DNA of 64,000 bases from assembly GCF_000717175.1 (NCBI RefSeq), contig NZ_JNYD01000001.1:186001-250000 (forward strand). Direction: 5' to 3'. How positions within the stretch are numbered: the first letter of the stretch is position 1; every line of letters begins with the position of its first letter. This DNA comes from Pseudonocardia autotrophica. GTDB taxonomy: Bacteria; Actinomycetota; Actinomycetes; Mycobacteriales; Pseudonocardiaceae. Below the pieces are notes generated by a model, which was given only the letters and a program-made list of their open reading frames with translations, made no database searches and had not been told where the DNA came from. Positions 1 to 64,000 of this stretch are shown piece after piece. The position numbers were made by a program, and so were the translations under genes.

Positions 1-53
1 CGTGGGAGGACACCTCCCGCGCCGAGGCGCTGAAGTCGGCCGCGGGCGCCTGA
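1..53 (+). CDS. metK: C-terminal tail of S-adenosylmethionine synthetase (partial)
   Basis: Only the last 16 codons are present, entering from outside the window and ending in TGA at 51-53. The residues read WEDTSRAEALKSAAGA. This resembles the C-terminus of actinobacterial MetK, which ends in a W-E-x-T-x-R-x-x-x-L-K-x-A-A-G pattern. MetK makes S-adenosylmethionine from ATP and methionine. In mycobacteria and relatives metK lies just upstream of priA, so the position supports the call. The fragment is too short to prove the identity. Confidence 0.6.
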   Translation, partial: WEDTSRAEALKSAAGA

Positions 54-65
54 GCCCGGCGTTGA

Positions 66-109
66 CCGCACTCTCGTGCGCCAGGTCCGCGCGAGAGTGC
101 CGTTCGTGC
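66..109. repeat. Intergenic palindromic repeat, copy A
   Basis: A 13-bp stem (68-80 with 88-100, one T/G mismatch) encloses the 7-base loop CCAGGTC. Positions 66-109 match the element at 31886-31929 at 37 of 44 bases. It starts just after the metK stop and reaches to near the priA ribosome-binding site. It could form a terminator-like RNA hairpin or belong to a dispersed palindromic repeat family. A GTG that would extend priA upstream lies inside the palindrome (76-78), which argues against that start. Confidence 0.7.
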
Positions 110-126
110 ACAACAGGAGCGCTGGT

Positions 127-2196
127 GTGAGCAGGCCGGTGCGGAAGGCGCCCGCCTCCCGGACGCGCGGCGAGTGGAGCGCGGCGGCCGTGCAGCCCGT
201 CGCGCGGGTGGCCGTCGACGTGCCGCTGCCACACCTGGACCGGCCGTTCGACTACCGCGTGCCCACACACCTGGACGAGCAGGCCCGACCCGGCGTCCGG
301 GTGCGGGTGCGGTTCGCCGGGCGGTTGGTCGACGGGTTCCTGCTCGAGCGGGCCGAGGAGTCCGGGCACACCGGGCGGCTGGCGTGGATCGACAAGGTCG
401 TCTCGCCCGAGCCGGTGCTGACCCCGGAGGTCACGACCCTGTGCCGGGCGGTCGCCGACCGGTACGCCGGGGTGTTCGCCGACGTCGTGCGGATGGCGGT
501 GCCGCCGCGGCACGCCCGCGTCGAGGCGGAGACCCCGCGCGAGCGGGAGCTGCCCCCCGTCGAGGCGCCCGACCCCGCGGGGTGGGCGCGCTACCAGCAC
601 GGCGCGGCCTACCTCGACGCACTCGCCGGCGGCCGGGCCGCGCACGCCGTGTGGCAGGCCCTGCCGGGGGAGTCCTGGGCCGCGCGGTTCGCCGAGGCCG
701 CCGCGGCGACCGTCGCGGCCGGGCGCGGGGCGCTCGTCGTGGTGCCCGACCAGCGGGACGTCGACGCCGCGTGCGCCGCCCTCGGTGAGCGCCTGGGCCC
801 CGACGCCGTGGTCGCGCTGACCGCCGAGCTCGGCCCGGCCGAGCGGTACCGGCGCTGGCTGGCGGTCCGGCGCGGCGCGGTGCGGGCGGTCGTGGGGACC
901 CGGTCGGCGGCGTTCGCGCCCGTCGAGAAGCTCGGCCTGCTCGCCGTGTGGGACGACGGGGACGACAGCCACGCCGAGCCGCGCGCCCCGTACCCCCAGG
1001 TCCGGGACGTGCTGGTGGCCAGGGCGCACGCCGCCGGCGCCGCGCTGCTGGTCGGCGGCCACTCCCGCACGGCCGAGGCCCAGCTGCTGGTGGAGTCCCG
1101 GTGGGCGAGCCCGATCGTGGCCGACCGCGCCACCGTGCGCGGCGCCGCGCCGCGGGTCACCGCGATCGGCGAGACCGACACCCAGCTCGCCCGCGACCCC
1201 GACGCCCGCGCGGCGCGCGTGCCGGCCGTCGCGTTCGAGGCGGCGCGGCAGGCGCTCGGCGCGGGCTGGCCGGTGCTCGTCCAGGTGCCGCGGGCGGGCT
1301 ACCTGCCCTGGCTGTCCTGCGCGCACTGCCGCGAACCCGCCCGCTGTCGGCACTGCGCCGGCCCGCTCGGCCTGCCCCGCGGCGGGACGGACGCCGATCC
1401 CGGGCTGCCGACCTGCCGGTGGTGCGGGCGGGCGGAGCCGGCGTTCCGGTGCGGCGGCTGCGGGTCGCGACGGTTGCGCGCGGGCGTCGTCGGGTCGCGG
1501 CGGACCGCTGAGGAACTGGGCCGGGCCTTCCCCGGGGTGTCCGTGCGGACGTCCGGGGGCGGGGCGCCGGTGCTGGCCACGGTGCCGGCGAAGGCCGAGA
1601 TCGTCGTCGCGACGCCCGGGGCGGAGCCCGACGTGGAGGGGACCGCGGCCGGGTACGGCGCGGCGCTGCTGCTCGACGGCTGGGCCATGCTCTCCCGCGC
1701 CGACCTGCGGGTGGCCGAGGAGGCCCTGCGCCGCTGGCTCGCGGCCGCGGCGCTGGTCCGGCCGCACGCCGAGGGCGGGCGCGTGATCGTCGTCGCCGAG
1801 TCCGCGATCCCGGTGGTGCAGGCGCTCGTGCGGTGGGACCCGGCCGGGTTCGCCGCCGAGGAGCTCGCCTCGCGCGCCGAGGTCGGGTTCCCGCCGGCCG
1901 TGCGGATGGCGGCGGTGGAGGGCACGCCGGGCGCGGTGGCCGACGTGGTCGACGCCGTCCTCGCCGCCGCGCAGGACGGCGGGCCGGAGGTCGAGGTGCT
2001 CGGCCCGGTGGAGATCGACACCCCGCCCGAGCCCGGGGAGGCCGCGGGCGAGGTGCGGGAGCGGGCGCTGCTGCGCGTGCCGCGTACGGACGGCCGCGCG
2101 CTGGCCCGGTACCTGCACGCGGCGCAGGCCGCCCGGAGCACGCGCAAGGCACCCGACGCCGTCCGGGTGCGGCTGGACCCGGCCGAGATCGGCTGA
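127..2196 (+). CDS. priA: Primosomal protein N' (PriA-like, helicase motifs lost)
   Basis: This 689-residue protein is the actinobacterial PriA homologue, which in E. coli is the DNA helicase that restarts stalled forks. The N-terminal 3'-DNA-binding region is recognisable (VDVPLPHLDRPFDYRVP). Four CxxC pairs around residues 398-450 keep the eight zinc-binding cysteines. The Walker A position reads LPGESWAARF, with no GKT/S, and the DEAH position reads WDDGDD. ATP-driven unwinding is therefore unlikely, as is known for other actinobacterial PriA proteins. The GTG at 127 was chosen because AGGAG lies 7 bases upstream. The earlier in-frame GTG at 76 is inside a palindromic repeat. The metK, priA, def order matches mycobacteria. 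Confidence 0.9.
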   Translation: MSRPVRKAPASRTRGEWSAAAVQPVARVAVDVPLPHLDRPFDYRVPTHLDEQARPGVRVRVRFAGRLVDGFLLERAEESGHTGRLAWIDKVVSPEPVLTPEVTTLCRAVADRYAGVFADVVRMAVPPRHARVEAETPRERELPPVEAPDPAGWARYQHGAAYLDALAGGRAAHAVWQALPGESWAARFAEAAAATVAAGRGALVVVPDQRDVDAACAALGERLGPDAVVALTAELGPAERYRRWLAVRRGAVRAVVGTRSAAFAPVEKLGLLAVWDDGDDSHAEPRAPYPQVRDVLVARAHAAGAALLVGGHSRTAEAQLLVESRWASPIVADRATVRGAAPRVTAIGETDTQLARDPDARAARVPAVAFEAARQALGAGWPVLVQVPRAGYLPWLSCAHCREPARCRHCAGPLGLPRGGTDADPGLPTCRWCGRAEPAFRCGGCGSRRLRAGVVGSRRTAEELGRAFPGVSVRTSGGGAPVLATVPAKAEIVVATPGAEPDVEGTAAGYGAALLLDGWAMLSRADLRVAEEALRRWLAAAALVRPHAEGGRVIVVAESAIPVVQALVRWDPAGFAAEELASRAEVGFPPAVRMAAVEGTPGAVADVVDAVLAAAQDGGPEVEVLGPVEIDTPPEPGEAAGEVRERALLRVPRTDGRALARYLHAAQAARSTRKAPDAVRVRLDPAEIG

Positions 2197-2231
2197 CCCC
2201 GGCCCCTGCAGGCGGAGCACCGGCGGCGCCC

Positions 2232-2245
2232 GGCCCGGCCGGGCC
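2232..2245. terminator. GC-rich perfect palindrome after priA
   Basis: GGCCCGGCCGGGCC is a self-complementary 14-mer inside a run of GC-rich inverted sequence, 36 bases after the priA stop and 7 bases before the probable def promoter. It lacks a T-tract. It may end priA transcription, but its composition also makes a chance occurrence possible. Confidence 0.35.
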
Positions 2246-2252
2246 CGGGTGG

Positions 2253-2258
2253 CACAAT
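2253..2258 (+). promoter_or_regulatory. Probable -10 box for def-fmt-rsmB
   Basis: CACAAT preceded by TGG resembles an extended -10 element. It lies 29 bases before the def start codon, with GGAG (2279-2282) between them serving as the ribosome-binding site. No clear -35 was seen. Confidence 0.45.
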
Positions 2259-2287
2259 CGGGGCAGATCCCGATCGTTTGGAGTTCC

Positions 2288-2836
2288 GTGTCCGTTCAGC
2301 CCGTCCGCCTGTTCGGCGATCCGGTGCTGCGCACCCCCGCCGCGCCCGTCACCACGTTCGACGCGGAGCTGCGCAAGCTCGTCGCCGACCTCACCGACAC
2401 CATGCACGACGAGGGCGGCGCCGGCCTCGCCGCGCCCCAGATCGGCGTCGGGCTGCGCGTGTTCACCTTCGAGGTCGACGGCGTGGCCGGGCACATGGTC
2501 AACCCGACCTGGAACGCGGTCGACGGCGAGGAGCAGTTCGGCCCCGAGGGCTGCCTGTCGATCCCCGGGCTCGGCTGGGACTGCCGCCGGGCGCTGAACG
2601 TGGTCGCCACCGGCTGGAACATGCACGGCGAGCCGATCACGGTCGAGGGCACGGCCAAGCTCGCACGGGCCATCCAGCACGAGACCGATCACCTCGACGG
2701 CGTGCTGTTCGTCGACCGGCTCGACCCGGAGACCCGCAAGCTCGCGATGTCCGAGATCCGGGCCGCCGAGTGGTTCGGCCGCCCCGACCCGATCGTGAAG
2801 GTCAGCCCGCACCCGATGTTCGGGAAAGCCCGTTGA
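2288..2836 (+). CDS. def: Peptide deformylase
   Basis: This enzyme removes the N-formyl group from nascent proteins in the cytoplasm. All three family motifs are visible in 182 residues: GAGLAAPQ (44-51), EGCLS (87-91, metal ligand Cys89) and the HExxH-type QHETDHLDG (130-138, ligands His131 and His135, catalytic Glu132). The GTG at 2288 was chosen because GGAG sits 5 bases upstream. An earlier in-frame GTG at 2249 is rejected because it lies before the likely -10 box. The stop overlaps the fmt start as TTGA, so the enzyme that removes formyl groups is translationally coupled to the one that adds them to initiator tRNA. Confidence 0.96.
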
Positions 2837-3765
2837 GACTGCTCTTCGCGGGCACCCCGGAGCCGGCCGTGCCGGCGTTGCGGGCGCTGCTCGACTCGCC
2901 GCGGCACGAGGTCGTCGGGGTGCTGACCCGGCCGGACGCCCCCGCCGGGCGCGGCCGCCGGCTCGTCCGCTCGCCCGTCGGGGCGCTGGCCGACGAGGCC
3001 GGCCTCCCCGTGCTCACCCCCGTCAAGCCCCGCGACCCCGAGTTCCTCGAGGCGCTGCGCGAGCTGGCGCCGGACTGCGTCCCGGTCGTCGCCTACGGCG
3101 CGCTGGTGCCGCGGGCGGCGCTCGACGTCCCGGCCCACGGCTGGGTCAACCTGCACTTCTCGCTGCTCCCGGCGTGGCGCGGGGCCGCGCCGGTGCAGGC
3201 GGCGATCAAGCACGGGGACGAGATCACCGGCGCCACCACGTTCCTGCTCGAGGAGGGCCTCGACACCGGCCCGACCTACGGCGTGGTCACCGAGGCGATC
3301 GGCGAGCGGGACACCTCGGGCGACCTGCTCGGCCGGCTCGCCCGCTCCGGTGCCGACCTGCTCGTCGCGACCATGGACGGCATCGAGGACGGCACGCTGC
3401 GCGCGGTGCCGCAGCCCGCCGAGGGTGTGTCGCACGCGCCGAAGGTCACCGTGGCCGACGCCCGGGTGGACTGGTCGGCGCCCGCGGTGCCGCTGGACCG
3501 GCTGATCCGGTCGACCACGCCCGAGCCGGGTGCCTGGACGGAGTTCCGGGGCGCGCGGCTGGGCCTGGGGCCGGTCACGCCCGTGCGCACCGGGGAGACC
3601 GACCTCAAGCCCGGCGAGCTGCGGGCGGAGAAGAAGCGCGTACTGGTGGGCACGGCCACGGTGCCCGTGCAGCTGGGCGAGGTGCGCCCGGTGGGGAAGA
3701 AGGCGATGCCGGCGGCGGACTGGGCCCGCGGCGTCCGGATCGAGGCGGGGGAGTCGCTGTCGTGA
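2833..3765 (+). CDS. fmt: Methionyl-tRNA formyltransferase
   Basis: This protein transfers the formyl group of 10-formyltetrahydrofolate to Met-tRNA(fMet). The 310-residue sequence begins [20 protein letters not shown], the usual Fmt N-terminus. The catalytic triad matches E. coli Asn109, His111 and Asp147 in [15 protein letters not shown] (Asn106, His108) and EGLDTGP (Asp144). A C-terminal OB-fold region follows from about residue 205. The TTG start overlaps the def stop. The terminal TGA overlaps the rsmB start as GTGA, giving a tightly coupled def-fmt-rsmB operon. Confidence 0.96.
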
Positions 3766-5504
3766 GCGAGCAGGACGACGAGCGGCGCCGGGACGACCGG
3801 CCCCGCGGCCACCGCGGCGACGACCGGCGTGGCCCGTCCGGTGGCGACCGGCGTGGTGGCGATCGGCGCGGTGGCGATCGGCGTGGCGGCGATCGGTCCG
3901 GTGGCGACCGGTCCGGCGGTGACCGGCGCGGCTCCGGCGACGGACCGCGCGGGGGCTCCCGCGGGGGCGACCGCGACCGGGGCCAGTGGGGTGATCGCGA
4001 CCGGGGCGGCCGCGGCGAGAGGGGTGGTGACCGGGGCGGTGACCGCCGGCAGGGCGGCCCGCGCCGCGACCGCGGCGCCGGTCCCCGCAACTCCGGCCCA
4101 CCTCGTCGTCGGGCGAACCCGCCCGGCCCGCCCGCGGGCGACCCGGCCCGGCAGGCGGCGTTCGAGCTGCTCACCGCGGTGCGCGAGCGCGACGCCTACG
4201 CCAACCTCGTGCTGCCCTCGATCCTGCGCCGGTACCGGCTGAAGGACCGCGACGCGGCCCTCGCCACCGAGCTCGGCTACGGCACGCTGCGCGCCGCCGG
4301 CCAGCTCGACGCCGTGATCGAGGCGTGCGCCGACCGGCCGCTGCACCGCATCGAGGGCCCGCTGGTCGACGCCATGCGGCTCGGCACCTACCAGCTGCTG
4401 CGGATGCGCGTGCCCGAGCACGCGGCCGTCGCGACCTCGGTCGACATCGTCCGCGGCCTCGCGGGCTCCCGCTCGTCCGGCTTCGTCAACGCGATCCTGC
4501 GCAAGGTCGCCGAGACCGCCGCGGCGAAGGGGGCCGAGGAGTGGCTCGCCGAGCTCGCACCCGACGAGAAGGAGGACCCGATCGGGCACGCCTCCTTCGT
4601 GCACGCCCACCCGAAGTGGATCGGCCAGGCCTTCGCCGACGCGCTGGGCTCCCACGAGGAGCTGCCCGCCGCGCTCGCCGCGGACGACGCCCGCCCCGCC
4701 GTCCACCTGCTGGCCCGGCCGGGTGAGATCACCGCCGAGGAGCTGGCGCTGGTCACCGGCGGCACCGAGGCGCCGTACTCGCCGTACGGGGTGCACCTCG
4801 AGCCCGGCAGCGGCGAGGTCGGCGAGCTCGACGCGATCCGCGAGGGCGTGGCGACGGTGCAGGACGAGGGCAGCCAGCTCGTCGCGCTGGCCGTGTCCCG
4901 CGCGGAGCTGGTGGGCGAGGACACCGGCCGCTGGCTCGACCTCTGCGCCGGCCCGGGCGGCAAGGCCGTGCTGCTCGGCGCGCTCGTGGGCCTCGACGGC
5001 GGCACGCTCGATGCCGTCGAGCAGACCGAGCACCGCGCCGACCTGGTGCGCAAGTCCACCGACGGGCTGCCGGTCACGGTGCACCACGCGGACGGCCGCG
5101 AGGCCCCGCTGCCCGACGGAGCGTTCGACCGCGTGCTCGTCGACGCGCCCTGCACCGGGCTCGGGGCGCTGCGCCGGCGGCCGGAGGCGCGCTGGCGGCG
5201 CAAGCCCGAGGACGTCTCCGCGCTGGCGAAGCTGCAGCGCGAGCTGCTGCTGGCGGCCCTGCGCCACGTCCGCGTGGGCGGGGTCGTGGGGTACGTCACC
5301 TGCTCGCCGCACCTGTCCGAGACCGTCGGCGTGGTCGGCGGGATCGTCCGCCGGAAGGACCTCGGGGTCACGGTCGAGCGGCTGGACGCGCGCGGGTACC
5401 TGCCGGGCGTCCCGGAGCTCGGCCCGGGCCCGCACGTGCAGCTCTGGCCGCACCGGCACGGCACGGACGCCATGTTCCTGACCCTGCTCCGCCGCACGGC
5501 CTGA
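3762..5504 (+). CDS. rsmB: 16S rRNA (cytosine967-C5)-methyltransferase with RGG-rich N-terminal extension
   Basis: The enzyme methylates C967 of 16S rRNA using S-adenosylmethionine. It has a NusB-like RNA-binding domain (about residues 130-280) and a C-terminal methyltransferase domain. The SAM-binding motif is DLCAGPGG (about 393-400). The two conserved cysteines are Cys464 in DAPCTG and Cys514 in VTCSPH. The first 125 residues are unusual: a basic, disordered stretch of [10 protein letters not shown] and RGG units encoded partly by a six-copy 15-bp tandem repeat. Such tails often bind RNA. The GTG start overlaps the fmt stop. At 580 residues it is about 120 longer than typical RsmB. Confidence 0.94.
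3840..3929 (+). repeat. Six tandem 15-bp repeats coding for [10 protein letters not shown]
   Basis: Six consecutive 15-base units (3840-3854, 3855-3869, 3870-3884, 3885-3899, 3900-3914, 3915-3929) follow GGYGGYGAYCGGYSY. They stay in frame with rsmB and each encodes Gly-Gly-Asp-Arg-Arg or Gly-Gly-Asp-Arg-Ser. The unit length is a multiple of three, so copy number can change without a frameshift. Confidence 0.9.
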
Positions 5505-5534
5505 GCGGGCGCCGCCCGGCCCCCGTGTGACCTG

Positions 5535-5554
5535 CCTCGCCCGGCCGGGCGAGG
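5535..5554. terminator. Perfect 20-bp palindrome after rsmB
   Basis: CCTCGCCCGG joined directly to CCGGGCGAGG forms a perfect 20-bp palindrome, 30 bases after the rsmB stop and before the rpe promoter. It would fold into a strong GC hairpin without a T-tract, as is common for actinobacterial terminators. Confidence 0.6.
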
Positions 5555-5588
5555 GGTGCGCGGGGGCGGAGGGGCGGCGGCCGGGCGA

Positions 5589-5594
5589 TACCCT
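5589..5594 (+). promoter_or_regulatory. Probable -10 box giving a leaderless rpe transcript
   Basis: TACCCT lies six bases before the GTG at 5601, so transcription would start on or next to the start codon. No Shine-Dalgarno sequence is present in that space. This spacing decided the choice of 5601 over the adjacent GTG at 5598. Confidence 0.5.
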
Positions 5595-5600
5595 GCCGTG

Positions 5601-6299
5601 GTGCGTCCCCTGATCGCCCCGAGCATCCTGTCCGCCGACTTCGCCCACCTCGCCGACGAGGCCGCGAGGGTCTCCGACGCGGCCGCCGGCGGGGGACGGG
5701 GCGCCGACTGGCTGCACGTCGACGTGATGGACGCCCACTTCGTCCCGAACCTCACGCTCGGCCTGCCGGTGGTGGAGTCGCTGCTGAAGGCGACCGACAT
5801 CCCGCTCGACTGCCACCTCATGATCGAGGACCCGGACCGCTGGGCGCCGGGCTACGCCGAGGCCGGCGCGCACAACGTCACGGTGCACGTCGAGGCCGCC
5901 GCCGACCCGGTGATGCTGGCCAAGAACCTCCGCGCGGCCGGGGCGAAGGCCGGGCTGTCGATCAAGCCGGGCACCCCGCTCGACCCGTACGTCGAGGTCC
6001 TCAAGCACTACGACACCCTGCTGGTGATGAGCGTCGAGCCGGGCTTCGGCGGGCAGGCGTTCATGCCCGAGGTGCTGGACAAGGTCCGGGCCGCGCGCCG
6101 GCTCGTCGACACCGGGCACCTCACCCTGCTCGTGGAGATCGACGGCGGCATCGCCGCCTCCACCATCGAGGCCGCGGCCGAGGCCGGCGTGGACTGCTTC
6201 GTGGCGGGCTCGGCCGTCTACGGCGCCGACGACCCCGGCAAGGCGGTGGTGGCGCTGCGCGAGCAGGCGGTCGCCGCCCATCCGCGGTGGTCGGGGTGA
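5601..6299 (+). CDS. rpe: Ribulose-phosphate 3-epimerase
   Basis: It interconverts ribulose-5-phosphate and xylulose-5-phosphate in the pentose phosphate pathway. The 232-residue TIM barrel shows the family signatures [11 protein letters not shown] at the start, [12 protein letters not shown] (catalytic Asp and metal His), [21 protein letters not shown] and EIDGGI. Start codons at 5598 and 5601 are adjacent; 5601 fits the -10 spacing. Its stop overlaps the ribD start as GTGA. Ribulose-5-phosphate is also the substrate of the DHBP synthase domain encoded by ribBA downstream, so coupling with the rib genes makes metabolic sense. Confidence 0.95.
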
Positions 6300-7327
6300 C
6301 CGCTCCCGCCGGTCCGACCCCGCCGGTCGAGCGGGCGATGCGGCGCGCCCTGGAGGCCTCGGTGGCCGTGCACGGGGCGACCAGCCCCAACCCGCCCGTG
6401 GGCGCGGTGGTGCTCGACGCCGCGGGCGAGATCGTCGGCGTCGGCGCCACGGCCCCGGCCGGCGGACCGCACGCCGAGGTCGTCGCGCTCCGGCAGGCGG
6501 GGGAGCGGGCCCGCGGCGGCACCGCCGTCGTCACCCTGGAGCCGTGCGCCCACCACGGGCGCACCCCGCCCTGTGCCGAGGCGCTGCTCGGGGCCGGGAT
6601 CGCGGCGGTGCACGTGGCCGTCGCCGACCCGAACCCGCTGGCCGCGGGCGGCGCCGAGGTGCTGCGCCGGGCCGGCGTCGAGGTCACCGTCGGCACGCTC
6701 GCCGACTCGGTCGCGGCCGGGCCGCTGCGGGCATGGCTGCACGCCGTGCGCGCCGGGCGCCCGCACGTGACCTGGAAGCTCGCGGCGACGCTCGACGGGC
6801 GCAGCGCCGCCGCCGACGGCACCAGCCGCTGGATCACGGGTCCGGAGGCGCGCGCCGAGGTGCACGAGTTCCGCTCCCACGTCGACGCGATCGTCGTCGG
6901 CACGGGCACCGCCCTGGCGGACGACCCGGCCCTCACCGCCCGCTACCCCGACGGCACGGACCGGGAGCGCCAGCCCCTCCGCGTTGTGGTGGGCCACAGT
7001 GACATTCGCCCGGGATCGCGGCTCGACGCGCCGGACGTGCTACACCTGCGGACACACTCGCCGGACGACGTGTTGAAGGCGCTCACCGACCGTGGCGCCG
7101 TCGACGTGCTGCTGGAGGGCGGCCCGCGGCTCGCGGGGGCCTTCCTCGCCGCCAACCGGGTGGACCGGGTGCTGGCCTACCTGGCGCCCGCGCTCCTCGG
7201 GGCGGGCCCGGCGGCGCTGGCCGACGCGGGTGTGGGAACGATCGCCGGGATCCGGCGGTTGCAGGTGGACACGGTGCGCACCGTGGGGGGCGACGTGCTG
7301 GTGGACGCGCGCCCCGCCGCGGGGTAG
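6296..7327 (+). CDS. ribD: Bifunctional pyrimidine deaminase/reductase of riboflavin synthesis
   Basis: It carries out the second and third steps of riboflavin synthesis: deamination of the diaminopyrimidine ring, then NADPH-dependent reduction of the ribose side chain. The N-terminal cytidine-deaminase-like domain has His59 and Glu61 in HAEV plus Cys84 and Cys93 in [11 protein letters not shown] as zinc ligands and proton shuttle. The C-terminal reductase domain begins near residue 160 with [10 protein letters not shown] and has [17 protein letters not shown]. The 343-residue length is normal for the fused enzyme. The GTG at 6296 overlapping the rpe stop was preferred over an in-frame GTG at 6287. 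Confidence 0.95.
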
Positions 7328-7358
7328 AGCGGAGCGGGAAGGCAGGAGAGGCGGAGCC

Positions 7359-8026
7359 ATGTTCACGGGGATCGTGGAGGAGGTCGGCGAGATCGTCGAC
7401 GTCCGGCAGTCCGGTGAGGTGGTCGTGCTGACCGTGCGCGGACCGCGCGTGTCCGACGACGCCGCGCACGGCGACTCGATCGCGGTGAACGGCTGTTGCC
7501 TCACCGTCGCCGACCCCGGTGGGGCCCAGGGCGACGAGTTCCGCCTCGAGCTGGTGCCCGAGACGCTGAAGCGGACCTCGCTCGGCGGCGCCGCCCCCGG
7601 TGTGAAGGTGAACCTCGAGCGGGCGCTGCAGGCCGGCGCGCGGCTCGGCGGGCACATCGTGCAGGGCCACGTCGACGGGGTCGGCACGCTGCTCGAGCGC
7701 ACCCCGGGCGAGCGCAGCGACGAGGTGCGGTTCAGCCTGCCCCCCGACCTCGCCCGGTACGTGGTCGAGAAGGGCTCGATCACCGTCGACGGCGTGTCCC
7801 TCACGGTGGCCGGCACGGACGGCGACACCTTCTCGGTCGCGCTCATCCCCACCACGCTCGCCGACACCACGCTCGGCCTGCGCGCCCCCGGCGACCCGGT
7901 GAACCTCGAGGTCGACGTCGTCGCCAAGTACGTGGAGCGGCTCACCGCCGGCTACGTCGGCGGCCCGACCCCCGCTCGGCGCGAGCCCGGGCAGCCCCAG
8001 GACCAGCACGGACAGGACGGTGCCAA

Positions 8027-8030
<4 letters not shown>
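7359..8030 (+). CDS. ribE: Riboflavin synthase, alpha chain
   Basis: This enzyme dismutates two 6,7-dimethyl-8-ribityllumazine molecules to riboflavin plus the pyrimidine intermediate. The protein starts [12 protein letters not shown], the family hallmark. It contains two tandem lumazine-binding barrels: the first ends near residue 95 and the second starts near [13 protein letters not shown]. It has 223 residues. The ATG follows ribD by 31 bases and has GGAG just upstream. The stop overlaps the ribBA start as GTGA. Confidence 0.95.
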
Positions 8031-10405
<2,375 letters not shown>

Positions 10406-10470
10406 GCCCCGCCCGGCACTGAGCATCCGCTGAGCGCGGGCCGGGGGAACGGGCTCCCGCCGCGGCGAGA

Positions 10471-10486
10471 GTAAGGGTTACCTTAC
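10471..10486. promoter_or_regulatory. Dyad resembling a DtxR/IdeR iron box
   Basis: GTAAGG, a 4-base spacer GTTA, and CCTTAC form a perfect dyad ending five bases before the next gene's ATG. Aligned to the 19-bp DtxR/IdeR consensus it matches at about 13 positions, so the assignment is weak. The dyad overlaps the expected -10 region, as an iron-dependent repressor site should. Confidence 0.4.
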
Positions 10487-10491
10487 CTGTC

Positions 10492-11142
10492 ATGGAGATC
10501 GCTCCCGCCCCGGCCGCACCCCCGGACCTGCAGACCGTCACCACCCTCGACGAGCTGCGGGAGGTGGTCCCCGAGCCCCACCCGTCGCTGTGGGAGAAGG
10601 ACATCGGGCGGATCGACGAGTCCGCCCGCACGTTCGTCGAGGCCTCGCCCTTCGTCCTCCTCGCGACCTCGGGCCCGGACGGGACCTGTGACGTGACGCC
10701 CCGGGGCGACCCCGCCGGCAGCGTCCTGGTGCTCGACGAGCACACCCTGGTGATCGCCGACCGGCGCGGTAACCGCCGGCTCGACGCCTTCCGCAACATC
10801 CTCGACAACCCCCATGTCGGCCTGCTCTTCGTGATCCCGGGACGCTCGGACACGGTGCGGGTGAACGGCACGGCGCAGCTCGTGCGCGAAGCCCCCTTCT
10901 TCGACCGGCTCACCGTGCAGGGCGTGCGCCCGGTGCTGGCCCTCGTGGTGACGGTCGAGGAGCTGTTCCTGCACTGCGCGAAGGCCTTCCTGCGGGCGGG
11001 GCTGTGGGAGCCCGGGTCGTGGCCCGACCCCGCCTCGGTGCCGAGCGTCGGCGAGATGGCCAAGGCGATGAAGAACCTCGACGTGGCGGCCGAGGACATC
11101 GACGCCGCCCTGGCCCACGACGCCGAGCACAACCGCTACTGA
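10492..11142 (+). CDS. FMN-binding pyridoxamine 5'-phosphate oxidase-family protein
   Basis: The 216-residue protein has the split-barrel flavin-binding fold: FVLLATSGPDGTCDVTPRGD at residues 53-72, then VLDEHTLVIADRRGNRR and GLLFVIPG. It resembles the PPOX-class group often annotated as the MSMEG_1061 family. Such proteins bind FMN or F420; the substrate is unknown. A C-terminal helix carries HCAKAFLRAGLW, typical of this group. The ATG is almost leaderless. An iron-box-like dyad sits just upstream, so regulation by iron is possible. Confidence 0.75.
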   Translation: MEIAPAPAAPPDLQTVTTLDELREVVPEPHPSLWEKDIGRIDESARTFVEASPFVLLATSGPDGTCDVTPRGDPAGSVLVLDEHTLVIADRRGNRRLDAFRNILDNPHVGLLFVIPGRSDTVRVNGTAQLVREAPFFDRLTVQGVRPVLALVVTVEELFLHCAKAFLRAGLWEPGSWPDPASVPSVGEMAKAMKNLDVAAEDIDAALAHDAEHNRY

Positions 11143-11328
11143 TCGACTTCCCCGCCGACCTGCCGCTGCTCGTCGCGAGATCACGACCGCTCGGCGCCGG
11201 CCGCCACTCGGAGCACCGTGCGCGCCGCGTGCCGGGTGAGGATGTTGACCGCGTTGCGGAGCGTGATCGAACGCACACGGAATGCCGGGTCTCCCCGCCG
11301 CGACGCCCCGGCACGGTGAGGTGGGCGC

Positions 11329-12060
11329 ATGGCGATGGGTCACGGCGGGCGCGCCGGGGGACCACGGGCGGGAACGGCGGCGCCGCGGCGTCCGCGCCGC
11401 CCGCGGGCCGTCCTCGTCGACGTCTACGACACGGTCCTGCGGACGGATGCGCTGCGCCGCCGGTTCGTCGACGTGGGGCGGCCCGAGCACGAGTACGAGC
11501 TGTTCCTCGCGCACGCGCTGCGCGACGCCATGGGCTTCGCGCTGGCCGGCACCCCGACCGCCTTCGGCCGGGTGCTGGCCGACGCGCTGCGCTCCGCGAC
11601 CGGCCACAAGCTCTCGGACGACGCGCTCGCCCACATCCGGGAGGGTTTCACCGCCCTGCCCGCCTTCGCCGACGCCGAGCCCGCCCTGACCGTGCTCGCC
11701 CGCTCCCGCGTCCCCGCCTGGGCGGTGGCGCAGGGCAGCGGCGACCACACCTCGAGTGCGCTCGACGCCACCGGGCTGCGCACCTACCTGCGCGGGACCG
11801 TGGCCAGCGACGACCTGGGCGTGCTGCCACCGGACCCGGAGGCCTACCGGCTGGCCTGCGCCGCCGCCCGGGTCGACCCGGAGACCACCGCCTTCGTGTC
11901 CGCCCACGGGTACCTCGTGCACGGGGCGATGCGGGCCGGCCTGGTCGGCGCGCTGGTGCTGCGCGAGGGCGAGGGTGCCCCCGCCACGATCGACCTGCCG
12001 CACGTGACGGGCACCTCGCTCGTCACGACCGTCGAGGCGCTGCTCGACCTGCCCAGCTGA
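11329..12060 (+). CDS. HAD-like protein with altered catalytic motifs
   Basis: The 243-residue protein aligns with haloacid-dehalogenase-type hydrolases. Motif I is present as DVYDTVLRT (Asp31, with Asp34 near the usual general-acid position). The motif II region is AVAQGSGDHTSSALDATGL. The motif III lysine, expected in a KPDPxxY context, is replaced by proline (LPPDPEAY). The motif IV region reads SAHGYLVHGAMRAG and lacks the expected acidic pair. Phosphatase or dehalogenase activity is therefore uncertain. ATG codons at 11329 and 11335 are both possible; GAGGTG precedes the first. It is convergent with the DUF2786 gene. Confidence 0.6.
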   Translation: MAMGHGGRAGGPRAGTAAPRRPRRPRAVLVDVYDTVLRTDALRRRFVDVGRPEHEYELFLAHALRDAMGFALAGTPTAFGRVLADALRSATGHKLSDDALAHIREGFTALPAFADAEPALTVLARSRVPAWAVAQGSGDHTSSALDATGLRTYLRGTVASDDLGVLPPDPEAYRLACAAARVDPETTAFVSAHGYLVHGAMRAGLVGALVLREGEGAPATIDLPHVTGTSLVTTVEALLDLPS

Positions 12061-12088
12061 TCCCGGCCCGGGGGCCCGGGTCCGGCGG

Positions 12089-12868
12089 TCAGCCCGGGCC
12101 GGCGGCCAACCCGCGTGGCCCCGACCGACGACCGTCGATCCGCCGCCCGCCCAGGTCGGCCCGGCGGCCCGCCTCGGCCCCCTCGTCGAACCCGCTGCCC
12201 GAGAGCGACGGCCGCCGCGCCCGCGCCAGCTGCGGGAACGCCTCGGCGTAGGCCCGGTCGACCTGCGCACCGCGGTCGACCAGCACCAGCGCGGTGCCCA
12301 CGGCCCGCTCCCCGCCGTCGCCCGCGGTCGCCTCGGCGGCCGCCCGCTCCTCGGCCTCCAGCAGCCGCTGGTGCACCTGGGCCGCGAAGCCCTGCAGCCA
12401 GGACCGCCGGTACGCCGCGACCGACTCGCCCGGCCAGGGCGGTCTCAGCCGCACCAGCTGGCCCGTGGCCTGCAACAGCAGCGACGTGTAGAGCAGCTCG
12501 ACCCGCTCGCGGTCCGACCCGAACCCGAACACCGTGACCGCGGCGACCTTGCCGCCGGCCGCTCCGTGCATCACCCACCGGCAGCGCAGTGCCGCCGCGG
12601 TCCAGCCCAGCAGCCGGGCCTTGCCCGCGGAGTACGGGTCCTCCATCCCGATCCGGACCATGCCGATCTCGTCCCGCCGCGGATCGTCCGCCGCGAGCAG
12701 CGCCTCGTCGATCCCGTGCCGGGCCATCAGCTCGACGGCCTTGGCGTTGTAGGTCTCGGCCTCCTCGGGCGTGCCGGCCCGCTCGGCCTTGGCCAGCAGC
12801 TTGCGGACGCGGTCCAGCCGGTCCGCACGATCGGCGCGGGCGGGAGAGAGGGGGGTGCCGGTGGTCAT
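12089..12868 (-). CDS. DUF2786-domain protein
   Basis: This 259-residue protein carries an N-terminal DUF2786 module ([20 protein letters not shown], then [12 protein letters not shown]), found in actinobacteria and phages with no assigned function. A central region near residue 115 reads [20 protein letters not shown], a conserved part of the longer family members. The C-terminus is Gly/Arg-rich and likely disordered. The ATG at 12868 was chosen over longer options because AAGGAAGG lies upstream and a -10-like TAGACC is at 12914-12909. It is transcribed towards the HAD gene. Confidence 0.7.
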
Positions 12869-12883
12869 CGGGGAGCCTTCCTT

Positions 12884-12897
12884 CGAACGGCCGTTCG
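12884..12897. promoter_or_regulatory. Perfect 14-bp palindrome in the DUF2786 leader
   Basis: CGAACGG followed directly by CCGTTCG is a perfect 14-bp palindrome, 16 bases upstream of the DUF2786 start and just downstream of a minus-strand TAGACC (12914-12909). Its position, roughly +5 to +18, suits a repressor site. The cognate regulator is unknown. Confidence 0.4.
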
Positions 12898-13019
12898 GGT
12901 CGAGGAACGGTCTACCCGACCGCACCGACAGTTCCGGTTGGATACACCCCCGGCCGCCGGGCGCCGACACCGCCCGGGCGGCACGGCGTGTCGGGGGGCC
13001 GCTCTACGCTGGGGAGGCC

Positions 13020-15143
13020 ATGCCCGACCCCGCCACCTACCGCCCGGCCCCGGGGACGATCCCCGAGGCCCCGGGCGTGTACCGCTTCTCCGACCCGCAG
13101 GGCCGGGTGATCTACGTCGGCAAGGCGAAGAGCCTGCGCCAGCGGTTGAACAGCTACTTCGCCGACATCGCCGGCCTGCACCCGCGCACCCGGCAGATGG
13201 TGACCACGGCCGGCCACGTGCAGTGGACGGTCGTCGGCACCGAGGTCGAGGCCCTCCAGCTCGAGTACAACTGGATCAAGGAGTTCGACCCGCGGTTCAA
13301 CGTCCGCTACCGGGACGACAAGACCTACCCGGTCCTCGCGGTCACGCTGAACGAGGAGTACCCCCGGCTGCACGTCTACCGCGGCCCGCGGCGCAAGGGC
13401 GTCCGCTACTTCGGCCCGTACGCCCACGCGTGGGCCATCCGCGAGACCCTCGACCTGCTGCTGCGCGTGTTCCCCGCGCGGACCTGCAGCGCGGGCGTGT
13501 TCAAGCGGCACGGCCAGATCGGCCGCCCCTGCCTGCTCGGCTACATCGACAAGTGCTCGGCGCCGTGCGTCGGCCGGGTGGACGCCGAGGAGCACCGCCG
13601 GATCGTCGAGGACTTCGCCGAGTTCCTGTCCGGTCGCACGGACCGGATGGTCCGCGAGCTGGAGCGCCGGATGCAGACCGCGTCCGAGGAGCTGGAGTTC
13701 GAGAAGGCCGCCCGGCTGCGGGACGACATCGGCGCCCTCAAGCGGGCCATGGAGCGCCAGGCCGTGGTGCTGGGCGACGGCACGGACGCGGACGTCGTCG
13801 CCTTCGCCCAGGACGAGCTCGAGGCCGCCGTCCAGGTCTTCCACGTGCGCGGCGGCCGGGTCCGCGGGCAGCGCGGCTGGGTGATCGACAAGACGGACGA
13901 CACGCCGGACACCGCGGCGCTGGTCGAGCGGTTCGTCACCCAGTACTACGGCGAGCAGGCCGCGCTGGCCGAGTCCGCCGACGACGCCTCCCAGCCGGTG
14001 CCGAAGGAGATCCTGGTCCCCGAGCTGCCCGCCGACGCGGGGGCGCTGCAGCAGTGGCTGACCGGCCTGCGCGGGTCCCGGGTGAGCCTGCGGGTGCCGC
14101 AGCGCGGCGACAAGCGCGCGCTCGCCGAGACCGTCGAGCGCAACGCCAAGGAGGCGTTCACCCAGCACAAGCTGCGCCGCGCCGGGGACCTCACGGCCCG
14201 GTCCGCCGCGCTGCAGGAGCTGCAGGAGGCCCTGGGCCTGGACCAGGCGCCGCTGCGCATCGAGTGCATCGACGTCAGCCACGTGCAGGGCACCAACGTC
14301 GTCGCGTCGCTGGTCGTGTTCGAGGACGGGCTGGCGAAGAAGTCCGACTACCGCCGGTTCGAGGTCCGCGACGGCGCCCAGGGTGGCGACGTCGCGTCGA
14401 TCGCCGAGGTGGTGCGCCGCCGTTTCCGCCGCTACCTCGCCGAGAACCGGGACGGGGTCGACGGGGCCGGCGGCGCAGCCGGGATCGACGGGGTCGACGG
14501 TCCTCCCGCGGACACCGAGGCCGGCCCCGAGGCGGTCGACGAGTCGATGCCGAAGGTCCGCACCGGCATCGACCCCGAGACCGGCCGGCCGAAGAAGTTC
14601 GCCTACGCCCCGAACCTGCTGGTGGTCGACGGCGGCCAGCCGCAGGTCGAGGCGGCCGCCGACGTGCTGGCGGACCTGGGCGTCCACGACGTGGCGGTGT
14701 GCGGGCTGGCGAAGCGCCTGGAGGAGGTCTGGCTGCCCGGCGACCCGGACCCGGTGATCCTGTCCCGGACCAGCGAGGCGCTGTACCTGCTGCAGCGCGC
14801 GCGGGACGAGGCGCACCGCTTCGCCATCACCTACCACCGCCAGCGTCGTTCCAAGAGCATGGTGGCGTCCGAGCTCGACGGGGTCCCCGGCCTCGGCCCG
14901 GCCCGGCGGCAGGCGCTGCTGAAGCACTTCGGGTCGATGCGGAAGATCCGCGCCGCGGAGGTCGACGAGATCGCCGGCCTGCCCGGCTTCGGCCGGCGCA
15001 CCGCGGAGGCCGTGGTCGCCGCCCTCCACCCGGCGGACGAGGCCGACTCCGGCGGCGGTAACCCGGGGGCCCGAAAAGACGAACAGCACGCAGCCGAGCA
15101 TCAGGCAGCGGGAACGAGCGCGGAGGGGGCGCCCGGCCGGTGA
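13020..15143 (+). CDS. uvrC: UvrABC excinuclease subunit C
   Basis: UvrC makes both incisions around bulky DNA lesions during nucleotide excision repair. The 707-residue protein has an N-terminal GIY-YIG nuclease domain (GVYRF at 19-23, [12 protein letters not shown] at about 31-42), a UvrB-interacting UVR segment ([15 protein letters not shown]), the RNase H-like second nuclease domain ([20 protein letters not shown]) and C-terminal helix-hairpin-helix repeats ([16 protein letters not shown]). A poorly conserved Gly/Asp-rich linker splits the second domain. The ATG has GGAGG upstream and a -10-like TACGCT at 13005-13010. The stop overlaps rapZ as GTGA. Confidence 0.95.
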
Positions 15144-16162
15144 ACGAGGACGGCGAACCGACGACGACGGACACGGCACCGGCGGTGGATCCGGGGGGCG
15201 GCCCCGGCGACACGGCGGCGGCCGCGGCGGCCCGGTGGGCGCCGTCGGCCCCCGCGGTCGGGCCCGGCGACGCCGGGGGCGGCGCGCCGCACGCCCCGTC
15301 GGGCATCGAGGTCGCGCTGGTCAGCGGCCTGTCCGGGGCGGGTCGCAGCACGGCGGCGAAGGTGCTGGAGGACCTCGGCTGGTTCGTGGTGGACAACCTG
15401 CCGCCCGAGCTGATCGAGACCATGGTCGACCTGGGGGCGCGCTCGAGCGGCGAGGTCACCCGGATCGCGGTCGTGATGGACGTCCGCAGCCGGGCCTTCA
15501 CCCGGGACCTCGGCTCGGTGATCCGGGACCTCGACGCCCGCGGGTACAAGCCGCGGCTGCTCTTCCTCGAGGCCTCGGACGCGGTGCTGGTGCGCCGGTT
15601 CGAGCAGAACCGGCGCAGCCACCCGCTGCAGGGCGACGGCCGGCTGGTCGACGGCATCACGGCCGAACGCGAGCTGCTGCGCCCGCTGCGGGAGAACGCC
15701 GACCTCCTCGTCGACACCTCCACCCTGTCGGTGCACCAGCTGCGCTCCCGGATCGAGCAGGGCTTCGAGACGGGCGCCCCGGAGCCGACCCGGGTGAACT
15801 TCCTGTCCTTCGGCTACAAGTACGGCCTGCCGATGGACTCCGACCTGGTCGTGGACATGCGCTTCCTGCCGAACCCGCACTGGATCCCGGAGCTGCGCGA
15901 GCACACCGGACGGGACGCGGACGTCCGCGACTACGTGCTCTCCCAGGAGGGCGCCGAGGAGTTCCTGCGCCGGTACGTCGAGCTGCTCACCCTGGTCGGC
16001 GCCGGCTACCGGCGCGAGGGCAAGCGGTACCTGGCGGTGTCGGTGGGCTGCACCGGCGGCAAGCACCGCAGCGTGGCGATCAGCGAGGAGCTGGCCCGGC
16101 GGCTGGCCGGCGCGGAGGGGGTCGCGGTGAGCGTGACGCACCGCGACCTGGGCCGCGAGTGA
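15140..16162 (+). CDS. rapZ: RapZ-family nucleotide-binding protein (RNase adapter)
   Basis: RapZ (YvcJ) proteins bind nucleotides and, in E. coli, guide RNase E to a small RNA controlling amino-sugar synthesis. The actinobacterial role is less clear. The 340-residue protein has a Walker A-type loop GLSGAGRST near residue 63, the family motif [10 protein letters not shown], and the C-terminal block [12 protein letters not shown] with [11 protein letters not shown]. The first 55 residues are low-complexity Ala/Gly/Pro and weakly conserved. It lies in the uvrC-rapZ-yvcK-whiA order standard in actinobacteria, overlapping both neighbours by four bases. Confidence 0.92.
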
Positions 16163-17211
16163 GCGGGCCCGGCACGGCGGCACGGGTGCCCGGACCCCGC
16201 GCGGACGGCGGCGACGCCCGGGCGGGCCTGCGGGCCGTCGCGCTCGGCGGCGGGCACGGCCTGTCCGCGACCCTGTCCGCGCTGCGGCACATGCCGGAGG
16301 TCGCCGACGTGACCGCCGTGGTCACGGTGGCGGACGACGGCGGCTCCTCCGGCCGGATCCGCCGCGAGCTGGGCGGCCTGCTGCCCCCGGGCGACCTGCG
16401 GATGGCGCTCGTCGCGCTCGCCGCGCAGGACGACGGCGGCCGCCGCTGGGCCGAGCTCGTCCAGCACCGCTTCGGCGGCACCGGCGCACTGGCCGGGCAC
16501 GCCGTCGGCAACCTGCTGCTCGCCGGGCTGATGGAGATCCTCGACGACCCGGTGGAGGCGCTCGACGAGGTCTGCCGGCTGCTCGGCGTCCGCGGCCGGG
16601 TGCTGCCGATGAGCCGGGTCCCGCTGGACATGGAGGCCGAGGTCAGCGGCCTGGACGAGACCGAGCCCGGCCGCGTGCACCGCATCCGCGGGCAGGTCGC
16701 CGTGGCCTCCACCCCGGGACGGGTCGAACGGGTGTGGCTGCACCCGGACCGGCCGCCGGCGTGCGAGCAGGCGGTCGAGGCCGTCCGCGCGGCCGATCTC
16801 GTGCTGCTCGGGCCGGGCTCGTGGTTCACCAGCGTGCTGCCGCACCTGCTGGTCCCGGGGCTGCGCGAGGCCCTGCACGAGACCGCGGCCCGGCGGGTCG
16901 TGGTGCTCAACCTCGCGCCCGAGCCGGGGGAGACCGCGGACTTCTCGCCGGAGCAGCACCTGGCGGTGCTCGCGGCGCACGCCCCGGAGCTGCGGGTGGA
17001 CGCGGTGCTGGCCGACGCGGCGGCCGTGGCGGTACCCCATCGGCTGCGCCGGGCGGCACGGGCGATGATGGGACCCGGCGGCCGGGTGCACCTCGCCCCG
17101 GTCGCGGCGGAGGACCCGCTCGTGCCGCGGCACGAGCCGGCGGCGCTGGCGGCGGCGCTGCGGGAGGTCCTGGCGGCCTCCGCACCGATGCCGGCCGGGG
17201 GGCGGGCATGA
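16159..17211 (+). CDS. yvcK: YvcK/CofD-like gluconeogenesis factor
   Basis: YvcK-family proteins affect carbon metabolism and cell-wall precursor supply and bind UDP-sugars in Bacillus and mycobacteria. The 350-residue protein has the family motifs [16 protein letters not shown] (about residues 28-43), [34 protein letters not shown] and [17 protein letters not shown] short disordered N-terminus precedes the core. The GTG start overlaps the rapZ stop as GTGA. Confidence 0.92.
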
Positions 17212-17266
17212 GGGGGCAGGCGTACGCGACCGGCGTGCGGACGGACCGGAGGGGGAGGCGCACGGC

Positions 17267-18250
17267 ATGGCGATGACCGCGGCGGTGAAGGACGAGCTCA
17301 GCAGGCTCACCGTGACGAAGCCCTCGTGCCGGCGGGCGGAGGTCGCCTCGCTGCTCCGGTTCGCCGGCGGCCTGCACATCGTGGGCGGCCGCGTGGTGAT
17401 CGAGGCCGAGGTCGACACCGGCTCCGTCGCGCGCCGGCTCCGCAAGGAGATCCACGACCTGTACGGGCACCAGTGCGAGGCGCACGTCATCACCGCGGGC
17501 GGGCTGCGCCGCGGCAACCGCTACGTGATCCGCGTGGTGCGCGACGGGGAGGGCCTGGCCCGGCAGACGGGCCTGCTCGACCAGCGCGGCCGGCCGGTGC
17601 GCGGGCTGCCGCCCGCCGTCGTCTCCGGCGACCTGGACGACGCCGAGGCGGCCTGGCGGGGTGCCTTCCTCGCGCACGGCTCGCTCACCGAGCCGGGCCG
17701 CAGCTCCGCGCTCGAGGTGACCTGCCCCGGCCCGGAGGCCGCGCTGGCGCTCGTCGGCTCGGCGCGCCGGCTCGGGGTCACCGCCAAGGCGCGCGAGGTG
17801 CGCGGGGCGGACCGGGTCGTCGTCCGGGACGGGGACGCGATCGGCGCCCTGCTGACCCGGATGGGCGCGCACGAGTCCGTGATGGCGTGGGAGGAGCGGC
17901 GGATGCGCCGCGAGGTCCGGGCCACCGCCAACCGGCTCGCCAACTTCGACGACGCCAACCTGCGCCGCTCGGCCCGCGCCGCGGTGGCCGCGGCGGCGCG
18001 GGTCCGGCGAGCCCTGGAGATCCTCGGCGAGGACGTCCCGGACCATCTGCTGGCCGCCGGCCGGCTGCGGGCCGAGCACACCCAGGCGTCGCTCGAGGAG
18101 CTCGGCCAGCTCGCCGACCCGCCCATGACGAAGGACGCGGTCGCGGGCCGGATCCGCCGGCTGCTGCACATGGCGGACAAGCGCGCCGCCGACCTGGGCA
18201 TCCCGGACACCGAGTCCGCGGTCACCCCGGAGATGCTCGAAGAGGCGTGA
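17267..18250 (+). CDS. whiA: Sporulation/cell-division regulator WhiA
   Basis: WhiA is a DNA-binding protein that, in Streptomyces, activates division and sporulation genes together with WhiB. It combines an N-terminal domain related to LAGLIDADG homing endonucleases with a C-terminal helix-turn-helix. Here the N-terminal segment starts [14 protein letters not shown] and carries CCRRAE-like and [16 protein letters not shown] features. The HTH is near the C-terminus ([20 protein letters not shown] followed by GRIRRLL). Length 327 is typical. The start lies 55 bases after yvcK, with GGGGGAGG upstream. Confidence 0.95.
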
Positions 18251-18297
18251 CCACCTGCGGAAATGCCGTGCAGGTCACGCCCGCGGGGCCCCTGTGA

Positions 18298-20546
<2,249 letters not shown>

Positions 20547-21332
20547 ATGGCACGCAAGGTCCTCATCGCCGGCAACTGGAAGATGAACCTCAACCACCTC
20601 GAGGCCATCGGCCTGGTGCAGAAGGTCGCCTTCGCGCTGCCGGAGAAGTACTACGACCACGTCGACGTCGCGGTGATCCCGCCGTTCACGGACATCCGGA
20701 GCGTGCAGACCCTGATCGACGGGGACAAGCTCAAGCTCGTCCACGGCGCGCAGGACCTCTCGCCGCACGACTCCGGGGCCTACACCGGGGACGTGTCCGG
20801 GGCGATGCTCGCGAAGCTCGGCTGCACGTACGTCGTGGTCGGGCACTCGGAGCGGCGCGAGATCCACGGCGAGGACGACGGCGTCGTCAACGCCAAGGTG
20901 CGCGCCGCGCTGAAGCACGGGCTGCAGCCGATCCTCTGCGTCGGAGAGGGGCTCGACGTCCGCGAGTCGGGCGCTCAGGTCGCGCACACCACCGCGCAGC
21001 TGGTCGCGGCCCTGGAGAAGGTCACGGCCGAGCAGATCGGCCAGGTCGTCGTGGCCTACGAGCCGGTCTGGGCGATCGGCACCGGCAAGGTGGCGAGCCC
21101 GGCCGACGCGCAGGAGGTCTGCCACGCACTGCGCGAGGCGGTCCGCGAGAAGTACGGCGACCAGGTCGCCGACGCGCTGCGGATCCTCTACGGCGGCTCG
21201 GTGAAGGCGAAGAACGTCGGCGAGATCTTGGCCGAGGCGGACGTCGACGGCGCGCTCGTCGGCGGGGCCTCGCTCGACGCGGACGAGTTCGCGCAGCTCT
21301 GCGCGATCGCCGCGGGCGGCCCGCTGCCCTAG
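20547..21332 (+). CDS. tpiA: Triosephosphate isomerase
   Basis: It interconverts dihydroxyacetone phosphate and glyceraldehyde-3-phosphate. The active-site residues are Asn10 and Lys12 in GNWKMN, His100 in VVGHSERR and Glu172 in [11 protein letters not shown]; the phosphate loop is YGGSVKAKN. Length is 261 residues. The ATG directly follows the pgk stop, so translation is probably coupled. A hairpin 32 bases downstream probably ends the operon. Confidence 0.97.
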
Positions 21333-21363
21333 TCGGCCGCGCCCGGTATCCCGCGGACGGCGT

Positions 21364-21386
21364 CCTCGCTCCTTCCGGGAGCGGGG
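21364..21386 (+). terminator. Hairpin after tpiA
   Basis: CCTCGCTCC (21364-21372) pairs with GGAGCGGGG (21378-21386) around the 5-base loop TTCCG, a 9-bp stem with one T-G wobble, 31 bases after the tpiA stop. There is no T-run. It probably ends the gap-pgk-tpiA transcript. Confidence 0.55.
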
Positions 21387-21531
21387 GCGCCGTTCGTGCG
21401 TTCTCGGGAACCGGGGACCTGCCGCGGCCGTTGGACGGTCGGTGGGGTGCGGTCGGCGGTCCGGTAACGGAGCGCCTGTTCCCGGCGACCCACGGAACAC
21501 GGCCCGGGGCGAGCGGGCGAGCGGCGCCGGT

Positions 21532-21537
21532 TACAGT
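21532..21537 (+). promoter_or_regulatory. Probable -10 box for secG
   Basis: TACAGT preceded by CCGGT lies 41 bases before the secG ATG. The 246-base gap between tpiA and secG otherwise holds only the tpiA terminator hairpin and no credible gene. Confidence 0.45.
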
Positions 21538-21578
21538 GGACACCCCTGCCGGGCTTCGAGAGGGCGGATGAGAACGGG

Positions 21579-21815
21579 ATGATCCTGGCGCTCCAGATCG
21601 TGCTGATCGTGTCCAGCGTCGTGCTGGTGCTGCTGATCCTGCTGCACCGCGGACGCGGAGGCGGGCTGTCGAGCCTCTTCGGCGGCGGTGTGCAGTCGAG
21701 CCTCTCGGGGTCGAGTGTCGTCGAGAAGAACCTGGACCGGCTGACGCTGTTCACCGCGGCGATCTGGCTGGTCGCCATCATCGGGACCGGCCTGCTGGTC
21801 AAGGTCGGGGCCTGA
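21579..21815 (+). CDS. secG: Preprotein translocase subunit SecG
   Basis: SecG is the small accessory subunit of the SecYEG channel in the cytoplasmic membrane. The 78-residue protein has two transmembrane helices (about residues 3-22 and 54-75) around a Gly/Ser loop with GLSSLFGGG, a family motif. The position after tpiA matches mycobacteria. The ATG at 21579 gives the standard short N-terminus; an upstream ATG at 21569 is out of frame. Confidence 0.93.
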   Translation: MILALQIVLIVSSVVLVLLILLHRGRGGGLSSLFGGGVQSSLSGSSVVEKNLDRLTLFTAAIWLVAIIGTGLLVKVGA

Positions 21816-21872
21816 CCGAACGCCCTGCAGTCACGCCCTGCACCACAGCGGCGTCGAGCGGAGGAGAGCACC

Positions 21873-22220
21873 ATGGCGATGTCCGGCGGCAACGCGATCC
21901 GAGGTACCCGGGTCGGGGCCGGCCCGATGGGGGAGTCGGAGCGGGGTGAGACCGCCCCGCGCGCCCGGATCCCGTACTTCTGTGCCAACGGCCACGAGAC
22001 GCGGCCGTCGTTCGCGGCCGAGGCGGAGATCCCGGAGTTCTGGGACTGCCCGCGCTGCGGCCTCCCGGCCGGTCGCGAGCAGACCTCGCCGCCCGCCGCG
22101 CCGCGCAACGAGCCGTACAAGACGCACCTCGCGTACGTGAAGGAGCGCCGCTCGGACGAGGACGGCGCCGCCATCCTCGAGGAGGCCCTCGCGCGGCTGC
22201 GCGCCTCGCGCGAGCTCTGA
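21873..22220 (+). CDS. rbpA: RNA polymerase-binding protein RbpA
   Basis: RbpA binds the primary sigma factor and RNA polymerase in actinobacteria and stabilises the open promoter complex. The 115-residue protein shows the family N-terminus NAIRGTRVGAGPMGE, a central zinc-like core with FCANGHE and CPRCGLPA, and the sigma-interacting C-terminus KTHLAYVKERRS. The ATG has GGAGGAG upstream. Its place next to secG differs from M. tuberculosis but suits other actinobacteria. A hairpin follows the stop. Confidence 0.95.
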   Translation: MAMSGGNAIRGTRVGAGPMGESERGETAPRARIPYFCANGHETRPSFAAEAEIPEFWDCPRCGLPAGREQTSPPAAPRNEPYKTHLAYVKERRSDEDGAAILEEALARLRASREL

Positions 22221-22251
22221 CCTGCAGCGAGACACCAGCAGTGACCCGCCA

Positions 22252-22276
22252 CCGGCCCCGCTTCCCGCGGGGCCGG
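22252..22276. terminator. Bidirectional hairpin between rbpA and the P450 gene
   Basis: CCGGCCCCGC (22252-22261) pairs perfectly with GCGGGGCCGG (22267-22276) around the loop TTCCC. The hairpin lies in the 75-base gap between two convergent genes and could terminate both. Confidence 0.7.
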
Positions 22277-22295
22277 CGGCGTTCTCGGCGACGGC

Positions 22296-25200
22296 TCAGC
22301 CGGTGCCGCTGCCCCAGATGTCCTCCAGGAACCGGTCGGCGGCGCGCAACCCGGCCAGCCACGCGTCGGCGTCGGCCTCGGACGCGCCCGTCCGGTCCCG
22401 GAACACCTGCCGCAGCGCCGCCCGCACCCCGGGGGCGATGGTCGAGGCGTTGCCGCACACGAAGACCGCGGCCCCCTGCTGGAGCAGCCCCCACACCTCG
22501 TCGGCGTGCTCGAGCATCGACTCCTGCACGTACTGCCGGGGCGCCCCGGCGTAGCGCGAGTACGCCGGGACGACGTGGACGAGGCCCTGCTCCTCGAGCC
22601 CGCGCAGCTCGTCGGCGTAGAGCTCGTCGGTCTCGGGACTGCGGCAGCCGAAGAACAGCAGCGAGCGGCCGACGGTCCGCCCCTCCGCCGCGTCGGCGGC
22701 CCGGTCCTGCAGGAACCCCCGGAACGGCGCGAGCCCGGTCCCCGCCCCGATCATGATCATCGGGGTGCTGGGGTCGGCCGGCGGGCGGAAGGCGATCGTC
22801 GGCTTGCGGACGAACACGAACGCCGTGCCCTGCTCCGGCAGCGCCGACAGGTGTCCGGAGCAGGTGCCCTGGTACACCCCTGACCCCGAGCGGGCGGGCC
22901 CGCGGACCACGCCGACGGTGATGCTGCAGTCGTCGTGGCCCGCCCGCGGCGACGACGAGATCGAGTAGTACCGCGGCCGCAGCGGGGGCATGAGGTCGAG
23001 GAACTCCGCGAAGGGCAGGTCGCACGCCGGGAACGCCTCGAGCAGGTCGAGCACCGAGCGGTAGGGCTCGGCCACCCCCGCGCGGTACCCGTCGCCGGCG
23101 AGCGCCTCGAGCTCGGCCCTCGTGGCGGGGTCCTCGGTGTACCGGGCGAGCGTCTCGACGTCGCCGCGGGTCGCCACGTCCTGCAGCTCCACGCAGGTGG
23201 CCAGCACCCCGAGCAGCGGGGCGGGTTCGTCGACCGGCAGATGGGTCGGCGCCGTGCCCGTCGGGATGATCGTGAGGTACTGGGCGCCGTCGAGGCCGAA
23301 GTGCGTGATCACGCGGCGGATCGGGTCGATGCCGTTGCGCGGCAGCACGCCGAGGTGGTCGCCGGCCCCATAGGTGACGCCCTCGGGCAGGGCGATCTCC
23401 ACGTGCCGGGTCGAGCGCTCCGGCGGCTTGCCGTTCGACCCGAGGATCATCTCGCGGTTGACGGTGATCCGGCCCGGCCGCGCGTGGTACGAGAGCACCA
23501 CCGGGTTGGTGACCTGCCGGTTCGTGAGCGTGACCGTCAGCCGCGGGCCCTGCCGCAGCTCCGCGCCCACCTCGTCCGGCAGGCCGAGCGCGCCGGCCAG
23601 GTCGGCCCACAGGCCCGCGTGCCAGTCGCGGTAGGCCGCGTCGAAGTCGCCGCTCGCGTCGCCGCCGGCGCGCGGGTGGACCCGCCGGCCGCCCGCCGCG
23701 GTCAGCCCGTCGTCGAGCCGGGTCGGGACGGCCTGGTAGGTGCCGGCCCACTCGCTGTCGCCGCAGCCGAAGACCGCGAAGGCCGTGCCGGGCACGCGGG
23801 CGTCGGGTCCGGCGAGCCAGTCGCAGAACTTCGCCGCATTGTCCGGCGGGGTGCCGTTGTACGACGAGCTGACGACGATCGCCGCACCCTTCTCCGGCAG
23901 CGCGCCGACGTGGTCGTCGAGCGGGCCGAGGGTCACGTCGAACCCGCGCGCGGTGCCCTCGCCGGCGAGCGTGGTCGCCAGCGCCTCCGCGGTACCGAGG
24001 TTGGACCCGAACAGCACGGCGAGCGGCGTGCCGTGCCGCCCGACCAGTGGCTCCGGTGCCGCGGCGGGCACGGCCTCGCGCACCGTGCCGGTGCCCGCGC
24101 CGTCCGTGGCCGGCGCCGCGCGGAGGGTGCGGCCGGTCCGCGGGCGCACGACGATCCGGAAGTCGTCCGGCTTGACGGTCAGCGTGGTCTTCGTGTGGAG
24201 CTGGTAGTCGAGCTGGTCCTCGAGCTCGAACCGCTGCAGCAGCATGCCGAGCACGAGCGTGGCCTCCTGCAGCGCGAACTGCCGGCCGATGCAGGCGCGC
24301 TGCCCGGTGCCGAACGGCTTGTAGGCGTGCGGCGGGAGGGCCGCGATCCTGTCCGCGGCCATCCGGTCGGGGTCGAAGCGCTCCGGGTCGTCCCAGACCG
24401 AGGTGTCCCGGTGCAGCGCGCCCGCCAGCACGGTGATCGGCGTGTCCGCCGGGATCGCGTAGCGGCCGCCGATGACCGTGTCCTCGCGCGGCCGGCGGGT
24501 GAAGCCGGGCGCGGTCGGCCACAGCCGCAGCGTCTCGTCGAGCACCTGGCGGACGTACCGGAGCCGGCCGATCTGCTCGAAGGTCGGCGCGGCGTCGTCG
24601 CCGAGGATCTCGTCGACCTCGTCGCGGGCCCGCCGCGCCGCCTCCGGGTTCTTGAGCAGCTCGTAGATCGCGAAGGACAGCAGACCGGAGGTGGTCTCGT
24701 GGCCGGCGATGAGGAAGGTGATGCACTGCGCGCGGATGTTCTCGTCCGGCAGCGACTCGCCGTCGCGGGTCCGGCCGACGAGCATGCGGCCGAGCAGGTC
24801 GGTGTCGTCGGCGGCCTCGCCCTGGGCCCGGCGGTCGCGCACCAGACCGTCGACGAGGTCGCTCATGAAGGTCGCGTCCTCCTCGAGCTGCCGTTGCGCG
24901 CGGACCCGCAGACGGGTCTGGATGGGCAGCTGCCGCTGCCGGCCCTGCGCCTCCGTGAGCACCCGGGTCATGGCCTGCACGAAGGGGTGCGGGGTGTCGC
25001 GGTAGAAGGAGTTGAACCGGTAGCCGAACCCGCAGAGCGCGATGGTGTCGAGGGTCAGCCGGGTCATGTCGGCCGGGACGTCGACCTCCTCGCCGGGGTT
25101 GAGCCGGGCCCATTTCTCCATGAGCTGCTCGGCGATGTCGACCATCCGGGGCACGTAGTCCCGCATCGCGCGCATCGAGAAGGGCGCCATGAGGATCTCG

Positions 25201-25544
25201 TGCGCCCGGTGCCAGAGCGGGTCGCCGGTGCGGGAGGTGAACAGCCCGTTCCCGATCGGTCCCTCGCTGAGCTGGGCCAGCCCGCCGCCCAACGCCTTGT
25301 CGAACCGGCTGTCGTCGAACACCTCCTGGGCGAGCGCGGCGCCGGAGAGGATCAGCCGCGACCCGCCCGGCATGCTGATCCGGTAGATCGGGCCGTACTC
25401 CTTCGCCATCCGCGCGAACCCGTCGAGCGGGGCCACGCTGTCGATGTCGAGCAGGTTGCCGAGCAGGGGCAGCGGGTGCGGGCCGGGCAGGTCGTCGATC
25501 CCGATGATCCCGCCCGTCCCCGCGCTGCCGGTCTCACTGCTCAT
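22296..25544 (-). CDS. Self-sufficient cytochrome P450 / P450 reductase fusion (CYP102-like)
   Basis: This 1082-residue fusion carries a P450 domain and a diflavin reductase on one chain, like P450 BM3 of Priestia megaterium. It should hydroxylate hydrophobic substrates with NADPH and O2. P450 features are AGHETTSG (280-287), ETLR (337-340) and heme ligand Cys418 in FGTGQRACIG. The flavodoxin domain begins LAVLFGSNLGTAEALA; the FAD and NADPH sites are RYYSISSSP and GAGTGLAPFRGFLQ. BM3 Phe87 is kept in GNGLFTS, but the positions of BM3 Arg47 and Tyr51, which hold fatty-acid carboxylates, are Gly64-like and Ile. The substrate may differ. It overlaps the upstream membrane-protein gene by 11 bases. 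Confidence 0.95.
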   Translation of the reverse strand: MSSETGSAGTGGIIGIDDLPGPHPLPLLGNLLDIDSVAPLDGFARMAKEYGPIYRISMPGGSRLILSGAALAQEVFDDSRFDKALGGGLAQLSEGPIGNGLFTSRTGDPLWHRAHEILMAPFSMRAMRDYVPRMVDIAEQLMEKWARLNPGEEVDVPADMTRLTLDTIALCGFGYRFNSFYRDTPHPFVQAMTRVLTEAQGRQRQLPIQTRLRVRAQRQLEEDATFMSDLVDGLVRDRRAQGEAADDTDLLGRMLVGRTRDGESLPDENIRAQCITFLIAGHETTSGLLSFAIYELLKNPEAARRARDEVDEILGDDAAPTFEQIGRLRYVRQVLDETLRLWPTAPGFTRRPREDTVIGGRYAIPADTPITVLAGALHRDTSVWDDPERFDPDRMAADRIAALPPHAYKPFGTGQRACIGRQFALQEATLVLGMLLQRFELEDQLDYQLHTKTTLTVKPDDFRIVVRPRTGRTLRAAPATDGAGTGTVREAVPAAAPEPLVGRHGTPLAVLFGSNLGTAEALATTLAGEGTARGFDVTLGPLDDHVGALPEKGAAIVVSSSYNGTPPDNAAKFCDWLAGPDARVPGTAFAVFGCGDSEWAGTYQAVPTRLDDGLTAAGGRRVHPRAGGDASGDFDAAYRDWHAGLWADLAGALGLPDEVGAELRQGPRLTVTLTNRQVTNPVVLSYHARPGRITVNREMILGSNGKPPERSTRHVEIALPEGVTYGAGDHLGVLPRNGIDPIRRVITHFGLDGAQYLTIIPTGTAPTHLPVDEPAPLLGVLATCVELQDVATRGDVETLARYTEDPATRAELEALAGDGYRAGVAEPYRSVLDLLEAFPACDLPFAEFLDLMPPLRPRYYSISSSPRAGHDDCSITVGVVRGPARSGSGVYQGTCSGHLSALPEQGTAFVFVRKPTIAFRPPADPSTPMIMIGAGTGLAPFRGFLQDRAADAAEGRTVGRSLLFFGCRSPETDELYADELRGLEEQGLVHVVPAYSRYAGAPRQYVQESMLEHADEVWGLLQQGAAVFVCGNASTIAPGVRAALRQVFRDRTGASEADADAWLAGLRAADRFLEDIWGSGTG

Positions 25545-26271
25545 CCTGGTCCTCCTTCGTGGGGCCGTCCTCCCGCCCCGGGCGGCGCACCAGCAGCAGG
25601 ACGCTCAGCACGAGCACCCAGCCCGGGAACACCAGCAGGACCGAGGGATGGAACGTGGTACTGACCAGCAGGAACGCCGCGGCCAGGTAGGAGACGACGG
25701 CGAGCGGCCGGGGGAGCGCGCGACCCAGCCCGGTCGTCGTCGTGATCATGAACATGCCGGCTGCGCGGACGCCGTAGACGAAGACCATGGTGAAACCGAC
25801 CGTCATCAGGGTGCGGACGACGTCGGGCGGCGGGGGCGCGGCGGACGAGAAGCGGGTGAGCAGGGCGGCGCCGCCGGCGGTGGCGGTGCCGGCGAAGAGC
25901 AGGGCCACGAAGAGGACGCCCGACGCCAGGTGCAGCCAGTGCGGGATGCGCGCCCACGATCGCGGCGCCATGACCTGCAGGTACGTCCGGGTCGCGGCCA
26001 TGTGCCAGAGGAACGCGATCCCGGTGAAGGGCACCACGTAGAGGCCGACGGAGACGAGCAGCGAGTCGCGGCCCGTGGTGAAGAAGGCGGTGTAGGCGTC
26101 GTCCGGGGCGTCGAGGCCGGGGCCCTGCGACACCAGCACGAGCGCGACGACGAACAGCGCGGCGAACACGATCCCCGAGCCGCCGGCGGCGCGGGCGAGG
26201 GCGGTGGCCTCGGCGCGGTCCGGCCGGGCCACGGGAGCGGTGGGCGGGTCGGGACGGACCGGTGCCGGCAT
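25534..26271 (-). CDS. Multi-pass membrane protein, operon partner of the P450
   Basis: The 245-residue protein has about six predicted transmembrane helices (roughly residues 31-49, 73-92, 115-135, 155-178, 190-206 and 212-228). I cannot name its family with confidence; it looks like uncharacterised actinobacterial membrane proteins with a Y-V-V-P-F-x-G-I-A-F-L-W motif (residues 79-90). The ATG has GGGAGG upstream. Its 3' end overlaps the P450 start by 11 bases, so both are almost certainly co-translated. It might supply substrate, move product or anchor the enzyme, but this is only inferred from the overlap. Confidence 0.7.
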   Translation of the reverse strand: MPAPVRPDPPTAPVARPDRAEATALARAAGGSGIVFAALFVVALVLVSQGPGLDAPDDAYTAFFTTGRDSLLVSVGLYVVPFTGIAFLWHMAATRTYLQVMAPRSWARIPHWLHLASGVLFVALLFAGTATAGGAALLTRFSSAAPPPPDVVRTLMTVGFTMVFVYGVRAAGMFMITTTTGLGRALPRPLAVVSYLAAAFLLVSTTFHPSVLLVFPGWVLVLSVLLLVRRPGREDGPTKEDQDEQ

Positions 26272-26491
26272 GGAGCCTCCCGCGGCGGCGCCGCCGCGGC
26301 CCCGGCCGGGCAGGGCGCCCGGCCGGCCGCCGCGACCGCGCGGCCGTGCTGTGCGGGCGATGCTCGTGACGCCGCCGCGGACCGGTCAAGGACCACAGGT
26401 CCCGTTCCGTCCGGGCGGAGCCGGCCGGACGTGCGTACGCAGGTGCCGGCGGAGCAGTCGGTGGGCCCTTCCTCGCCGGCCCGGTGATCGC

Positions 26492-26497
26492 TAGCCT
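26492..26497 (+). promoter_or_regulatory. -10 box of a leaderless trpB2 transcript
   Basis: TAGCCT ends seven bases before the ATG at 26505, placing the transcription start at the start codon. The rest of the 233-base gap to the divergent membrane-protein gene is GC-rich inverted sequence (26281-26340) with no gene. Confidence 0.5.
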
Positions 26498-26504
26498 GCG
26501 CGCC

Positions 26505-27764
26505 ATGAGTCGCTGGACGCTGCCGCCCGACCGGATCCCGAGCGCCTGGTTCAACGTGGCGCCGCACCTGCCGGAGCCGGTGGACCCGCCGCTGCACCCG
26601 GCCACCCGCGAGCCCGTCGGTCCCGAGGACCTGGCGCCGCTGTTCCCGATGGAGCTCATCGGGCAGGAGGTGTCGACCGCGCCGTGGATCGACGTCCCCG
26701 GTGAGGTCCTGGACATCCTGAAGCTGTGGCGCCCCACCCCGCTGGTCAGGGCCGAACGGCTGGAGAGGGCGCTCGGCACGCCCGCCCGGATCTACTTCAA
26801 GGACGAGTCCGGCTCGCCGTCGGGCAGCCACAAGACCAACACCGCCGTGCCCCAGGCGTTCTACAACGCCAAGGAGGGCATCACCCGCCTCACCACGGAG
26901 ACCGGGGCGGGGCAGTGGGGCACCGCGCTGTCCTACGCGGCCGCGCAGTACGGCCTGGAGCTGCAGGTCTACATGGTCCGCGCCTCGTACGAGCAGAAGC
27001 CGTACCGCCGGATCGCGATGGAGACCTGGGGCGGCTCGGTGGTCCCGTCCCCGGTCGACGAGCCCGGCCACCCCGGCTCGCTCGGCTCCGCGATCTCGGA
27101 CGCCGTGCGGGACTGCGTGGGCCGCGAGGACACGCACTACGCGCTGGGCTCGGTGCTGAACCACGTGCTGCTGCACCAGACCGTGATCGGGCTCGAGGCC
27201 AAGGAGCAGCTGGAGCTGGCGGGCGAGCGGCTGCCGGACGTCGTCCTCGCGTCCTGCGGCGGCGGGTCCAACCTGGGTGGGATCGCGTTCCCGTTCGTGC
27301 CGGACGAGGGCGTGCGGCTGCTCGCCGTCGAGCCGCTGTCCTGCCCGACCCTGACCCGGGGCCGGTTCGAGTACGACTTCGGCGACGTCGCCGGGCTGAC
27401 CCCGCTGATGCCCATGTACACCCTCGGGCACGACTTCGTGCCGCCGTCCATCCATGCGGGCGGACTGCGCTACCACGGCGACTCGCCGCTGGTGTCGTCC
27501 CTGGTCAAGGCGGGTCGGATGGAGGCGGTGGCCTACCCGCAGGGCAAGGTTTTCGAGGCGGCGGTGCAGTTCGCCCGGGTCGAGGGCAAGATCCCGGCGC
27601 CGGAGTGCGCGCACGCGGTCCGGGCCGCGATCGACGAGGCGTTGGCCGCCAAGGAGACGGGGGAGGAGAAGGTGATCCTCTTCAACTACAGCGGCCACGG
27701 CTTCCTCGACCTGTCGGCCTACGACGACCACAACAACGGCCGGCTGCCGGAGGAGCAGGGCTGA
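26505..27764 (+). CDS. TrpB2-type tryptophan synthase beta-like enzyme
   Basis: This PLP enzyme (419 residues) belongs to the TrpB2 branch of tryptophan synthase beta chains, which join indole and serine and often work without the usual alpha chain. The PLP lysine is Lys110 in SGSHKTN, and the phosphate-binding glycine loop is [10 protein letters not shown]. The TrpB2-specific N-terminal extension ([16 protein letters not shown]) is present. No trpA or other trp gene is nearby. It may salvage indole or act on another amino acid. The ATG at 26505 fits a leaderless promoter. It is divergent from the P450 operon. Confidence 0.88.
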
Positions 27765-27793
27765 GACCCGGTCGCCCGCCCGGGCCCGGGGGC

Positions 27794-27799
27794 TAGCCT
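27794..27799 (+). promoter_or_regulatory. Probable -10 box upstream of the flippase-like gene
   Basis: TAGCCT lies 30 bases before the ATG at 27830, with GGAGG in the leader. A GC-rich hairpin-forming stretch (27775-27792) between trpB2 and this box may end trpB2 transcription. Confidence 0.4.
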
Positions 27800-27829
27800 G
27801 GGTCGGAGGCGGAGCACCGGGGAGGGTCG

Positions 27830-28954
27830 ATGGCGGCACCACGCCTGCGTTCGGCCCTGACGTGGCCGCTGCGGCACCTCAAGACGGTGCTGCACTGGAT
27901 CCTGGTGGCGGCCGCGCTCGGCTACATCGCGTGGCAGCTGCCGGAGATGGCGCGCGCCGTCCGCGAGGCGGACGAGCCGCTGTCGCACCTGCGTCCGGGC
28001 TGGCTCGGGCTCGCGGTGGCGCTCGCGGTGGCCGCACTCATGCTCTACGGCGAGCTGCACCGCGTGATGCTCGTGATCGGCGGGGCGCGGGTGTCGGGCC
28101 GCACGGTCCAGGCCATCACCTTCGCCGAGAACGCCATCGCCAACACGGTCCCGGTCGTGGGCGGGGCCGGTGCGCTCGCGTACTCCATCGCCCGGCTTCG
28201 CAGCCGGGGCGTGGACGCGGCCCTGGCCTCGTGGTCGGTGTTCCTGCCCGGCGCCCTGTCCACGATCGTCCTGCTGGTCGGCGCCGTGTTCATCGTCGGC
28301 TCCGCCGGCTGGATGCCGATGTGGCTGGCCCTGATGGTCGCGGCCGCCATCGCCGTCGGGACGATGGGGTTCTGGTCGGTGCTCACGCACGCCTCGGTGC
28401 TGCACCGGATCCTGCTCGGCCTGGTGCACCTGTGGCGCCGGGTGCCCGGCGTGTGCCACGACTGCCGCGGCGGCTGGGCGTCGGACCCGGAGGCCACCGC
28501 GAACCGGCTGACCGAGCGCATCAACATCCTGCACCCGACGCCCTGGCAGTGGTTGCTGCTCGCCGGCACCGCCCTGGCCAGCTGGGCCGCGGACTTCCTG
28601 GCCCTGCACGCCTGCGCCACCGCCCTCGGGCTCGACGCCCGGTGGACGACCCTCGCGCTGGGGTTCCTCGTCGTCCAGCTCAGCATCGCGCTGCAGGTGC
28701 TCCCCGGCGGTGCCGGCCTGGCTGAGACCGGGCTGCTCGGCGTGCTGCTCGCCTCGGGTGCCCCGGCCGCGCCCGCCGCCGCGACCGTGCTGGTCTACCG
28801 GCTGATCACGTGGCTGGGGCTGTCGGTGGCCGGCTGGATCGTCTACGCCGCGCAGATCCACCTCACGCCGCCGCACTGGCACCGCCACCGCGCCGCGGAG
28901 GGCACCTCGGACGGGGAGCGGGAGCTGCCGCCGGGCACCGTGCCCAGCACCTGA
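27830..28954 (+). CDS. Lysylphosphatidylglycerol synthase TM region/UPF0104-family membrane protein
   Basis: The 374-residue protein has about seven to eight predicted transmembrane helices and the pattern of the YbhN/MprF-N family: E-N-A-I-A-N-T-V-P-V-V-G-G-A-G (residues 100-114) and VLPGGAGLAETGLLGVL. MprF N-domains flip lipids, and stand-alone members of this family are often near glycosyltransferases. No such partner is adjacent here. A loop with CHDCRGG (about residues 209-215) is unusual and may bind metal. Its stop lies 6 bases from the convergent rhodanese stop. Confidence 0.75.
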   Translation: MAAPRLRSALTWPLRHLKTVLHWILVAAALGYIAWQLPEMARAVREADEPLSHLRPGWLGLAVALAVAALMLYGELHRVMLVIGGARVSGRTVQAITFAENAIANTVPVVGGAGALAYSIARLRSRGVDAALASWSVFLPGALSTIVLLVGAVFIVGSAGWMPMWLALMVAAAIAVGTMGFWSVLTHASVLHRILLGLVHLWRRVPGVCHDCRGGWASDPEATANRLTERINILHPTPWQWLLLAGTALASWAADFLALHACATALGLDARWTTLALGFLVVQLSIALQVLPGGAGLAETGLLGVLLASGAPAAPAAATVLVYRLITWLGLSVAGWIVYAAQIHLTPPHWHRHRAAEGTSDGERELPPGTVPST

Positions 28955-28960
28955 CGCCGC

Positions 28961-29410
28961 TCAGCAGCCGCAGGGCGTGGTCAGCGGATCCGGCTCGTTC
29001 TCCCGTACACCCTCGATGGTCTCGACGGCGAAGCCCTCGCGGATCCAGTACTCGATCCCGCCCAGCATCTCCTTGACCCGGAAGCCCGCGCGGGCCAGCT
29101 CCAGCGCGCCGCGGGTCGCGCCGTCGCAGCCCGGTCCCCAGCAGTACGTGACCACGGGGACCGCCGGATCGAGGTCGCCGGGGAGCGCTGCGTGCGGGTG
29201 GTGCACCGCGCCGGGCACGTGCCTCTGGTCCCACGCTGCGCGGCTGCGGGTGTCCACGAGCACGAAGCCGGGCTCCGGTCCGCCGAGGGCGGCGTGCACG
29301 TCGGAGACGTCGGTGAAGAAGGTCAGCCGGGCCGCGAAGTGGGCCGCCGCCTCGGCGGGGGACCCGGGCGGGACGGCCAGGACGGGCGAGACCGGAGCGG
29401 AGATCGTCAT
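28961..29410 (-). CDS. Single-domain rhodanese-like sulfurtransferase
   Basis: The 149-residue protein has one rhodanese domain: LVDTRSRAAWDQRHVPGAVH, then the active-site loop starting at Cys90 in YCWGPGCDGA. Such proteins pass sulfane sulfur between thiols. The loop holds a second cysteine (Cys95), and the protein ends in PCGC. The ATG at 29410 was chosen because a minus-strand -10 (TAGCGT, 29423-29418) lies seven bases upstream, indicating a leaderless transcript; a longer start at 29458 would ignore it. The partner is unknown. Confidence 0.8.
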   Translation of the reverse strand: MTISAPVSPVLAVPPGSPAEAAAHFAARLTFFTDVSDVHAALGGPEPGFVLVDTRSRAAWDQRHVPGAVHHPHAALPGDLDPAVPVVTYCWGPGCDGATRGALELARAGFRVKEMLGGIEYWIREGFAVETIEGVRENEPDPLTTPCGC

Positions 29411-29450
29411 GCCCCGGACGCTAGGCAGATGCGGCGGCCTCGGGAAGAGA

Positions 29451-29486
29451 GAATCCACGGTGCATGTAGGTCGTCGCCGTGGATTC
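29451..29486. terminator. Inverted repeat between purT and the rhodanese gene
   Basis: GAATCCACGG (29451-29460) pairs perfectly with CCGTGGATTC (29477-29486) across a 16-base loop. It starts 5 bases beyond the purT stop and could end purT transcription. It also lies upstream of the rhodanese promoter, so a protein-binding role is possible. Confidence 0.55.
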
Positions 29487-29491
29487 CCCGG

Positions 29492-30715
29492 TTACTCGGT
29501 GACGACGCGGACGAGTCCGGCGGCCTCCTTCGCCCGCTCGCGGGCCGTCTCGACGTCGTCGGCCGCGGCGACCGCCACACCCATCCGACGCTTCACGAAG
29601 CTCTCGGGCTTACCGAAGAGGCGGAGGTCCGAGCCCGGTACGGCCAGCGCCGCGTCGACGCCCTCGAACCCGACGGCCTTGGCGTCGACCCCGCCGTAGA
29701 TCACCGCCGAGGCGCCGGGGGAGCGGAGGGTGACGTCGACCGGCAGGCCCAGTACGGCGCGGGCGTGCAGCTCGAACTCCGAGAGCCGCTGGGTCGCCAG
29801 CGTGACCAGCCCGGTGTCGTGCGGACGCGGCGAGACCTCGGAGAACAGCACGTCGTCGCCGCGCACGAACAGCTCGACCCCGAAGATGCCGCGGCCGCCG
29901 AGGGCCTCGGTGATCCGGCCGGAGACGTCCCGGGCCGCCGCAGCCGCAGCTTCGGACATGGGCTGCGGCTGCCACGACTCGACGTAGTCCCCGTCCTCCT
30001 GCACGTGTCCGATCGGCGCGCAGAAGTGGGTGCCGGTGGTGTGGTCGGGGCCGACCGCCCGCACCGTGAGCTGGGTGATCTCGTAGTCGAAGTCGACGAA
30101 GCCCTCGACGATGACCCGCGTCCCGGCGACCCGGCCGCCGGCCATCGCGTACTGCCACGCCGGCTCGAGGTCCGCCGCCGAGCGCAGCACGGACTGCCCC
30201 TTGCCCGACGACGACATCACCGGCTTCAGCACGCACGGGTAGCCGATCCCGCCCCCGGCGCCGCCCTCGATCGCGTCACGGACCTCGTCGAGCGAGTCGG
30301 CGAAGGCGTACGGCGAGGTGGGCAGGCCGAGCTCCTCGGCGGCCAGCCGGCGGATCCCCTCGCGGTCCATCGTCAACCGGGTGGCGCGGGCGGTCGGGAC
30401 GACCGTGGCCGTGCCGGCCTCCTCGACGGCCAGCAGCGCGCTGGTGGCGATCGCCTCGATCTCGGGGATGACGTAGTGCGGCTGCTCCTGCTCGATCAGC
30501 GCCGTGAGCGCGACCGGGTCGGTCATGTCGATCGCGTGGGCGCGGTGTGCGACCTGGTGACCGGGCGCGTCGGGATACCGGTCGACCGCCACGACCTCGA
30601 CGCCGAGCCGCTGGAAGGCGATCACGACCTCCTTCCCGAGCTCGCCGGAGCCGAGCAGCATGACGCGGGTGGCGGAGGGGGCGAGCGGGGTGCCGATACG
30701 CACGGGGCCGGTCAT
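29492..30715 (-). CDS. purT: Formate-dependent phosphoribosylglycinamide formyltransferase
   Basis: PurT adds a formyl group to glycinamide ribonucleotide using free formate and ATP, an alternative to folate-dependent PurN in purine synthesis. The 407-residue ATP-grasp protein shows [20 protein letters not shown] near the N-terminus, [19 protein letters not shown] (phosphate loop) and [13 protein letters not shown] (metal and substrate binding). A minus-strand -10 (TAAGCT, 30727-30722) lies seven bases from the ATG, so the transcript is probably leaderless. No other pur gene is nearby. Confidence 0.95.
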
Positions 30716-30756
30716 GCGACCAGCTTAGGTTCCGTGTGGATCGACACCCCCGCCGC

Positions 30757-31245
30757 TCAGGCGTCGGCCGTCTCGCCGAGGTGGGCCTTGCGCATCGCCT
30801 CGACGTCCGGCTTGCCGAACTGGGACAGCATGGCCTGCATCGTGCGGTTGGCCGCCGCCGTGTCGGGGTCCTTCATCCACTCCTCGGCCTCGAGCGACAC
30901 GACCTGCCACGACACCCCGAACTTGTCCTTCAGCCACCCGCAGGGCTGGGGCTCGCCGCCCTCGATCAGCGCCTCCCAGTAGTGGTCGATCTCCTCGGTG
31001 GTCTCGCACGGCACCACGAACGAGATCGCCTCGGTGTGCGGGAACTGCGGGCCGCCGTTGAGCCCGGCGAACTCCCGCCCGTCGAGGGTGAAGTACACGA
31101 TCATGACCTCGCCGGCGGGCCCGGGCGCGCCCTCCGGGTAGCGCTGGATCTCGGTGATCTCCGAGTTCGGGAACACGGAGGTGTAGAACTCCGCGGCCTG
31201 CTGCGCCTGGCCGTCGAACCACAGGCAGGTGGCGATCTGCTTCAT
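30757..31245 (-). CDS. VOC-family (PhnB-like) protein
   Basis: The 162-residue protein belongs to the PhnB/3-demethylubiquinone-9 3-methyltransferase-like branch of the vicinal oxygen chelate superfamily: ATCLWFDGQAQQAAEFYTSV at residues 5-24, then GLNGGPQFPHTEAISF and CGWLKDKFGVSWQVV. The name of that family is misleading; these proteins are not shown to methylate ubiquinone. Substrate and metal are unknown. The ATG at 31245 has GAGGAG upstream. It is divergent from an Lrp-type regulator, which may control it. Confidence 0.8.
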   Translation of the reverse strand: MKQIATCLWFDGQAQQAAEFYTSVFPNSEITEIQRYPEGAPGPAGEVMIVYFTLDGREFAGLNGGPQFPHTEAISFVVPCETTEEIDHYWEALIEGGEPQPCGWLKDKFGVSWQVVSLEAEEWMKDPDTAAANRTMQAMLSQFGKPDVEAMRKAHLGETADA

Positions 31246-31352
31246 CGGGGACTCCTCGTGCTCGGCTCGTGCGGTTCCTGCTCGGTTGCAGGGGAGACGG
31301 CACGAACCGGACGAACTCATCGGTGGGGAGCGGGGGCCGCGGATTCGACGGC

Positions 31353-31358
31353 TAGAGT
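31353..31358 (+). promoter_or_regulatory. -10 box of a leaderless Lrp-family gene
   Basis: TAGAGT ends six bases before the ATG at 31365. The 119-base divergent gap towards the VOC gene is the natural place for an autoregulatory Lrp site, but no clear dyad was found. Confidence 0.45.
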
Positions 31359-31364
31359 GCCGTC

Positions 31365-31862
31365 ATGCCCGCGGATTCCCTGGACGACACGGACTGGCGC
31401 CTGCTGGAAGCACTCCAGCGGGACGGGCGGGCGAGCTACGCCGACCTGGGCCGGCTGGTCGGGCTCTCGCCCAGCGCGGTCACCGAGCGGGTGCGCCGGC
31501 TCGAGGAGAGCGGGGTGATCACCGGCTACGGCTGCGAGGTCGACCCCGAGAAGCTCGGTCTGCCGATCATGGCGCTGGTCCGGCTGCGCTACCCGAGCGG
31601 CAACTACACGCCCTTCCGGGACCTGCTCGCCACCACGCCTGAGATCATCGAGGCGCACCACGTCACCGGCGAGGACTGCTTCGTGCTCACCGTCCGGACC
31701 CGCACGATGCGGCACCTGGAGGAGGTCACGGGCCGGATCGCCGGGCTCGGCGGGGTGACCACCAGCGTCGTCTACTCGAGCCCGCTGCCGCGCCGCTCCG
31801 TCGTCGCCGGCGCGGTGCACGCCCGCGCCGCCGCGGCCGCCCGCTCCACCCGCGCCCGCTGA
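31365..31862 (+). CDS. Lrp/AsnC-family transcriptional regulator
   Basis: Lrp/AsnC proteins are small regulators that sense amino acids or similar ligands. The 165-residue protein has an N-terminal winged HTH (LDDTDWRLLEALQRDGRASY, then ADLGRLVGLSPSAVTERVRR) and a C-terminal ligand-binding RAM domain (AHHVTGEDCFVLTVRTRTM). The Ala/Arg-rich tail after residue 140 is probably disordered. It is leaderless. Divergent placement next to the VOC gene suggests that gene as a target. The ligand is unknown. Confidence 0.88.
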   Translation: MPADSLDDTDWRLLEALQRDGRASYADLGRLVGLSPSAVTERVRRLEESGVITGYGCEVDPEKLGLPIMALVRLRYPSGNYTPFRDLLATTPEIIEAHHVTGEDCFVLTVRTRTMRHLEEVTGRIAGLGGVTTSVVYSSPLPRRSVVAGAVHARAAAAARSTRAR

Positions 31863-31885
31863 CCCCGCCCCGGAACTGGACGAAC

Positions 31886-31929
31886 GGCACCGTCGTGCGC
31901 GAGGTCCGCACGAGAGTGCCGCTCGTTCA
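31886..31929. repeat. Intergenic palindromic repeat, copy B
   Basis: This element matches copy A (66-109) at 37 of 44 positions. Stem 31888-31900 pairs with 31908-31920 (11 of 13) around the loop CGAGGTC, and further pairing extends outwards through GGACGAACG on the left. It lies between the convergent Lrp and NYN genes and covers the NYN stop codon, so it may act as a shared terminator. The 14 bases at its left edge (31879-31892) recur exactly at 49839-49852. Confidence 0.7.
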
Positions 31930-32301
31930 CAGGAGGGCGAGGAGGGCGCGGGGCTTCACCGTGCTGGCGCCGACCGCGTGGAGGAGTCGCGTGAGCTCGC
32001 GGTCCGCGGTCACCACGCACACGTCCTCGTCCCGTTCGCCGAGGTCGTGGGCGAGCTCGACCATCGCCGAGTCGCCGTCCCGCGGGGCGAGCAGCACGTC
32101 GAGGTCGTCGGGCACGTCGGCGCGTTTGGCCGCCCCCTCCAGCACCAGCAGAACCCGGTCGCCGAGCCCGGCCAGCGCCCCCGATCGCCGGGCCTCGGCG
32201 AGCTGCGCGGCGAGCCGGCCCGCCGCGCCCGCCCGGTCCCGCCACCAGCCGTCCGGGCGGGCGCCGACCACGTTGGCGCCGTCGACGATCAGGTGCCGCA
32301 C
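31927..32301 (-). CDS. NYN/YacP-like PIN-fold domain protein
   Basis: The 124-residue protein is a compact PIN-like domain: HLIVDGANVVGA at residues 3-14 (first acidic residue Asp7), VLLVLEGAAKRADVP, DGDSAMVELAH and DVCVVTADRELTRLL (acidic metal ligands). Such NYN domains are predicted RNases that may act in rRNA or tRNA processing. The GTG start lies 9 bases after the pgl stop, so it is the last gene of the tkt-to-pgl operon. Its link to the pentose phosphate pathway is unexplained. Confidence 0.75.
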   Translation of the reverse strand: MRHLIVDGANVVGARPDGWWRDRAGAAGRLAAQLAEARRSGALAGLGDRVLLVLEGAAKRADVPDDLDVLLAPRDGDSAMVELAHDLGERDEDVCVVTADRELTRLLHAVGASTVKPRALLALL

Positions 32302-32310
32302 GGATCGCCG

Positions 32311-33090
32311 CTACGGGTTGCGCAGGTCCGACGGCAGCTTCGACGCGGCCGCGCGGTCGAGCAGCCAGCGGGTGCGCAGCCGGCCGCGGGCACCCGCGAC
32401 CGGGATCGCGACCTCACCCGCCCCGCCGAGCGCCATGCTCACGGCCGCGGCCTTCTCCTCGCCGGCCGTGACGATCCAGACCTCCTGGGAGGTGCGGATG
32501 GCCGGGAGCGACAGCGAGACGCGGGTCGGCGGCGGCTTGGGGCAGTTGTAGACCGGCACCACGGTCCGCTCGGTCTCGTAGACCGCCGGCGACTCGGGAA
32601 AGACCGAGGCCGTGTGCCCCTCGCCCCCCATGCCGAGCAGCGTGATCTCGAACGCGGGCACGTCCCCGTGGTCCTCGGGCCGCGCCTTGCGGGCCAGCAG
32701 GTCGGCGTACTCCGCGGCCGCCTCGTCCGCCCCCGACGGACCGGTGCCCACGTCCGCGCCCATCGGGTAGACCAGCGACGGGTCGACGTCGACGTGGTCG
32801 AGCAGCGCCTCGCGGGCCTGGGTCTCGTTCCGCTCGGGGTCGCCGGCGGGCAGGAAGCGCTCGTCGCCCCAGTAGAACTCCACGCGCGACCAGTCCACCG
32901 CGGCCCGGGCCGGCGAGTCCCGGATGTGCGCGAGGAGCTTGATGCCCACCCCGCCGCCGGTCAGCACCAGGCGCGGGATGTTCCCCGTGGCCTGCAGGTC
33001 GACGAGCCGGGTGACCAGCCGCGCCGCCGTGGCGGCGGCCAGCACGTCGGCGTCGGAGTGGAGGGCGATCTCGGGAGCGCCGCCGCTCAC
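32311..33090 (-). CDS. pgl: 6-phosphogluconolactonase
   Basis: It hydrolyses 6-phosphogluconolactone to 6-phosphogluconate, the second step of the oxidative pentose phosphate pathway. In 259 residues the family features are LVLTGGGVGIKLL, WSRVEFYWGDERFLP, LLGMGGEGHTASVFPESPA and the C-terminal SLSLPAIRTSQEVWIVTAG. The GTG start overlaps the opcA stop by four bases. It is part of the tkt-tal-pgi-zwf-opcA-pgl operon shared with mycobacteria and Streptomyces. Confidence 0.94.
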   Translation of the reverse strand: MSGGAPEIALHSDADVLAAATAARLVTRLVDLQATGNIPRLVLTGGGVGIKLLAHIRDSPARAAVDWSRVEFYWGDERFLPAGDPERNETQAREALLDHVDVDPSLVYPMGADVGTGPSGADEAAAEYADLLARKARPEDHGDVPAFEITLLGMGGEGHTASVFPESPAVYETERTVVPVYNCPKPPPTRVSLSLPAIRTSQEVWIVTAGEEKAAAVSMALGGAGEVAIPVAGARGRLRTRWLLDRAAASKLPSDLRNP

Positions 33091-34031
33091 ACCTTCACCG
33101 CCGTCCGGCCGCGGGAGATGTTGTCGACGCCGGCGAGGGCCTCGCCGTAGGTGTCGTCCGGGTCGAGCCGGCGCAGCTCCTCGGCGAGGCAGTCCGGCAC
33201 GCCGCGGCGGGCCAGCGCGATCATCCGGTCCGGCTGGCCGGGCTGCGACAGCGTGGCCGTCTTGCCGTCCGGCCGGATCAGCTCGACCGCACCCGACGCC
33301 CGGCTGAGCCGGACCAGCGACATGCCCTGGCCGCGCGAGGCGGGGGAGCGCTTGACCTTCACCCCGAGCCGGGTGACCAGCCAGCCCGCGAGCAGGTCGG
33401 TCGACGGCGAGACCTGCTCGCCGGCCACCAGCGCGCCGGTGACCTCGTCGTGCGGCGGGAAGTCGAGCGCCGCCGCAAGCAGCGCGCGCCACTGGGTGAG
33501 CCGGGTCCAGGTGAGGTCGGTGTCGCCGGCGACGTGGTGCGCCCGGCGCTGCTCGAACGCCTTGATCGGGTTCTTCGACGACAGCGCGTCGGTGATCCGG
33601 CGCTGGGCGAGCTGGCCGATGGGGTCCTCGGCCGGGACGGCCGGGGCCTCCTCCGGCCACCAGGCGACGACCGGGGCGTCGGGCAGCAGCAGCGGCATCA
33701 CCATGCCGGCGCCGGCCTCACCCCCGGCCAACGCGCCGTAGCCGCGCAGCACGATCACCTCGCTGGCGCCGGCGTCCCCACCGACCCGGATCTGCGCGTC
33801 CAGCCGGGCCGCGGCCTTGCGCTGGCCGCGCGCCAGGACGATCACCCGGCAGGGGTGCTCGCGGCTCGCGGTGTTGGCGGCCTCGATGGCGCTCTCGATC
33901 GCGGCCCCGTCGTCCGTGACGACGACGAGGGTGAGCACGCGGCCGAGGGCGAGCACGCCGCCGCGCTCGCGCAGCTCGACCAGCTTCTTGTTCACCGCCG
34001 AGGTGTTGCTCGACGGCAGGTCGACGATCAT
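33087..34031 (-). CDS. opcA: Glucose-6-phosphate dehydrogenase assembly protein OpcA
   Basis: OpcA is needed for full activity of glucose-6-phosphate dehydrogenase in actinobacteria and cyanobacteria. The 314-residue protein starts MIVDLPSSNTSAVNKKLVEL, a family hallmark, and contains SREHPCRVIVL, LPDAPVVAWWPEEAP and DLTWTRLTQWRALLAAALD. It lies 10 bases downstream of zwf and overlaps pgl, matching its functional partner genes. Confidence 0.95.
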   Translation of the reverse strand: MIVDLPSSNTSAVNKKLVELRERGGVLALGRVLTLVVVTDDGAAIESAIEAANTASREHPCRVIVLARGQRKAAARLDAQIRVGGDAGASEVIVLRGYGALAGGEAGAGMVMPLLLPDAPVVAWWPEEAPAVPAEDPIGQLAQRRITDALSSKNPIKAFEQRRAHHVAGDTDLTWTRLTQWRALLAAALDFPPHDEVTGALVAGEQVSPSTDLLAGWLVTRLGVKVKRSPASRGQGMSLVRLSRASGAVELIRPDGKTATLSQPGQPDRMIALARRGVPDCLAEELRRLDPDDTYGEALAGVDNISRGRTAVKV

Positions 34032-34041
34032 CCGGGGCTCC

Positions 34042-35604
34042 TTACGGCCGGCGCCAGCTGCGGCCGGTACGGGCGAGCATCTCGTTGGCCTGCTCCGGGC
34101 CCCAGCTGCCGGCGGGGTACGGCGGTGGGCCCTCGGGCAGCGCGTGCCAGTGGTCGATGACCGGGTCGAGGATCTCCCAGGACCGCTCGACCTCGTCGTT
34201 CACCGGGAACAGCGAGGGCTCGCCGAGCAGCACGTCGAGGATCAGCCGCTCGTAGGCCTCGGGGGAGGCCTCGGTGAACGCGGTGCCGTAGCCGAAGTCC
34301 ATGGTGACGTCCCGGACCTCCATCTGGCTGCCCGGCACCTTCGACCCGAACCGCATGGTGACGCCCTCGTCCGGCTGCACCCGGATGACCAGCGCGTTCT
34401 GCCCGAGCTCCTCCGTCATCGTGGAGTCGAACGGCAGGTGCGGCGCCCGCTTGAACACGACGGCGATCTCGGTGACCCGGCGACCGAGGCGCTTGCCGGT
34501 GCGCAGGTAGAAGGGGACGCCCGCCCAGCGCCGGGTCTCGATCTCGCAGGTGATCGCGGCGAAGGTCTCGGTGGTGGAGTTCGGGTCGTAGCCCTCCTCC
34601 TCCTTGAGCCCGCGGACCAGCTCACCGCCCTGCCAGCCGCCGCTGTACTGCCCGCGGGCGGTGGTCTCGTCGAGCGGCTGGACCAGCTTCGTCGCCCGCA
34701 GCACCTTGATCTTCTCGCCGCGCAGCTCGTCGGAGGAGAAGGAGGTCGGCTCCTCCATCGCCGTGAAGGCGAGCAGCTGCAGCAGGTGGTTCTGGATGAC
34801 GTCCCGAGCGGCGCCGATGCCGTCGTAGTACCCCGCGCGCCCGCCCAGGCCGATGTCCTCGGCCATCGTGATCTGCACGTGGTCGACGTAGTTGCTGTTC
34901 CAGATGGGCTCGAACAGCTGGTTGGCGAAGCGCAGCGCCAGGACGTTCTGCACCGTCTCCTTCCCGAGGTAGTGGTCGATCCGGAAGACCGAGTCCTCGG
35001 GGAAGACGTCGTTGACGATCGCGTTGAGCTCCTTGGCCGACTGCAGGTCGTGGCCGAAGGGCTTCTCGATGACGACGCGGCGCCACTGGTCGGCGTCCTG
35101 CGCGGACAGGCCCGACCGCGCCAGCTGCTTGCACACCACCGGGAAGGCCGACGGCGGGATCGACAGGTAGAAGGCGTGGTTGCCGCCGGTGCCGCGGACC
35201 CGGTCGAGATCGCGCACGGTCTGCTCGAGCCGGTCGAACGCGTCGTCGTCGTCGAAGGTGCCCTGCACGAAGCGGAAGCCCTCCGCGAGCCGGTCCCACA
35301 CCTCCTGCCGGAACGGCGTGCGCGCGTGCTGCTTCACGGCCTCGTACACGACCTGGCCGAAGTCCTGCGCGTCCCAGTCCCGGCGGGCGAAGCCGGTGAG
35401 CGCGAAGCCCGGCGGCAGCAGCCCGCGGTTGGCGAGGTCGTAGATGGCCGGCATCAGCTTCTTGCGCGACAGGTCACCGGTCACACCGAAGATCACGAGC
35501 CCGCACGGGCCCGCGATGCGGGGGAGCCGCTTGTCGCGGGGGTCCCGCAGCGGATTCACCCAGTGCGCGGTCGTCGCGGGGATGCCCTTGGTCCCGCTGG
35601 TCAT
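34042..35604 (-). CDS. zwf: Glucose-6-phosphate dehydrogenase
   Basis: It oxidises glucose-6-phosphate to 6-phosphogluconolactone and makes NADPH. In 520 residues the coenzyme site FGVTGDLSRKKLMPA is near residue 39, the active site is RIDHYLGKE (His as base), and VIEKPFGHDL is the conserved lysine-proline segment. ATG 35604 is preceded by a purine-rich stretch. NADPH from this step may also feed the nearby ribD reductase and P450 reductase, though that is not specific evidence of coupling. Confidence 0.97.
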   Translation of the reverse strand: MTSGTKGIPATTAHWVNPLRDPRDKRLPRIAGPCGLVIFGVTGDLSRKKLMPAIYDLANRGLLPPGFALTGFARRDWDAQDFGQVVYEAVKQHARTPFRQEVWDRLAEGFRFVQGTFDDDDAFDRLEQTVRDLDRVRGTGGNHAFYLSIPPSAFPVVCKQLARSGLSAQDADQWRRVVIEKPFGHDLQSAKELNAIVNDVFPEDSVFRIDHYLGKETVQNVLALRFANQLFEPIWNSNYVDHVQITMAEDIGLGGRAGYYDGIGAARDVIQNHLLQLLAFTAMEEPTSFSSDELRGEKIKVLRATKLVQPLDETTARGQYSGGWQGGELVRGLKEEEGYDPNSTTETFAAITCEIETRRWAGVPFYLRTGKRLGRRVTEIAVVFKRAPHLPFDSTMTEELGQNALVIRVQPDEGVTMRFGSKVPGSQMEVRDVTMDFGYGTAFTEASPEAYERLILDVLLGEPSLFPVNDEVERSWEILDPVIDHWHALPEGPPPYPAGSWGPEQANEMLARTGRSWRRP

Positions 35605-35641
35605 GACACGCTCCGTCTCTCGGCTCGGTCTCTCGGCTCGA

Positions 35642-37402
35642 TCAGTCGGTCCGGGTCGCCGGACCCGGGCGCAGCCCCTGGACCGCGCGGGCGAGCGAGA
35701 CGAGCCCGGCCACCCGGTCCGCGAGGTGCAGCCGCAGCACGGGGACGCCCCGTGCCGCGACGTCGGCCGCGACGCTGCCTGCCTCGGTCAGCGCCAGACT
35801 AGTCAGGGCGGGCCCGGGATCGGGAACGAGATCGTCCGGCGGGTCGCCCGTGACCAGGCAGAGGACACCCGGTCGGGGGTCGTCCCGGCGGAACGGCGCC
35901 AGCACACCGCGGTCCCGCGGGCCCCAGCCGAACGTCACGGGCACGCCCGCCCGCCGGGCCAGCTCGCCGCGCAGCACGGCCACGGACGCGTCGTCGGCCG
36001 GGTCCAGCCACACGGAGAGGGCCAGGTGCCCGCCCGGCGGGACGGCGTCGACCAGCGCCTGCAACGCGGTGCCGGGATCGCCGGCCCCGCCGCTCAGCGA
36101 CTCCGCCGCGTGGACGTCGACGAGGCCGTCCGACCCCAGCCGCGGAAGGGGCCCCGGTGCGGTCGCGCCCGCGGTGGCGGGGGCCTCGGGGCCGAAGGCC
36201 TCGCCGTCGAGCAGGCGGGAGGCCGCCGCGGCGGCGTACTGCCACAGCAGCAGCTCGGCGCCCAGCGGGCCGCCGGTGCGCACGATCTCGTCGGCGGGGT
36301 CGCCGGCGAGGTCCTCGTCGTCGTCACTGCCCTCGTCCGGGTCGTCGCCCACCCCGGTGACCTCGGCGAGCAACGCGTCGACGGTCGGCTCGACGCCCGC
36401 GTGCCCGATGCTGCCGCCGGACCTCCCGTCGAGGAGCTCGGACAGGTCGTCCGGCGCGGCGTCGGGGTGCCGGGCGGAGGCGGGTGCGAGGGTCGGCCCG
36501 TCCGGCAGCCCGTCGGGATCGGTCCCGTCGACGAGCACCGGCGAGCCCCCGGCCGCGGCGACCAGCGCGGCGACCCACTCCGCCAGTGCCGGCGGGCCCT
36601 CGGCGGGGTCGAGGCGCACCGCCCCCGCCCCGACGGCGACCAGCACCCCGGCCAGCTCCAGCGCGGGGTTCTCCGCCTCGTCGGCGGTGAGCAGCTCGGC
36701 CACCGACCGGGCGTCGTCGAGCGCCTCGCCGACCGGCGCCCCGGCGAGGCCGGCGGGCACCAGCCCGGGTGCCCCGAGCACGGACCACGCGCCGGGCACG
36801 TCCCGCTCGGTGGTGATCACGACGGATCCGGCGGCGCGGGCGCTCTCGTCGAGCGGCGAGCCGGCCTCGGTGAGGACCACGGTGCGCTCCGCCGCCCGGC
36901 GTGCGCCGACCTCCTCGGCGACGGCCGCGGTGAGCAGCTCGTGCACCGCCGCGATCCACGGCGTGTCGCCCGCCGGGTCCGCGACGACGAGCACCGTTCC
37001 GCTCAGGTCGGCGGCCAGCGCGTGCGAGACCGCGCCGGGATCGGGGGAGTCGAGCACCCGGAGCAGGCCGGACTCGCCGGCGAGGACCTGCGCACCGAGG
37101 GTCCAGCGCGCATCGCCGACGAGCAGCACGCGCGCGGCGCCCTCCACGCGGAACGCCTCGCGCAGGGCGTCGACCTGGCCGACGAGCGGGCGCGAGGTGC
37201 GGGGCAGCGCCGCCCAGCCCAGGCCGTCGCCGGCGGCCGGGCCCCACGCGGAGGGGTCCGCGTCGGTGATCCGGGACGCGACGACGTCCGTGGCGAGCTC
37301 GGTGGCGATCCGCCGGGCCTCGCGGGCCAGCGGACCGGTGCCGGGACGGGAACCGCCGCCGAGCTCCACGACGGGGAGCCCGACGGCGGGTCGCGAGGTC
37401 AC
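35642..37402 (-). CDS. Divergent glucose-6-phosphate isomerase-like protein
   Basis: The position between tal and zwf and the 586-residue length mark this as the actinobacterial pgi of the pathway operon. However, it has lost the classical signatures. Where PGI has GGRFSxLxAFGLVP it reads VPGAWSVLGAPGLVPAGLAG (202-221), so the conserved arginine is missing. Where PGI has a F-D-Q-P-x-V-E segment it reads AFGPEAP. The SIS-type sugar-phosphate-binding pattern is only weakly visible. A long acidic segment (DDPDEGSDDDEDLAGDPAD) interrupts the C-terminal half. It may be a non-catalytic relative acting as an assembly or regulatory subunit, or a very divergent isomerase. Confidence 0.65.
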   Translation of the reverse strand: MTSRPAVGLPVVELGGGSRPGTGPLAREARRIATELATDVVASRITDADPSAWGPAAGDGLGWAALPRTSRPLVGQVDALREAFRVEGAARVLLVGDARWTLGAQVLAGESGLLRVLDSPDPGAVSHALAADLSGTVLVVADPAGDTPWIAAVHELLTAAVAEEVGARRAAERTVVLTEAGSPLDESARAAGSVVITTERDVPGAWSVLGAPGLVPAGLAGAPVGEALDDARSVAELLTADEAENPALELAGVLVAVGAGAVRLDPAEGPPALAEWVAALVAAAGGSPVLVDGTDPDGLPDGPTLAPASARHPDAAPDDLSELLDGRSGGSIGHAGVEPTVDALLAEVTGVGDDPDEGSDDDEDLAGDPADEIVRTGGPLGAELLLWQYAAAAASRLLDGEAFGPEAPATAGATAPGPLPRLGSDGLVDVHAAESLSGGAGDPGTALQALVDAVPPGGHLALSVWLDPADDASVAVLRGELARRAGVPVTFGWGPRDRGVLAPFRRDDPRPGVLCLVTGDPPDDLVPDPGPALTSLALTEAGSVAADVAARGVPVLRLHLADRVAGLVSLARAVQGLRPGPATRTD

Positions 37403-37448
37403 GGGGGTGAGCCTCCTGGGGTCGTGCGGTGCGGCCTGGTTCGCGGCC

Positions 37449-38561
37449 CTACTTCGCGGCGTCGAGCTGCTGCTGCACCGACTCCTGCAGCTCGGACCAC
37501 GACTTCTCGAACTTGTCCACGCCCTCGTTCTCGAGGGTGAGGAAGACGTCCGTGAGGTCGATGCCGACGCGCTCGAGGTCGTCGAACACCTGCTGCGCCT
37601 CGGCGGCGGTGCCGGTGACCTTGTCGCCCTCCACCTCGCCGTGGTCGGCGAAGGCCTGCAGGGTCTTCTCCGGCATGGTGTTGACGACGTTCGGGACCAC
37701 GAGCTCGGTGATGTACATCGTGTCCGGGTACTCGGGGTTCTTCACGCCGGTCGAGGCCCACAGCGGCCGCTGCCGCCGGGCGCCCTTGGCCTCCAGCGCG
37801 GCCCACCGCTCGGAGCCGAAGACCTCCTCGTAGGCGGCGAAGGCCAGCCGCGAGTTGGCGACGCCCGCCTTGCCCTTGAGCGCCTTGGCCTCGTCCGTGC
37901 CGATCTTGTCGAGCCGCGCGTCGATCTCGGTGTCCACCCGGGACACGAAGAACGAGGCGACCGACGCGATCCGGGAGAGCTCCTGGCCGTTCTTGTCGGC
38001 CTGCTCGAGGCCGCTGAGGAACGCCTCCATGACGGCCTTGTACCGCTCGACCGAGAAGATCAACGTGACGTTGACGCTCACGCCCTCGGACAGCGCGCGG
38101 GTGATGGCCGGCAGGCCGGGCTCGGTGGCCGGGATCTTCACCAGCAGGTTCGGCCGGTCGACGGCCTTCCACAGGTCGAGCGCCTGGGCGACGGTGGCCT
38201 CGGTGTCCCGGGCCAGGGTCGGGTCGACCTCGAGCGACACGCGCCCGTCGATCCCCTGGGTGGCCTCCCAGGTGCCGCTGAAGACGTCGCAGGCCTGCTG
38301 CACGTCCGCCACGGTGATCTCGCGGATCGACGCCGCGATGTCCGCGCCGCGGCCCGCCAGCTCGTTGACCTGCGCGTTGTAGGCCTCGCCGTTCTTCAAC
38401 GCGGCGGCGAAGATGGTCGGGTTGGTGGTGACGCCGACGACGGACCGCTCGGTGATCAGCTCGACCAGGTTGCCGGACGTGATCCGCTCGCGGGACAGGT
38501 CGTCGAGCCAGATGGAGACGCCCGCCTCGGACAGCGCGGCGAGCCGTTCGTTGGTGCTCAT
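37449..38561 (-). CDS. tal: Transaldolase
   Basis: It moves a three-carbon unit between sugar phosphates in the non-oxidative pentose phosphate pathway. The 370-residue length is that of the long actinobacterial form. Key residues are the Schiff-base Lys142 in LLVKIPAT, with [14 protein letters not shown] at about residues 42-55 and [15 protein letters not shown] downstream. The ATG has GAAGGAG upstream. It lies 29 bases after tkt in one operon. Confidence 0.96.
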
Positions 38562-38590
38562 TGCCGGTACTCCTTCTTCAGGTGGCGGGT

Positions 38591-40684
38591 TCAGGACTTG
38601 CCGAGGCTCGCGCGGGCGGCGTCGACGACGGCCTCCGGCGTGAAGCCGAACTTCTCGAACAGCGTGGCCGCGTCGGCGCTGGCGCCGTAGTGCTCGATGC
38701 TCACGATCCGCCCGGCGTCGCCGACGAACCGGTACCACGGCATCGCGATGCCGGCCTCGACCGCGACGCGGGCCTTCACCGACGGCGGGAGCACCGAGTC
38801 GCGGTACGCGGCGTCCTGCGCGTCGAACCACTCCACGCAGGGCATGGACACCACACGGGTGGGAACGCCGTCCGCCTCGAGGGTCTTCCGGGCGGCGACC
38901 GCCAACTGGACCTCGGAACCGGTGGCGATGATCACGACCTGCGGGTCGCCGTCGGAGGCGTCCGCCAGGACGTAGCCGCCCTTCTTGACGCCCTCGACCG
39001 AGGTGCCCTCCAGCGTCGGCACGTTCTGCCGGGTGAGCGCCATGCCGACCGGGCCGTCCTGCCACTCGATGGTGGCCTTCCAGCCGGCGGCGGTCTCGTT
39101 CGCGTCCGCCGGGCGCAGGACGGAGAGGTTCGGGATCGCACGCAGCGCGGCGAGGTGCTCGATCGGCTGGTGGGTCGGGCCGTCCTCACCGAGGCCGATG
39201 GAGTCGTGCGTCCACACGAAGATGGCCGCCGACTTCATCAGCGAGCCGAGCCGCACCGCCGGCCGCATGTAGTCGCTGAACTGCAGGAAGGTGCCGCCGT
39301 ACGGGCGGGTCGGGCCGTGCAGGGCGATGCCGTTGAGGATCGCGCCCATCGCGTGCTCGCGGACGCCGAAGTGCAGCGTGCGGCCGTAGGGGGTGGCGTT
39401 CCACATCTTGGTGGCGGCGCTCTTGGGGCCGAACGAGTCGGCGCCCTCCATCGTGGTGTTGTTGCTCTCGGCCAGGTCGGCCGAGCCGCCCCACAGCTCC
39501 GGCAGCACCGGGGCCAGCGCCTTCAGCACCTCGCCCGACGCCTTGCGCGTGGCGAGGCCCTTCGCGTCCGGCTCCCAGGTGGGCAGCGCGTCGGCCCAGC
39601 CGTCCGGCAGGGCGTTGGCCAGCAGCCGGTCGAAGAGCTGCTTGCGCTCCGGCTCGCGCATGGCCCAGTCGTCGAAGGCGTTGCGCCAGTGGTCGATGGC
39701 GCCGCCCTGGCGCTCGCCGACCGAGCGGGTGTGCTCGAGCACCTCGGGGGCGATCTGGAAGCTCTCGTCCGGGTCGAAGCCGAGGATGCGCTTGACCTCG
39801 GCGACCTCGTCCGCACCCAGGGCGGAGCCGTGCGCCTTGCCCGTGTTCATCTTGGTCGGCGCCGGGAAGCCGATGACCGTCCGGAGCAGGATGAACGAGG
39901 GGCGGCCGGTCTCGGCCTTGGCCTTCTCGATCGCCTCGAGGATCCCCGAGACGTTCTCGCCGCCCTCGACGACCTGGACGTGCCAGCCGTAGGCCTCGTA
40001 GCGCTTCGCGGTGTCCTCGGACAGCGCGATGGTGGTGTCGTCCTCGATGGAGATCTTGTTGTCGTCGTAGAAGACGACCAGGTTGCCGAGCTCCTGGCGG
40101 CCCGCGATGGACGACGCCTCGCTGGTCACGCCCTCCTCGATGTCCCCGTCGGAGGCGATGACGTAGATGAAGTGGTCGAACGGCGAGGACCCCTCGGGGG
40201 CGTCCGGGTCGAACAGGCCGCGCTCGCGGCGCGAGGCGATGGCCATGCCGACCGCGGAGGACAGGCCCTGGCCGAGCGGCCCCGTCGTCATCTCGACGCC
40301 GTTGGGGGTGGCCTCCAGCTCCGGGTGGCCCGGGGTCTTGGAGCCCCAGGTCCGCAGCGCCTCCAGGTCCTCCATCTCCATGCCGTAGCCGGCGAGGAAG
40401 AGCTGGATGTAGAGCGTGAGGCTGGAGTGGCCGGCGGAGAGCACGAACCGGTCCCGCCCGACCCAGCCCGGGTCGCTCGGGTCGTGCCGCATGACGCGCT
40501 GGTAGAGCAGGTACGCCAGCGGCGCGAGGCTCATGGCGGTGCCGGGGTGACCGCTCCCGCACTTCTGCACGGCGTCGGCCGCGAGCACGCGGATCGTGTC
40601 GACGGCCCGCTTGTCCAGCTCGGTCCAGTCGTCCGGAACGTGCGCCGTGGTCAGCGCTGCGATGTCGGGCTCCGTCACAGACAC
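38591..40684 (-). CDS. tkt: Transketolase
   Basis: This thiamine-diphosphate enzyme transfers two-carbon units in the non-oxidative pentose phosphate pathway. The 697-residue protein has the N-terminal SGHPGTAMS, the TPP motif beginning [10 protein letters not shown] and ending with DDNKISI, the catalytic GVREHAMGA and the [15 protein letters not shown] block. GTG 40684 was chosen because AGGAG lies 8 bases upstream; a longer start at 40738 would lie before this site. It is the first gene of the pathway operon. Confidence 0.97.
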
Positions 40685-41003
40685 GCCTGAAGCTCCTGTC
40701 CTCGTGGGTGGGGGCGCCGACCTACCCGGCGAGGGCAACGTCCATGCCCCTCGGGTCCGCCACGTCCTCGACGGCGTGGACCGGTCGGCGCGTCCGGCTC
40801 GACCCCGGACTCTAGCGGCCGGGGGACGGACGCCGCCCGATCCTGCGTCGATCGGACACCGACGGGACTACCCCGGGACCCCGGCGCGCACTCCACCGGT
40901 TAGCATCGACGCGTTGTAGAAGTCGGTCCGTGGGCTGTGGGTTCGATACGGGCCGGTGGACGCGGCACCCACCACAGTCCGTCGGCATGCGAGGTAGCAA
41001 CTG
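40685..41003. promoter_or_regulatory. Divergent tkt/ctaB promoter region
   Basis: This 319-base gap holds no credible gene. A minus-strand TAGAGT (40814-40809) is the probable tkt -10 box, giving a leader of about 118 bases. A plus-strand TAGCAT (40901-40906) is the probable ctaB -10 box, with a leader of about 90 bases and GAGGT (40991-40995) near the start. No known riboswitch was recognised. Confidence 0.4.
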
Positions 41004-41987
41004 GTGAGCGCACCCGTCTCACACCGGGGAGCGGCCGAGAGGCCCGAGCGGACGGGCACCCCGGGGCAGGCGTCGCCGGCACCCGCCCGCGGCCGGCTCG
41101 CACGGTTCCGGGACACGGTGCGCGCCTATCTGGGCCTCACCAAGACGCGCATCATCGAGCAGCTGCTCGTGGTCACGGTCCCGGCGATGATCCTCGCCGA
41201 GCGCGCCATGCCGTCGGTCTGGCTGATCCTGGCCACCCTGGTCGGCGGCGCGATGGCCGCCGCGAGCGCGCACGCCCTCAACTGCGTGGCCGACGCCGAC
41301 ATCGACGCCAAGATGAAGCGCACGTCGCGGCGGCCCACCGCACGCGGCGAGGTGCCCCGGCGCAACGCACTGATCTTCGGCCTGGTGCTCGGCGCGCTGT
41401 CGGCGGTGTGGCTCTGGGCCACCACGAACCTGCTGTCCGCGTTGCTCTCGGTGGCCGCGATCGCGTTCTACGTGCTCGTCTACACGCTGGTGCTCAAGCG
41501 GCGGACCTCGCAGAACATCGTGTGGGGCGGCGCCGCGGGCTGCATGCCGGTGGTCATCGGCTGGTCGGCCGTCACCGGCACGGTCGGCTGGCCCGCCCTG
41601 GTGATGTTCGGTGTCATCTTCTTCTGGACGCCGCCGCACTTCTGGGCGCTGGCCATGAAGTACAAGGACGACTACGCCGCCGCCGAGGTGCCGATGCTCC
41701 CGGTCGTGGCCACGCCGCGGCAGGTGTCGGTGCGGATCGTCGCCTACTCCTGGGTGATGGCGCTGTGGACCTTCCTGCTGCTGCCGGTCACCTCGTGGAT
41801 CTACGCCGCGTTCGCACTGGCCGGCGGCGTCTACTTCGTGGTCTCGGCGCACCGGCTGCACGCCGGGGTCAAGGCGGGCCGGGAGGTGGCGCCGATGCGG
41901 CTGTTCCACCTCTCCAACCTCTACCTCTGCGGCCTCTTCCTCACCATCGCCGTCGACGCCGCGATCGGCCTGCCGACCGTCCTCTGA
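41004..41987 (+). CDS. ctaB: Heme O synthase (protoheme IX farnesyltransferase)
   Basis: It adds a farnesyl chain to heme b, the first step toward heme A for cytochrome oxidase. The 327-residue UbiA-type membrane protein has about nine transmembrane helices. The active-site signature [19 protein letters not shown] (residues 94-112) carries the Asp-rich motif that binds farnesyl diphosphate. The second motif is in the [16 protein letters not shown] region. Start GTG 41004. ctaA, the next enzyme, is 4 kb away on the other strand. A long perfect inverted repeat follows the stop. Confidence 0.96.
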
Positions 41988-42000
41988 CCTGCGGCTTCGC

Positions 42001-42050
42001 CGCCTGTGCGCGGTAAGTGGTGCTGGAGCACCACTTACCGCGCACAGGCG
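42001..42050. repeat. Perfect 24-bp inverted repeat between convergent genes
   Basis: Arm 42001-42024 is exactly complementary to 42027-42050, with only GG between them. It starts 13 bases past the ctaB stop and ends 2 bases before the stop of the convergent peptidase gene. RNA from either strand would form a very long hairpin, so a shared terminator is the simplest role. The arm is less GC-rich than the surroundings (GGTAAGTGG core) and there is no T-run. It could also extrude as a cruciform or bind a protein. Confidence 0.8.
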
Positions 42051-42052
42051 CG

Positions 42053-44068
42053 TCAGCGCAGGAGATCGGGGGTCTGCCAGGGCTCGCCGAGGACGTGGTG
42101 GGCGAGGAAGGCGTACACGGTCTCGTACCAGAGCACGGCGTGCTGCGGCGTGAGCACCCAGTGGTTCTCGTCCGGGAAGTACAGGAACCGGTGCGGGTTG
42201 GCGGCCGGGTCCGGCACGCGCGACTGCAGGTCCCACCACAGCCGCAGGCCCTCGCCGATCGGGACGCGGTAGTCCTTGTCGCCGTGGATGACCAGCATCG
42301 GCGTGGTGATCGCGTCGACGTGGTGGTGCGGGCTGTTCGCCGCCGCCATCTCCGGGGTCATCTCGGTGAGCCAGTAGTCGGCGAAGTCCGTGGTCGGGCC
42401 GAACTGGTCGAGCGCCCAGAGGCTGGCGTGCGTGACGATCGCGCGGAAGCGGCCGGTGTGCCCGGCGATCCAGTTGGCCATGTAGCCGCCGAACGAGCCG
42501 CCCATGGCCGCGGTGCGCGAGGCGTCGATCTCGGGGAGGGCCTCGGCGACGTCGGTGAGGGCCATCAGGTCGATGAAGGGCGGGCCGCCCCACGCGCCCC
42601 AGCCGCGCTGCACGAACGCCTGGCCGTAGCCCGTCGACAGCGCGGGGTCGGGGAGCAGCACGGCGTAGCCGCGAGCCGCCATCAGCCACGGGTTCCAGCG
42701 CCACTGCCAGGCGTTCCAGCTGTTCAGCGGCCCGCCGTGCACCCAGAGCAGCAGCGGGGCGGGCTCGCTGATGTCCGGCAGCACGAGCCAGGCGCGCAGC
42801 GGCGAGCCGTCCTCGGCCGTGGCCGTGACCTCGGTGAGCGTGCCCGGCAGGGCCGGTGCCTCCGCGGGTCCGGGCAGCGGTGTGGGCTGCGGGTCCGGGG
42901 TGTGCGCGTCGAGCCGGACCGGGGCCGGCGGGCTGTCGACGGCCGACCGGAGCGCGAAGACGGAGGCGCCGTCGGGCGAGACGACCGGGTCTGTGTAGGC
43001 CCCGTGGTCGCCCGTCAGCCGCGTGACGGCGCCCGACCCGACCTCGATCCGGAACAGCGGCCCGCGGCCCTGCTCGTCGGCCGTCACGACCAGCGCGGAC
43101 GAGTCGGGCGTCCAGGCCAGGGCGCTCGGCCAGCGGTCCCAGTCGGCGGCGAGCTCGCGGGCCTCACCCCCGGCGAGCGGGACGAGGACGAGTGTCATCC
43201 GGGGGGCCCGCTCGGGCGCGGAGCGGCGGGTCCGCACCGCGGCCACGGTGCTGCCGTCCGGGCTGACGCGCGGCGTGCCGTAGTCGTGATCCGCGTCGTC
43301 GAGCACAGTGCGGCGTTCGCCGGTGGCGGTGTCGAACGCCACCACGACCGACCGGGACACCCCGTGGCCGTCCGACACGGTCCAGCCGGTCACCGCGGTG
43401 CGGCCGTCCGGCGCGATGTCGGCGCTGGTGTCGACGAGCGCGCGGCCCGGGGCGGGGGTGAGGTCGGTCCACGGCTCGCCGGGCTGCGCGCCCAGCAGCC
43501 GGGCCTCGTCGGGGCCCAGGTCGTGGTCCCAGAACCGGACCGGGTAGCCGTCGTGCAGGATCGCCGAGACCTTCTTCTCGGTACGGGCCTTCCGGCGGGC
43601 GGCGTCGTCGTCGCCGGTCACGGCCCCGGGGAGGGTCGCCGAGGTCACGAGCAGGGTGCCGGCCTCGCGGGCCACGAGCGGGGTGGCGATCCCGCCCGGC
43701 CGGGTCCGGACGACGTGGGCCTCGCCGCCGCCGGCGGGCAGCGACCAGAGCGCGGCCGTGTCCGGCGCGTCGGCGCTCGCGTCGGGATCGGGTCGGGCGG
43801 AGACGAAGAGGAGATCACCCTCCGGGGTGAAGACGGGCGACGACTCGCCCTTGGGGCCGCGGGTGAGCCGGCGGGCCGGGGCCTCGCCGGCCGGGTCGAC
43901 CTCCCACAGCGCGGGCCGCCACGCCGTCCGGTCGCGGTCGAGCCCGGCGACGGTCGTGACCAGCCGGGACCCGTCCGGGGAGAGGGCGAGCCCGGCGAGG
44001 CGGGGGAGCGCGACGAACGACTGCAGGTCGGCGAACGAGGTGGGGGGCGGGGACACGGGATCGGACAC
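42053..44068 (-). CDS. S9-family prolyl oligopeptidase/dipeptidyl peptidase-like
   Basis: The 671-residue protein combines an N-terminal beta-propeller (about residues 20-400, several SPDGS/SPDGA turns) with a C-terminal alpha/beta hydrolase. The catalytic triad is serine in GGSFGGYM, aspartate in HGDKDYRVP and histidine in FPDENHW. Family members cleave short peptides after proline or other residues. No signal peptide is seen, so a cytoplasmic role in peptide turnover is inferred. It is divergent from an MFS transporter gene. Confidence 0.9.
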   Translation of the reverse strand: MSDPVSPPPTSFADLQSFVALPRLAGLALSPDGSRLVTTVAGLDRDRTAWRPALWEVDPAGEAPARRLTRGPKGESSPVFTPEGDLLFVSARPDPDASADAPDTAALWSLPAGGGEAHVVRTRPGGIATPLVAREAGTLLVTSATLPGAVTGDDDAARRKARTEKKVSAILHDGYPVRFWDHDLGPDEARLLGAQPGEPWTDLTPAPGRALVDTSADIAPDGRTAVTGWTVSDGHGVSRSVVVAFDTATGERRTVLDDADHDYGTPRVSPDGSTVAAVRTRRSAPERAPRMTLVLVPLAGGEARELAADWDRWPSALAWTPDSSALVVTADEQGRGPLFRIEVGSGAVTRLTGDHGAYTDPVVSPDGASVFALRSAVDSPPAPVRLDAHTPDPQPTPLPGPAEAPALPGTLTEVTATAEDGSPLRAWLVLPDISEPAPLLLWVHGGPLNSWNAWQWRWNPWLMAARGYAVLLPDPALSTGYGQAFVQRGWGAWGGPPFIDLMALTDVAEALPEIDASRTAAMGGSFGGYMANWIAGHTGRFRAIVTHASLWALDQFGPTTDFADYWLTEMTPEMAAANSPHHHVDAITTPMLVIHGDKDYRVPIGEGLRLWWDLQSRVPDPAANPHRFLYFPDENHWVLTPQHAVLWYETVYAFLAHHVLGEPWQTPDLLR

Positions 44069-44182
44069 GTGCCATACCTACACCGTGACGTCCGTCGGGA
44101 GGGGAGGGTTCCGGCGGCACGCGGCGTTGCGCCGGTCGGACGCGACGGAAGAATGGCCGCGGCACGACGGAAGGGGACCGGG

Positions 44183-45397
44183 GTGACGTCATCGACCGCA
44201 GCGCGGGCGACCGGACGGCGGGTGATGAGCAGGGGCGCGGGGACGGCGGTCGTCGCCGTGACGTTCGTCGTCACCATGATCGGGACCACCCTCCCGACGC
44301 CGCTCTACCCGCTCTACGAGCAGCGGTACGGGTTCGGCGGCCTGATGGTGACGGTCGTCTTCGCGACCTACGCCGTGGGCGTCGGCGCCGCGCTGGTGGT
44401 GCTCGGCAACCTCTCCGACCGGATCGGCCGGCGGCCCGTGCTGCTCGCCGGGCTGGCGGCCGCGGTGCTCAGCTCGCTGGTGTTCCTGATTCCGGTGGAG
44501 CCGGCGCTGTTCGTGGGGCGCTTCCTGTCCGGGGTCTCGGCGGGCATCTTCACCGGCACCGCCACGGCCACGATCATCGACCTCGCCCGCGAGGACCGGA
44601 AGGCCCGCGCCGGGCTGGTCGCCGCGGCCGTCAACATGCTGGGGCTGGGGCTCGGGCCGGTGCTCGCCGGCATCCTCGCCCAGTACGCACCGCTGCCGTT
44701 GGACCTGTCGTACCTCGTGCACGCGGCGCTCGTGATCGCCGCGACCGTGGCGCTGTGGTTCGTGCCCGAGCCCGTCGAGCAGCGCCGGCCCTTCCGCATC
44801 GAGCCGCTGCGGGTCGGCGGGGTGCCGGAGGAGGTGCGCGGGGTGTTCGTCCGCGCCGCGATCGGCGGGTTCGCGGGGTTCGCCGTGCTGGGCCTGTTCA
44901 CGGCCGTGTCGCCGTCCGTGCTGGTGCAGGTGATGGGGCGGAGCAGCCACGTCGTCGTCGGGCTCGTGGTGTTCCTGATGCTCGGGGCGTCGGCGCTGGG
45001 GCAGCTGCTGTCGTTCTCCGTCCCCGAGCGGGTGGCGTTGCCGGCCGGCTGTGCCGGGCTGGCGGTCGGTGTGGCGCTGATCGGGACGGGCATCGCGACG
45101 GCCTCGCTCGCCCTGTTCTGCACGGGCGCCGCGATCGCCGGGCTGGGGCAGGGGATGAGCTTCCGGGCCGGGCTGGGCGCGGTCGGCTCGCGCGCCCCGC
45201 AGGCCGTCCGTGGCGCGGTGGTCGCGACGTTCTTCCTGGTCCTCTACGTCGCCATCTCGCTGCCCGTGATCGGGGTCGGTGCCGCCGCCCAGGCCTTCGG
45301 GCTGGTGCCGGCGGGAGTGGTGTTCTCCGCGATCATCGCTGTACTCGCGCTGGTGGCGCTGGTGCTCACGGTTCGGGCGAGCCGCCGGGAAGCGTGA
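44183..45397 (+). CDS. MFS transporter
   Basis: The 404-residue protein is a major facilitator with about 12 transmembrane helices. Motif A appears as GNLSDRIGRRPVLL after helix 2, and a LGLGPVLAGILAQY segment lies in the middle of the N-terminal half. The sequence GIFTGTATATIIDLA suits drug/sugar-efflux families, but substrate and direction are unknown. GTG 44183 was preferred because GGAAGGGGA precedes it; an in-frame ATG at 44153 is possible with a poor ribosome-binding site. Confidence 0.8.
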   Translation: MTSSTAARATGRRVMSRGAGTAVVAVTFVVTMIGTTLPTPLYPLYEQRYGFGGLMVTVVFATYAVGVGAALVVLGNLSDRIGRRPVLLAGLAAAVLSSLVFLIPVEPALFVGRFLSGVSAGIFTGTATATIIDLAREDRKARAGLVAAAVNMLGLGLGPVLAGILAQYAPLPLDLSYLVHAALVIAATVALWFVPEPVEQRRPFRIEPLRVGGVPEEVRGVFVRAAIGGFAGFAVLGLFTAVSPSVLVQVMGRSSHVVVGLVVFLMLGASALGQLLSFSVPERVALPAGCAGLAVGVALIGTGIATASLALFCTGAAIAGLGQGMSFRAGLGAVGSRAPQAVRGAVVATFFLVLYVAISLPVIGVGAAAQAFGLVPAGVVFSAIIAVLALVALVLTVRASRREA

Positions 45398-45430
45398 GTT
45401 CCGGGGGGCTGTGCTGCTTCACACCTGCCC

Positions 45431-46387
45431 TCAGCGGCTGGCGGCGAGGGTGGGTTCCGAGGTCGGGGACTCGACAGCGGGGACGGCGGGGGCGCGGCGG
45501 CTCGTGGCCGCCCAGACCCCCGCGGCGGCGGCGGTGGTGAGCGCCGCACCGAGGACGTGCAGGGCGACCAGAACCTCGGGCACCCCGAGCGCGTACTGCA
45601 CCCCACCCAGCGCACCTTGCGCCAGCACCACGACCACGAGCACGCCGTAGCGGCGCTTCAGCCGGGCGTCGGCACCGGCCGTCCACAGCGCGAAGCCGAG
45701 ACCGACGAGGAGACCGAGGTAGGCGAACAGCAGGTCCGCGTGCAGCTGCGCCAGTGCGGGCACGCCGATGTCGAGGCGCGGGGTGGCGGCGTCGCCGGCG
45801 TGCGGGCCCGCGGCGGTGACGAGCGTGCCGGCGACCAGGAGGGCACCGAGCACCACGCTGCTGACCACGGTCAGCATCCGGACCGGCCGCGGGACCGTGC
45901 GCGTGACCGGGCCGCCGCCGGTGGCCTCGTCGACGAGCTCGACGGCCAGCCACACCAGGATCGTCGAGGCCAGGAAGTGCGGCATGACGCTCCACCACAC
46001 CAGCCCGGCGAGCACGGTGAACCCGCCGATCACGGCCTGCGCGACCACCCCGAGCGGCATCGCCAGCGCCAGCCAGGTGAGCCGGCGGCGGCGCGGGCGC
46101 GTGTTCAGCGCCGCGAGGAAGGTCAGCCCGGCCACGACCACGAGGAACACCGACAGCAGCCGGTTGCCGAACTCGACCCACTGCGTGAGCGGCGCGATCT
46201 CGGGGTGCGGCTCCGGGACGAGCGAGCCCGGGAAGCAGTTGGGCCACGTCGGGCAGCCCAGGCCGGAGCCGGTCACCCGCACGACGGCCCCGGTGACCAT
46301 GATCCCGGCCTGGCCGATCAGCGACAGGATCGCCAGCCGCCGCATCCACAGCGGGGACGTCGCCGGCACGCGCCGCAGGAGGTTCAC
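45431..46387 (-). CDS. ctaA: Heme A synthase (CtaA/COX15)
   Basis: It oxidises the C8 methyl of heme O to the formyl group of heme A. The 318-residue protein has eight predicted transmembrane helices. The N-terminal helix end carries GSGLGCPTWPNC, with the Cys45/Cys51 pair of the family. Heme-ligand histidines are expected in the IAPLTQWVEFGNR, MPHFLAS, LHADLLF and LHVLGA regions. It follows an ABC-2 transporter and MptB on the same strand, as in mycobacteria. The GTG start is preceded by a -10-like TACCAT. Confidence 0.94.
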   Translation of the reverse strand: MNLLRRVPATSPLWMRRLAILSLIGQAGIMVTGAVVRVTGSGLGCPTWPNCFPGSLVPEPHPEIAPLTQWVEFGNRLLSVFLVVVAGLTFLAALNTRPRRRRLTWLALAMPLGVVAQAVIGGFTVLAGLVWWSVMPHFLASTILVWLAVELVDEATGGGPVTRTVPRPVRMLTVVSSVVLGALLVAGTLVTAAGPHAGDAATPRLDIGVPALAQLHADLLFAYLGLLVGLGFALWTAGADARLKRRYGVLVVVVLAQGALGGVQYALGVPEVLVALHVLGAALTTAAAAGVWAATSRRAPAVPAVESPTSEPTLAASR

Positions 46388-46412
46388 GACTACAGATGGT
46401 AGAAGATGCGCC

Positions 46413-47188
46413 TCAGCGCAGGCGGACGGCCTTCACCGCCACCCCGCCGGCCACGACGGCCCACGCGACCAGCACCAGGACCGGGCCGATCCCGGGTGCC
46501 GTCCCCGCCACGAGCGGCGCGCGGAGGCCCTCGGCCAACGCTCCCGACGGCAGCGCCGCGGCCACCGCGGCGATCCCGGCGGGCAGCTGGTCGAGCGGGA
46601 TCACGATGCCGCCGCCGAGCAGCAGCACGAACCACACGAGGTTGGCGACGGCCAGCACCATCTCCGCGCGGAGCGTGCCGCCGAGCAGGATCCCCAGCGC
46701 GCCGAACGCGGCGCAGCCCAGCAGCACCATCAGCAGGGCCCAGCCCAGGCCGGCGGCGTCGGGCCGCCAGCCGAGCAGCGCCGCGACCACCCCGAGGATC
46801 ACCAGCTGCACCACGACGACGGCCAGCACGGCCGCGAGCCGCCCGGCCACCAGCAGCCACCGGGGCAGAGCGGTGGCGGCGAGCCGCCGGATCACGCCGT
46901 AGCGGCGGTCGAAGCCCAGTGCAATGGCCTGGCTGGTGAAGGCCGTGGACATCACCGCGAGCGCCAGGACGGACGGCACCACGGAGTTCACCCGCGGCTC
47001 GGGCAGCGGGACGACCCGCAGCACCGACAGCCCGACGAGCAGCACGACGGGGATCAGCAGGGTGAGCAGCACCTGCTCGCCGTTGCGCAGCGCCAGCCGG
47101 GTCTCGGTGCCGGCCTGGGCCAGCAGCATCCGGCCGAGCTGGCCCCGCCCGGGCGCGGGGGTGAAGGTGCCCGGTGCGAAGAGCTCGC

Positions 47189-47192
<4 letters not shown>
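46413..47192 (-). CDS. ABC-2 type transporter permease
   Basis: The 259-residue protein has about six transmembrane helices in the ABC-2 permease pattern, with ALGFDRRYGVIRRLAATALP after helix 2 (a coupling-helix segment). It overlaps its ATP-binding partner by four bases (GTGA). The same pair sits between ctaA and mptB in M. tuberculosis. The substrate is unknown; the neighbours suggest a membrane or cell-envelope component. Confidence 0.88.
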
Positions 47193-48181
<989 letters not shown>

Positions 48182-48192
48182 AGCCGACGAGT

Positions 48193-49761
48193 CTAGGCAG
48201 GGGTCCGGGCGGCGGGCGCGGCACCCGGATCGCGGGCCGCCTCGCGGCGCAGGGCGCGCCGGACCAGCAGCAACCCGACGAGCAGGACCACGGCGCCCGC
48301 CACGATCCCGAACGGCAGCTGGTAGGCCCGGAAGTTGAAGTCCGCCCCGGTGGGCGGGACCATCAGTGCGATCACCGCCGACGCGGCCAGGGCGAAGCGC
48401 CGGTAGCGCGGCATCCCGCGGGTGGCGGCGAGCGGGATCGCGGCCCAGAGCAGGTACCACGGGTGCACCACCGGCCCCAGCAGCACCACGGCCCCCAGCC
48501 CGACACCCACGCCCGTCACCGGGTCGACCAGGCCCTTGAGGCACAGCCACAGCAACCACCCGCAGGCGACCGCGGCGGCGAGGCCGCCGAGCCCGCGGGT
48601 GATGGTCAGCGTGGTGTCGGTGTGGTCGCCGAGCCCCGCGAGGATGCCGATCTGCCCGGAGAGCTGGCCGAGGTCCGTGGACAGCGACATCCAGCTGCGG
48701 ATGGTGTTGGCCGTGCCCTGGGTGGAGATCCAGCCGAAGCCCAGCCCGGTGCCGACCCCGATGACGGCGTAGACCGCGACGGCGACGCCGGCGAGGGCCG
48801 CGGCCGCGACCACGACGTCCCGGACCCGTCCGCCCCACCGCCGGGCCAGGTCCATCCCGAGGAACCCGAGGGCGAGCAGCGCGGGCAGCTTCACCGAGGC
48901 GCCCAGCGTGATGAGCACCGCGCCCGCGACCCAGCGCGGCCACGGGACCGGCACGTCCCGCTCGCCGAGCGCCAGGTGCAGGCCGGCGAGCAGCAGGCCG
49001 AGCATCAGGGCCTCGTTGTGGATGCCGCTGACCAGGTGGAACAGCACCAGCGGGTTGGCCGCGCCGAGCCACAGCGCAAGGCCGGGTTCCACGCCGCAGC
49101 GGCGGGCCAGCTTCGGCAGCGCCCACAGGATCAGGGCCACGCCGCCCAGCGCCAGCGCGCGGTGGGCCAGGACGCCGAACACGACGTCGTTGCCGGTCAG
49201 CGCGGTGATCCCGCGCCCGACGACGAGGAACAGCGGCCCGTACGGCGCCGGTGTGTCCCGCCAGATCGTCGGGATCGTGCGGGTCAACGGGTCGTCGACG
49301 CCGAGGGCCTGCGCCGGGCCGAGGACGTAGGGGTCGAGCCCGCGGGCGACGATCGCCGACTGCGCGAGGTAGCTGTAGACGTCCTTGGAGAACATCGGCG
49401 GCGCGACGGCCAGCGGCAGCGCCCACAGGATCCCCGCCCGGCCGAGGGAGAGCCGGTCCGGCGCGGGCGGCACCGCGCCCCGCGCCGAGAGCATCCGCCC
49501 GATCCACAGCCAGGCCAGCACGAGCATGCCCATGCCGGCGTAGGTCAGGGCGATCGCGAGCGTGGCGTTGCGGGAGGGAAGGCCGATCAGCCGCAGGCCG
49601 TTGAGCGGGTTGGGGACGGGCAGCGCCCCGGCCCCCAGGGCGCCGACGGCCATCAGCAGGGCGCCGGTCAGCCCGAGCCGCCGGGCGAGCCGGGCCGGAT
49701 CGGCCCCGGCGGGCCGGTCCACCGGCGGCGACCCGGTCGGGTCCAGGGCGGGGGCGGCCAT
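48193..49761 (-). CDS. mptB: MptB-like polyprenol-phosphomannose alpha-1,6-mannosyltransferase
   Basis: MptB is a GT-C membrane glycosyltransferase that starts the mannan chain of lipomannan in corynebacteria and mycobacteria. The 522-residue protein has about 12-13 transmembrane helices. [21 protein letters not shown] in the first third contains the conserved acidic residue of the GT-C active site (SKDVYSY). Other conserved blocks are [28 protein letters not shown] and VHPWYLLWA. It is divergent from sufR, as in mycobacteria. Confidence 0.88.
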
Positions 49762-49838
49762 GCCGGGAGCGTATCGACCGGCCTCGGGACGACCGCCCGG
49801 AGCCGGGCTCCCGGCACTGCGGACGGCCCGCCACGGGC

Positions 49839-49852
49839 GGACGAACGGCACC
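49839..49852. repeat. Possible half-copy of palindromic repeat B
   Basis: GGACGAACGGCACC at 49839-49852 is identical to the left edge of repeat B (31879-31892). The rest of the palindrome is missing. It lies in the divergent mptB-sufR gap, 70 bases before the SufR operator-like site. It could be a remnant of an element copy or chance in GC-rich sequence. Confidence 0.4.
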
Positions 49853-49914
49853 GGACGGGTGCTCATGGTGAGTCCGATCACCTGCCCGGGGGGCCGCCTT
49901 TGCCGCGCCGGGGC

Positions 49915-49938
49915 ATATACGCAACACTGGTGTTGTGA
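49915..49938 (+). promoter_or_regulatory. suf promoter -10 and SufR-type operator
   Basis: A TATA-rich -10 (ATATAC, 49915-49920) is followed by ACACT-GGTGT-TGTGA (49924-49938), which equals ACACT-N5-TGTGA, the SufR site I recall for mycobacteria. It also contains the perfect dyad CAACAC-TG-GTGTTG. The site overlaps the GTG of sufR (49935), so the transcript is leaderless or nearly so, and bound SufR would block initiation directly. Confidence 0.65.
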
Positions 49939-50759
49939 AAACAGCCGGACCGAGCACCACGACCCGGGCGCCGCAGGCGTCCGCCGTCGCCGTGCCCGCA
50001 CCGGCCGGGCACGTGGCGCACGTCCCCGCCCATGCCGAGGGACGCACGCGGCTCGCCGTGGCCCGGCTCCTGCTGGAGCAGGGGCCGATCACGGCCGCGG
50101 AGGTCGCCGCCGAGCTGGAGCTCTCGGCCGCCGCCGTGCGCCGGCACCTGGACGCGCTGATCGCCGACGGCGAGGCGGAGACCCGGGACGCGCCGCGGCG
50201 CACCCGGCGCTCGCGCGGCCGTCCGGCCAAGCACTTCCTGCTCACCGACGCCGGCCGGGTCCGCTTCGGGCACGGCTACGACGACCTCGCCACCTCGGCC
50301 CTGCGGTTCCTCGCGGCGCACGCGGGGGAGCAGGCCGTCGGCGAGTTCGCCCGCTCGCGCGTGCACGAGCTCCTCGGCGGCGCCGAGGACGAGATCCACG
50401 CGGCCGGCACGCCGGAGGAGCGGGCCGAGGCGCTCGCGAAGGTGCTCACGTCGCGGGGCTACGCCGCGGCGGCCCGCGAGGCCGGGCACGGCGTGCAGCT
50501 GTGCCAGCACCACTGCCCGGTGGCCCACGTCGCGGCGGAGTTCCCGGAGCTATGCGAGGCCGAGACCGCGGCCTTCGCGGAGGTCCTCGGCACGCACGTG
50601 CAACGCTTGGCCACCATCGCGCGCGGCGACTCCGCGTGCACCACCCACGTCCCCACCGTGTTCCCGGAGGCTCCCGAACGCCTCCGTACCGGGCAGCGCC
50701 CGGGACCGTTGGGGCAGCAAGCGACCACCACGTCCCCGAGAGGGAGGCAGTCTTCATGA
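49935..50759 (+). CDS. sufR: Fe-S cluster-dependent suf operon regulator SufR
   Basis: SufR represses the suf operon when it carries an Fe-S cluster. The 274-residue protein has an N-terminal winged HTH ([20 protein letters not shown], then [19 protein letters not shown]), a basic linker [13 protein letters not shown], and a C-terminal sensor with Cys190, Cys194, Cys207 and Cys235 (QLCQHHC, ELCE, SACT), suitable as cluster ligands. A 38-residue C-terminal tail is Pro/Arg-rich. The GTG start overlaps a SufR-type operator. The stop overlaps sufB as ATGA. Confidence 0.92.
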
Positions 50760-52188
50760 CGACCACTCCTGAGGTGAAGCCAGGGCTCACGCAGGAGGAG
50801 ACGCTCGCGACGCTCGGCCGGTACGACTTCGGCTGGTCGGACCCGGACGTCGCCGGCGCGTCCGCCCGTCGCGGCTTGTCCGCCGACGTGGTGGCCGACA
50901 TCTCCCGCCTGAAGAACGAGCCGCAGTGGATGCTCGACTTCCGGCTCAAGGCCCTCGACCTGTTCGAACGCAAGCCGATGCCGCGGTGGGGCTCCGACCT
51001 CTCCGGCATCGACTTCGACAACATCAAGTACTTCGTGCGGTCCACGGAGAAGCAGGCCTCCAGCTGGGAGGACCTGCCCGAGGACATCAAGAACACCTAC
51101 GACAAGCTGGGCATCCCGGAGGCCGAGAAGGCCCGCCTGGTCGCCGGTGTCGCCGCGCAGTACGAGTCCGAGGTCGTCTACCACCAGATCCGCGAGGACC
51201 TGGAGGAGCAGGGCGTCATCTTCCTGGACACCGACACCGGGCTGCGCGAGCACCCGGAGCTGTTCCAGGAGTACTTCGGCTCGGTGATCCCCAGTGGCGA
51301 CAACAAGTTCTCCGCGCTGAACTCCGCCGTGTGGTCGGGCGGCTCGTTCATCTACGTGCCGCCGGGCGTGCACGTGGACATCCCGCTGCAGGCCTACTTC
51401 CGGATCAACACCGAGAACATGGGCCAATTCGAGCGGACGCTGATCATCGCGGACGAGGGCTCGTACGTGCACTACGTCGAGGGCTGCACCGCGCCGATCT
51501 ACAAGTCGGACTCGCTGCACTCGGCGGTCGTCGAGATCGTCGTCAAGAAGAACGCCCGGGTCCGGTACACGACCATCCAGAACTGGTCGAACAACGTGTA
51601 CAACCTGGTCACCAAGCGTGCCAAGGCCGAAGAGGGCGCCACCATGGAGTGGGTCGACGGCAACCTCGGCTCGAAGGTGACCATGAAGTACCCGGCCGTG
51701 ATGCTGATGGGCGAGCACGCCAAGGGCGAGGTCCTGTCCATCGCGTTCGCCGGCGAGGGCCAGCACCAGGACGCGGGCGCGAAGATGACGCACCTGGCGC
51801 CGAACACGTCGTCGACGATCATCTCGAAGTCGGTGGCGCGCGGCGGCGGGCGCACGTCGTACCGCGGCCTGATCCGGGTCAACCCCCGGGCCAAGAACTC
51901 GAAGAGCACGGTGAAGTGCGACGCGCTGCTGGTCGACACGATCAGCCGCAGCGACACCTACCCGTACGTCGACATCCGCACGGACGACGTGCAGATGGGC
52001 CACGAGGCCACCGTCTCCAAGGTGTCGGACGACCAGCTCTTCTACCTGATGAGCCGCGGGCTCACCGAGGACGAGGCCATGGCGATGGTCGTGCGCGGGT
52101 TCGTCGAGCCCATCGCGCGCGAGCTCCCCATGGAGTACGCCCTCGAGCTGAACCGCCTGATCGAGCTGCAGATGGAGGGTTCCGTCGG

Positions 52189-52192
<4 letters not shown>
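50756..52192 (+). CDS. sufB: Fe-S cluster assembly scaffold SufB
   Basis: SufB is the main scaffold subunit of the SufBC2D complex on which Fe-S clusters form. The 478-residue protein has the family landmarks [24 protein letters not shown] [54 protein letters not shown] and [11 protein letters not shown]. No intein interrupts it, unlike SufB of M. tuberculosis. It overlaps sufR and sufD by four bases each. Confidence 0.97.
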
Positions 52193-55480
<3,288 letters not shown>

Positions 55481-55481
<1 letters not shown>

Positions 55482-55933
55482 TGCAGCTCGAACAGATGTA
55501 CCAGGAGATCATCCTGGACCATTACCGCCAGCCCCACGGGGCCGGCCTGCGGGACCCGTTCGACGCGGAGACCCACCACGTCAACCCCACCTGCGGGGAC
55601 GAGGTGACCCTGCGGGTCAAGCTCGACGGGGACGGCGCGAACCGGACCGTGCAGGACGTGTCCTACGAGTCCCTCGGCTGCTCGATCAGCCAGGCGTCGA
55701 CGTCGGTGCTGACCGACCTCGTCGTCGGCAAGAGCGTCGAGGAGGCGTTCCGGATCCTCGAGTCCTTCCAGGAGATGGCGCAGAGCCGCGGCAAGATCGC
55801 GGGCGACGAGGAGGTCATCGGCGACGGCATCGCGTTCGCCGGGGTCTCCAAGTACCCGGCGCGCGTGAAGTGTGCTCTGCTGGGCTGGATGGCGTTCAAG
55901 GACGCGGTGGCGCGGGTGAAGGAGGAGGCATGA
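55481..55933 (+). CDS. sufU: SufU sulfur-transfer protein
   Basis: SufU is a zinc protein that accepts sulfur from SufS and passes it to SufB in Gram-positive bacteria. The 150-residue protein has the zinc ligands Cys38 and Asp40 (NPTCGDEV), Cys67 (LGCSISQAS) and a C-terminal cysteine in ARVKCALLGW. It starts LEQMYQEIILDHYRQPHG, a family signature. It overlaps sufS and sufT. Confidence 0.95.
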
Positions 55934-56343
55934 GCGACAACACCGCCGGGACGACCGACCCGGAGATCGTCCGGGGGGCGGCCGGCATGCCGGAGCCGCC
56001 GGCCGCGCAGGCCGCCGGCGAGGGCCCCTCGCTCGACGACATCGAGGAGGCCATGCGCGACGTGGTCGACCCCGAGCTCGGGATCAACGTCGTCGACCTG
56101 GGTTTGGTCTACGGCCTGAAGGTCGAGGACAACAAGGCGATCATCGACATGACCCTGACGTCGGCGGCCTGCCCGCTGACGGACGTGATCGAGGAGCAGG
56201 CCCGCTCCGCCCTCACCGGCGGCAGCACCGGCGGCCTGGTCGAGGACATCACGATCAACTGGGTCTGGATGCCGCCGTGGGGTCCCGAGAAGATCACCGA
56301 GGACGGCCGCGAGCAGCTGCGGGCCCTCGGCTTCCGCGTCTGA
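55930..56343 (+). CDS. sufT: SufT/MIP18-family (DUF59) Fe-S maturation protein
   Basis: The 137-residue protein has the DUF59 core: LDDIEEAMRDVVDPELGINV, then VDLGLVYGL and the cysteine in TSAACPLTDVI. These proteins help mature Fe-S proteins, mostly under high demand. The first 30 residues are Ala/Pro-rich. It is the last gene of the suf operon and overlaps sufU by four bases. The palindrome array follows directly. Confidence 0.93.
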   Translation: MSDNTAGTTDPEIVRGAAGMPEPPAAQAAGEGPSLDDIEEAMRDVVDPELGINVVDLGLVYGLKVEDNKAIIDMTLTSAACPLTDVIEEQARSALTGGSTGGLVEDITINWVWMPPWGPEKITEDGREQLRALGFRV

Positions 56344-56348
56344 GTAAT

Positions 56349-56493
56349 CGCACTATGGAACCATGATGCGCAGAGAGGGTTCTCGAACGCGCATTATGGT
56401 TCCATAGTGCGTTCAGAGTCGGCTCCGAAGCGCATTATGGTTCCATAATGCGTCCAAAACAGTTCGAGAATCGCATGATGGCTCCATAGTGCG
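56349..56493. repeat. Array of four 22-bp palindromes at 41-bp period
   Basis: Four 22-bp near-palindromes lie at 56349-56370, 56390-56411, 56431-56452 and 56472-56493, each start exactly 41 bases after the last. The third is perfect: arm CGCATTATGG, centre TT, arm CCATAATGCG. Units 2-4 run the same way; unit 1 is inverted and, flipped, differs from unit 2 by one base. The 19-base spacers have diverged while the cores have not. The array fills nearly all of the 153-base gap between the convergent sufT and cyclase genes. It could be a multiple bidirectional terminator, a REP/BIME-like element or a protein-binding array. It is not coding. Confidence 0.9.
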
Positions 56494-56496
56494 CTG

Positions 56497-57564
56497 TCAG
56501 CCGCCGTCGCCGCGCTCGCGCAGCAGGTAGGGCTGCAGGTGCCGGTAGCCCCGGACCTGCAGGGGCTTGAGCCGGCGCACACTGAACCGCTCGTCGTCCT
56601 CGATTCCGTGCGCGACCTCGCGGTCGACCAGCACCGTGTCCGGGCGGGCGTGGGTGGTGAGCCGGGCGGCGATGTTGACCGGCTCGCCGTAGACGTCGCC
56701 GAAGCGCAGCAGCACGTCCCCGGCGGCGAGCCCGATCCGCAGCGGGGGGAGCGAGGGCTCGCGGCGCACCCGGTCGCGCAGCCGCAGGGCCAGCCAAGCG
56801 GCCCCGGCGGGCTCGTCGGTCACGAACAGCACCTCGTCGCCGACGGTCTTGACGAGCCGCCCGCCGCACTCGGTGATCACGTCGGTCGTGCTGGCCTCGA
56901 AGTGCTCGATCATCTCGGACAGCTCGGCGGGGGAGCGCCGGCGCGTGGTGCGGGTGAAGCCGACCATGTCCGCGAACCCGACGCTGAGGGTGCGGGTCTC
57001 GGCGGCGGTGTCGGCGGCGGGGTCGTCCTGGATCCCGCCGACCACGAACCGGGACATCGTGGCGGCCAGGTGCCGCCGCCAGATGTAGACCTGCAGCAGC
57101 TCGAGCTTCGGCAGGAGCCCGGCGGTGAACTCCACGGCCTGCTCGGCGGAGACCTGCCCGGCGCGGTCGGCCAGCATCCGGGCCAGCATGCCGATCTGCC
57201 ACTCGGCGAGCCGCGAGACCGACTGGGCGACGGCCCGCAGCATCGCCTCGCGGACGTCGGCGGGAATGGCCGCCGCCGCGGGGTCGCGGCCGAGCATCGA
57301 CGCGGCCTGGACGTCCCGGTCGGTGAAGAACACCGCGTCGTCGGGCACTTCGGGGAAGCCGAGGGCCCGCCAGAGCCGCACACCCTCCTCGTCGGAGAGG
57401 CCGGCCAGCTGGACGACCTCGGCGCGGGTGTGCCGCCGCGGGCCGCCCAGGACGATCTCCTCGAGTGCCGTGACGAGTGCGGTGGACTCGTCGAGCCGCC
57501 GCCGCTCGCCGCGGTCCGCGGCCGCGAGGAACGCCTCGAGGTCCCGGACCCAGCCCTCGCTCAC
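56497..57564 (-). CDS. Class III adenylate cyclase with N-terminal regulatory domain
   Basis: The protein (355 residues) has an N-terminal all-helical regulatory domain (about residues 1-185), like the autoinhibitory pH-sensing domain of M. tuberculosis Rv1264, then a class III cyclase domain. Metal-binding Asp199 (GFADMVGFT) and Asp243 (KTVGDEVLF), substrate residues Lys239 and Asp290 (FGDVYGEP), and transition-state residues Asn297 and Arg301 (VNIAARL) are all present. It should make cAMP as a homodimer. It lies 7 bases after a universal stress protein gene and is likely co-transcribed with it. Confidence 0.88.
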   Translation of the reverse strand: MSEGWVRDLEAFLAAADRGERRRLDESTALVTALEEIVLGGPRRHTRAEVVQLAGLSDEEGVRLWRALGFPEVPDDAVFFTDRDVQAASMLGRDPAAAAIPADVREAMLRAVAQSVSRLAEWQIGMLARMLADRAGQVSAEQAVEFTAGLLPKLELLQVYIWRRHLAATMSRFVVGGIQDDPAADTAAETRTLSVGFADMVGFTRTTRRRSPAELSEMIEHFEASTTDVITECGGRLVKTVGDEVLFVTDEPAGAAWLALRLRDRVRREPSLPPLRIGLAAGDVLLRFGDVYGEPVNIAARLTTHARPDTVLVDREVAHGIEDDERFSVRRLKPLQVRGYRHLQPYLLRERGDGG

Positions 57565-57571
57565 GGGCTGC

Positions 57572-58021
57572 TCAGGTGGTGTGCACGATCAGGACGTCGA
57601 CGCCGGAGCGGCGGGCGACGTCGGACGGGACCGAGCCGAGGATGCGGCCGCTGAGCGTGTTGAGGCCCTTGTTGCCCACCACGAGCAGGTCGGCGTCGTG
57701 CTCCTTGACCGCCTTGCGCAGCACGTCGGCGGGGGCGCCGTCCTCGGCGACCTTGGTGATCTTGGTGGCGCCGACCGCGGCGGCCTTGTCCTCGGCGGTG
57801 CGCAGGGCCTCCTCGGCGGGCGACCAGCCACGCACCTGGTAGGCCTCCGCGCCGAGCGCGTCCTCGGCCTCGAGGGTGTCCTCGCGGGAGGCCGGCGTGT
57901 AGGCCGAGACGAGCACGAGCTCGGCGTCGGAGTCGCGGGCGACGGCCGCCGCGCGCTCCACGGCGACGTACGAGGTCGGGGATCCGTCCGTGCCGACGAC
58001 GACGGTGGTGTAGGCGGACAT
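57572..58021 (-). CDS. Universal stress protein
   Basis: The 149-residue protein is a UspA-type domain. It starts TVVVGTDGSPTSYVAVERAA and ends with the ATP-binding pattern G-x2-G-x9-G-S (GNKGLNTLSGRILGS, then VPSDV). Some mycobacterial Usp proteins bind cAMP, which would fit the adjacent cyclase gene, but nothing in the sequence proves this. The ATG has CCGGAGG upstream, and a -10 TAATCT is nearby (58064-58059). Confidence 0.9.
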   Translation of the reverse strand: MSAYTTVVVGTDGSPTSYVAVERAAAVARDSDAELVLVSAYTPASREDTLEAEDALGAEAYQVRGWSPAEEALRTAEDKAAAVGATKITKVAEDGAPADVLRKAVKEHDADLLVVGNKGLNTLSGRILGSVPSDVARRSGVDVLIVHTT

Positions 58022-58058
58022 GTGCCCTCCGGGGGATCGGTCACACGATGGTCCCCGC

Positions 58059-58064
58059 AGATTA
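58059..58064 (-). promoter_or_regulatory. Probable -10 box for the usp-cyclase pair
   Basis: Read on the minus strand, TAATCT preceded by CCGG lies about 37 bases upstream of the usp ATG. It is a good match to TATAAT for such GC-rich DNA. Confidence 0.45.
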
Positions 58065-58103
58065 CCGGCGGGTAGTTCGTTGACCTGCCCCGACTCGCGA
58101 GCG

Positions 58104-59303
58104 TCACCCGGTGGTGGCGGGCCGGGCCCGGGGCAGCAGCGCGGGACCCACGAGCCGGGCGCGCAACGGCCAGTCCGCCCGTGCCCAGAGCGCCCGCATC
58201 GCGGCGGCGGTGCCGGGCAGGTCGGCGCGGCCGGTGAGGTAGGCCCAGCGGTGGTGCGCGGGCAGGCCGAGGAACACCTCGAAGAACGCCGGCACGCGGT
58301 CCGGCGGCATGCGCAGCAGCGCCTCGAGCCCGCGGTGCCGCAGCACGTGCACCGCGCGTGCCTGCGCCGGCCACACGACCGACCGCGCCGCGCGCCGGGG
58401 CGCGGACCCCGCGAGCGCCTCCGCGAGCAGCGGGGCCAGCCGCAGCGCGGTCGCCACCGAGAAACCGGTCGCGGGGTGGACCAGCGCACCCGCGGCGCCG
58501 AACGCGGGCCCGGGGGCGAGGGTCGCGCCGATCGGCCCCTCGACGGGGAAGCGGACGCGTTCCTCCTCGGCGTCGGCGGGCGGCCGCACCCCGCGGTGCG
58601 CGAGGCGGGCGTGCAGCCGCTCGCGCAGCTCGGGCAGGGACAGGCCGGGTCGGCGGGCCAGCGACGTCTCCTCGACCAGCACCCGGCCGCCGCCCAGCGG
58701 GACGGCGTAGAGGAAGGTCGGCCAGGCGCCGCCGGGACGGTGATGGTCCTGCCGCCAGTCCATGAACAACGCCTCGCCGGGCGCCACCAGTGGAGCGGCG
58801 ACGGCCTCGTCGACGACCAGCCCGTACGCGGTCTGCTCGGCGGCGGGACGACGGTCGCGGCGGTGCCCCGTGGCGTCGACGACGAGCCGCGCGGGGATGC
58901 ACCCGTCGGCCAGCCGGGCGTACCCGGGCTCGCTGCCCACCACCTTCGCCCGGTGGACGGTCACGCCGCTCAGCCCGGCGTCGAGGTGGGCGCGCAGGGC
59001 CGCGGTGTCGAGCACCGTGTACTCCCAGCCCAGCCGGTGCTCGGTGAGCGCCACGGCACGGCCCCGCGCCCGCGTCGCCACCACCTCCGCCGGCAGGTCC
59101 GCCGGCAGCTCGCCCGCCCACGCCGCGTAGGTCGCGCGCCAGGGGCGGTCCGGAGCGGGGTCGGCGAGAGCGGTGCGCAGGCCGGTCCGCGCGCAGGCGG
59201 CGGCGAGCGCGCGCCCCGCCGGGCCGCCGCCGGCGACCAGCACGTCGACCGCGCCCGGGGGAGGGGCCGGGACGTGCGCCGTCCCTGCCGCGGGCTCCCG
59301 CAC
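58104..59303 (-). CDS. Lycopene cyclase family FAD/NAD-dependent enzyme
   Basis: The 399-residue protein has an N-terminal dinucleotide-binding fold (VLVAGGGPAGRALAAACART), a YAAWAGEL segment, RLVVDATGHRR and GAAGALVHPATGFSVATAL, all typical of CrtL-type lycopene beta-cyclases. It would cyclise lycopene ends to beta-ionone rings. No other carotenoid gene is within the window, so the pathway must be elsewhere or the substrate differs. It is 2 bases downstream of the SDR gene and is probably translated with it. Confidence 0.82.
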   Translation of the reverse strand: MREPAAGTAHVPAPPPGAVDVLVAGGGPAGRALAAACARTGLRTALADPAPDRPWRATYAAWAGELPADLPAEVVATRARGRAVALTEHRLGWEYTVLDTAALRAHLDAGLSGVTVHRAKVVGSEPGYARLADGCIPARLVVDATGHRRDRRPAAEQTAYGLVVDEAVAAPLVAPGEALFMDWRQDHHRPGGAWPTFLYAVPLGGGRVLVEETSLARRPGLSLPELRERLHARLAHRGVRPPADAEEERVRFPVEGPIGATLAPGPAFGAAGALVHPATGFSVATALRLAPLLAEALAGSAPRRAARSVVWPAQARAVHVLRHRGLEALLRMPPDRVPAFFEVFLGLPAHHRWAYLTGRADLPGTAAAMRALWARADWPLRARLVGPALLPRARPATTG

Positions 59304-59305
59304 GT

Positions 59306-60085
59306 TCAGCCGTTCCCCCCGGAGGCCAGGGCTCCGCCGTCGAGCCGGACGGTCTCGCCGGTGATCCAGCCCGACGCGTCGGACACCAGGAACCCGACGG
59401 CCGCGGCGACGTCCTCGGGGGTGCCGAGCCGCTTCATCGGGTAGCGGTTCGCCACGCCCTCCTCGTCCCGCTCGTACAGCGCGGCCGCGAACCGCGTCTT
59501 GACGACGGCGGGGGCCACCGCGTTGACCCGGATGCCCGGGCCGAGCTGGCCCGCCAGCTCCTCGGTGAGCCGGATCAGTGCGCCCTTCGACGCCCCGTAC
59601 GCCCCGATGACGCCGGTCGCCCGGATCCCCGCCATCGACGCGACGTTCACGATCGCGCCGCCGTGCTCCCGCATCCACGCCCGGTACGCGAGCTGCACGA
59701 ACCCCAGCGGGGCGACCACGTTGACGTCGAAGATCTTCGAGACGGCGCCGAGGTCGGCGTCGACCAGCGGCCCGTACTGCGGGTTGATGCCGGCGTTGTT
59801 CACGAGGATCGCGAGGTTGCCGAACTCCTCGACGGTCCGCGTGACCGCCTCCGCGCGGTGGGCGGCGTCGCCCGCGTTGCCGGCGATCGTCAGCACGCGC
59901 CCCGGCGCGCCGAGCTCCGCGGCCGCGGCCTCGAGGTCGGGGAGCTTGCGGCCGGTGATCGCGACGGACGCGCCGCGGGACAGCAGCTCGGCGGCGACCG
60001 CGAGCCCGATCCCGCGGCTGGCGCCCGTGACGAGCGCGGCGCGACCGGCGAGGTCCCCCGTGCCGTCGGCGGTGACTTCGGTCAT
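59306..60085 (-). CDS. SDR-family oxidoreductase
   Basis: The 259-residue protein is a classical short-chain dehydrogenase: TGASRGIG (20-27), NNAG (96-99), catalytic Ser150, Tyr163 and Lys167 in the YxxxK pattern, and a FabG-like C-terminus GETVRLDGGA. An NADP or NAD cofactor is expected. The substrate is unknown; co-transcription with a lycopene cyclase might indicate a terpenoid alcohol. A -10 TAGGGT (minus strand, 60098-60093) lies 7 bases from the ATG, so the transcript is probably leaderless. Confidence 0.88.
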   Translation of the reverse strand: MTEVTADGTGDLAGRAALVTGASRGIGLAVAAELLSRGASVAITGRKLPDLEAAAAELGAPGRVLTIAGNAGDAAHRAEAVTRTVEEFGNLAILVNNAGINPQYGPLVDADLGAVSKIFDVNVVAPLGFVQLAYRAWMREHGGAIVNVASMAGIRATGVIGAYGASKGALIRLTEELAGQLGPGIRVNAVAPAVVKTRFAAALYERDEEGVANRYPMKRLGTPEDVAAAVGFLVSDASGWITGETVRLDGGALASGGNG

Positions 60086-60125
60086 GGCGGTGACCCTACG
60101 GGGGAAATCGGGGTGCGCGTGCCGG

Positions 60126-60131
60126 TAGCCT
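60126..60131 (+). promoter_or_regulatory. -10 box for the leader ORF and ABC-F gene
   Basis: TAGCCT lies 6 bases before a GTG (60138) that opens a five-codon ORF. Transcription should start at or next to that GTG. The divergent SDR -10 box is only 27 bases away (60093-60098). Confidence 0.5.
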
Positions 60132-60137
60132 GGTGGC

Positions 60138-60155
60138 GTGATCCTGATCGAGTAG
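60138..60155 (+). CDS. Possible five-codon leader ORF upstream of ABC-F
   Basis: GTG-ATC-CTG-ATC-GAG-TAG would code MILIE. It begins where the transcript should start, so it would be translated leaderless. It ends 12 bases before a perfect 16-bp palindrome and 71 bases before the ABC-F start. Many antibiotic-resistance ABC-F genes are controlled by ribosome stalling on such short leader ORFs, so an attenuation role is plausible. Its brevity means chance cannot be excluded. Confidence 0.4.
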   Translation: MILIE

Positions 60156-60166
60156 GCGCCGCGCCC

Positions 60167-60182
60167 GGGCACACGTGTGCCC
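60167..60182. promoter_or_regulatory. Perfect 16-bp palindrome in the ABC-F leader
   Basis: GGGCACAC joined to GTGTGCCC is self-complementary over 16 bases. It lies between the five-codon ORF and the ABC-F ribosome-binding site. As RNA it would form a small hairpin, possibly an intrinsic attenuator; as DNA it could be an operator. Confidence 0.5.
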
Positions 60183-60226
60183 GCAGGCCGCCCTCCTCGT
60201 CCGACCCCGTCCCCGGAGTCCTTCTC

Positions 60227-61849
60227 ATGATCACCGCCACCGACCTCGAGCTGCGCGCCGGCTCCCGCATCCTGCTGTCCGGTGCCACCCTGCGCGTCCA
60301 GCCCGGCGACCGGATCGGCCTCGTCGGCCGCAACGGCGCCGGCAAGACCACCTCCATGCGCGTGCTGGCGGGGGAGGGCGAGCCCTACGGCGGCACCGTC
60401 ACCAGCAACTCGCCCGTCGGCTACCTCCCGCAGGACCCGCGCGAGGGCGACCTCTCCGTCACCGCGAAGGACCGGGTGCTCTCCGCGCGCGGCCTCGACG
60501 AGCTGCTGCGCAAGCTGGAGAAGGTCCAGACCGCGATGGCCGAGCTGGTCGACGGCCCGGAGAACGAGAAGGCCGTCCGCGAGTACGGGCGGCTCGAGGA
60601 GCGGTTCGCCGCCCTCGGCGGGTACGCCGCCGAGAGCGAGGCCGCCCGGATCTGCACCAACCTCGGGCTGCCCGAGCGGGTGCTGAACCAGCAGATCGCC
60701 ACCCTGTCCGGCGGGCAGCGCCGGCGCGTCGAGCTGGCCCGGATCCTGTTCGCGGCGTCGGACGGCGGCTCCCAGAGCGCCACCACGCTGCTGCTGGACG
60801 AGCCGACCAACCACCTCGACGCCGACTCGATCACCTGGCTGCGCGGGTTCCTGCAGTCCCACGAGGGCGGGCTCGTGGTGATCAGCCACGACACCGACCT
60901 GCTGGCCGCCGTGGTGAACAAGGTGTGGTTCCTCGACGCCACCCGCGGCGAGGTCGACCAGTACAACATGAACTGGAAGCGCTACCTCGAGGCGCGCGCC
61001 ACGGACGAGAAGCGCCGCCGCCGCGAGCGGGCCAACGCCGAGAAGAAGGCCTCGGCGCTGCACGCCCAGGCCGCGAAGATGGGCGCAAAGGCCACGAAGG
61101 CCGTCGCGGCCAAGAACATGGCGCGCCGGGCGGACGAGCTGCTGGCCGGGCTCGAGCCCGAGCGGCAGGCGGACCGGGTGGCCAAGATCCGGTTCCCCAC
61201 GCCGGCCCCGTGCGGGCGCACGCCGCTCACCGCCGAGAACCTGTCCAAGGCCTACGGGTCGCTGGAGGTGTTCACCGGCGTCGACCTGGCCGTCGACCGC
61301 GGGACCAAGGTCGTGGTGCTGGGCCTCAACGGCGCCGGCAAGACCACCCTGCTGCGGCTGCTGGCCGGGACCGAGAAGTCGGACTCCGGCGGGGTCGTGC
61401 CGGGTCACGGGCTGCGCACCGGGTACTTCGCGCAGGAACACGACACGCTCGACATGGACGCCAGCGTCTGGGACAACATCCGGCACGCCTCGCCCGACGC
61501 GCCGGAGCAGCAGCTCCGCACGGTCCTGGGCACGTTCATGTTCTCCGGCGAGCAGCTGGAGCAGCCGGCGGGCACGCTCTCCGGCGGCGAGCGGACCCGG
61601 CTCGCGATGGCCGGGCTGGTCTCCAGCGCGGCGAACGTCCTGCTGCTCGACGAGCCCACGAACAACCTCGACCCGGCCAGCCGGGAGCAGGTGCTCGACG
61701 CGCTGCGCCGCTTCGAGGGGGCCGTCGTGCTGGTCACCCACGACCCGGGTGCCGTCGAGGCACTCGAACCCGACAAGGTGATCGTGCTTCCGGACGGTAC
61801 CGAGGACCACTGGTCGGCGGACTACCTGGAACTCGTCCAGCTGGCGTAG
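60227..61849 (+). CDS. ABC-F family ATP-binding protein
   Basis: ABC-F proteins have two ATPase domains and no membrane part; they act on the ribosome, in translation or in antibiotic protection. The 540-residue protein has Walker A GRNGAGKTT and GLNGAGKTT, signatures LSGGQRRRVELA and LSGGERTRLAMA, Walker B LLLDEPTNHLD and LLLDEPTNNLD, and a Lys/Arg/Ala-rich linker of about 75 residues between. It appears orthologous to M. tuberculosis Rv1473, which is also followed by a small HTH gene. GGAG lies upstream of the ATG. Confidence 0.9.
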   Translation: MITATDLELRAGSRILLSGATLRVQPGDRIGLVGRNGAGKTTSMRVLAGEGEPYGGTVTSNSPVGYLPQDPREGDLSVTAKDRVLSARGLDELLRKLEKVQTAMAELVDGPENEKAVREYGRLEERFAALGGYAAESEAARICTNLGLPERVLNQQIATLSGGQRRRVELARILFAASDGGSQSATTLLLDEPTNHLDADSITWLRGFLQSHEGGLVVISHDTDLLAAVVNKVWFLDATRGEVDQYNMNWKRYLEARATDEKRRRRERANAEKKASALHAQAAKMGAKATKAVAAKNMARRADELLAGLEPERQADRVAKIRFPTPAPCGRTPLTAENLSKAYGSLEVFTGVDLAVDRGTKVVVLGLNGAGKTTLLRLLAGTEKSDSGGVVPGHGLRTGYFAQEHDTLDMDASVWDNIRHASPDAPEQQLRTVLGTFMFSGEQLEQPAGTLSGGERTRLAMAGLVSSAANVLLLDEPTNNLDPASREQVLDALRRFEGAVVLVTHDPGAVEALEPDKVIVLPDGTEDHWSADYLELVQLA

Positions 61850-62069
61850 GCCATCCGCCCGTGACGCGGAGGTGACCTCACCGTCGCGAGAGCGCCCGCA
61901 GCGATCACCCGTCCGCGTGATCCGAACGGGGGAACCGTTCACCGATCATGCGGGATGTTGCGCTGGCCACATCCCGACAGAAGGATCATCATGGCTCGCA
62001 CCGACGAGCCGATCGGCGGCTCCGGTCCGCGGACGGGGTTCCGCGGTGGGGCAGAGGAGGTCAAGTGTC

Positions 62070-62279
62070 GTGGCCGACCTGAAGAAGGGCGCCCGGATCA
62101 CGGGCACCCAGCGGGACAAACTCGCCACCGATCTGAAGAAGAAGTACGAGAAGGGCGCCAGCATCCGCGCCCTGGCCGAGCAGACCGGACGGTCCTACGG
62201 CTTCGTGCACCGTGTACTCAGCGAGACCGGGGTGACGCTTCGCGGCCGGGGCGGCGCGACTCGCACCAAGAAGAAGTAG
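62070..62279 (+). CDS. Small helix-turn-helix protein
   Basis: This 69-residue basic protein carries a central HTH (GASIRALAEQTGRSYGFVHR, then VLSETGV) and a Lys/Arg/Gly tail. It resembles the small actinobacterial HTH protein Rv1473A, which follows the same ABC-F gene in mycobacteria. Its target is unknown. The GTG at 62070 has GAGGAGG upstream. A hairpin follows the stop. Confidence 0.85.
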   Translation: MADLKKGARITGTQRDKLATDLKKKYEKGASIRALAEQTGRSYGFVHRVLSETGVTLRGRGGATRTKKK

Positions 62280-62306
62280 GGCGCCGGGAGCCGTCCCGGG
62301 CCCGTC

Positions 62307-62359
62307 CACGTCGACACGCACCCGCCTCCGTCGCCTGCGCACGGCGGCGGGTCGACGTG
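62307..62359 (+). terminator. Interrupted hairpin after the HTH gene
   Basis: CACGTCGA (62307-62314) pairs with TCGACGTG (62352-62359), and CCCGCC (62321-62326) with GGCGGG (62346-62351). Together they form a long stem with an internal bulge about 28 bases past the stop. It probably ends the ABC-F/HTH transcript. The rest of the 239-base gap before the exporter gene shows no gene. Confidence 0.5.
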
Positions 62360-62518
62360 TGCCACACCCTCCCGGACCCGTCCGACCGCGCGCCGACCGC
62401 GTCCCGACCCCGCGCGTGACGCGCGCGGCCCCGAGCCGCGCACTAGTGTCGACCCGAAGCTCTCGGGTCGGCCTCCGGCGACGCGTCGTGGCCCCATGAT
62501 GCGGTTCGGGTGAGGTGT

Positions 62519-64000
62519 GTGGACAGGCCGATCACGATCATGCGCGGGATGACGCGGGCGGCCGACGCCCCGCGCTCCGTCGCCAGGGGGACCGTCCCGC
62601 GGATCTGGCGTTTCGCCCGGCCGTACCGGCTGTGGCTGCTGTCGTTCCTGCTGCTCACCACGTGCACGGCGGTGATCGGCGTCGTCACCCCGATCCTCGC
62701 CGGCCGCGTGGTCAACGCCATCGTGGCGGGAGGCGCGGGCGCCGGTCGTGAGGTGGTCACGCTCGCCCTGTCCATCGCCGCGCTGGCGGTGGGCGAGGCG
62801 CTGATCGGTCTCGGCGCCCGGTGGTTCTCCGCCCGCATCGGCGAGGGCCTGATCGTCGACCTGCGCACGGCGGTGTTCACGCACGTCCAGCGGATGCCGA
62901 TCGCGTTCTTCACGCGCACCCGCACCGGCGCGCTGGTCAGCCGGCTCAACAACGACGTCATCGGCGCGCAGTCGGCGATCACGACCACGCTGGCGAGCGT
63001 CCTGTCCAACGTCATCCAGCTGACCCTCGCGCTCGCCGTGATGATCGGGCTGGCGTGGCAGGTCACGGTGCTCGCCCTGCTCCTGCTGCCGATCTTCGTG
63101 CTGCCCGCCCGGCGGATGGGCCGACGGATCGCAGACCTGCGGCGGGACTCGGCGAACCTCAACGCCTCGATGAGCACGCAGATGACCGAGCGGTTCTCGG
63201 CCGCCGGCGCCACGCTCGTCAAGCTGTTCGGGCGGCCGCGGGAGGAGGCGCGGGAGTTCGGTGAGCGGGCCGAGCGGGTCCGCGACATCGGGGTCCGGAC
63301 GGCCATGGTCTCGCGGGTCTTCGTCGCCTCCCTGTCGCTGGTGTCGGCGCTGGCCCAGGCGCTGGTCTACGGCCTGGGCGGGTGGCTGGCGGTCACCGGG
63401 CAGATCGAGCCGGGCACCGTCGTCACCCTGGCCCTGCTGCTCACGCGCCTCTACACGCCGATGACCGCGCTGGCCAACGCCCGGGTGGACGTCATGACCG
63501 CGCTCGTCGCCTTCGAGCGGGTCTTCGAGGTCCTCGACCTGCAGCCGATGATCACCGAGCGGCCGGGCGCCCGCGGGCTGCCGCCCGGTCCCGTGTCGGT
63601 GCGGTTCCGCGACGTGCACTTCTCCTACCCGACGGCCGAGCAGGTGTCGCTCGCGTCGCTCGAGGACGTCGCCGTGCTGGACCGCCGGGCGCCGGGGGAG
63701 GTGCTGCACGGCGTCGACCTGGAGGGGCCTGCGGGCTCGCTGCTGGCGCTGGTCGGGCCGTCCGGGGCGGGCAAGTCGACCATCGCCTCGCTCCTCCCGC
63801 GTCTCTACGACGTCGACTCCGGGGCCGTCGAGCTCAGCGGCGTCGACGTGCGGGACCTGACGTTCGAGGCCCTGCGCGGCGCCGTCGGCGTCGTGACGCA
63901 GGACGGCCACCTCTTCCACGACACCATCGCGGCCAACCTGCGCTACGCCCGCCCCGGGGCGACGGACGACGAGCTGCGCGAGGCCCTGCGCCGCGCCCGG
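62519..64000 (+). CDS. ABC exporter with fused membrane and ATPase domains (partial)
   Basis: The frame is open to the window end (494 codons present). It has six transmembrane helices from about residue 35 to 310, with the ABC exporter region ARIGEGLIVDLRTAVFTHVQ and RLNNDV, then an ATPase domain with Walker A GPSGAGKST; the LSGGQ signature and Walker B lie outside the window. The sequence VAVLDRRAPGEV before the ATPase core is an insertion. It is a homologue of MDR/lipid A exporter half-transporters that work as dimers. GTG 62519 is chosen over ATG 62540; the start is uncertain. The substrate is unknown. Confidence 0.88.
   Translation, partial: MDRPITIMRGMTRAADAPRSVARGTVPRIWRFARPYRLWLLSFLLLTTCTAVIGVVTPILAGRVVNAIVAGGAGAGREVVTLALSIAALAVGEALIGLGARWFSARIGEGLIVDLRTAVFTHVQRMPIAFFTRTRTGALVSRLNNDVIGAQSAITTTLASVLSNVIQLTLALAVMIGLAWQVTVLALLLLPIFVLPARRMGRRIADLRRDSANLNASMSTQMTERFSAAGATLVKLFGRPREEAREFGERAERVRDIGVRTAMVSRVFVASLSLVSALAQALVYGLGGWLAVTGQIEPGTVVTLALLLTRLYTPMTALANARVDVMTALVAFERVFEVLDLQPMITERPGARGLPPGPVSVRFRDVHFSYPTAEQVSLASLEDVAVLDRRAPGEVLHGVDLEGPAGSLLALVGPSGAGKSTIASLLPRLYDVDSGAVELSGVDVRDLTFEALRGAVGVVTQDGHLFHDTIAANLRYARPGATDDELREALRRAR

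Follow-up and report, generated by a model that had tools for sequence, protein, structure and literature searches.

The 64,000-nucleotide stretch of Pseudonocardia DNA analysed as a whole (hereafter the window) contains four 22-bp palindromes between two convergent genes. On the left lies sufT, encoding an iron-sulfur assembly protein (55930..56343, + strand; PF01883), which ends 5 bp from the array, and on the right an adenylate/guanylate cyclase-domain gene (56497..57564, - strand; PF00211), which ends 3 bp from it. Unit 1 (56349-56370, - strand; CGCACTATGGAACCATGATGCG) has an AA centre on the + strand and runs opposite to units 2 and 3. Unit 2 (56390-56411, + strand; CGCATTATGGTTCCATAGTGCG) has a TT centre, unit 3 (56431-56452, + strand; CGCATTATGGTTCCATAATGCG) is a perfect 10-bp inverted repeat about TT and unit 4 (56472-56493, + strand; CGCATGATGGCTCCATAGTGCG) has a CT centre. 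Three spacers of 19 bp each (56371..56389, 56412..56430 and 56453..56471) separate the units, giving start-to-start distances of 41, 41 and 41 bp. The unit coordinates agree with the initial annotation, which had described an exact 41-bp period between convergent operons, and both the 10-bp arms around TT in the third unit and the inversion of the first were confirmed on the sequence.

A search of the window with the unit consensus (≤3 mismatches) returned six strand matches, all within the array, whilst 100 shuffles returned none. The array is thus correct as first seen and beyond chance. Rfam, applied at its gathering threshold to positions 55500-57500 of the window, gave no match, and no plasmid match was found. 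The array sequence also occurs in P. halophobica (L071), where it is the same as in the window. A solitary weaker unit (CGCGTCGTGGCCCCATGATGCG) is located at 62482-62503, ending 15 bp upstream of where an ABC-transporter-like gene is predicted to start.

A dispersed family of paired 22-bp sites

The genome from which the window was taken (G000) contains 28 exact units, 71 units matching the R/Y pattern and 127 units at ≤2 mismatches, the reversed pattern giving two for the last of these counts. R/Y-pattern units were present in 10/62 genomes of the genus. Across the family, a two-unit pattern occurred in 6/297 sampled genomes, all six belonging to Pseudonocardia; the sample held 25 genomes from the genus, with G019 not among them. 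A general doublet pattern was found in 19/62 genus genomes (control, 0), with 18 to 41 occurrences per genome in G000, G015 (the same species as G000), G019, G020, G036 (18 doublets), G053 (22 doublets) and G059, and 1 to 9 per genome in 12 others. The further copies anticipated in this genome and its relatives therefore exist. Being short, high-copy, mostly extragenic palindromes in regular clusters, they have features by which REP and BIME elements are recognised, and the BIME-like nature first proposed is a close comparison. A palindrome in a Pseudonocardiaceae MAG (CGCAATATGGATCCATATTGCG; L026:2691-2712, L047:2295-2316, L072:7819-7840) is possibly a relative of the unit family in another genus.

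At its simplest, the element consists of two opposed 22-bp sites with the core GCANNNNGGNNCCNNNNTGC, which start 41 bp apart and together form a 63-bp inverted doublet. In 72 distinct arrays of at least two units, counted from the loci fetched by then and perhaps including a few chance or related entries, 137/167 neighbour distances were 41 bp, 15 were 42 bp and five were 40 bp, which bears out the same-face spacing noted in the window. Most arrays (66/72) comprised 2-4 units, the range in this lineage being 2-7. Taking the centre dinucleotide (AA or TT) as unit direction, neighbours were oriented AA-to-TT in 35 cases, TT-to-AA in five, TT-TT in 35 and AA-AA in 32, same-orientation neighbours also being frequent in this genome. 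Among 37 arrays in convergent gaps, the first unit was AA in 27 and the last TT in 24. The spacers are non-random, with a GC-rich middle and AT-richer edges. Adjacent spacers within one array shared 9.23 of 19 positions compared with 6.00 after shuffling (66 pairs), and this likeness indicates that tandem duplication contributes to the arrays.

Orthologous arrays are still recognisable between species. In 13 equal-length ortholog pairs, which were found through the unit pattern itself and are not all independent, 741/858 unit positions (86%) and 352/494 spacer positions (71%) were identical, in line with the initial view that the cores are under selection or copying and the spacers have diverged. 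CRISPR-like acquisition was rejected on the same spacer identity between species. Within 10 of the 13 pairs, folded unit columns 2, 3, 7, 9 and 10 were 95-100% identical and columns 4, 5, 6 and 8 were 68-77% identical (spacers, 259/380); the difference between column 8 and columns 7, 9 and 10 was significant (p=4e-7). Neither arm pairing within units (p=0.17) nor spacer self-pairing (p=0.58) stood out, and no arm pair matched above expectation in 101 distinct AA-oriented units. Since the arms lack co-variation, hairpin pairing does not appear to be the visible constraint on the units. Adjacent AA and TT units did pair better than shuffled (33 pairs, p=0.001), which duplication may explain. Judged from these alignments, the conservation is what a two-fold symmetric, sequence-specific site held at fixed spacing would show, and not what compensatory changes in a hairpin would leave.

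The spacers of the 13 array pairs, which were chosen for equal length, carried 142 substitutions and no indels, compared with 1108 substitutions and 142 indel events in ordinary gaps (98 alignable of 112 compared). Nine unequal-length array pairs displayed 1-bp spacer changes and whole-unit changes, some with heavier divergence, so that the Poisson value for the indel difference is no more than indicative.

The gene bracketed by the elements

Outside the window, this genome carries an array-gene-array block between genes of 57 and 125 codons' worth of residues (57 aa and 125 aa), the latter matching no Pfam family. The block is present in this genome, G015, G019 and G007, and absent at that locus from G059, G056 and G024 (30 loci fetched, 25 parsed; the G007 block was found separately). 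The bracketed gene (C40) encodes a protein of ~285 aa, predicted to combine an N-terminal AbiEi-like part, similar in predicted fold to AbiEi and Rv2827c, with a C-terminal Vsr/homing-endonuclease-like domain in which acidic residues are invariant. At the sequence level, a profile reached 3r3p at E 0.014 only, Pfam DUF559 fell under the cut-off in one protein and was absent from another, and NCBIfam gave no match.

Matches to the orthogroup (E≤1e-40) were found in 20/62 genus genomes, at 22 loci; in the G019 match one query flagged one TGA, whereas the other showed no internal one. The gene was flanked on both sides by units or 63-bp inverted doublets at 17/22 loci (14 by the strict doublet pattern, G047 and G056 by units, and G052 with its second side identified by reading). 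By comparison, none of 708 sampled control genes, all from this strain's own genome, had doublets on both sides, and 24 had them on at least one. With the elements to its left and right, this lone gene recalls RAYT genes by analogy, not homology. The new observation here is a nuclease-like, AbiEi-related gene that has these same elements on either side in much of its orthogroup. Of the five loci without elements on both sides, G046 has an internal stop and one unit on one side, and G038, G061:C256 and G051 are short or close to contig ends. At the fifth, G004:C24 (L343), both flanks of the gene carry one and the same 63-bp inverted repeat (CGCGACATGGACACGT...), which differs from that of the other loci, and these flanks suggest that repeat specificity can switch.

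Flanking alone is no proof in array-rich genomes, since an SDR gene (L013:1461-2411 in L013; also L101 and L121) and an aldehyde dehydrogenase gene (L028:4377-5972 in L028; also L064) likewise lie between two arrays, arrangements that are conserved in two to three species. These two further genes slightly lowered our confidence in the explanation favoured below. More telling are the genomes without any R/Y-pattern unit in which the gene still sits between doublets of the 63-bp type, here with GGAGCC/GGCTCC centres (G004, G012, G016, G020, G022, G026, G035, G049, G052 and G061).

Tests of gene presence against element abundance gave p=0.001 for units and p=0.001 for doublets, the latter inflated by the gene's own flanks, which make up some of the doublets counted in low-copy carriers, and the overall picture is mixed. 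Twelve of the 20 gene carriers had no exact-pattern unit and eight no strict-pattern doublet. Elements also occurred in genomes with no orthogroup gene at E≤1e-40, as units in G059 and G027 and as doublets in G036 and G053. The well-kept units of G059 point to either recent gene loss or a host role.

Paralogues of C40 were associated with repeats of their own. Shared repeats of at least 15 bp occurred on both flanks at 25/48 paralogue loci compared with 1/360 control genes, and repeats of at least 13 bp at 29/48 compared with 15/360. The 48 loci were taken from 73 matches in 12 genomes (L311 and L313 were fetched but excluded), with flanks defined as left and right in contig orientation and controls drawn from the own genome only. 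The repeats differ from paralogue to paralogue, and the more distant paralogues often have inverted elements of ~50-70 bp in their flanks. The element at G058:C20 resembles a palindrome in a different G058 gap. Within a 780-kb sample of this genome only the repeats of the C40 gene were clearly dispersed, and its paralogues C13, C18 and C35 had no shared flank repeat of at least 13 bp. Taken from flanking sequence, the pattern suggests that gene-repeat pairing may be general across the paralogues.

Genomic placement, turnover and alternative explanations

In the 780-kb sample, which was unselected, arrays or single units occupied 9/113 convergent, 5/481 tandem and 1/112 divergent gaps, a significant preference for convergent gaps (9/113 versus 6/593 for the others, p=1e-4). 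Over all loci, 75 arrays, again perhaps with a few chance or related entries, comprised 37 in convergent gaps, 25 in tandem gaps, one in a divergent gap, a single one within an ORF and 11 at the edges of loci. Gene calls, in the window as well as for these placement counts, came from a simple caller made for this analysis. Stop-to-array distances were ≤15 bp in 86/99 cases; seven of these 86 were negative because the predicted stop falls within the array. In predicted gene models at L024:3934-3996 and G000 C1:18320-18382, the ATG of the last unit is the downstream start codon.

Several G000 convergent gaps harbour palindromes of a second family (GTGAGTGGCGATAGTCGC, in either orientation; C1:14481-14533, 305607-305656, 339576-339616 and 442993-443035; C4:67576-67628), and in some the stop codon comes from the palindrome itself. 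A similar sequence follows sufT in G058 and G010. A third repeat family, around CGCGAGTCGGGAGTTCC, was seen in convergent gaps at G000 C1:280424-280605, 283665-283877 and 505271-505403.

Individual positions differed between genomes. From 62 genomes searched, 30 sufT-gap loci were fetched and 29 parsed; the array was present in this genome, G015, G019 and G024, G027 had a seemingly degenerate array remnant, and G059, G046 and G056 had different hairpins. In G019 and G059, carB and pyrF have a two-unit array between them, whereas in this genome the two genes overlap at GTGA with no array, a comparison from which the direction of change is not readable. The single array inside an ORF (G000 C1:26185-26332; L123:6185-6332) comprises four units with a 42-bp period, lies in frame within an NRPS-like gene and encodes a 14-residue repeat. 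The names NRPS-like, carB and pyrF were assigned by reading the sequences.

The convergent-gap preference, the motif columns and spacing kept at orthologous loci, and the many units retained by G059 without the gene would all suit a host DNA-binding protein, such as a nucleoid protein, roadblock or topology factor, acting on 41-bp-phased sites at gene ends, with the nuclease-like gene as a passenger. We consider this unlikely, given that orthologues remain doubly flanked by doublets even where a genome has few dispersed copies or none, and that arrays turn over between close species; a candidate host protein was not found.

The location of arrays right behind stop codons is also what a bidirectional terminator or mRNA 3'-end stabiliser would show, with stacked hairpins ending both convergent transcripts. 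Consistent with this, the window array folds strongly (z -9.98) and other species have other GC-rich hairpins in the sufT gap. The fold pairs spacer 1 with spacer 3, a complementarity that was not beyond shuffled in seven arrays. However, no GC-rich hairpin followed by a T run was found at window positions 56200-56640, and the unit arms vary independently, whereas the accessible text of PMC5381666 describes compensatory changes in terminators elsewhere. The carB-pyrF arrays and the in-frame NRPS array argue against an obligatory terminator. An intrinsic terminator as sole function was rejected for the missing T-tract, the lack of compensatory arm changes and the carB-pyrF arrays, and the stacked bidirectional terminator put forward in the initial annotation is hard to fit with the same observations and with the in-frame NRPS array. 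Termination or stabilisation as the explanation thus seems quite unlikely.

AbiEi and Rv2827c are autorepressors acting on paired inverted repeats, and the AbiEi-like protein could likewise be an autorepressor on its flanking repeats that no longer cuts, copies having spread by recombination or an unrelated transposase, as an IS abutting arrays in G019 might hint. Against this operator-only role, elements occur on both sides of the gene, beyond a promoter, and the acidic residues of the nuclease-like domain are invariant; we regard it as improbable. The likeness of units and neighbouring spacers within arrays could reflect a one-off local tandem duplication without function, but this has next to no probability, because the absence of further copies on which it depended is contradicted by 127 units genome-wide and by columns conserved between species.

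Two candidate movers were rejected. The REP-associated tyrosine transposase suggested at the outset was not found in this genome (PF01797, 0 matches), and a Y1/RAYT origin was dropped. PF01797 occurs in 5/62 genus genomes, with none in G000, G015, G019 or G059, G007 being its sole carrier among the ten genomes with units. Three G019 arrays have the end of an IS directly against one of their units, each time at the same position (L085:5739-5865, L104:1-145, L107:853-997). We take this IS to be of the DDE type. It was set aside as the source of the arrays, as genomes that lack arrays also contain similar IS sequence (35/62 genomes with some match, many weak), and no units were seen beside related IS in the loci read from other genomes. 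From its sequence context, the IS looks like a guest, not the maker, of the arrays.

Comparison with known repeat systems and a proposed mechanism

REPIN-RAYT systems, as presented in the accessible parts of PMC3116915 and PMC2817692, share with the elements described here an organisation in which a short repeat forms inverted doublets at constrained distance, with ends better conserved than the spacer, as well as extragenic dispersal, tandem clusters and a cognate gene adjoining or bracketed by the elements. They differ in their enzyme, which for REP-like repeats in the cited literature, so far as accessible, is a Y1/HUH tyrosine transposase and here would be an AbiEi-like and Vsr/DUF559-like protein. 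Neither GTAG nor CGTC, the end tags that define REP superfamilies in the accessible text of PMC3733652, was present at the ends of the 28 exact units, and the compensatory hairpin changes of REPINs were not found within units. Unit starts are 41 bp apart here compared with 71 bp in the GI example published in PMC3116915 (accessible part).

AbiEi and Rv2827c, which are similar in predicted N-terminal fold to C40, bind pairs of 23-bp inverted repeats as autorepressors according to the accessible parts of our sources. Those repeats are separated by 3 or 13 bp and lie at the own promoter, whereas the sites described here have 19 bp between them, flank the gene on either side and are also dispersed; C40 would moreover have an additional nuclease-like domain. 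Type IV AbiEi antitoxins are also marked by a neighbouring DUF1814 toxin gene; next to C40, the 125-aa gene had no Pfam match. The I-Bth0305I homing endonuclease represents the Vsr/DUF559 fold, from which the C40 gene differs in its flanking repeats and its fusion to an AbiEi-like part.

Going by a reference title, BIME-2 elements are reportedly linked with gyrase. The BIMEs of E. coli resemble the present arrays in their regularly spaced palindromes of alternating orientation (PMC2817692, accessible part) and differ in sequence, taxon and gene association. REP-targeting ISs (PMC1525189, accessible part) resemble the G019 IS, the end of which adjoins an array unit, although here related IS sequence also occurs in array-free genomes. 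No literature linking DUF559 with REPIN or RAYT was among the matches listed, most subscription papers lying outside that scope. PMC12907096 mentions DUF559 and neither REPIN nor RAYT, and DUF559 together with 'palindromic' returned only seemingly unrelated work. PMC7319586, PMC3985639 and PMC12306157 were further sources, each in its accessible part.

On balance, we think it probable, with real room for doubt, that the window array is a cluster from a dispersed REPIN-like family whose elements are recognised and spread by the AbiEi/Vsr-like protein of the C40 type. By analogy, the arrangement is RAYT-like with an unrelated enzyme, the arrays probably being recognised, and once spread, by this protein. 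The AbiEi-like part would bind each 22-bp site, as AbiEi and Rv2827c bind 23-bp inverted repeats, and specific binding would depend on GCANNNNGG and on the phase of the sites. Two proteins would then face one another across the 19-bp spacer, where their nuclease domains would meet. Cutting at the spacer could lead to repair copying or homing that spreads both the elements and the gene itself. New copies would land in tolerant places, mostly just 3' of stop codons, and tandem duplication would, at least partly, lengthen the arrays. Any host role, as convergent-gene boundary, roadblock or in topology, would be secondary.

More tentatively, and with the odds slightly against so complete a picture, the system may be an independent counterpart of REPIN-RAYT. 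An AbiEi- and Vsr-like protein would cut between 22-bp sites 41 bp apart and thereby spread ~60-bp elements, paralogues would have repeat families of their own, and arrays at convergent gene ends would be leftovers, partly adopted by the host.

Among the non-coding features of bacterial genomes, REP-like repeats are common. If the proposal is true, the REP type of repeat-spreading strategy arose more than once, and many actinobacterial genes annotated as DUF559, AbiEi antitoxin or very-short-patch-repair endonuclease would gain a suggested role. Lone AbiEi-like genes would then have to be called antitoxins with more caution, and array formation at gene ends would become testable with one purified protein.
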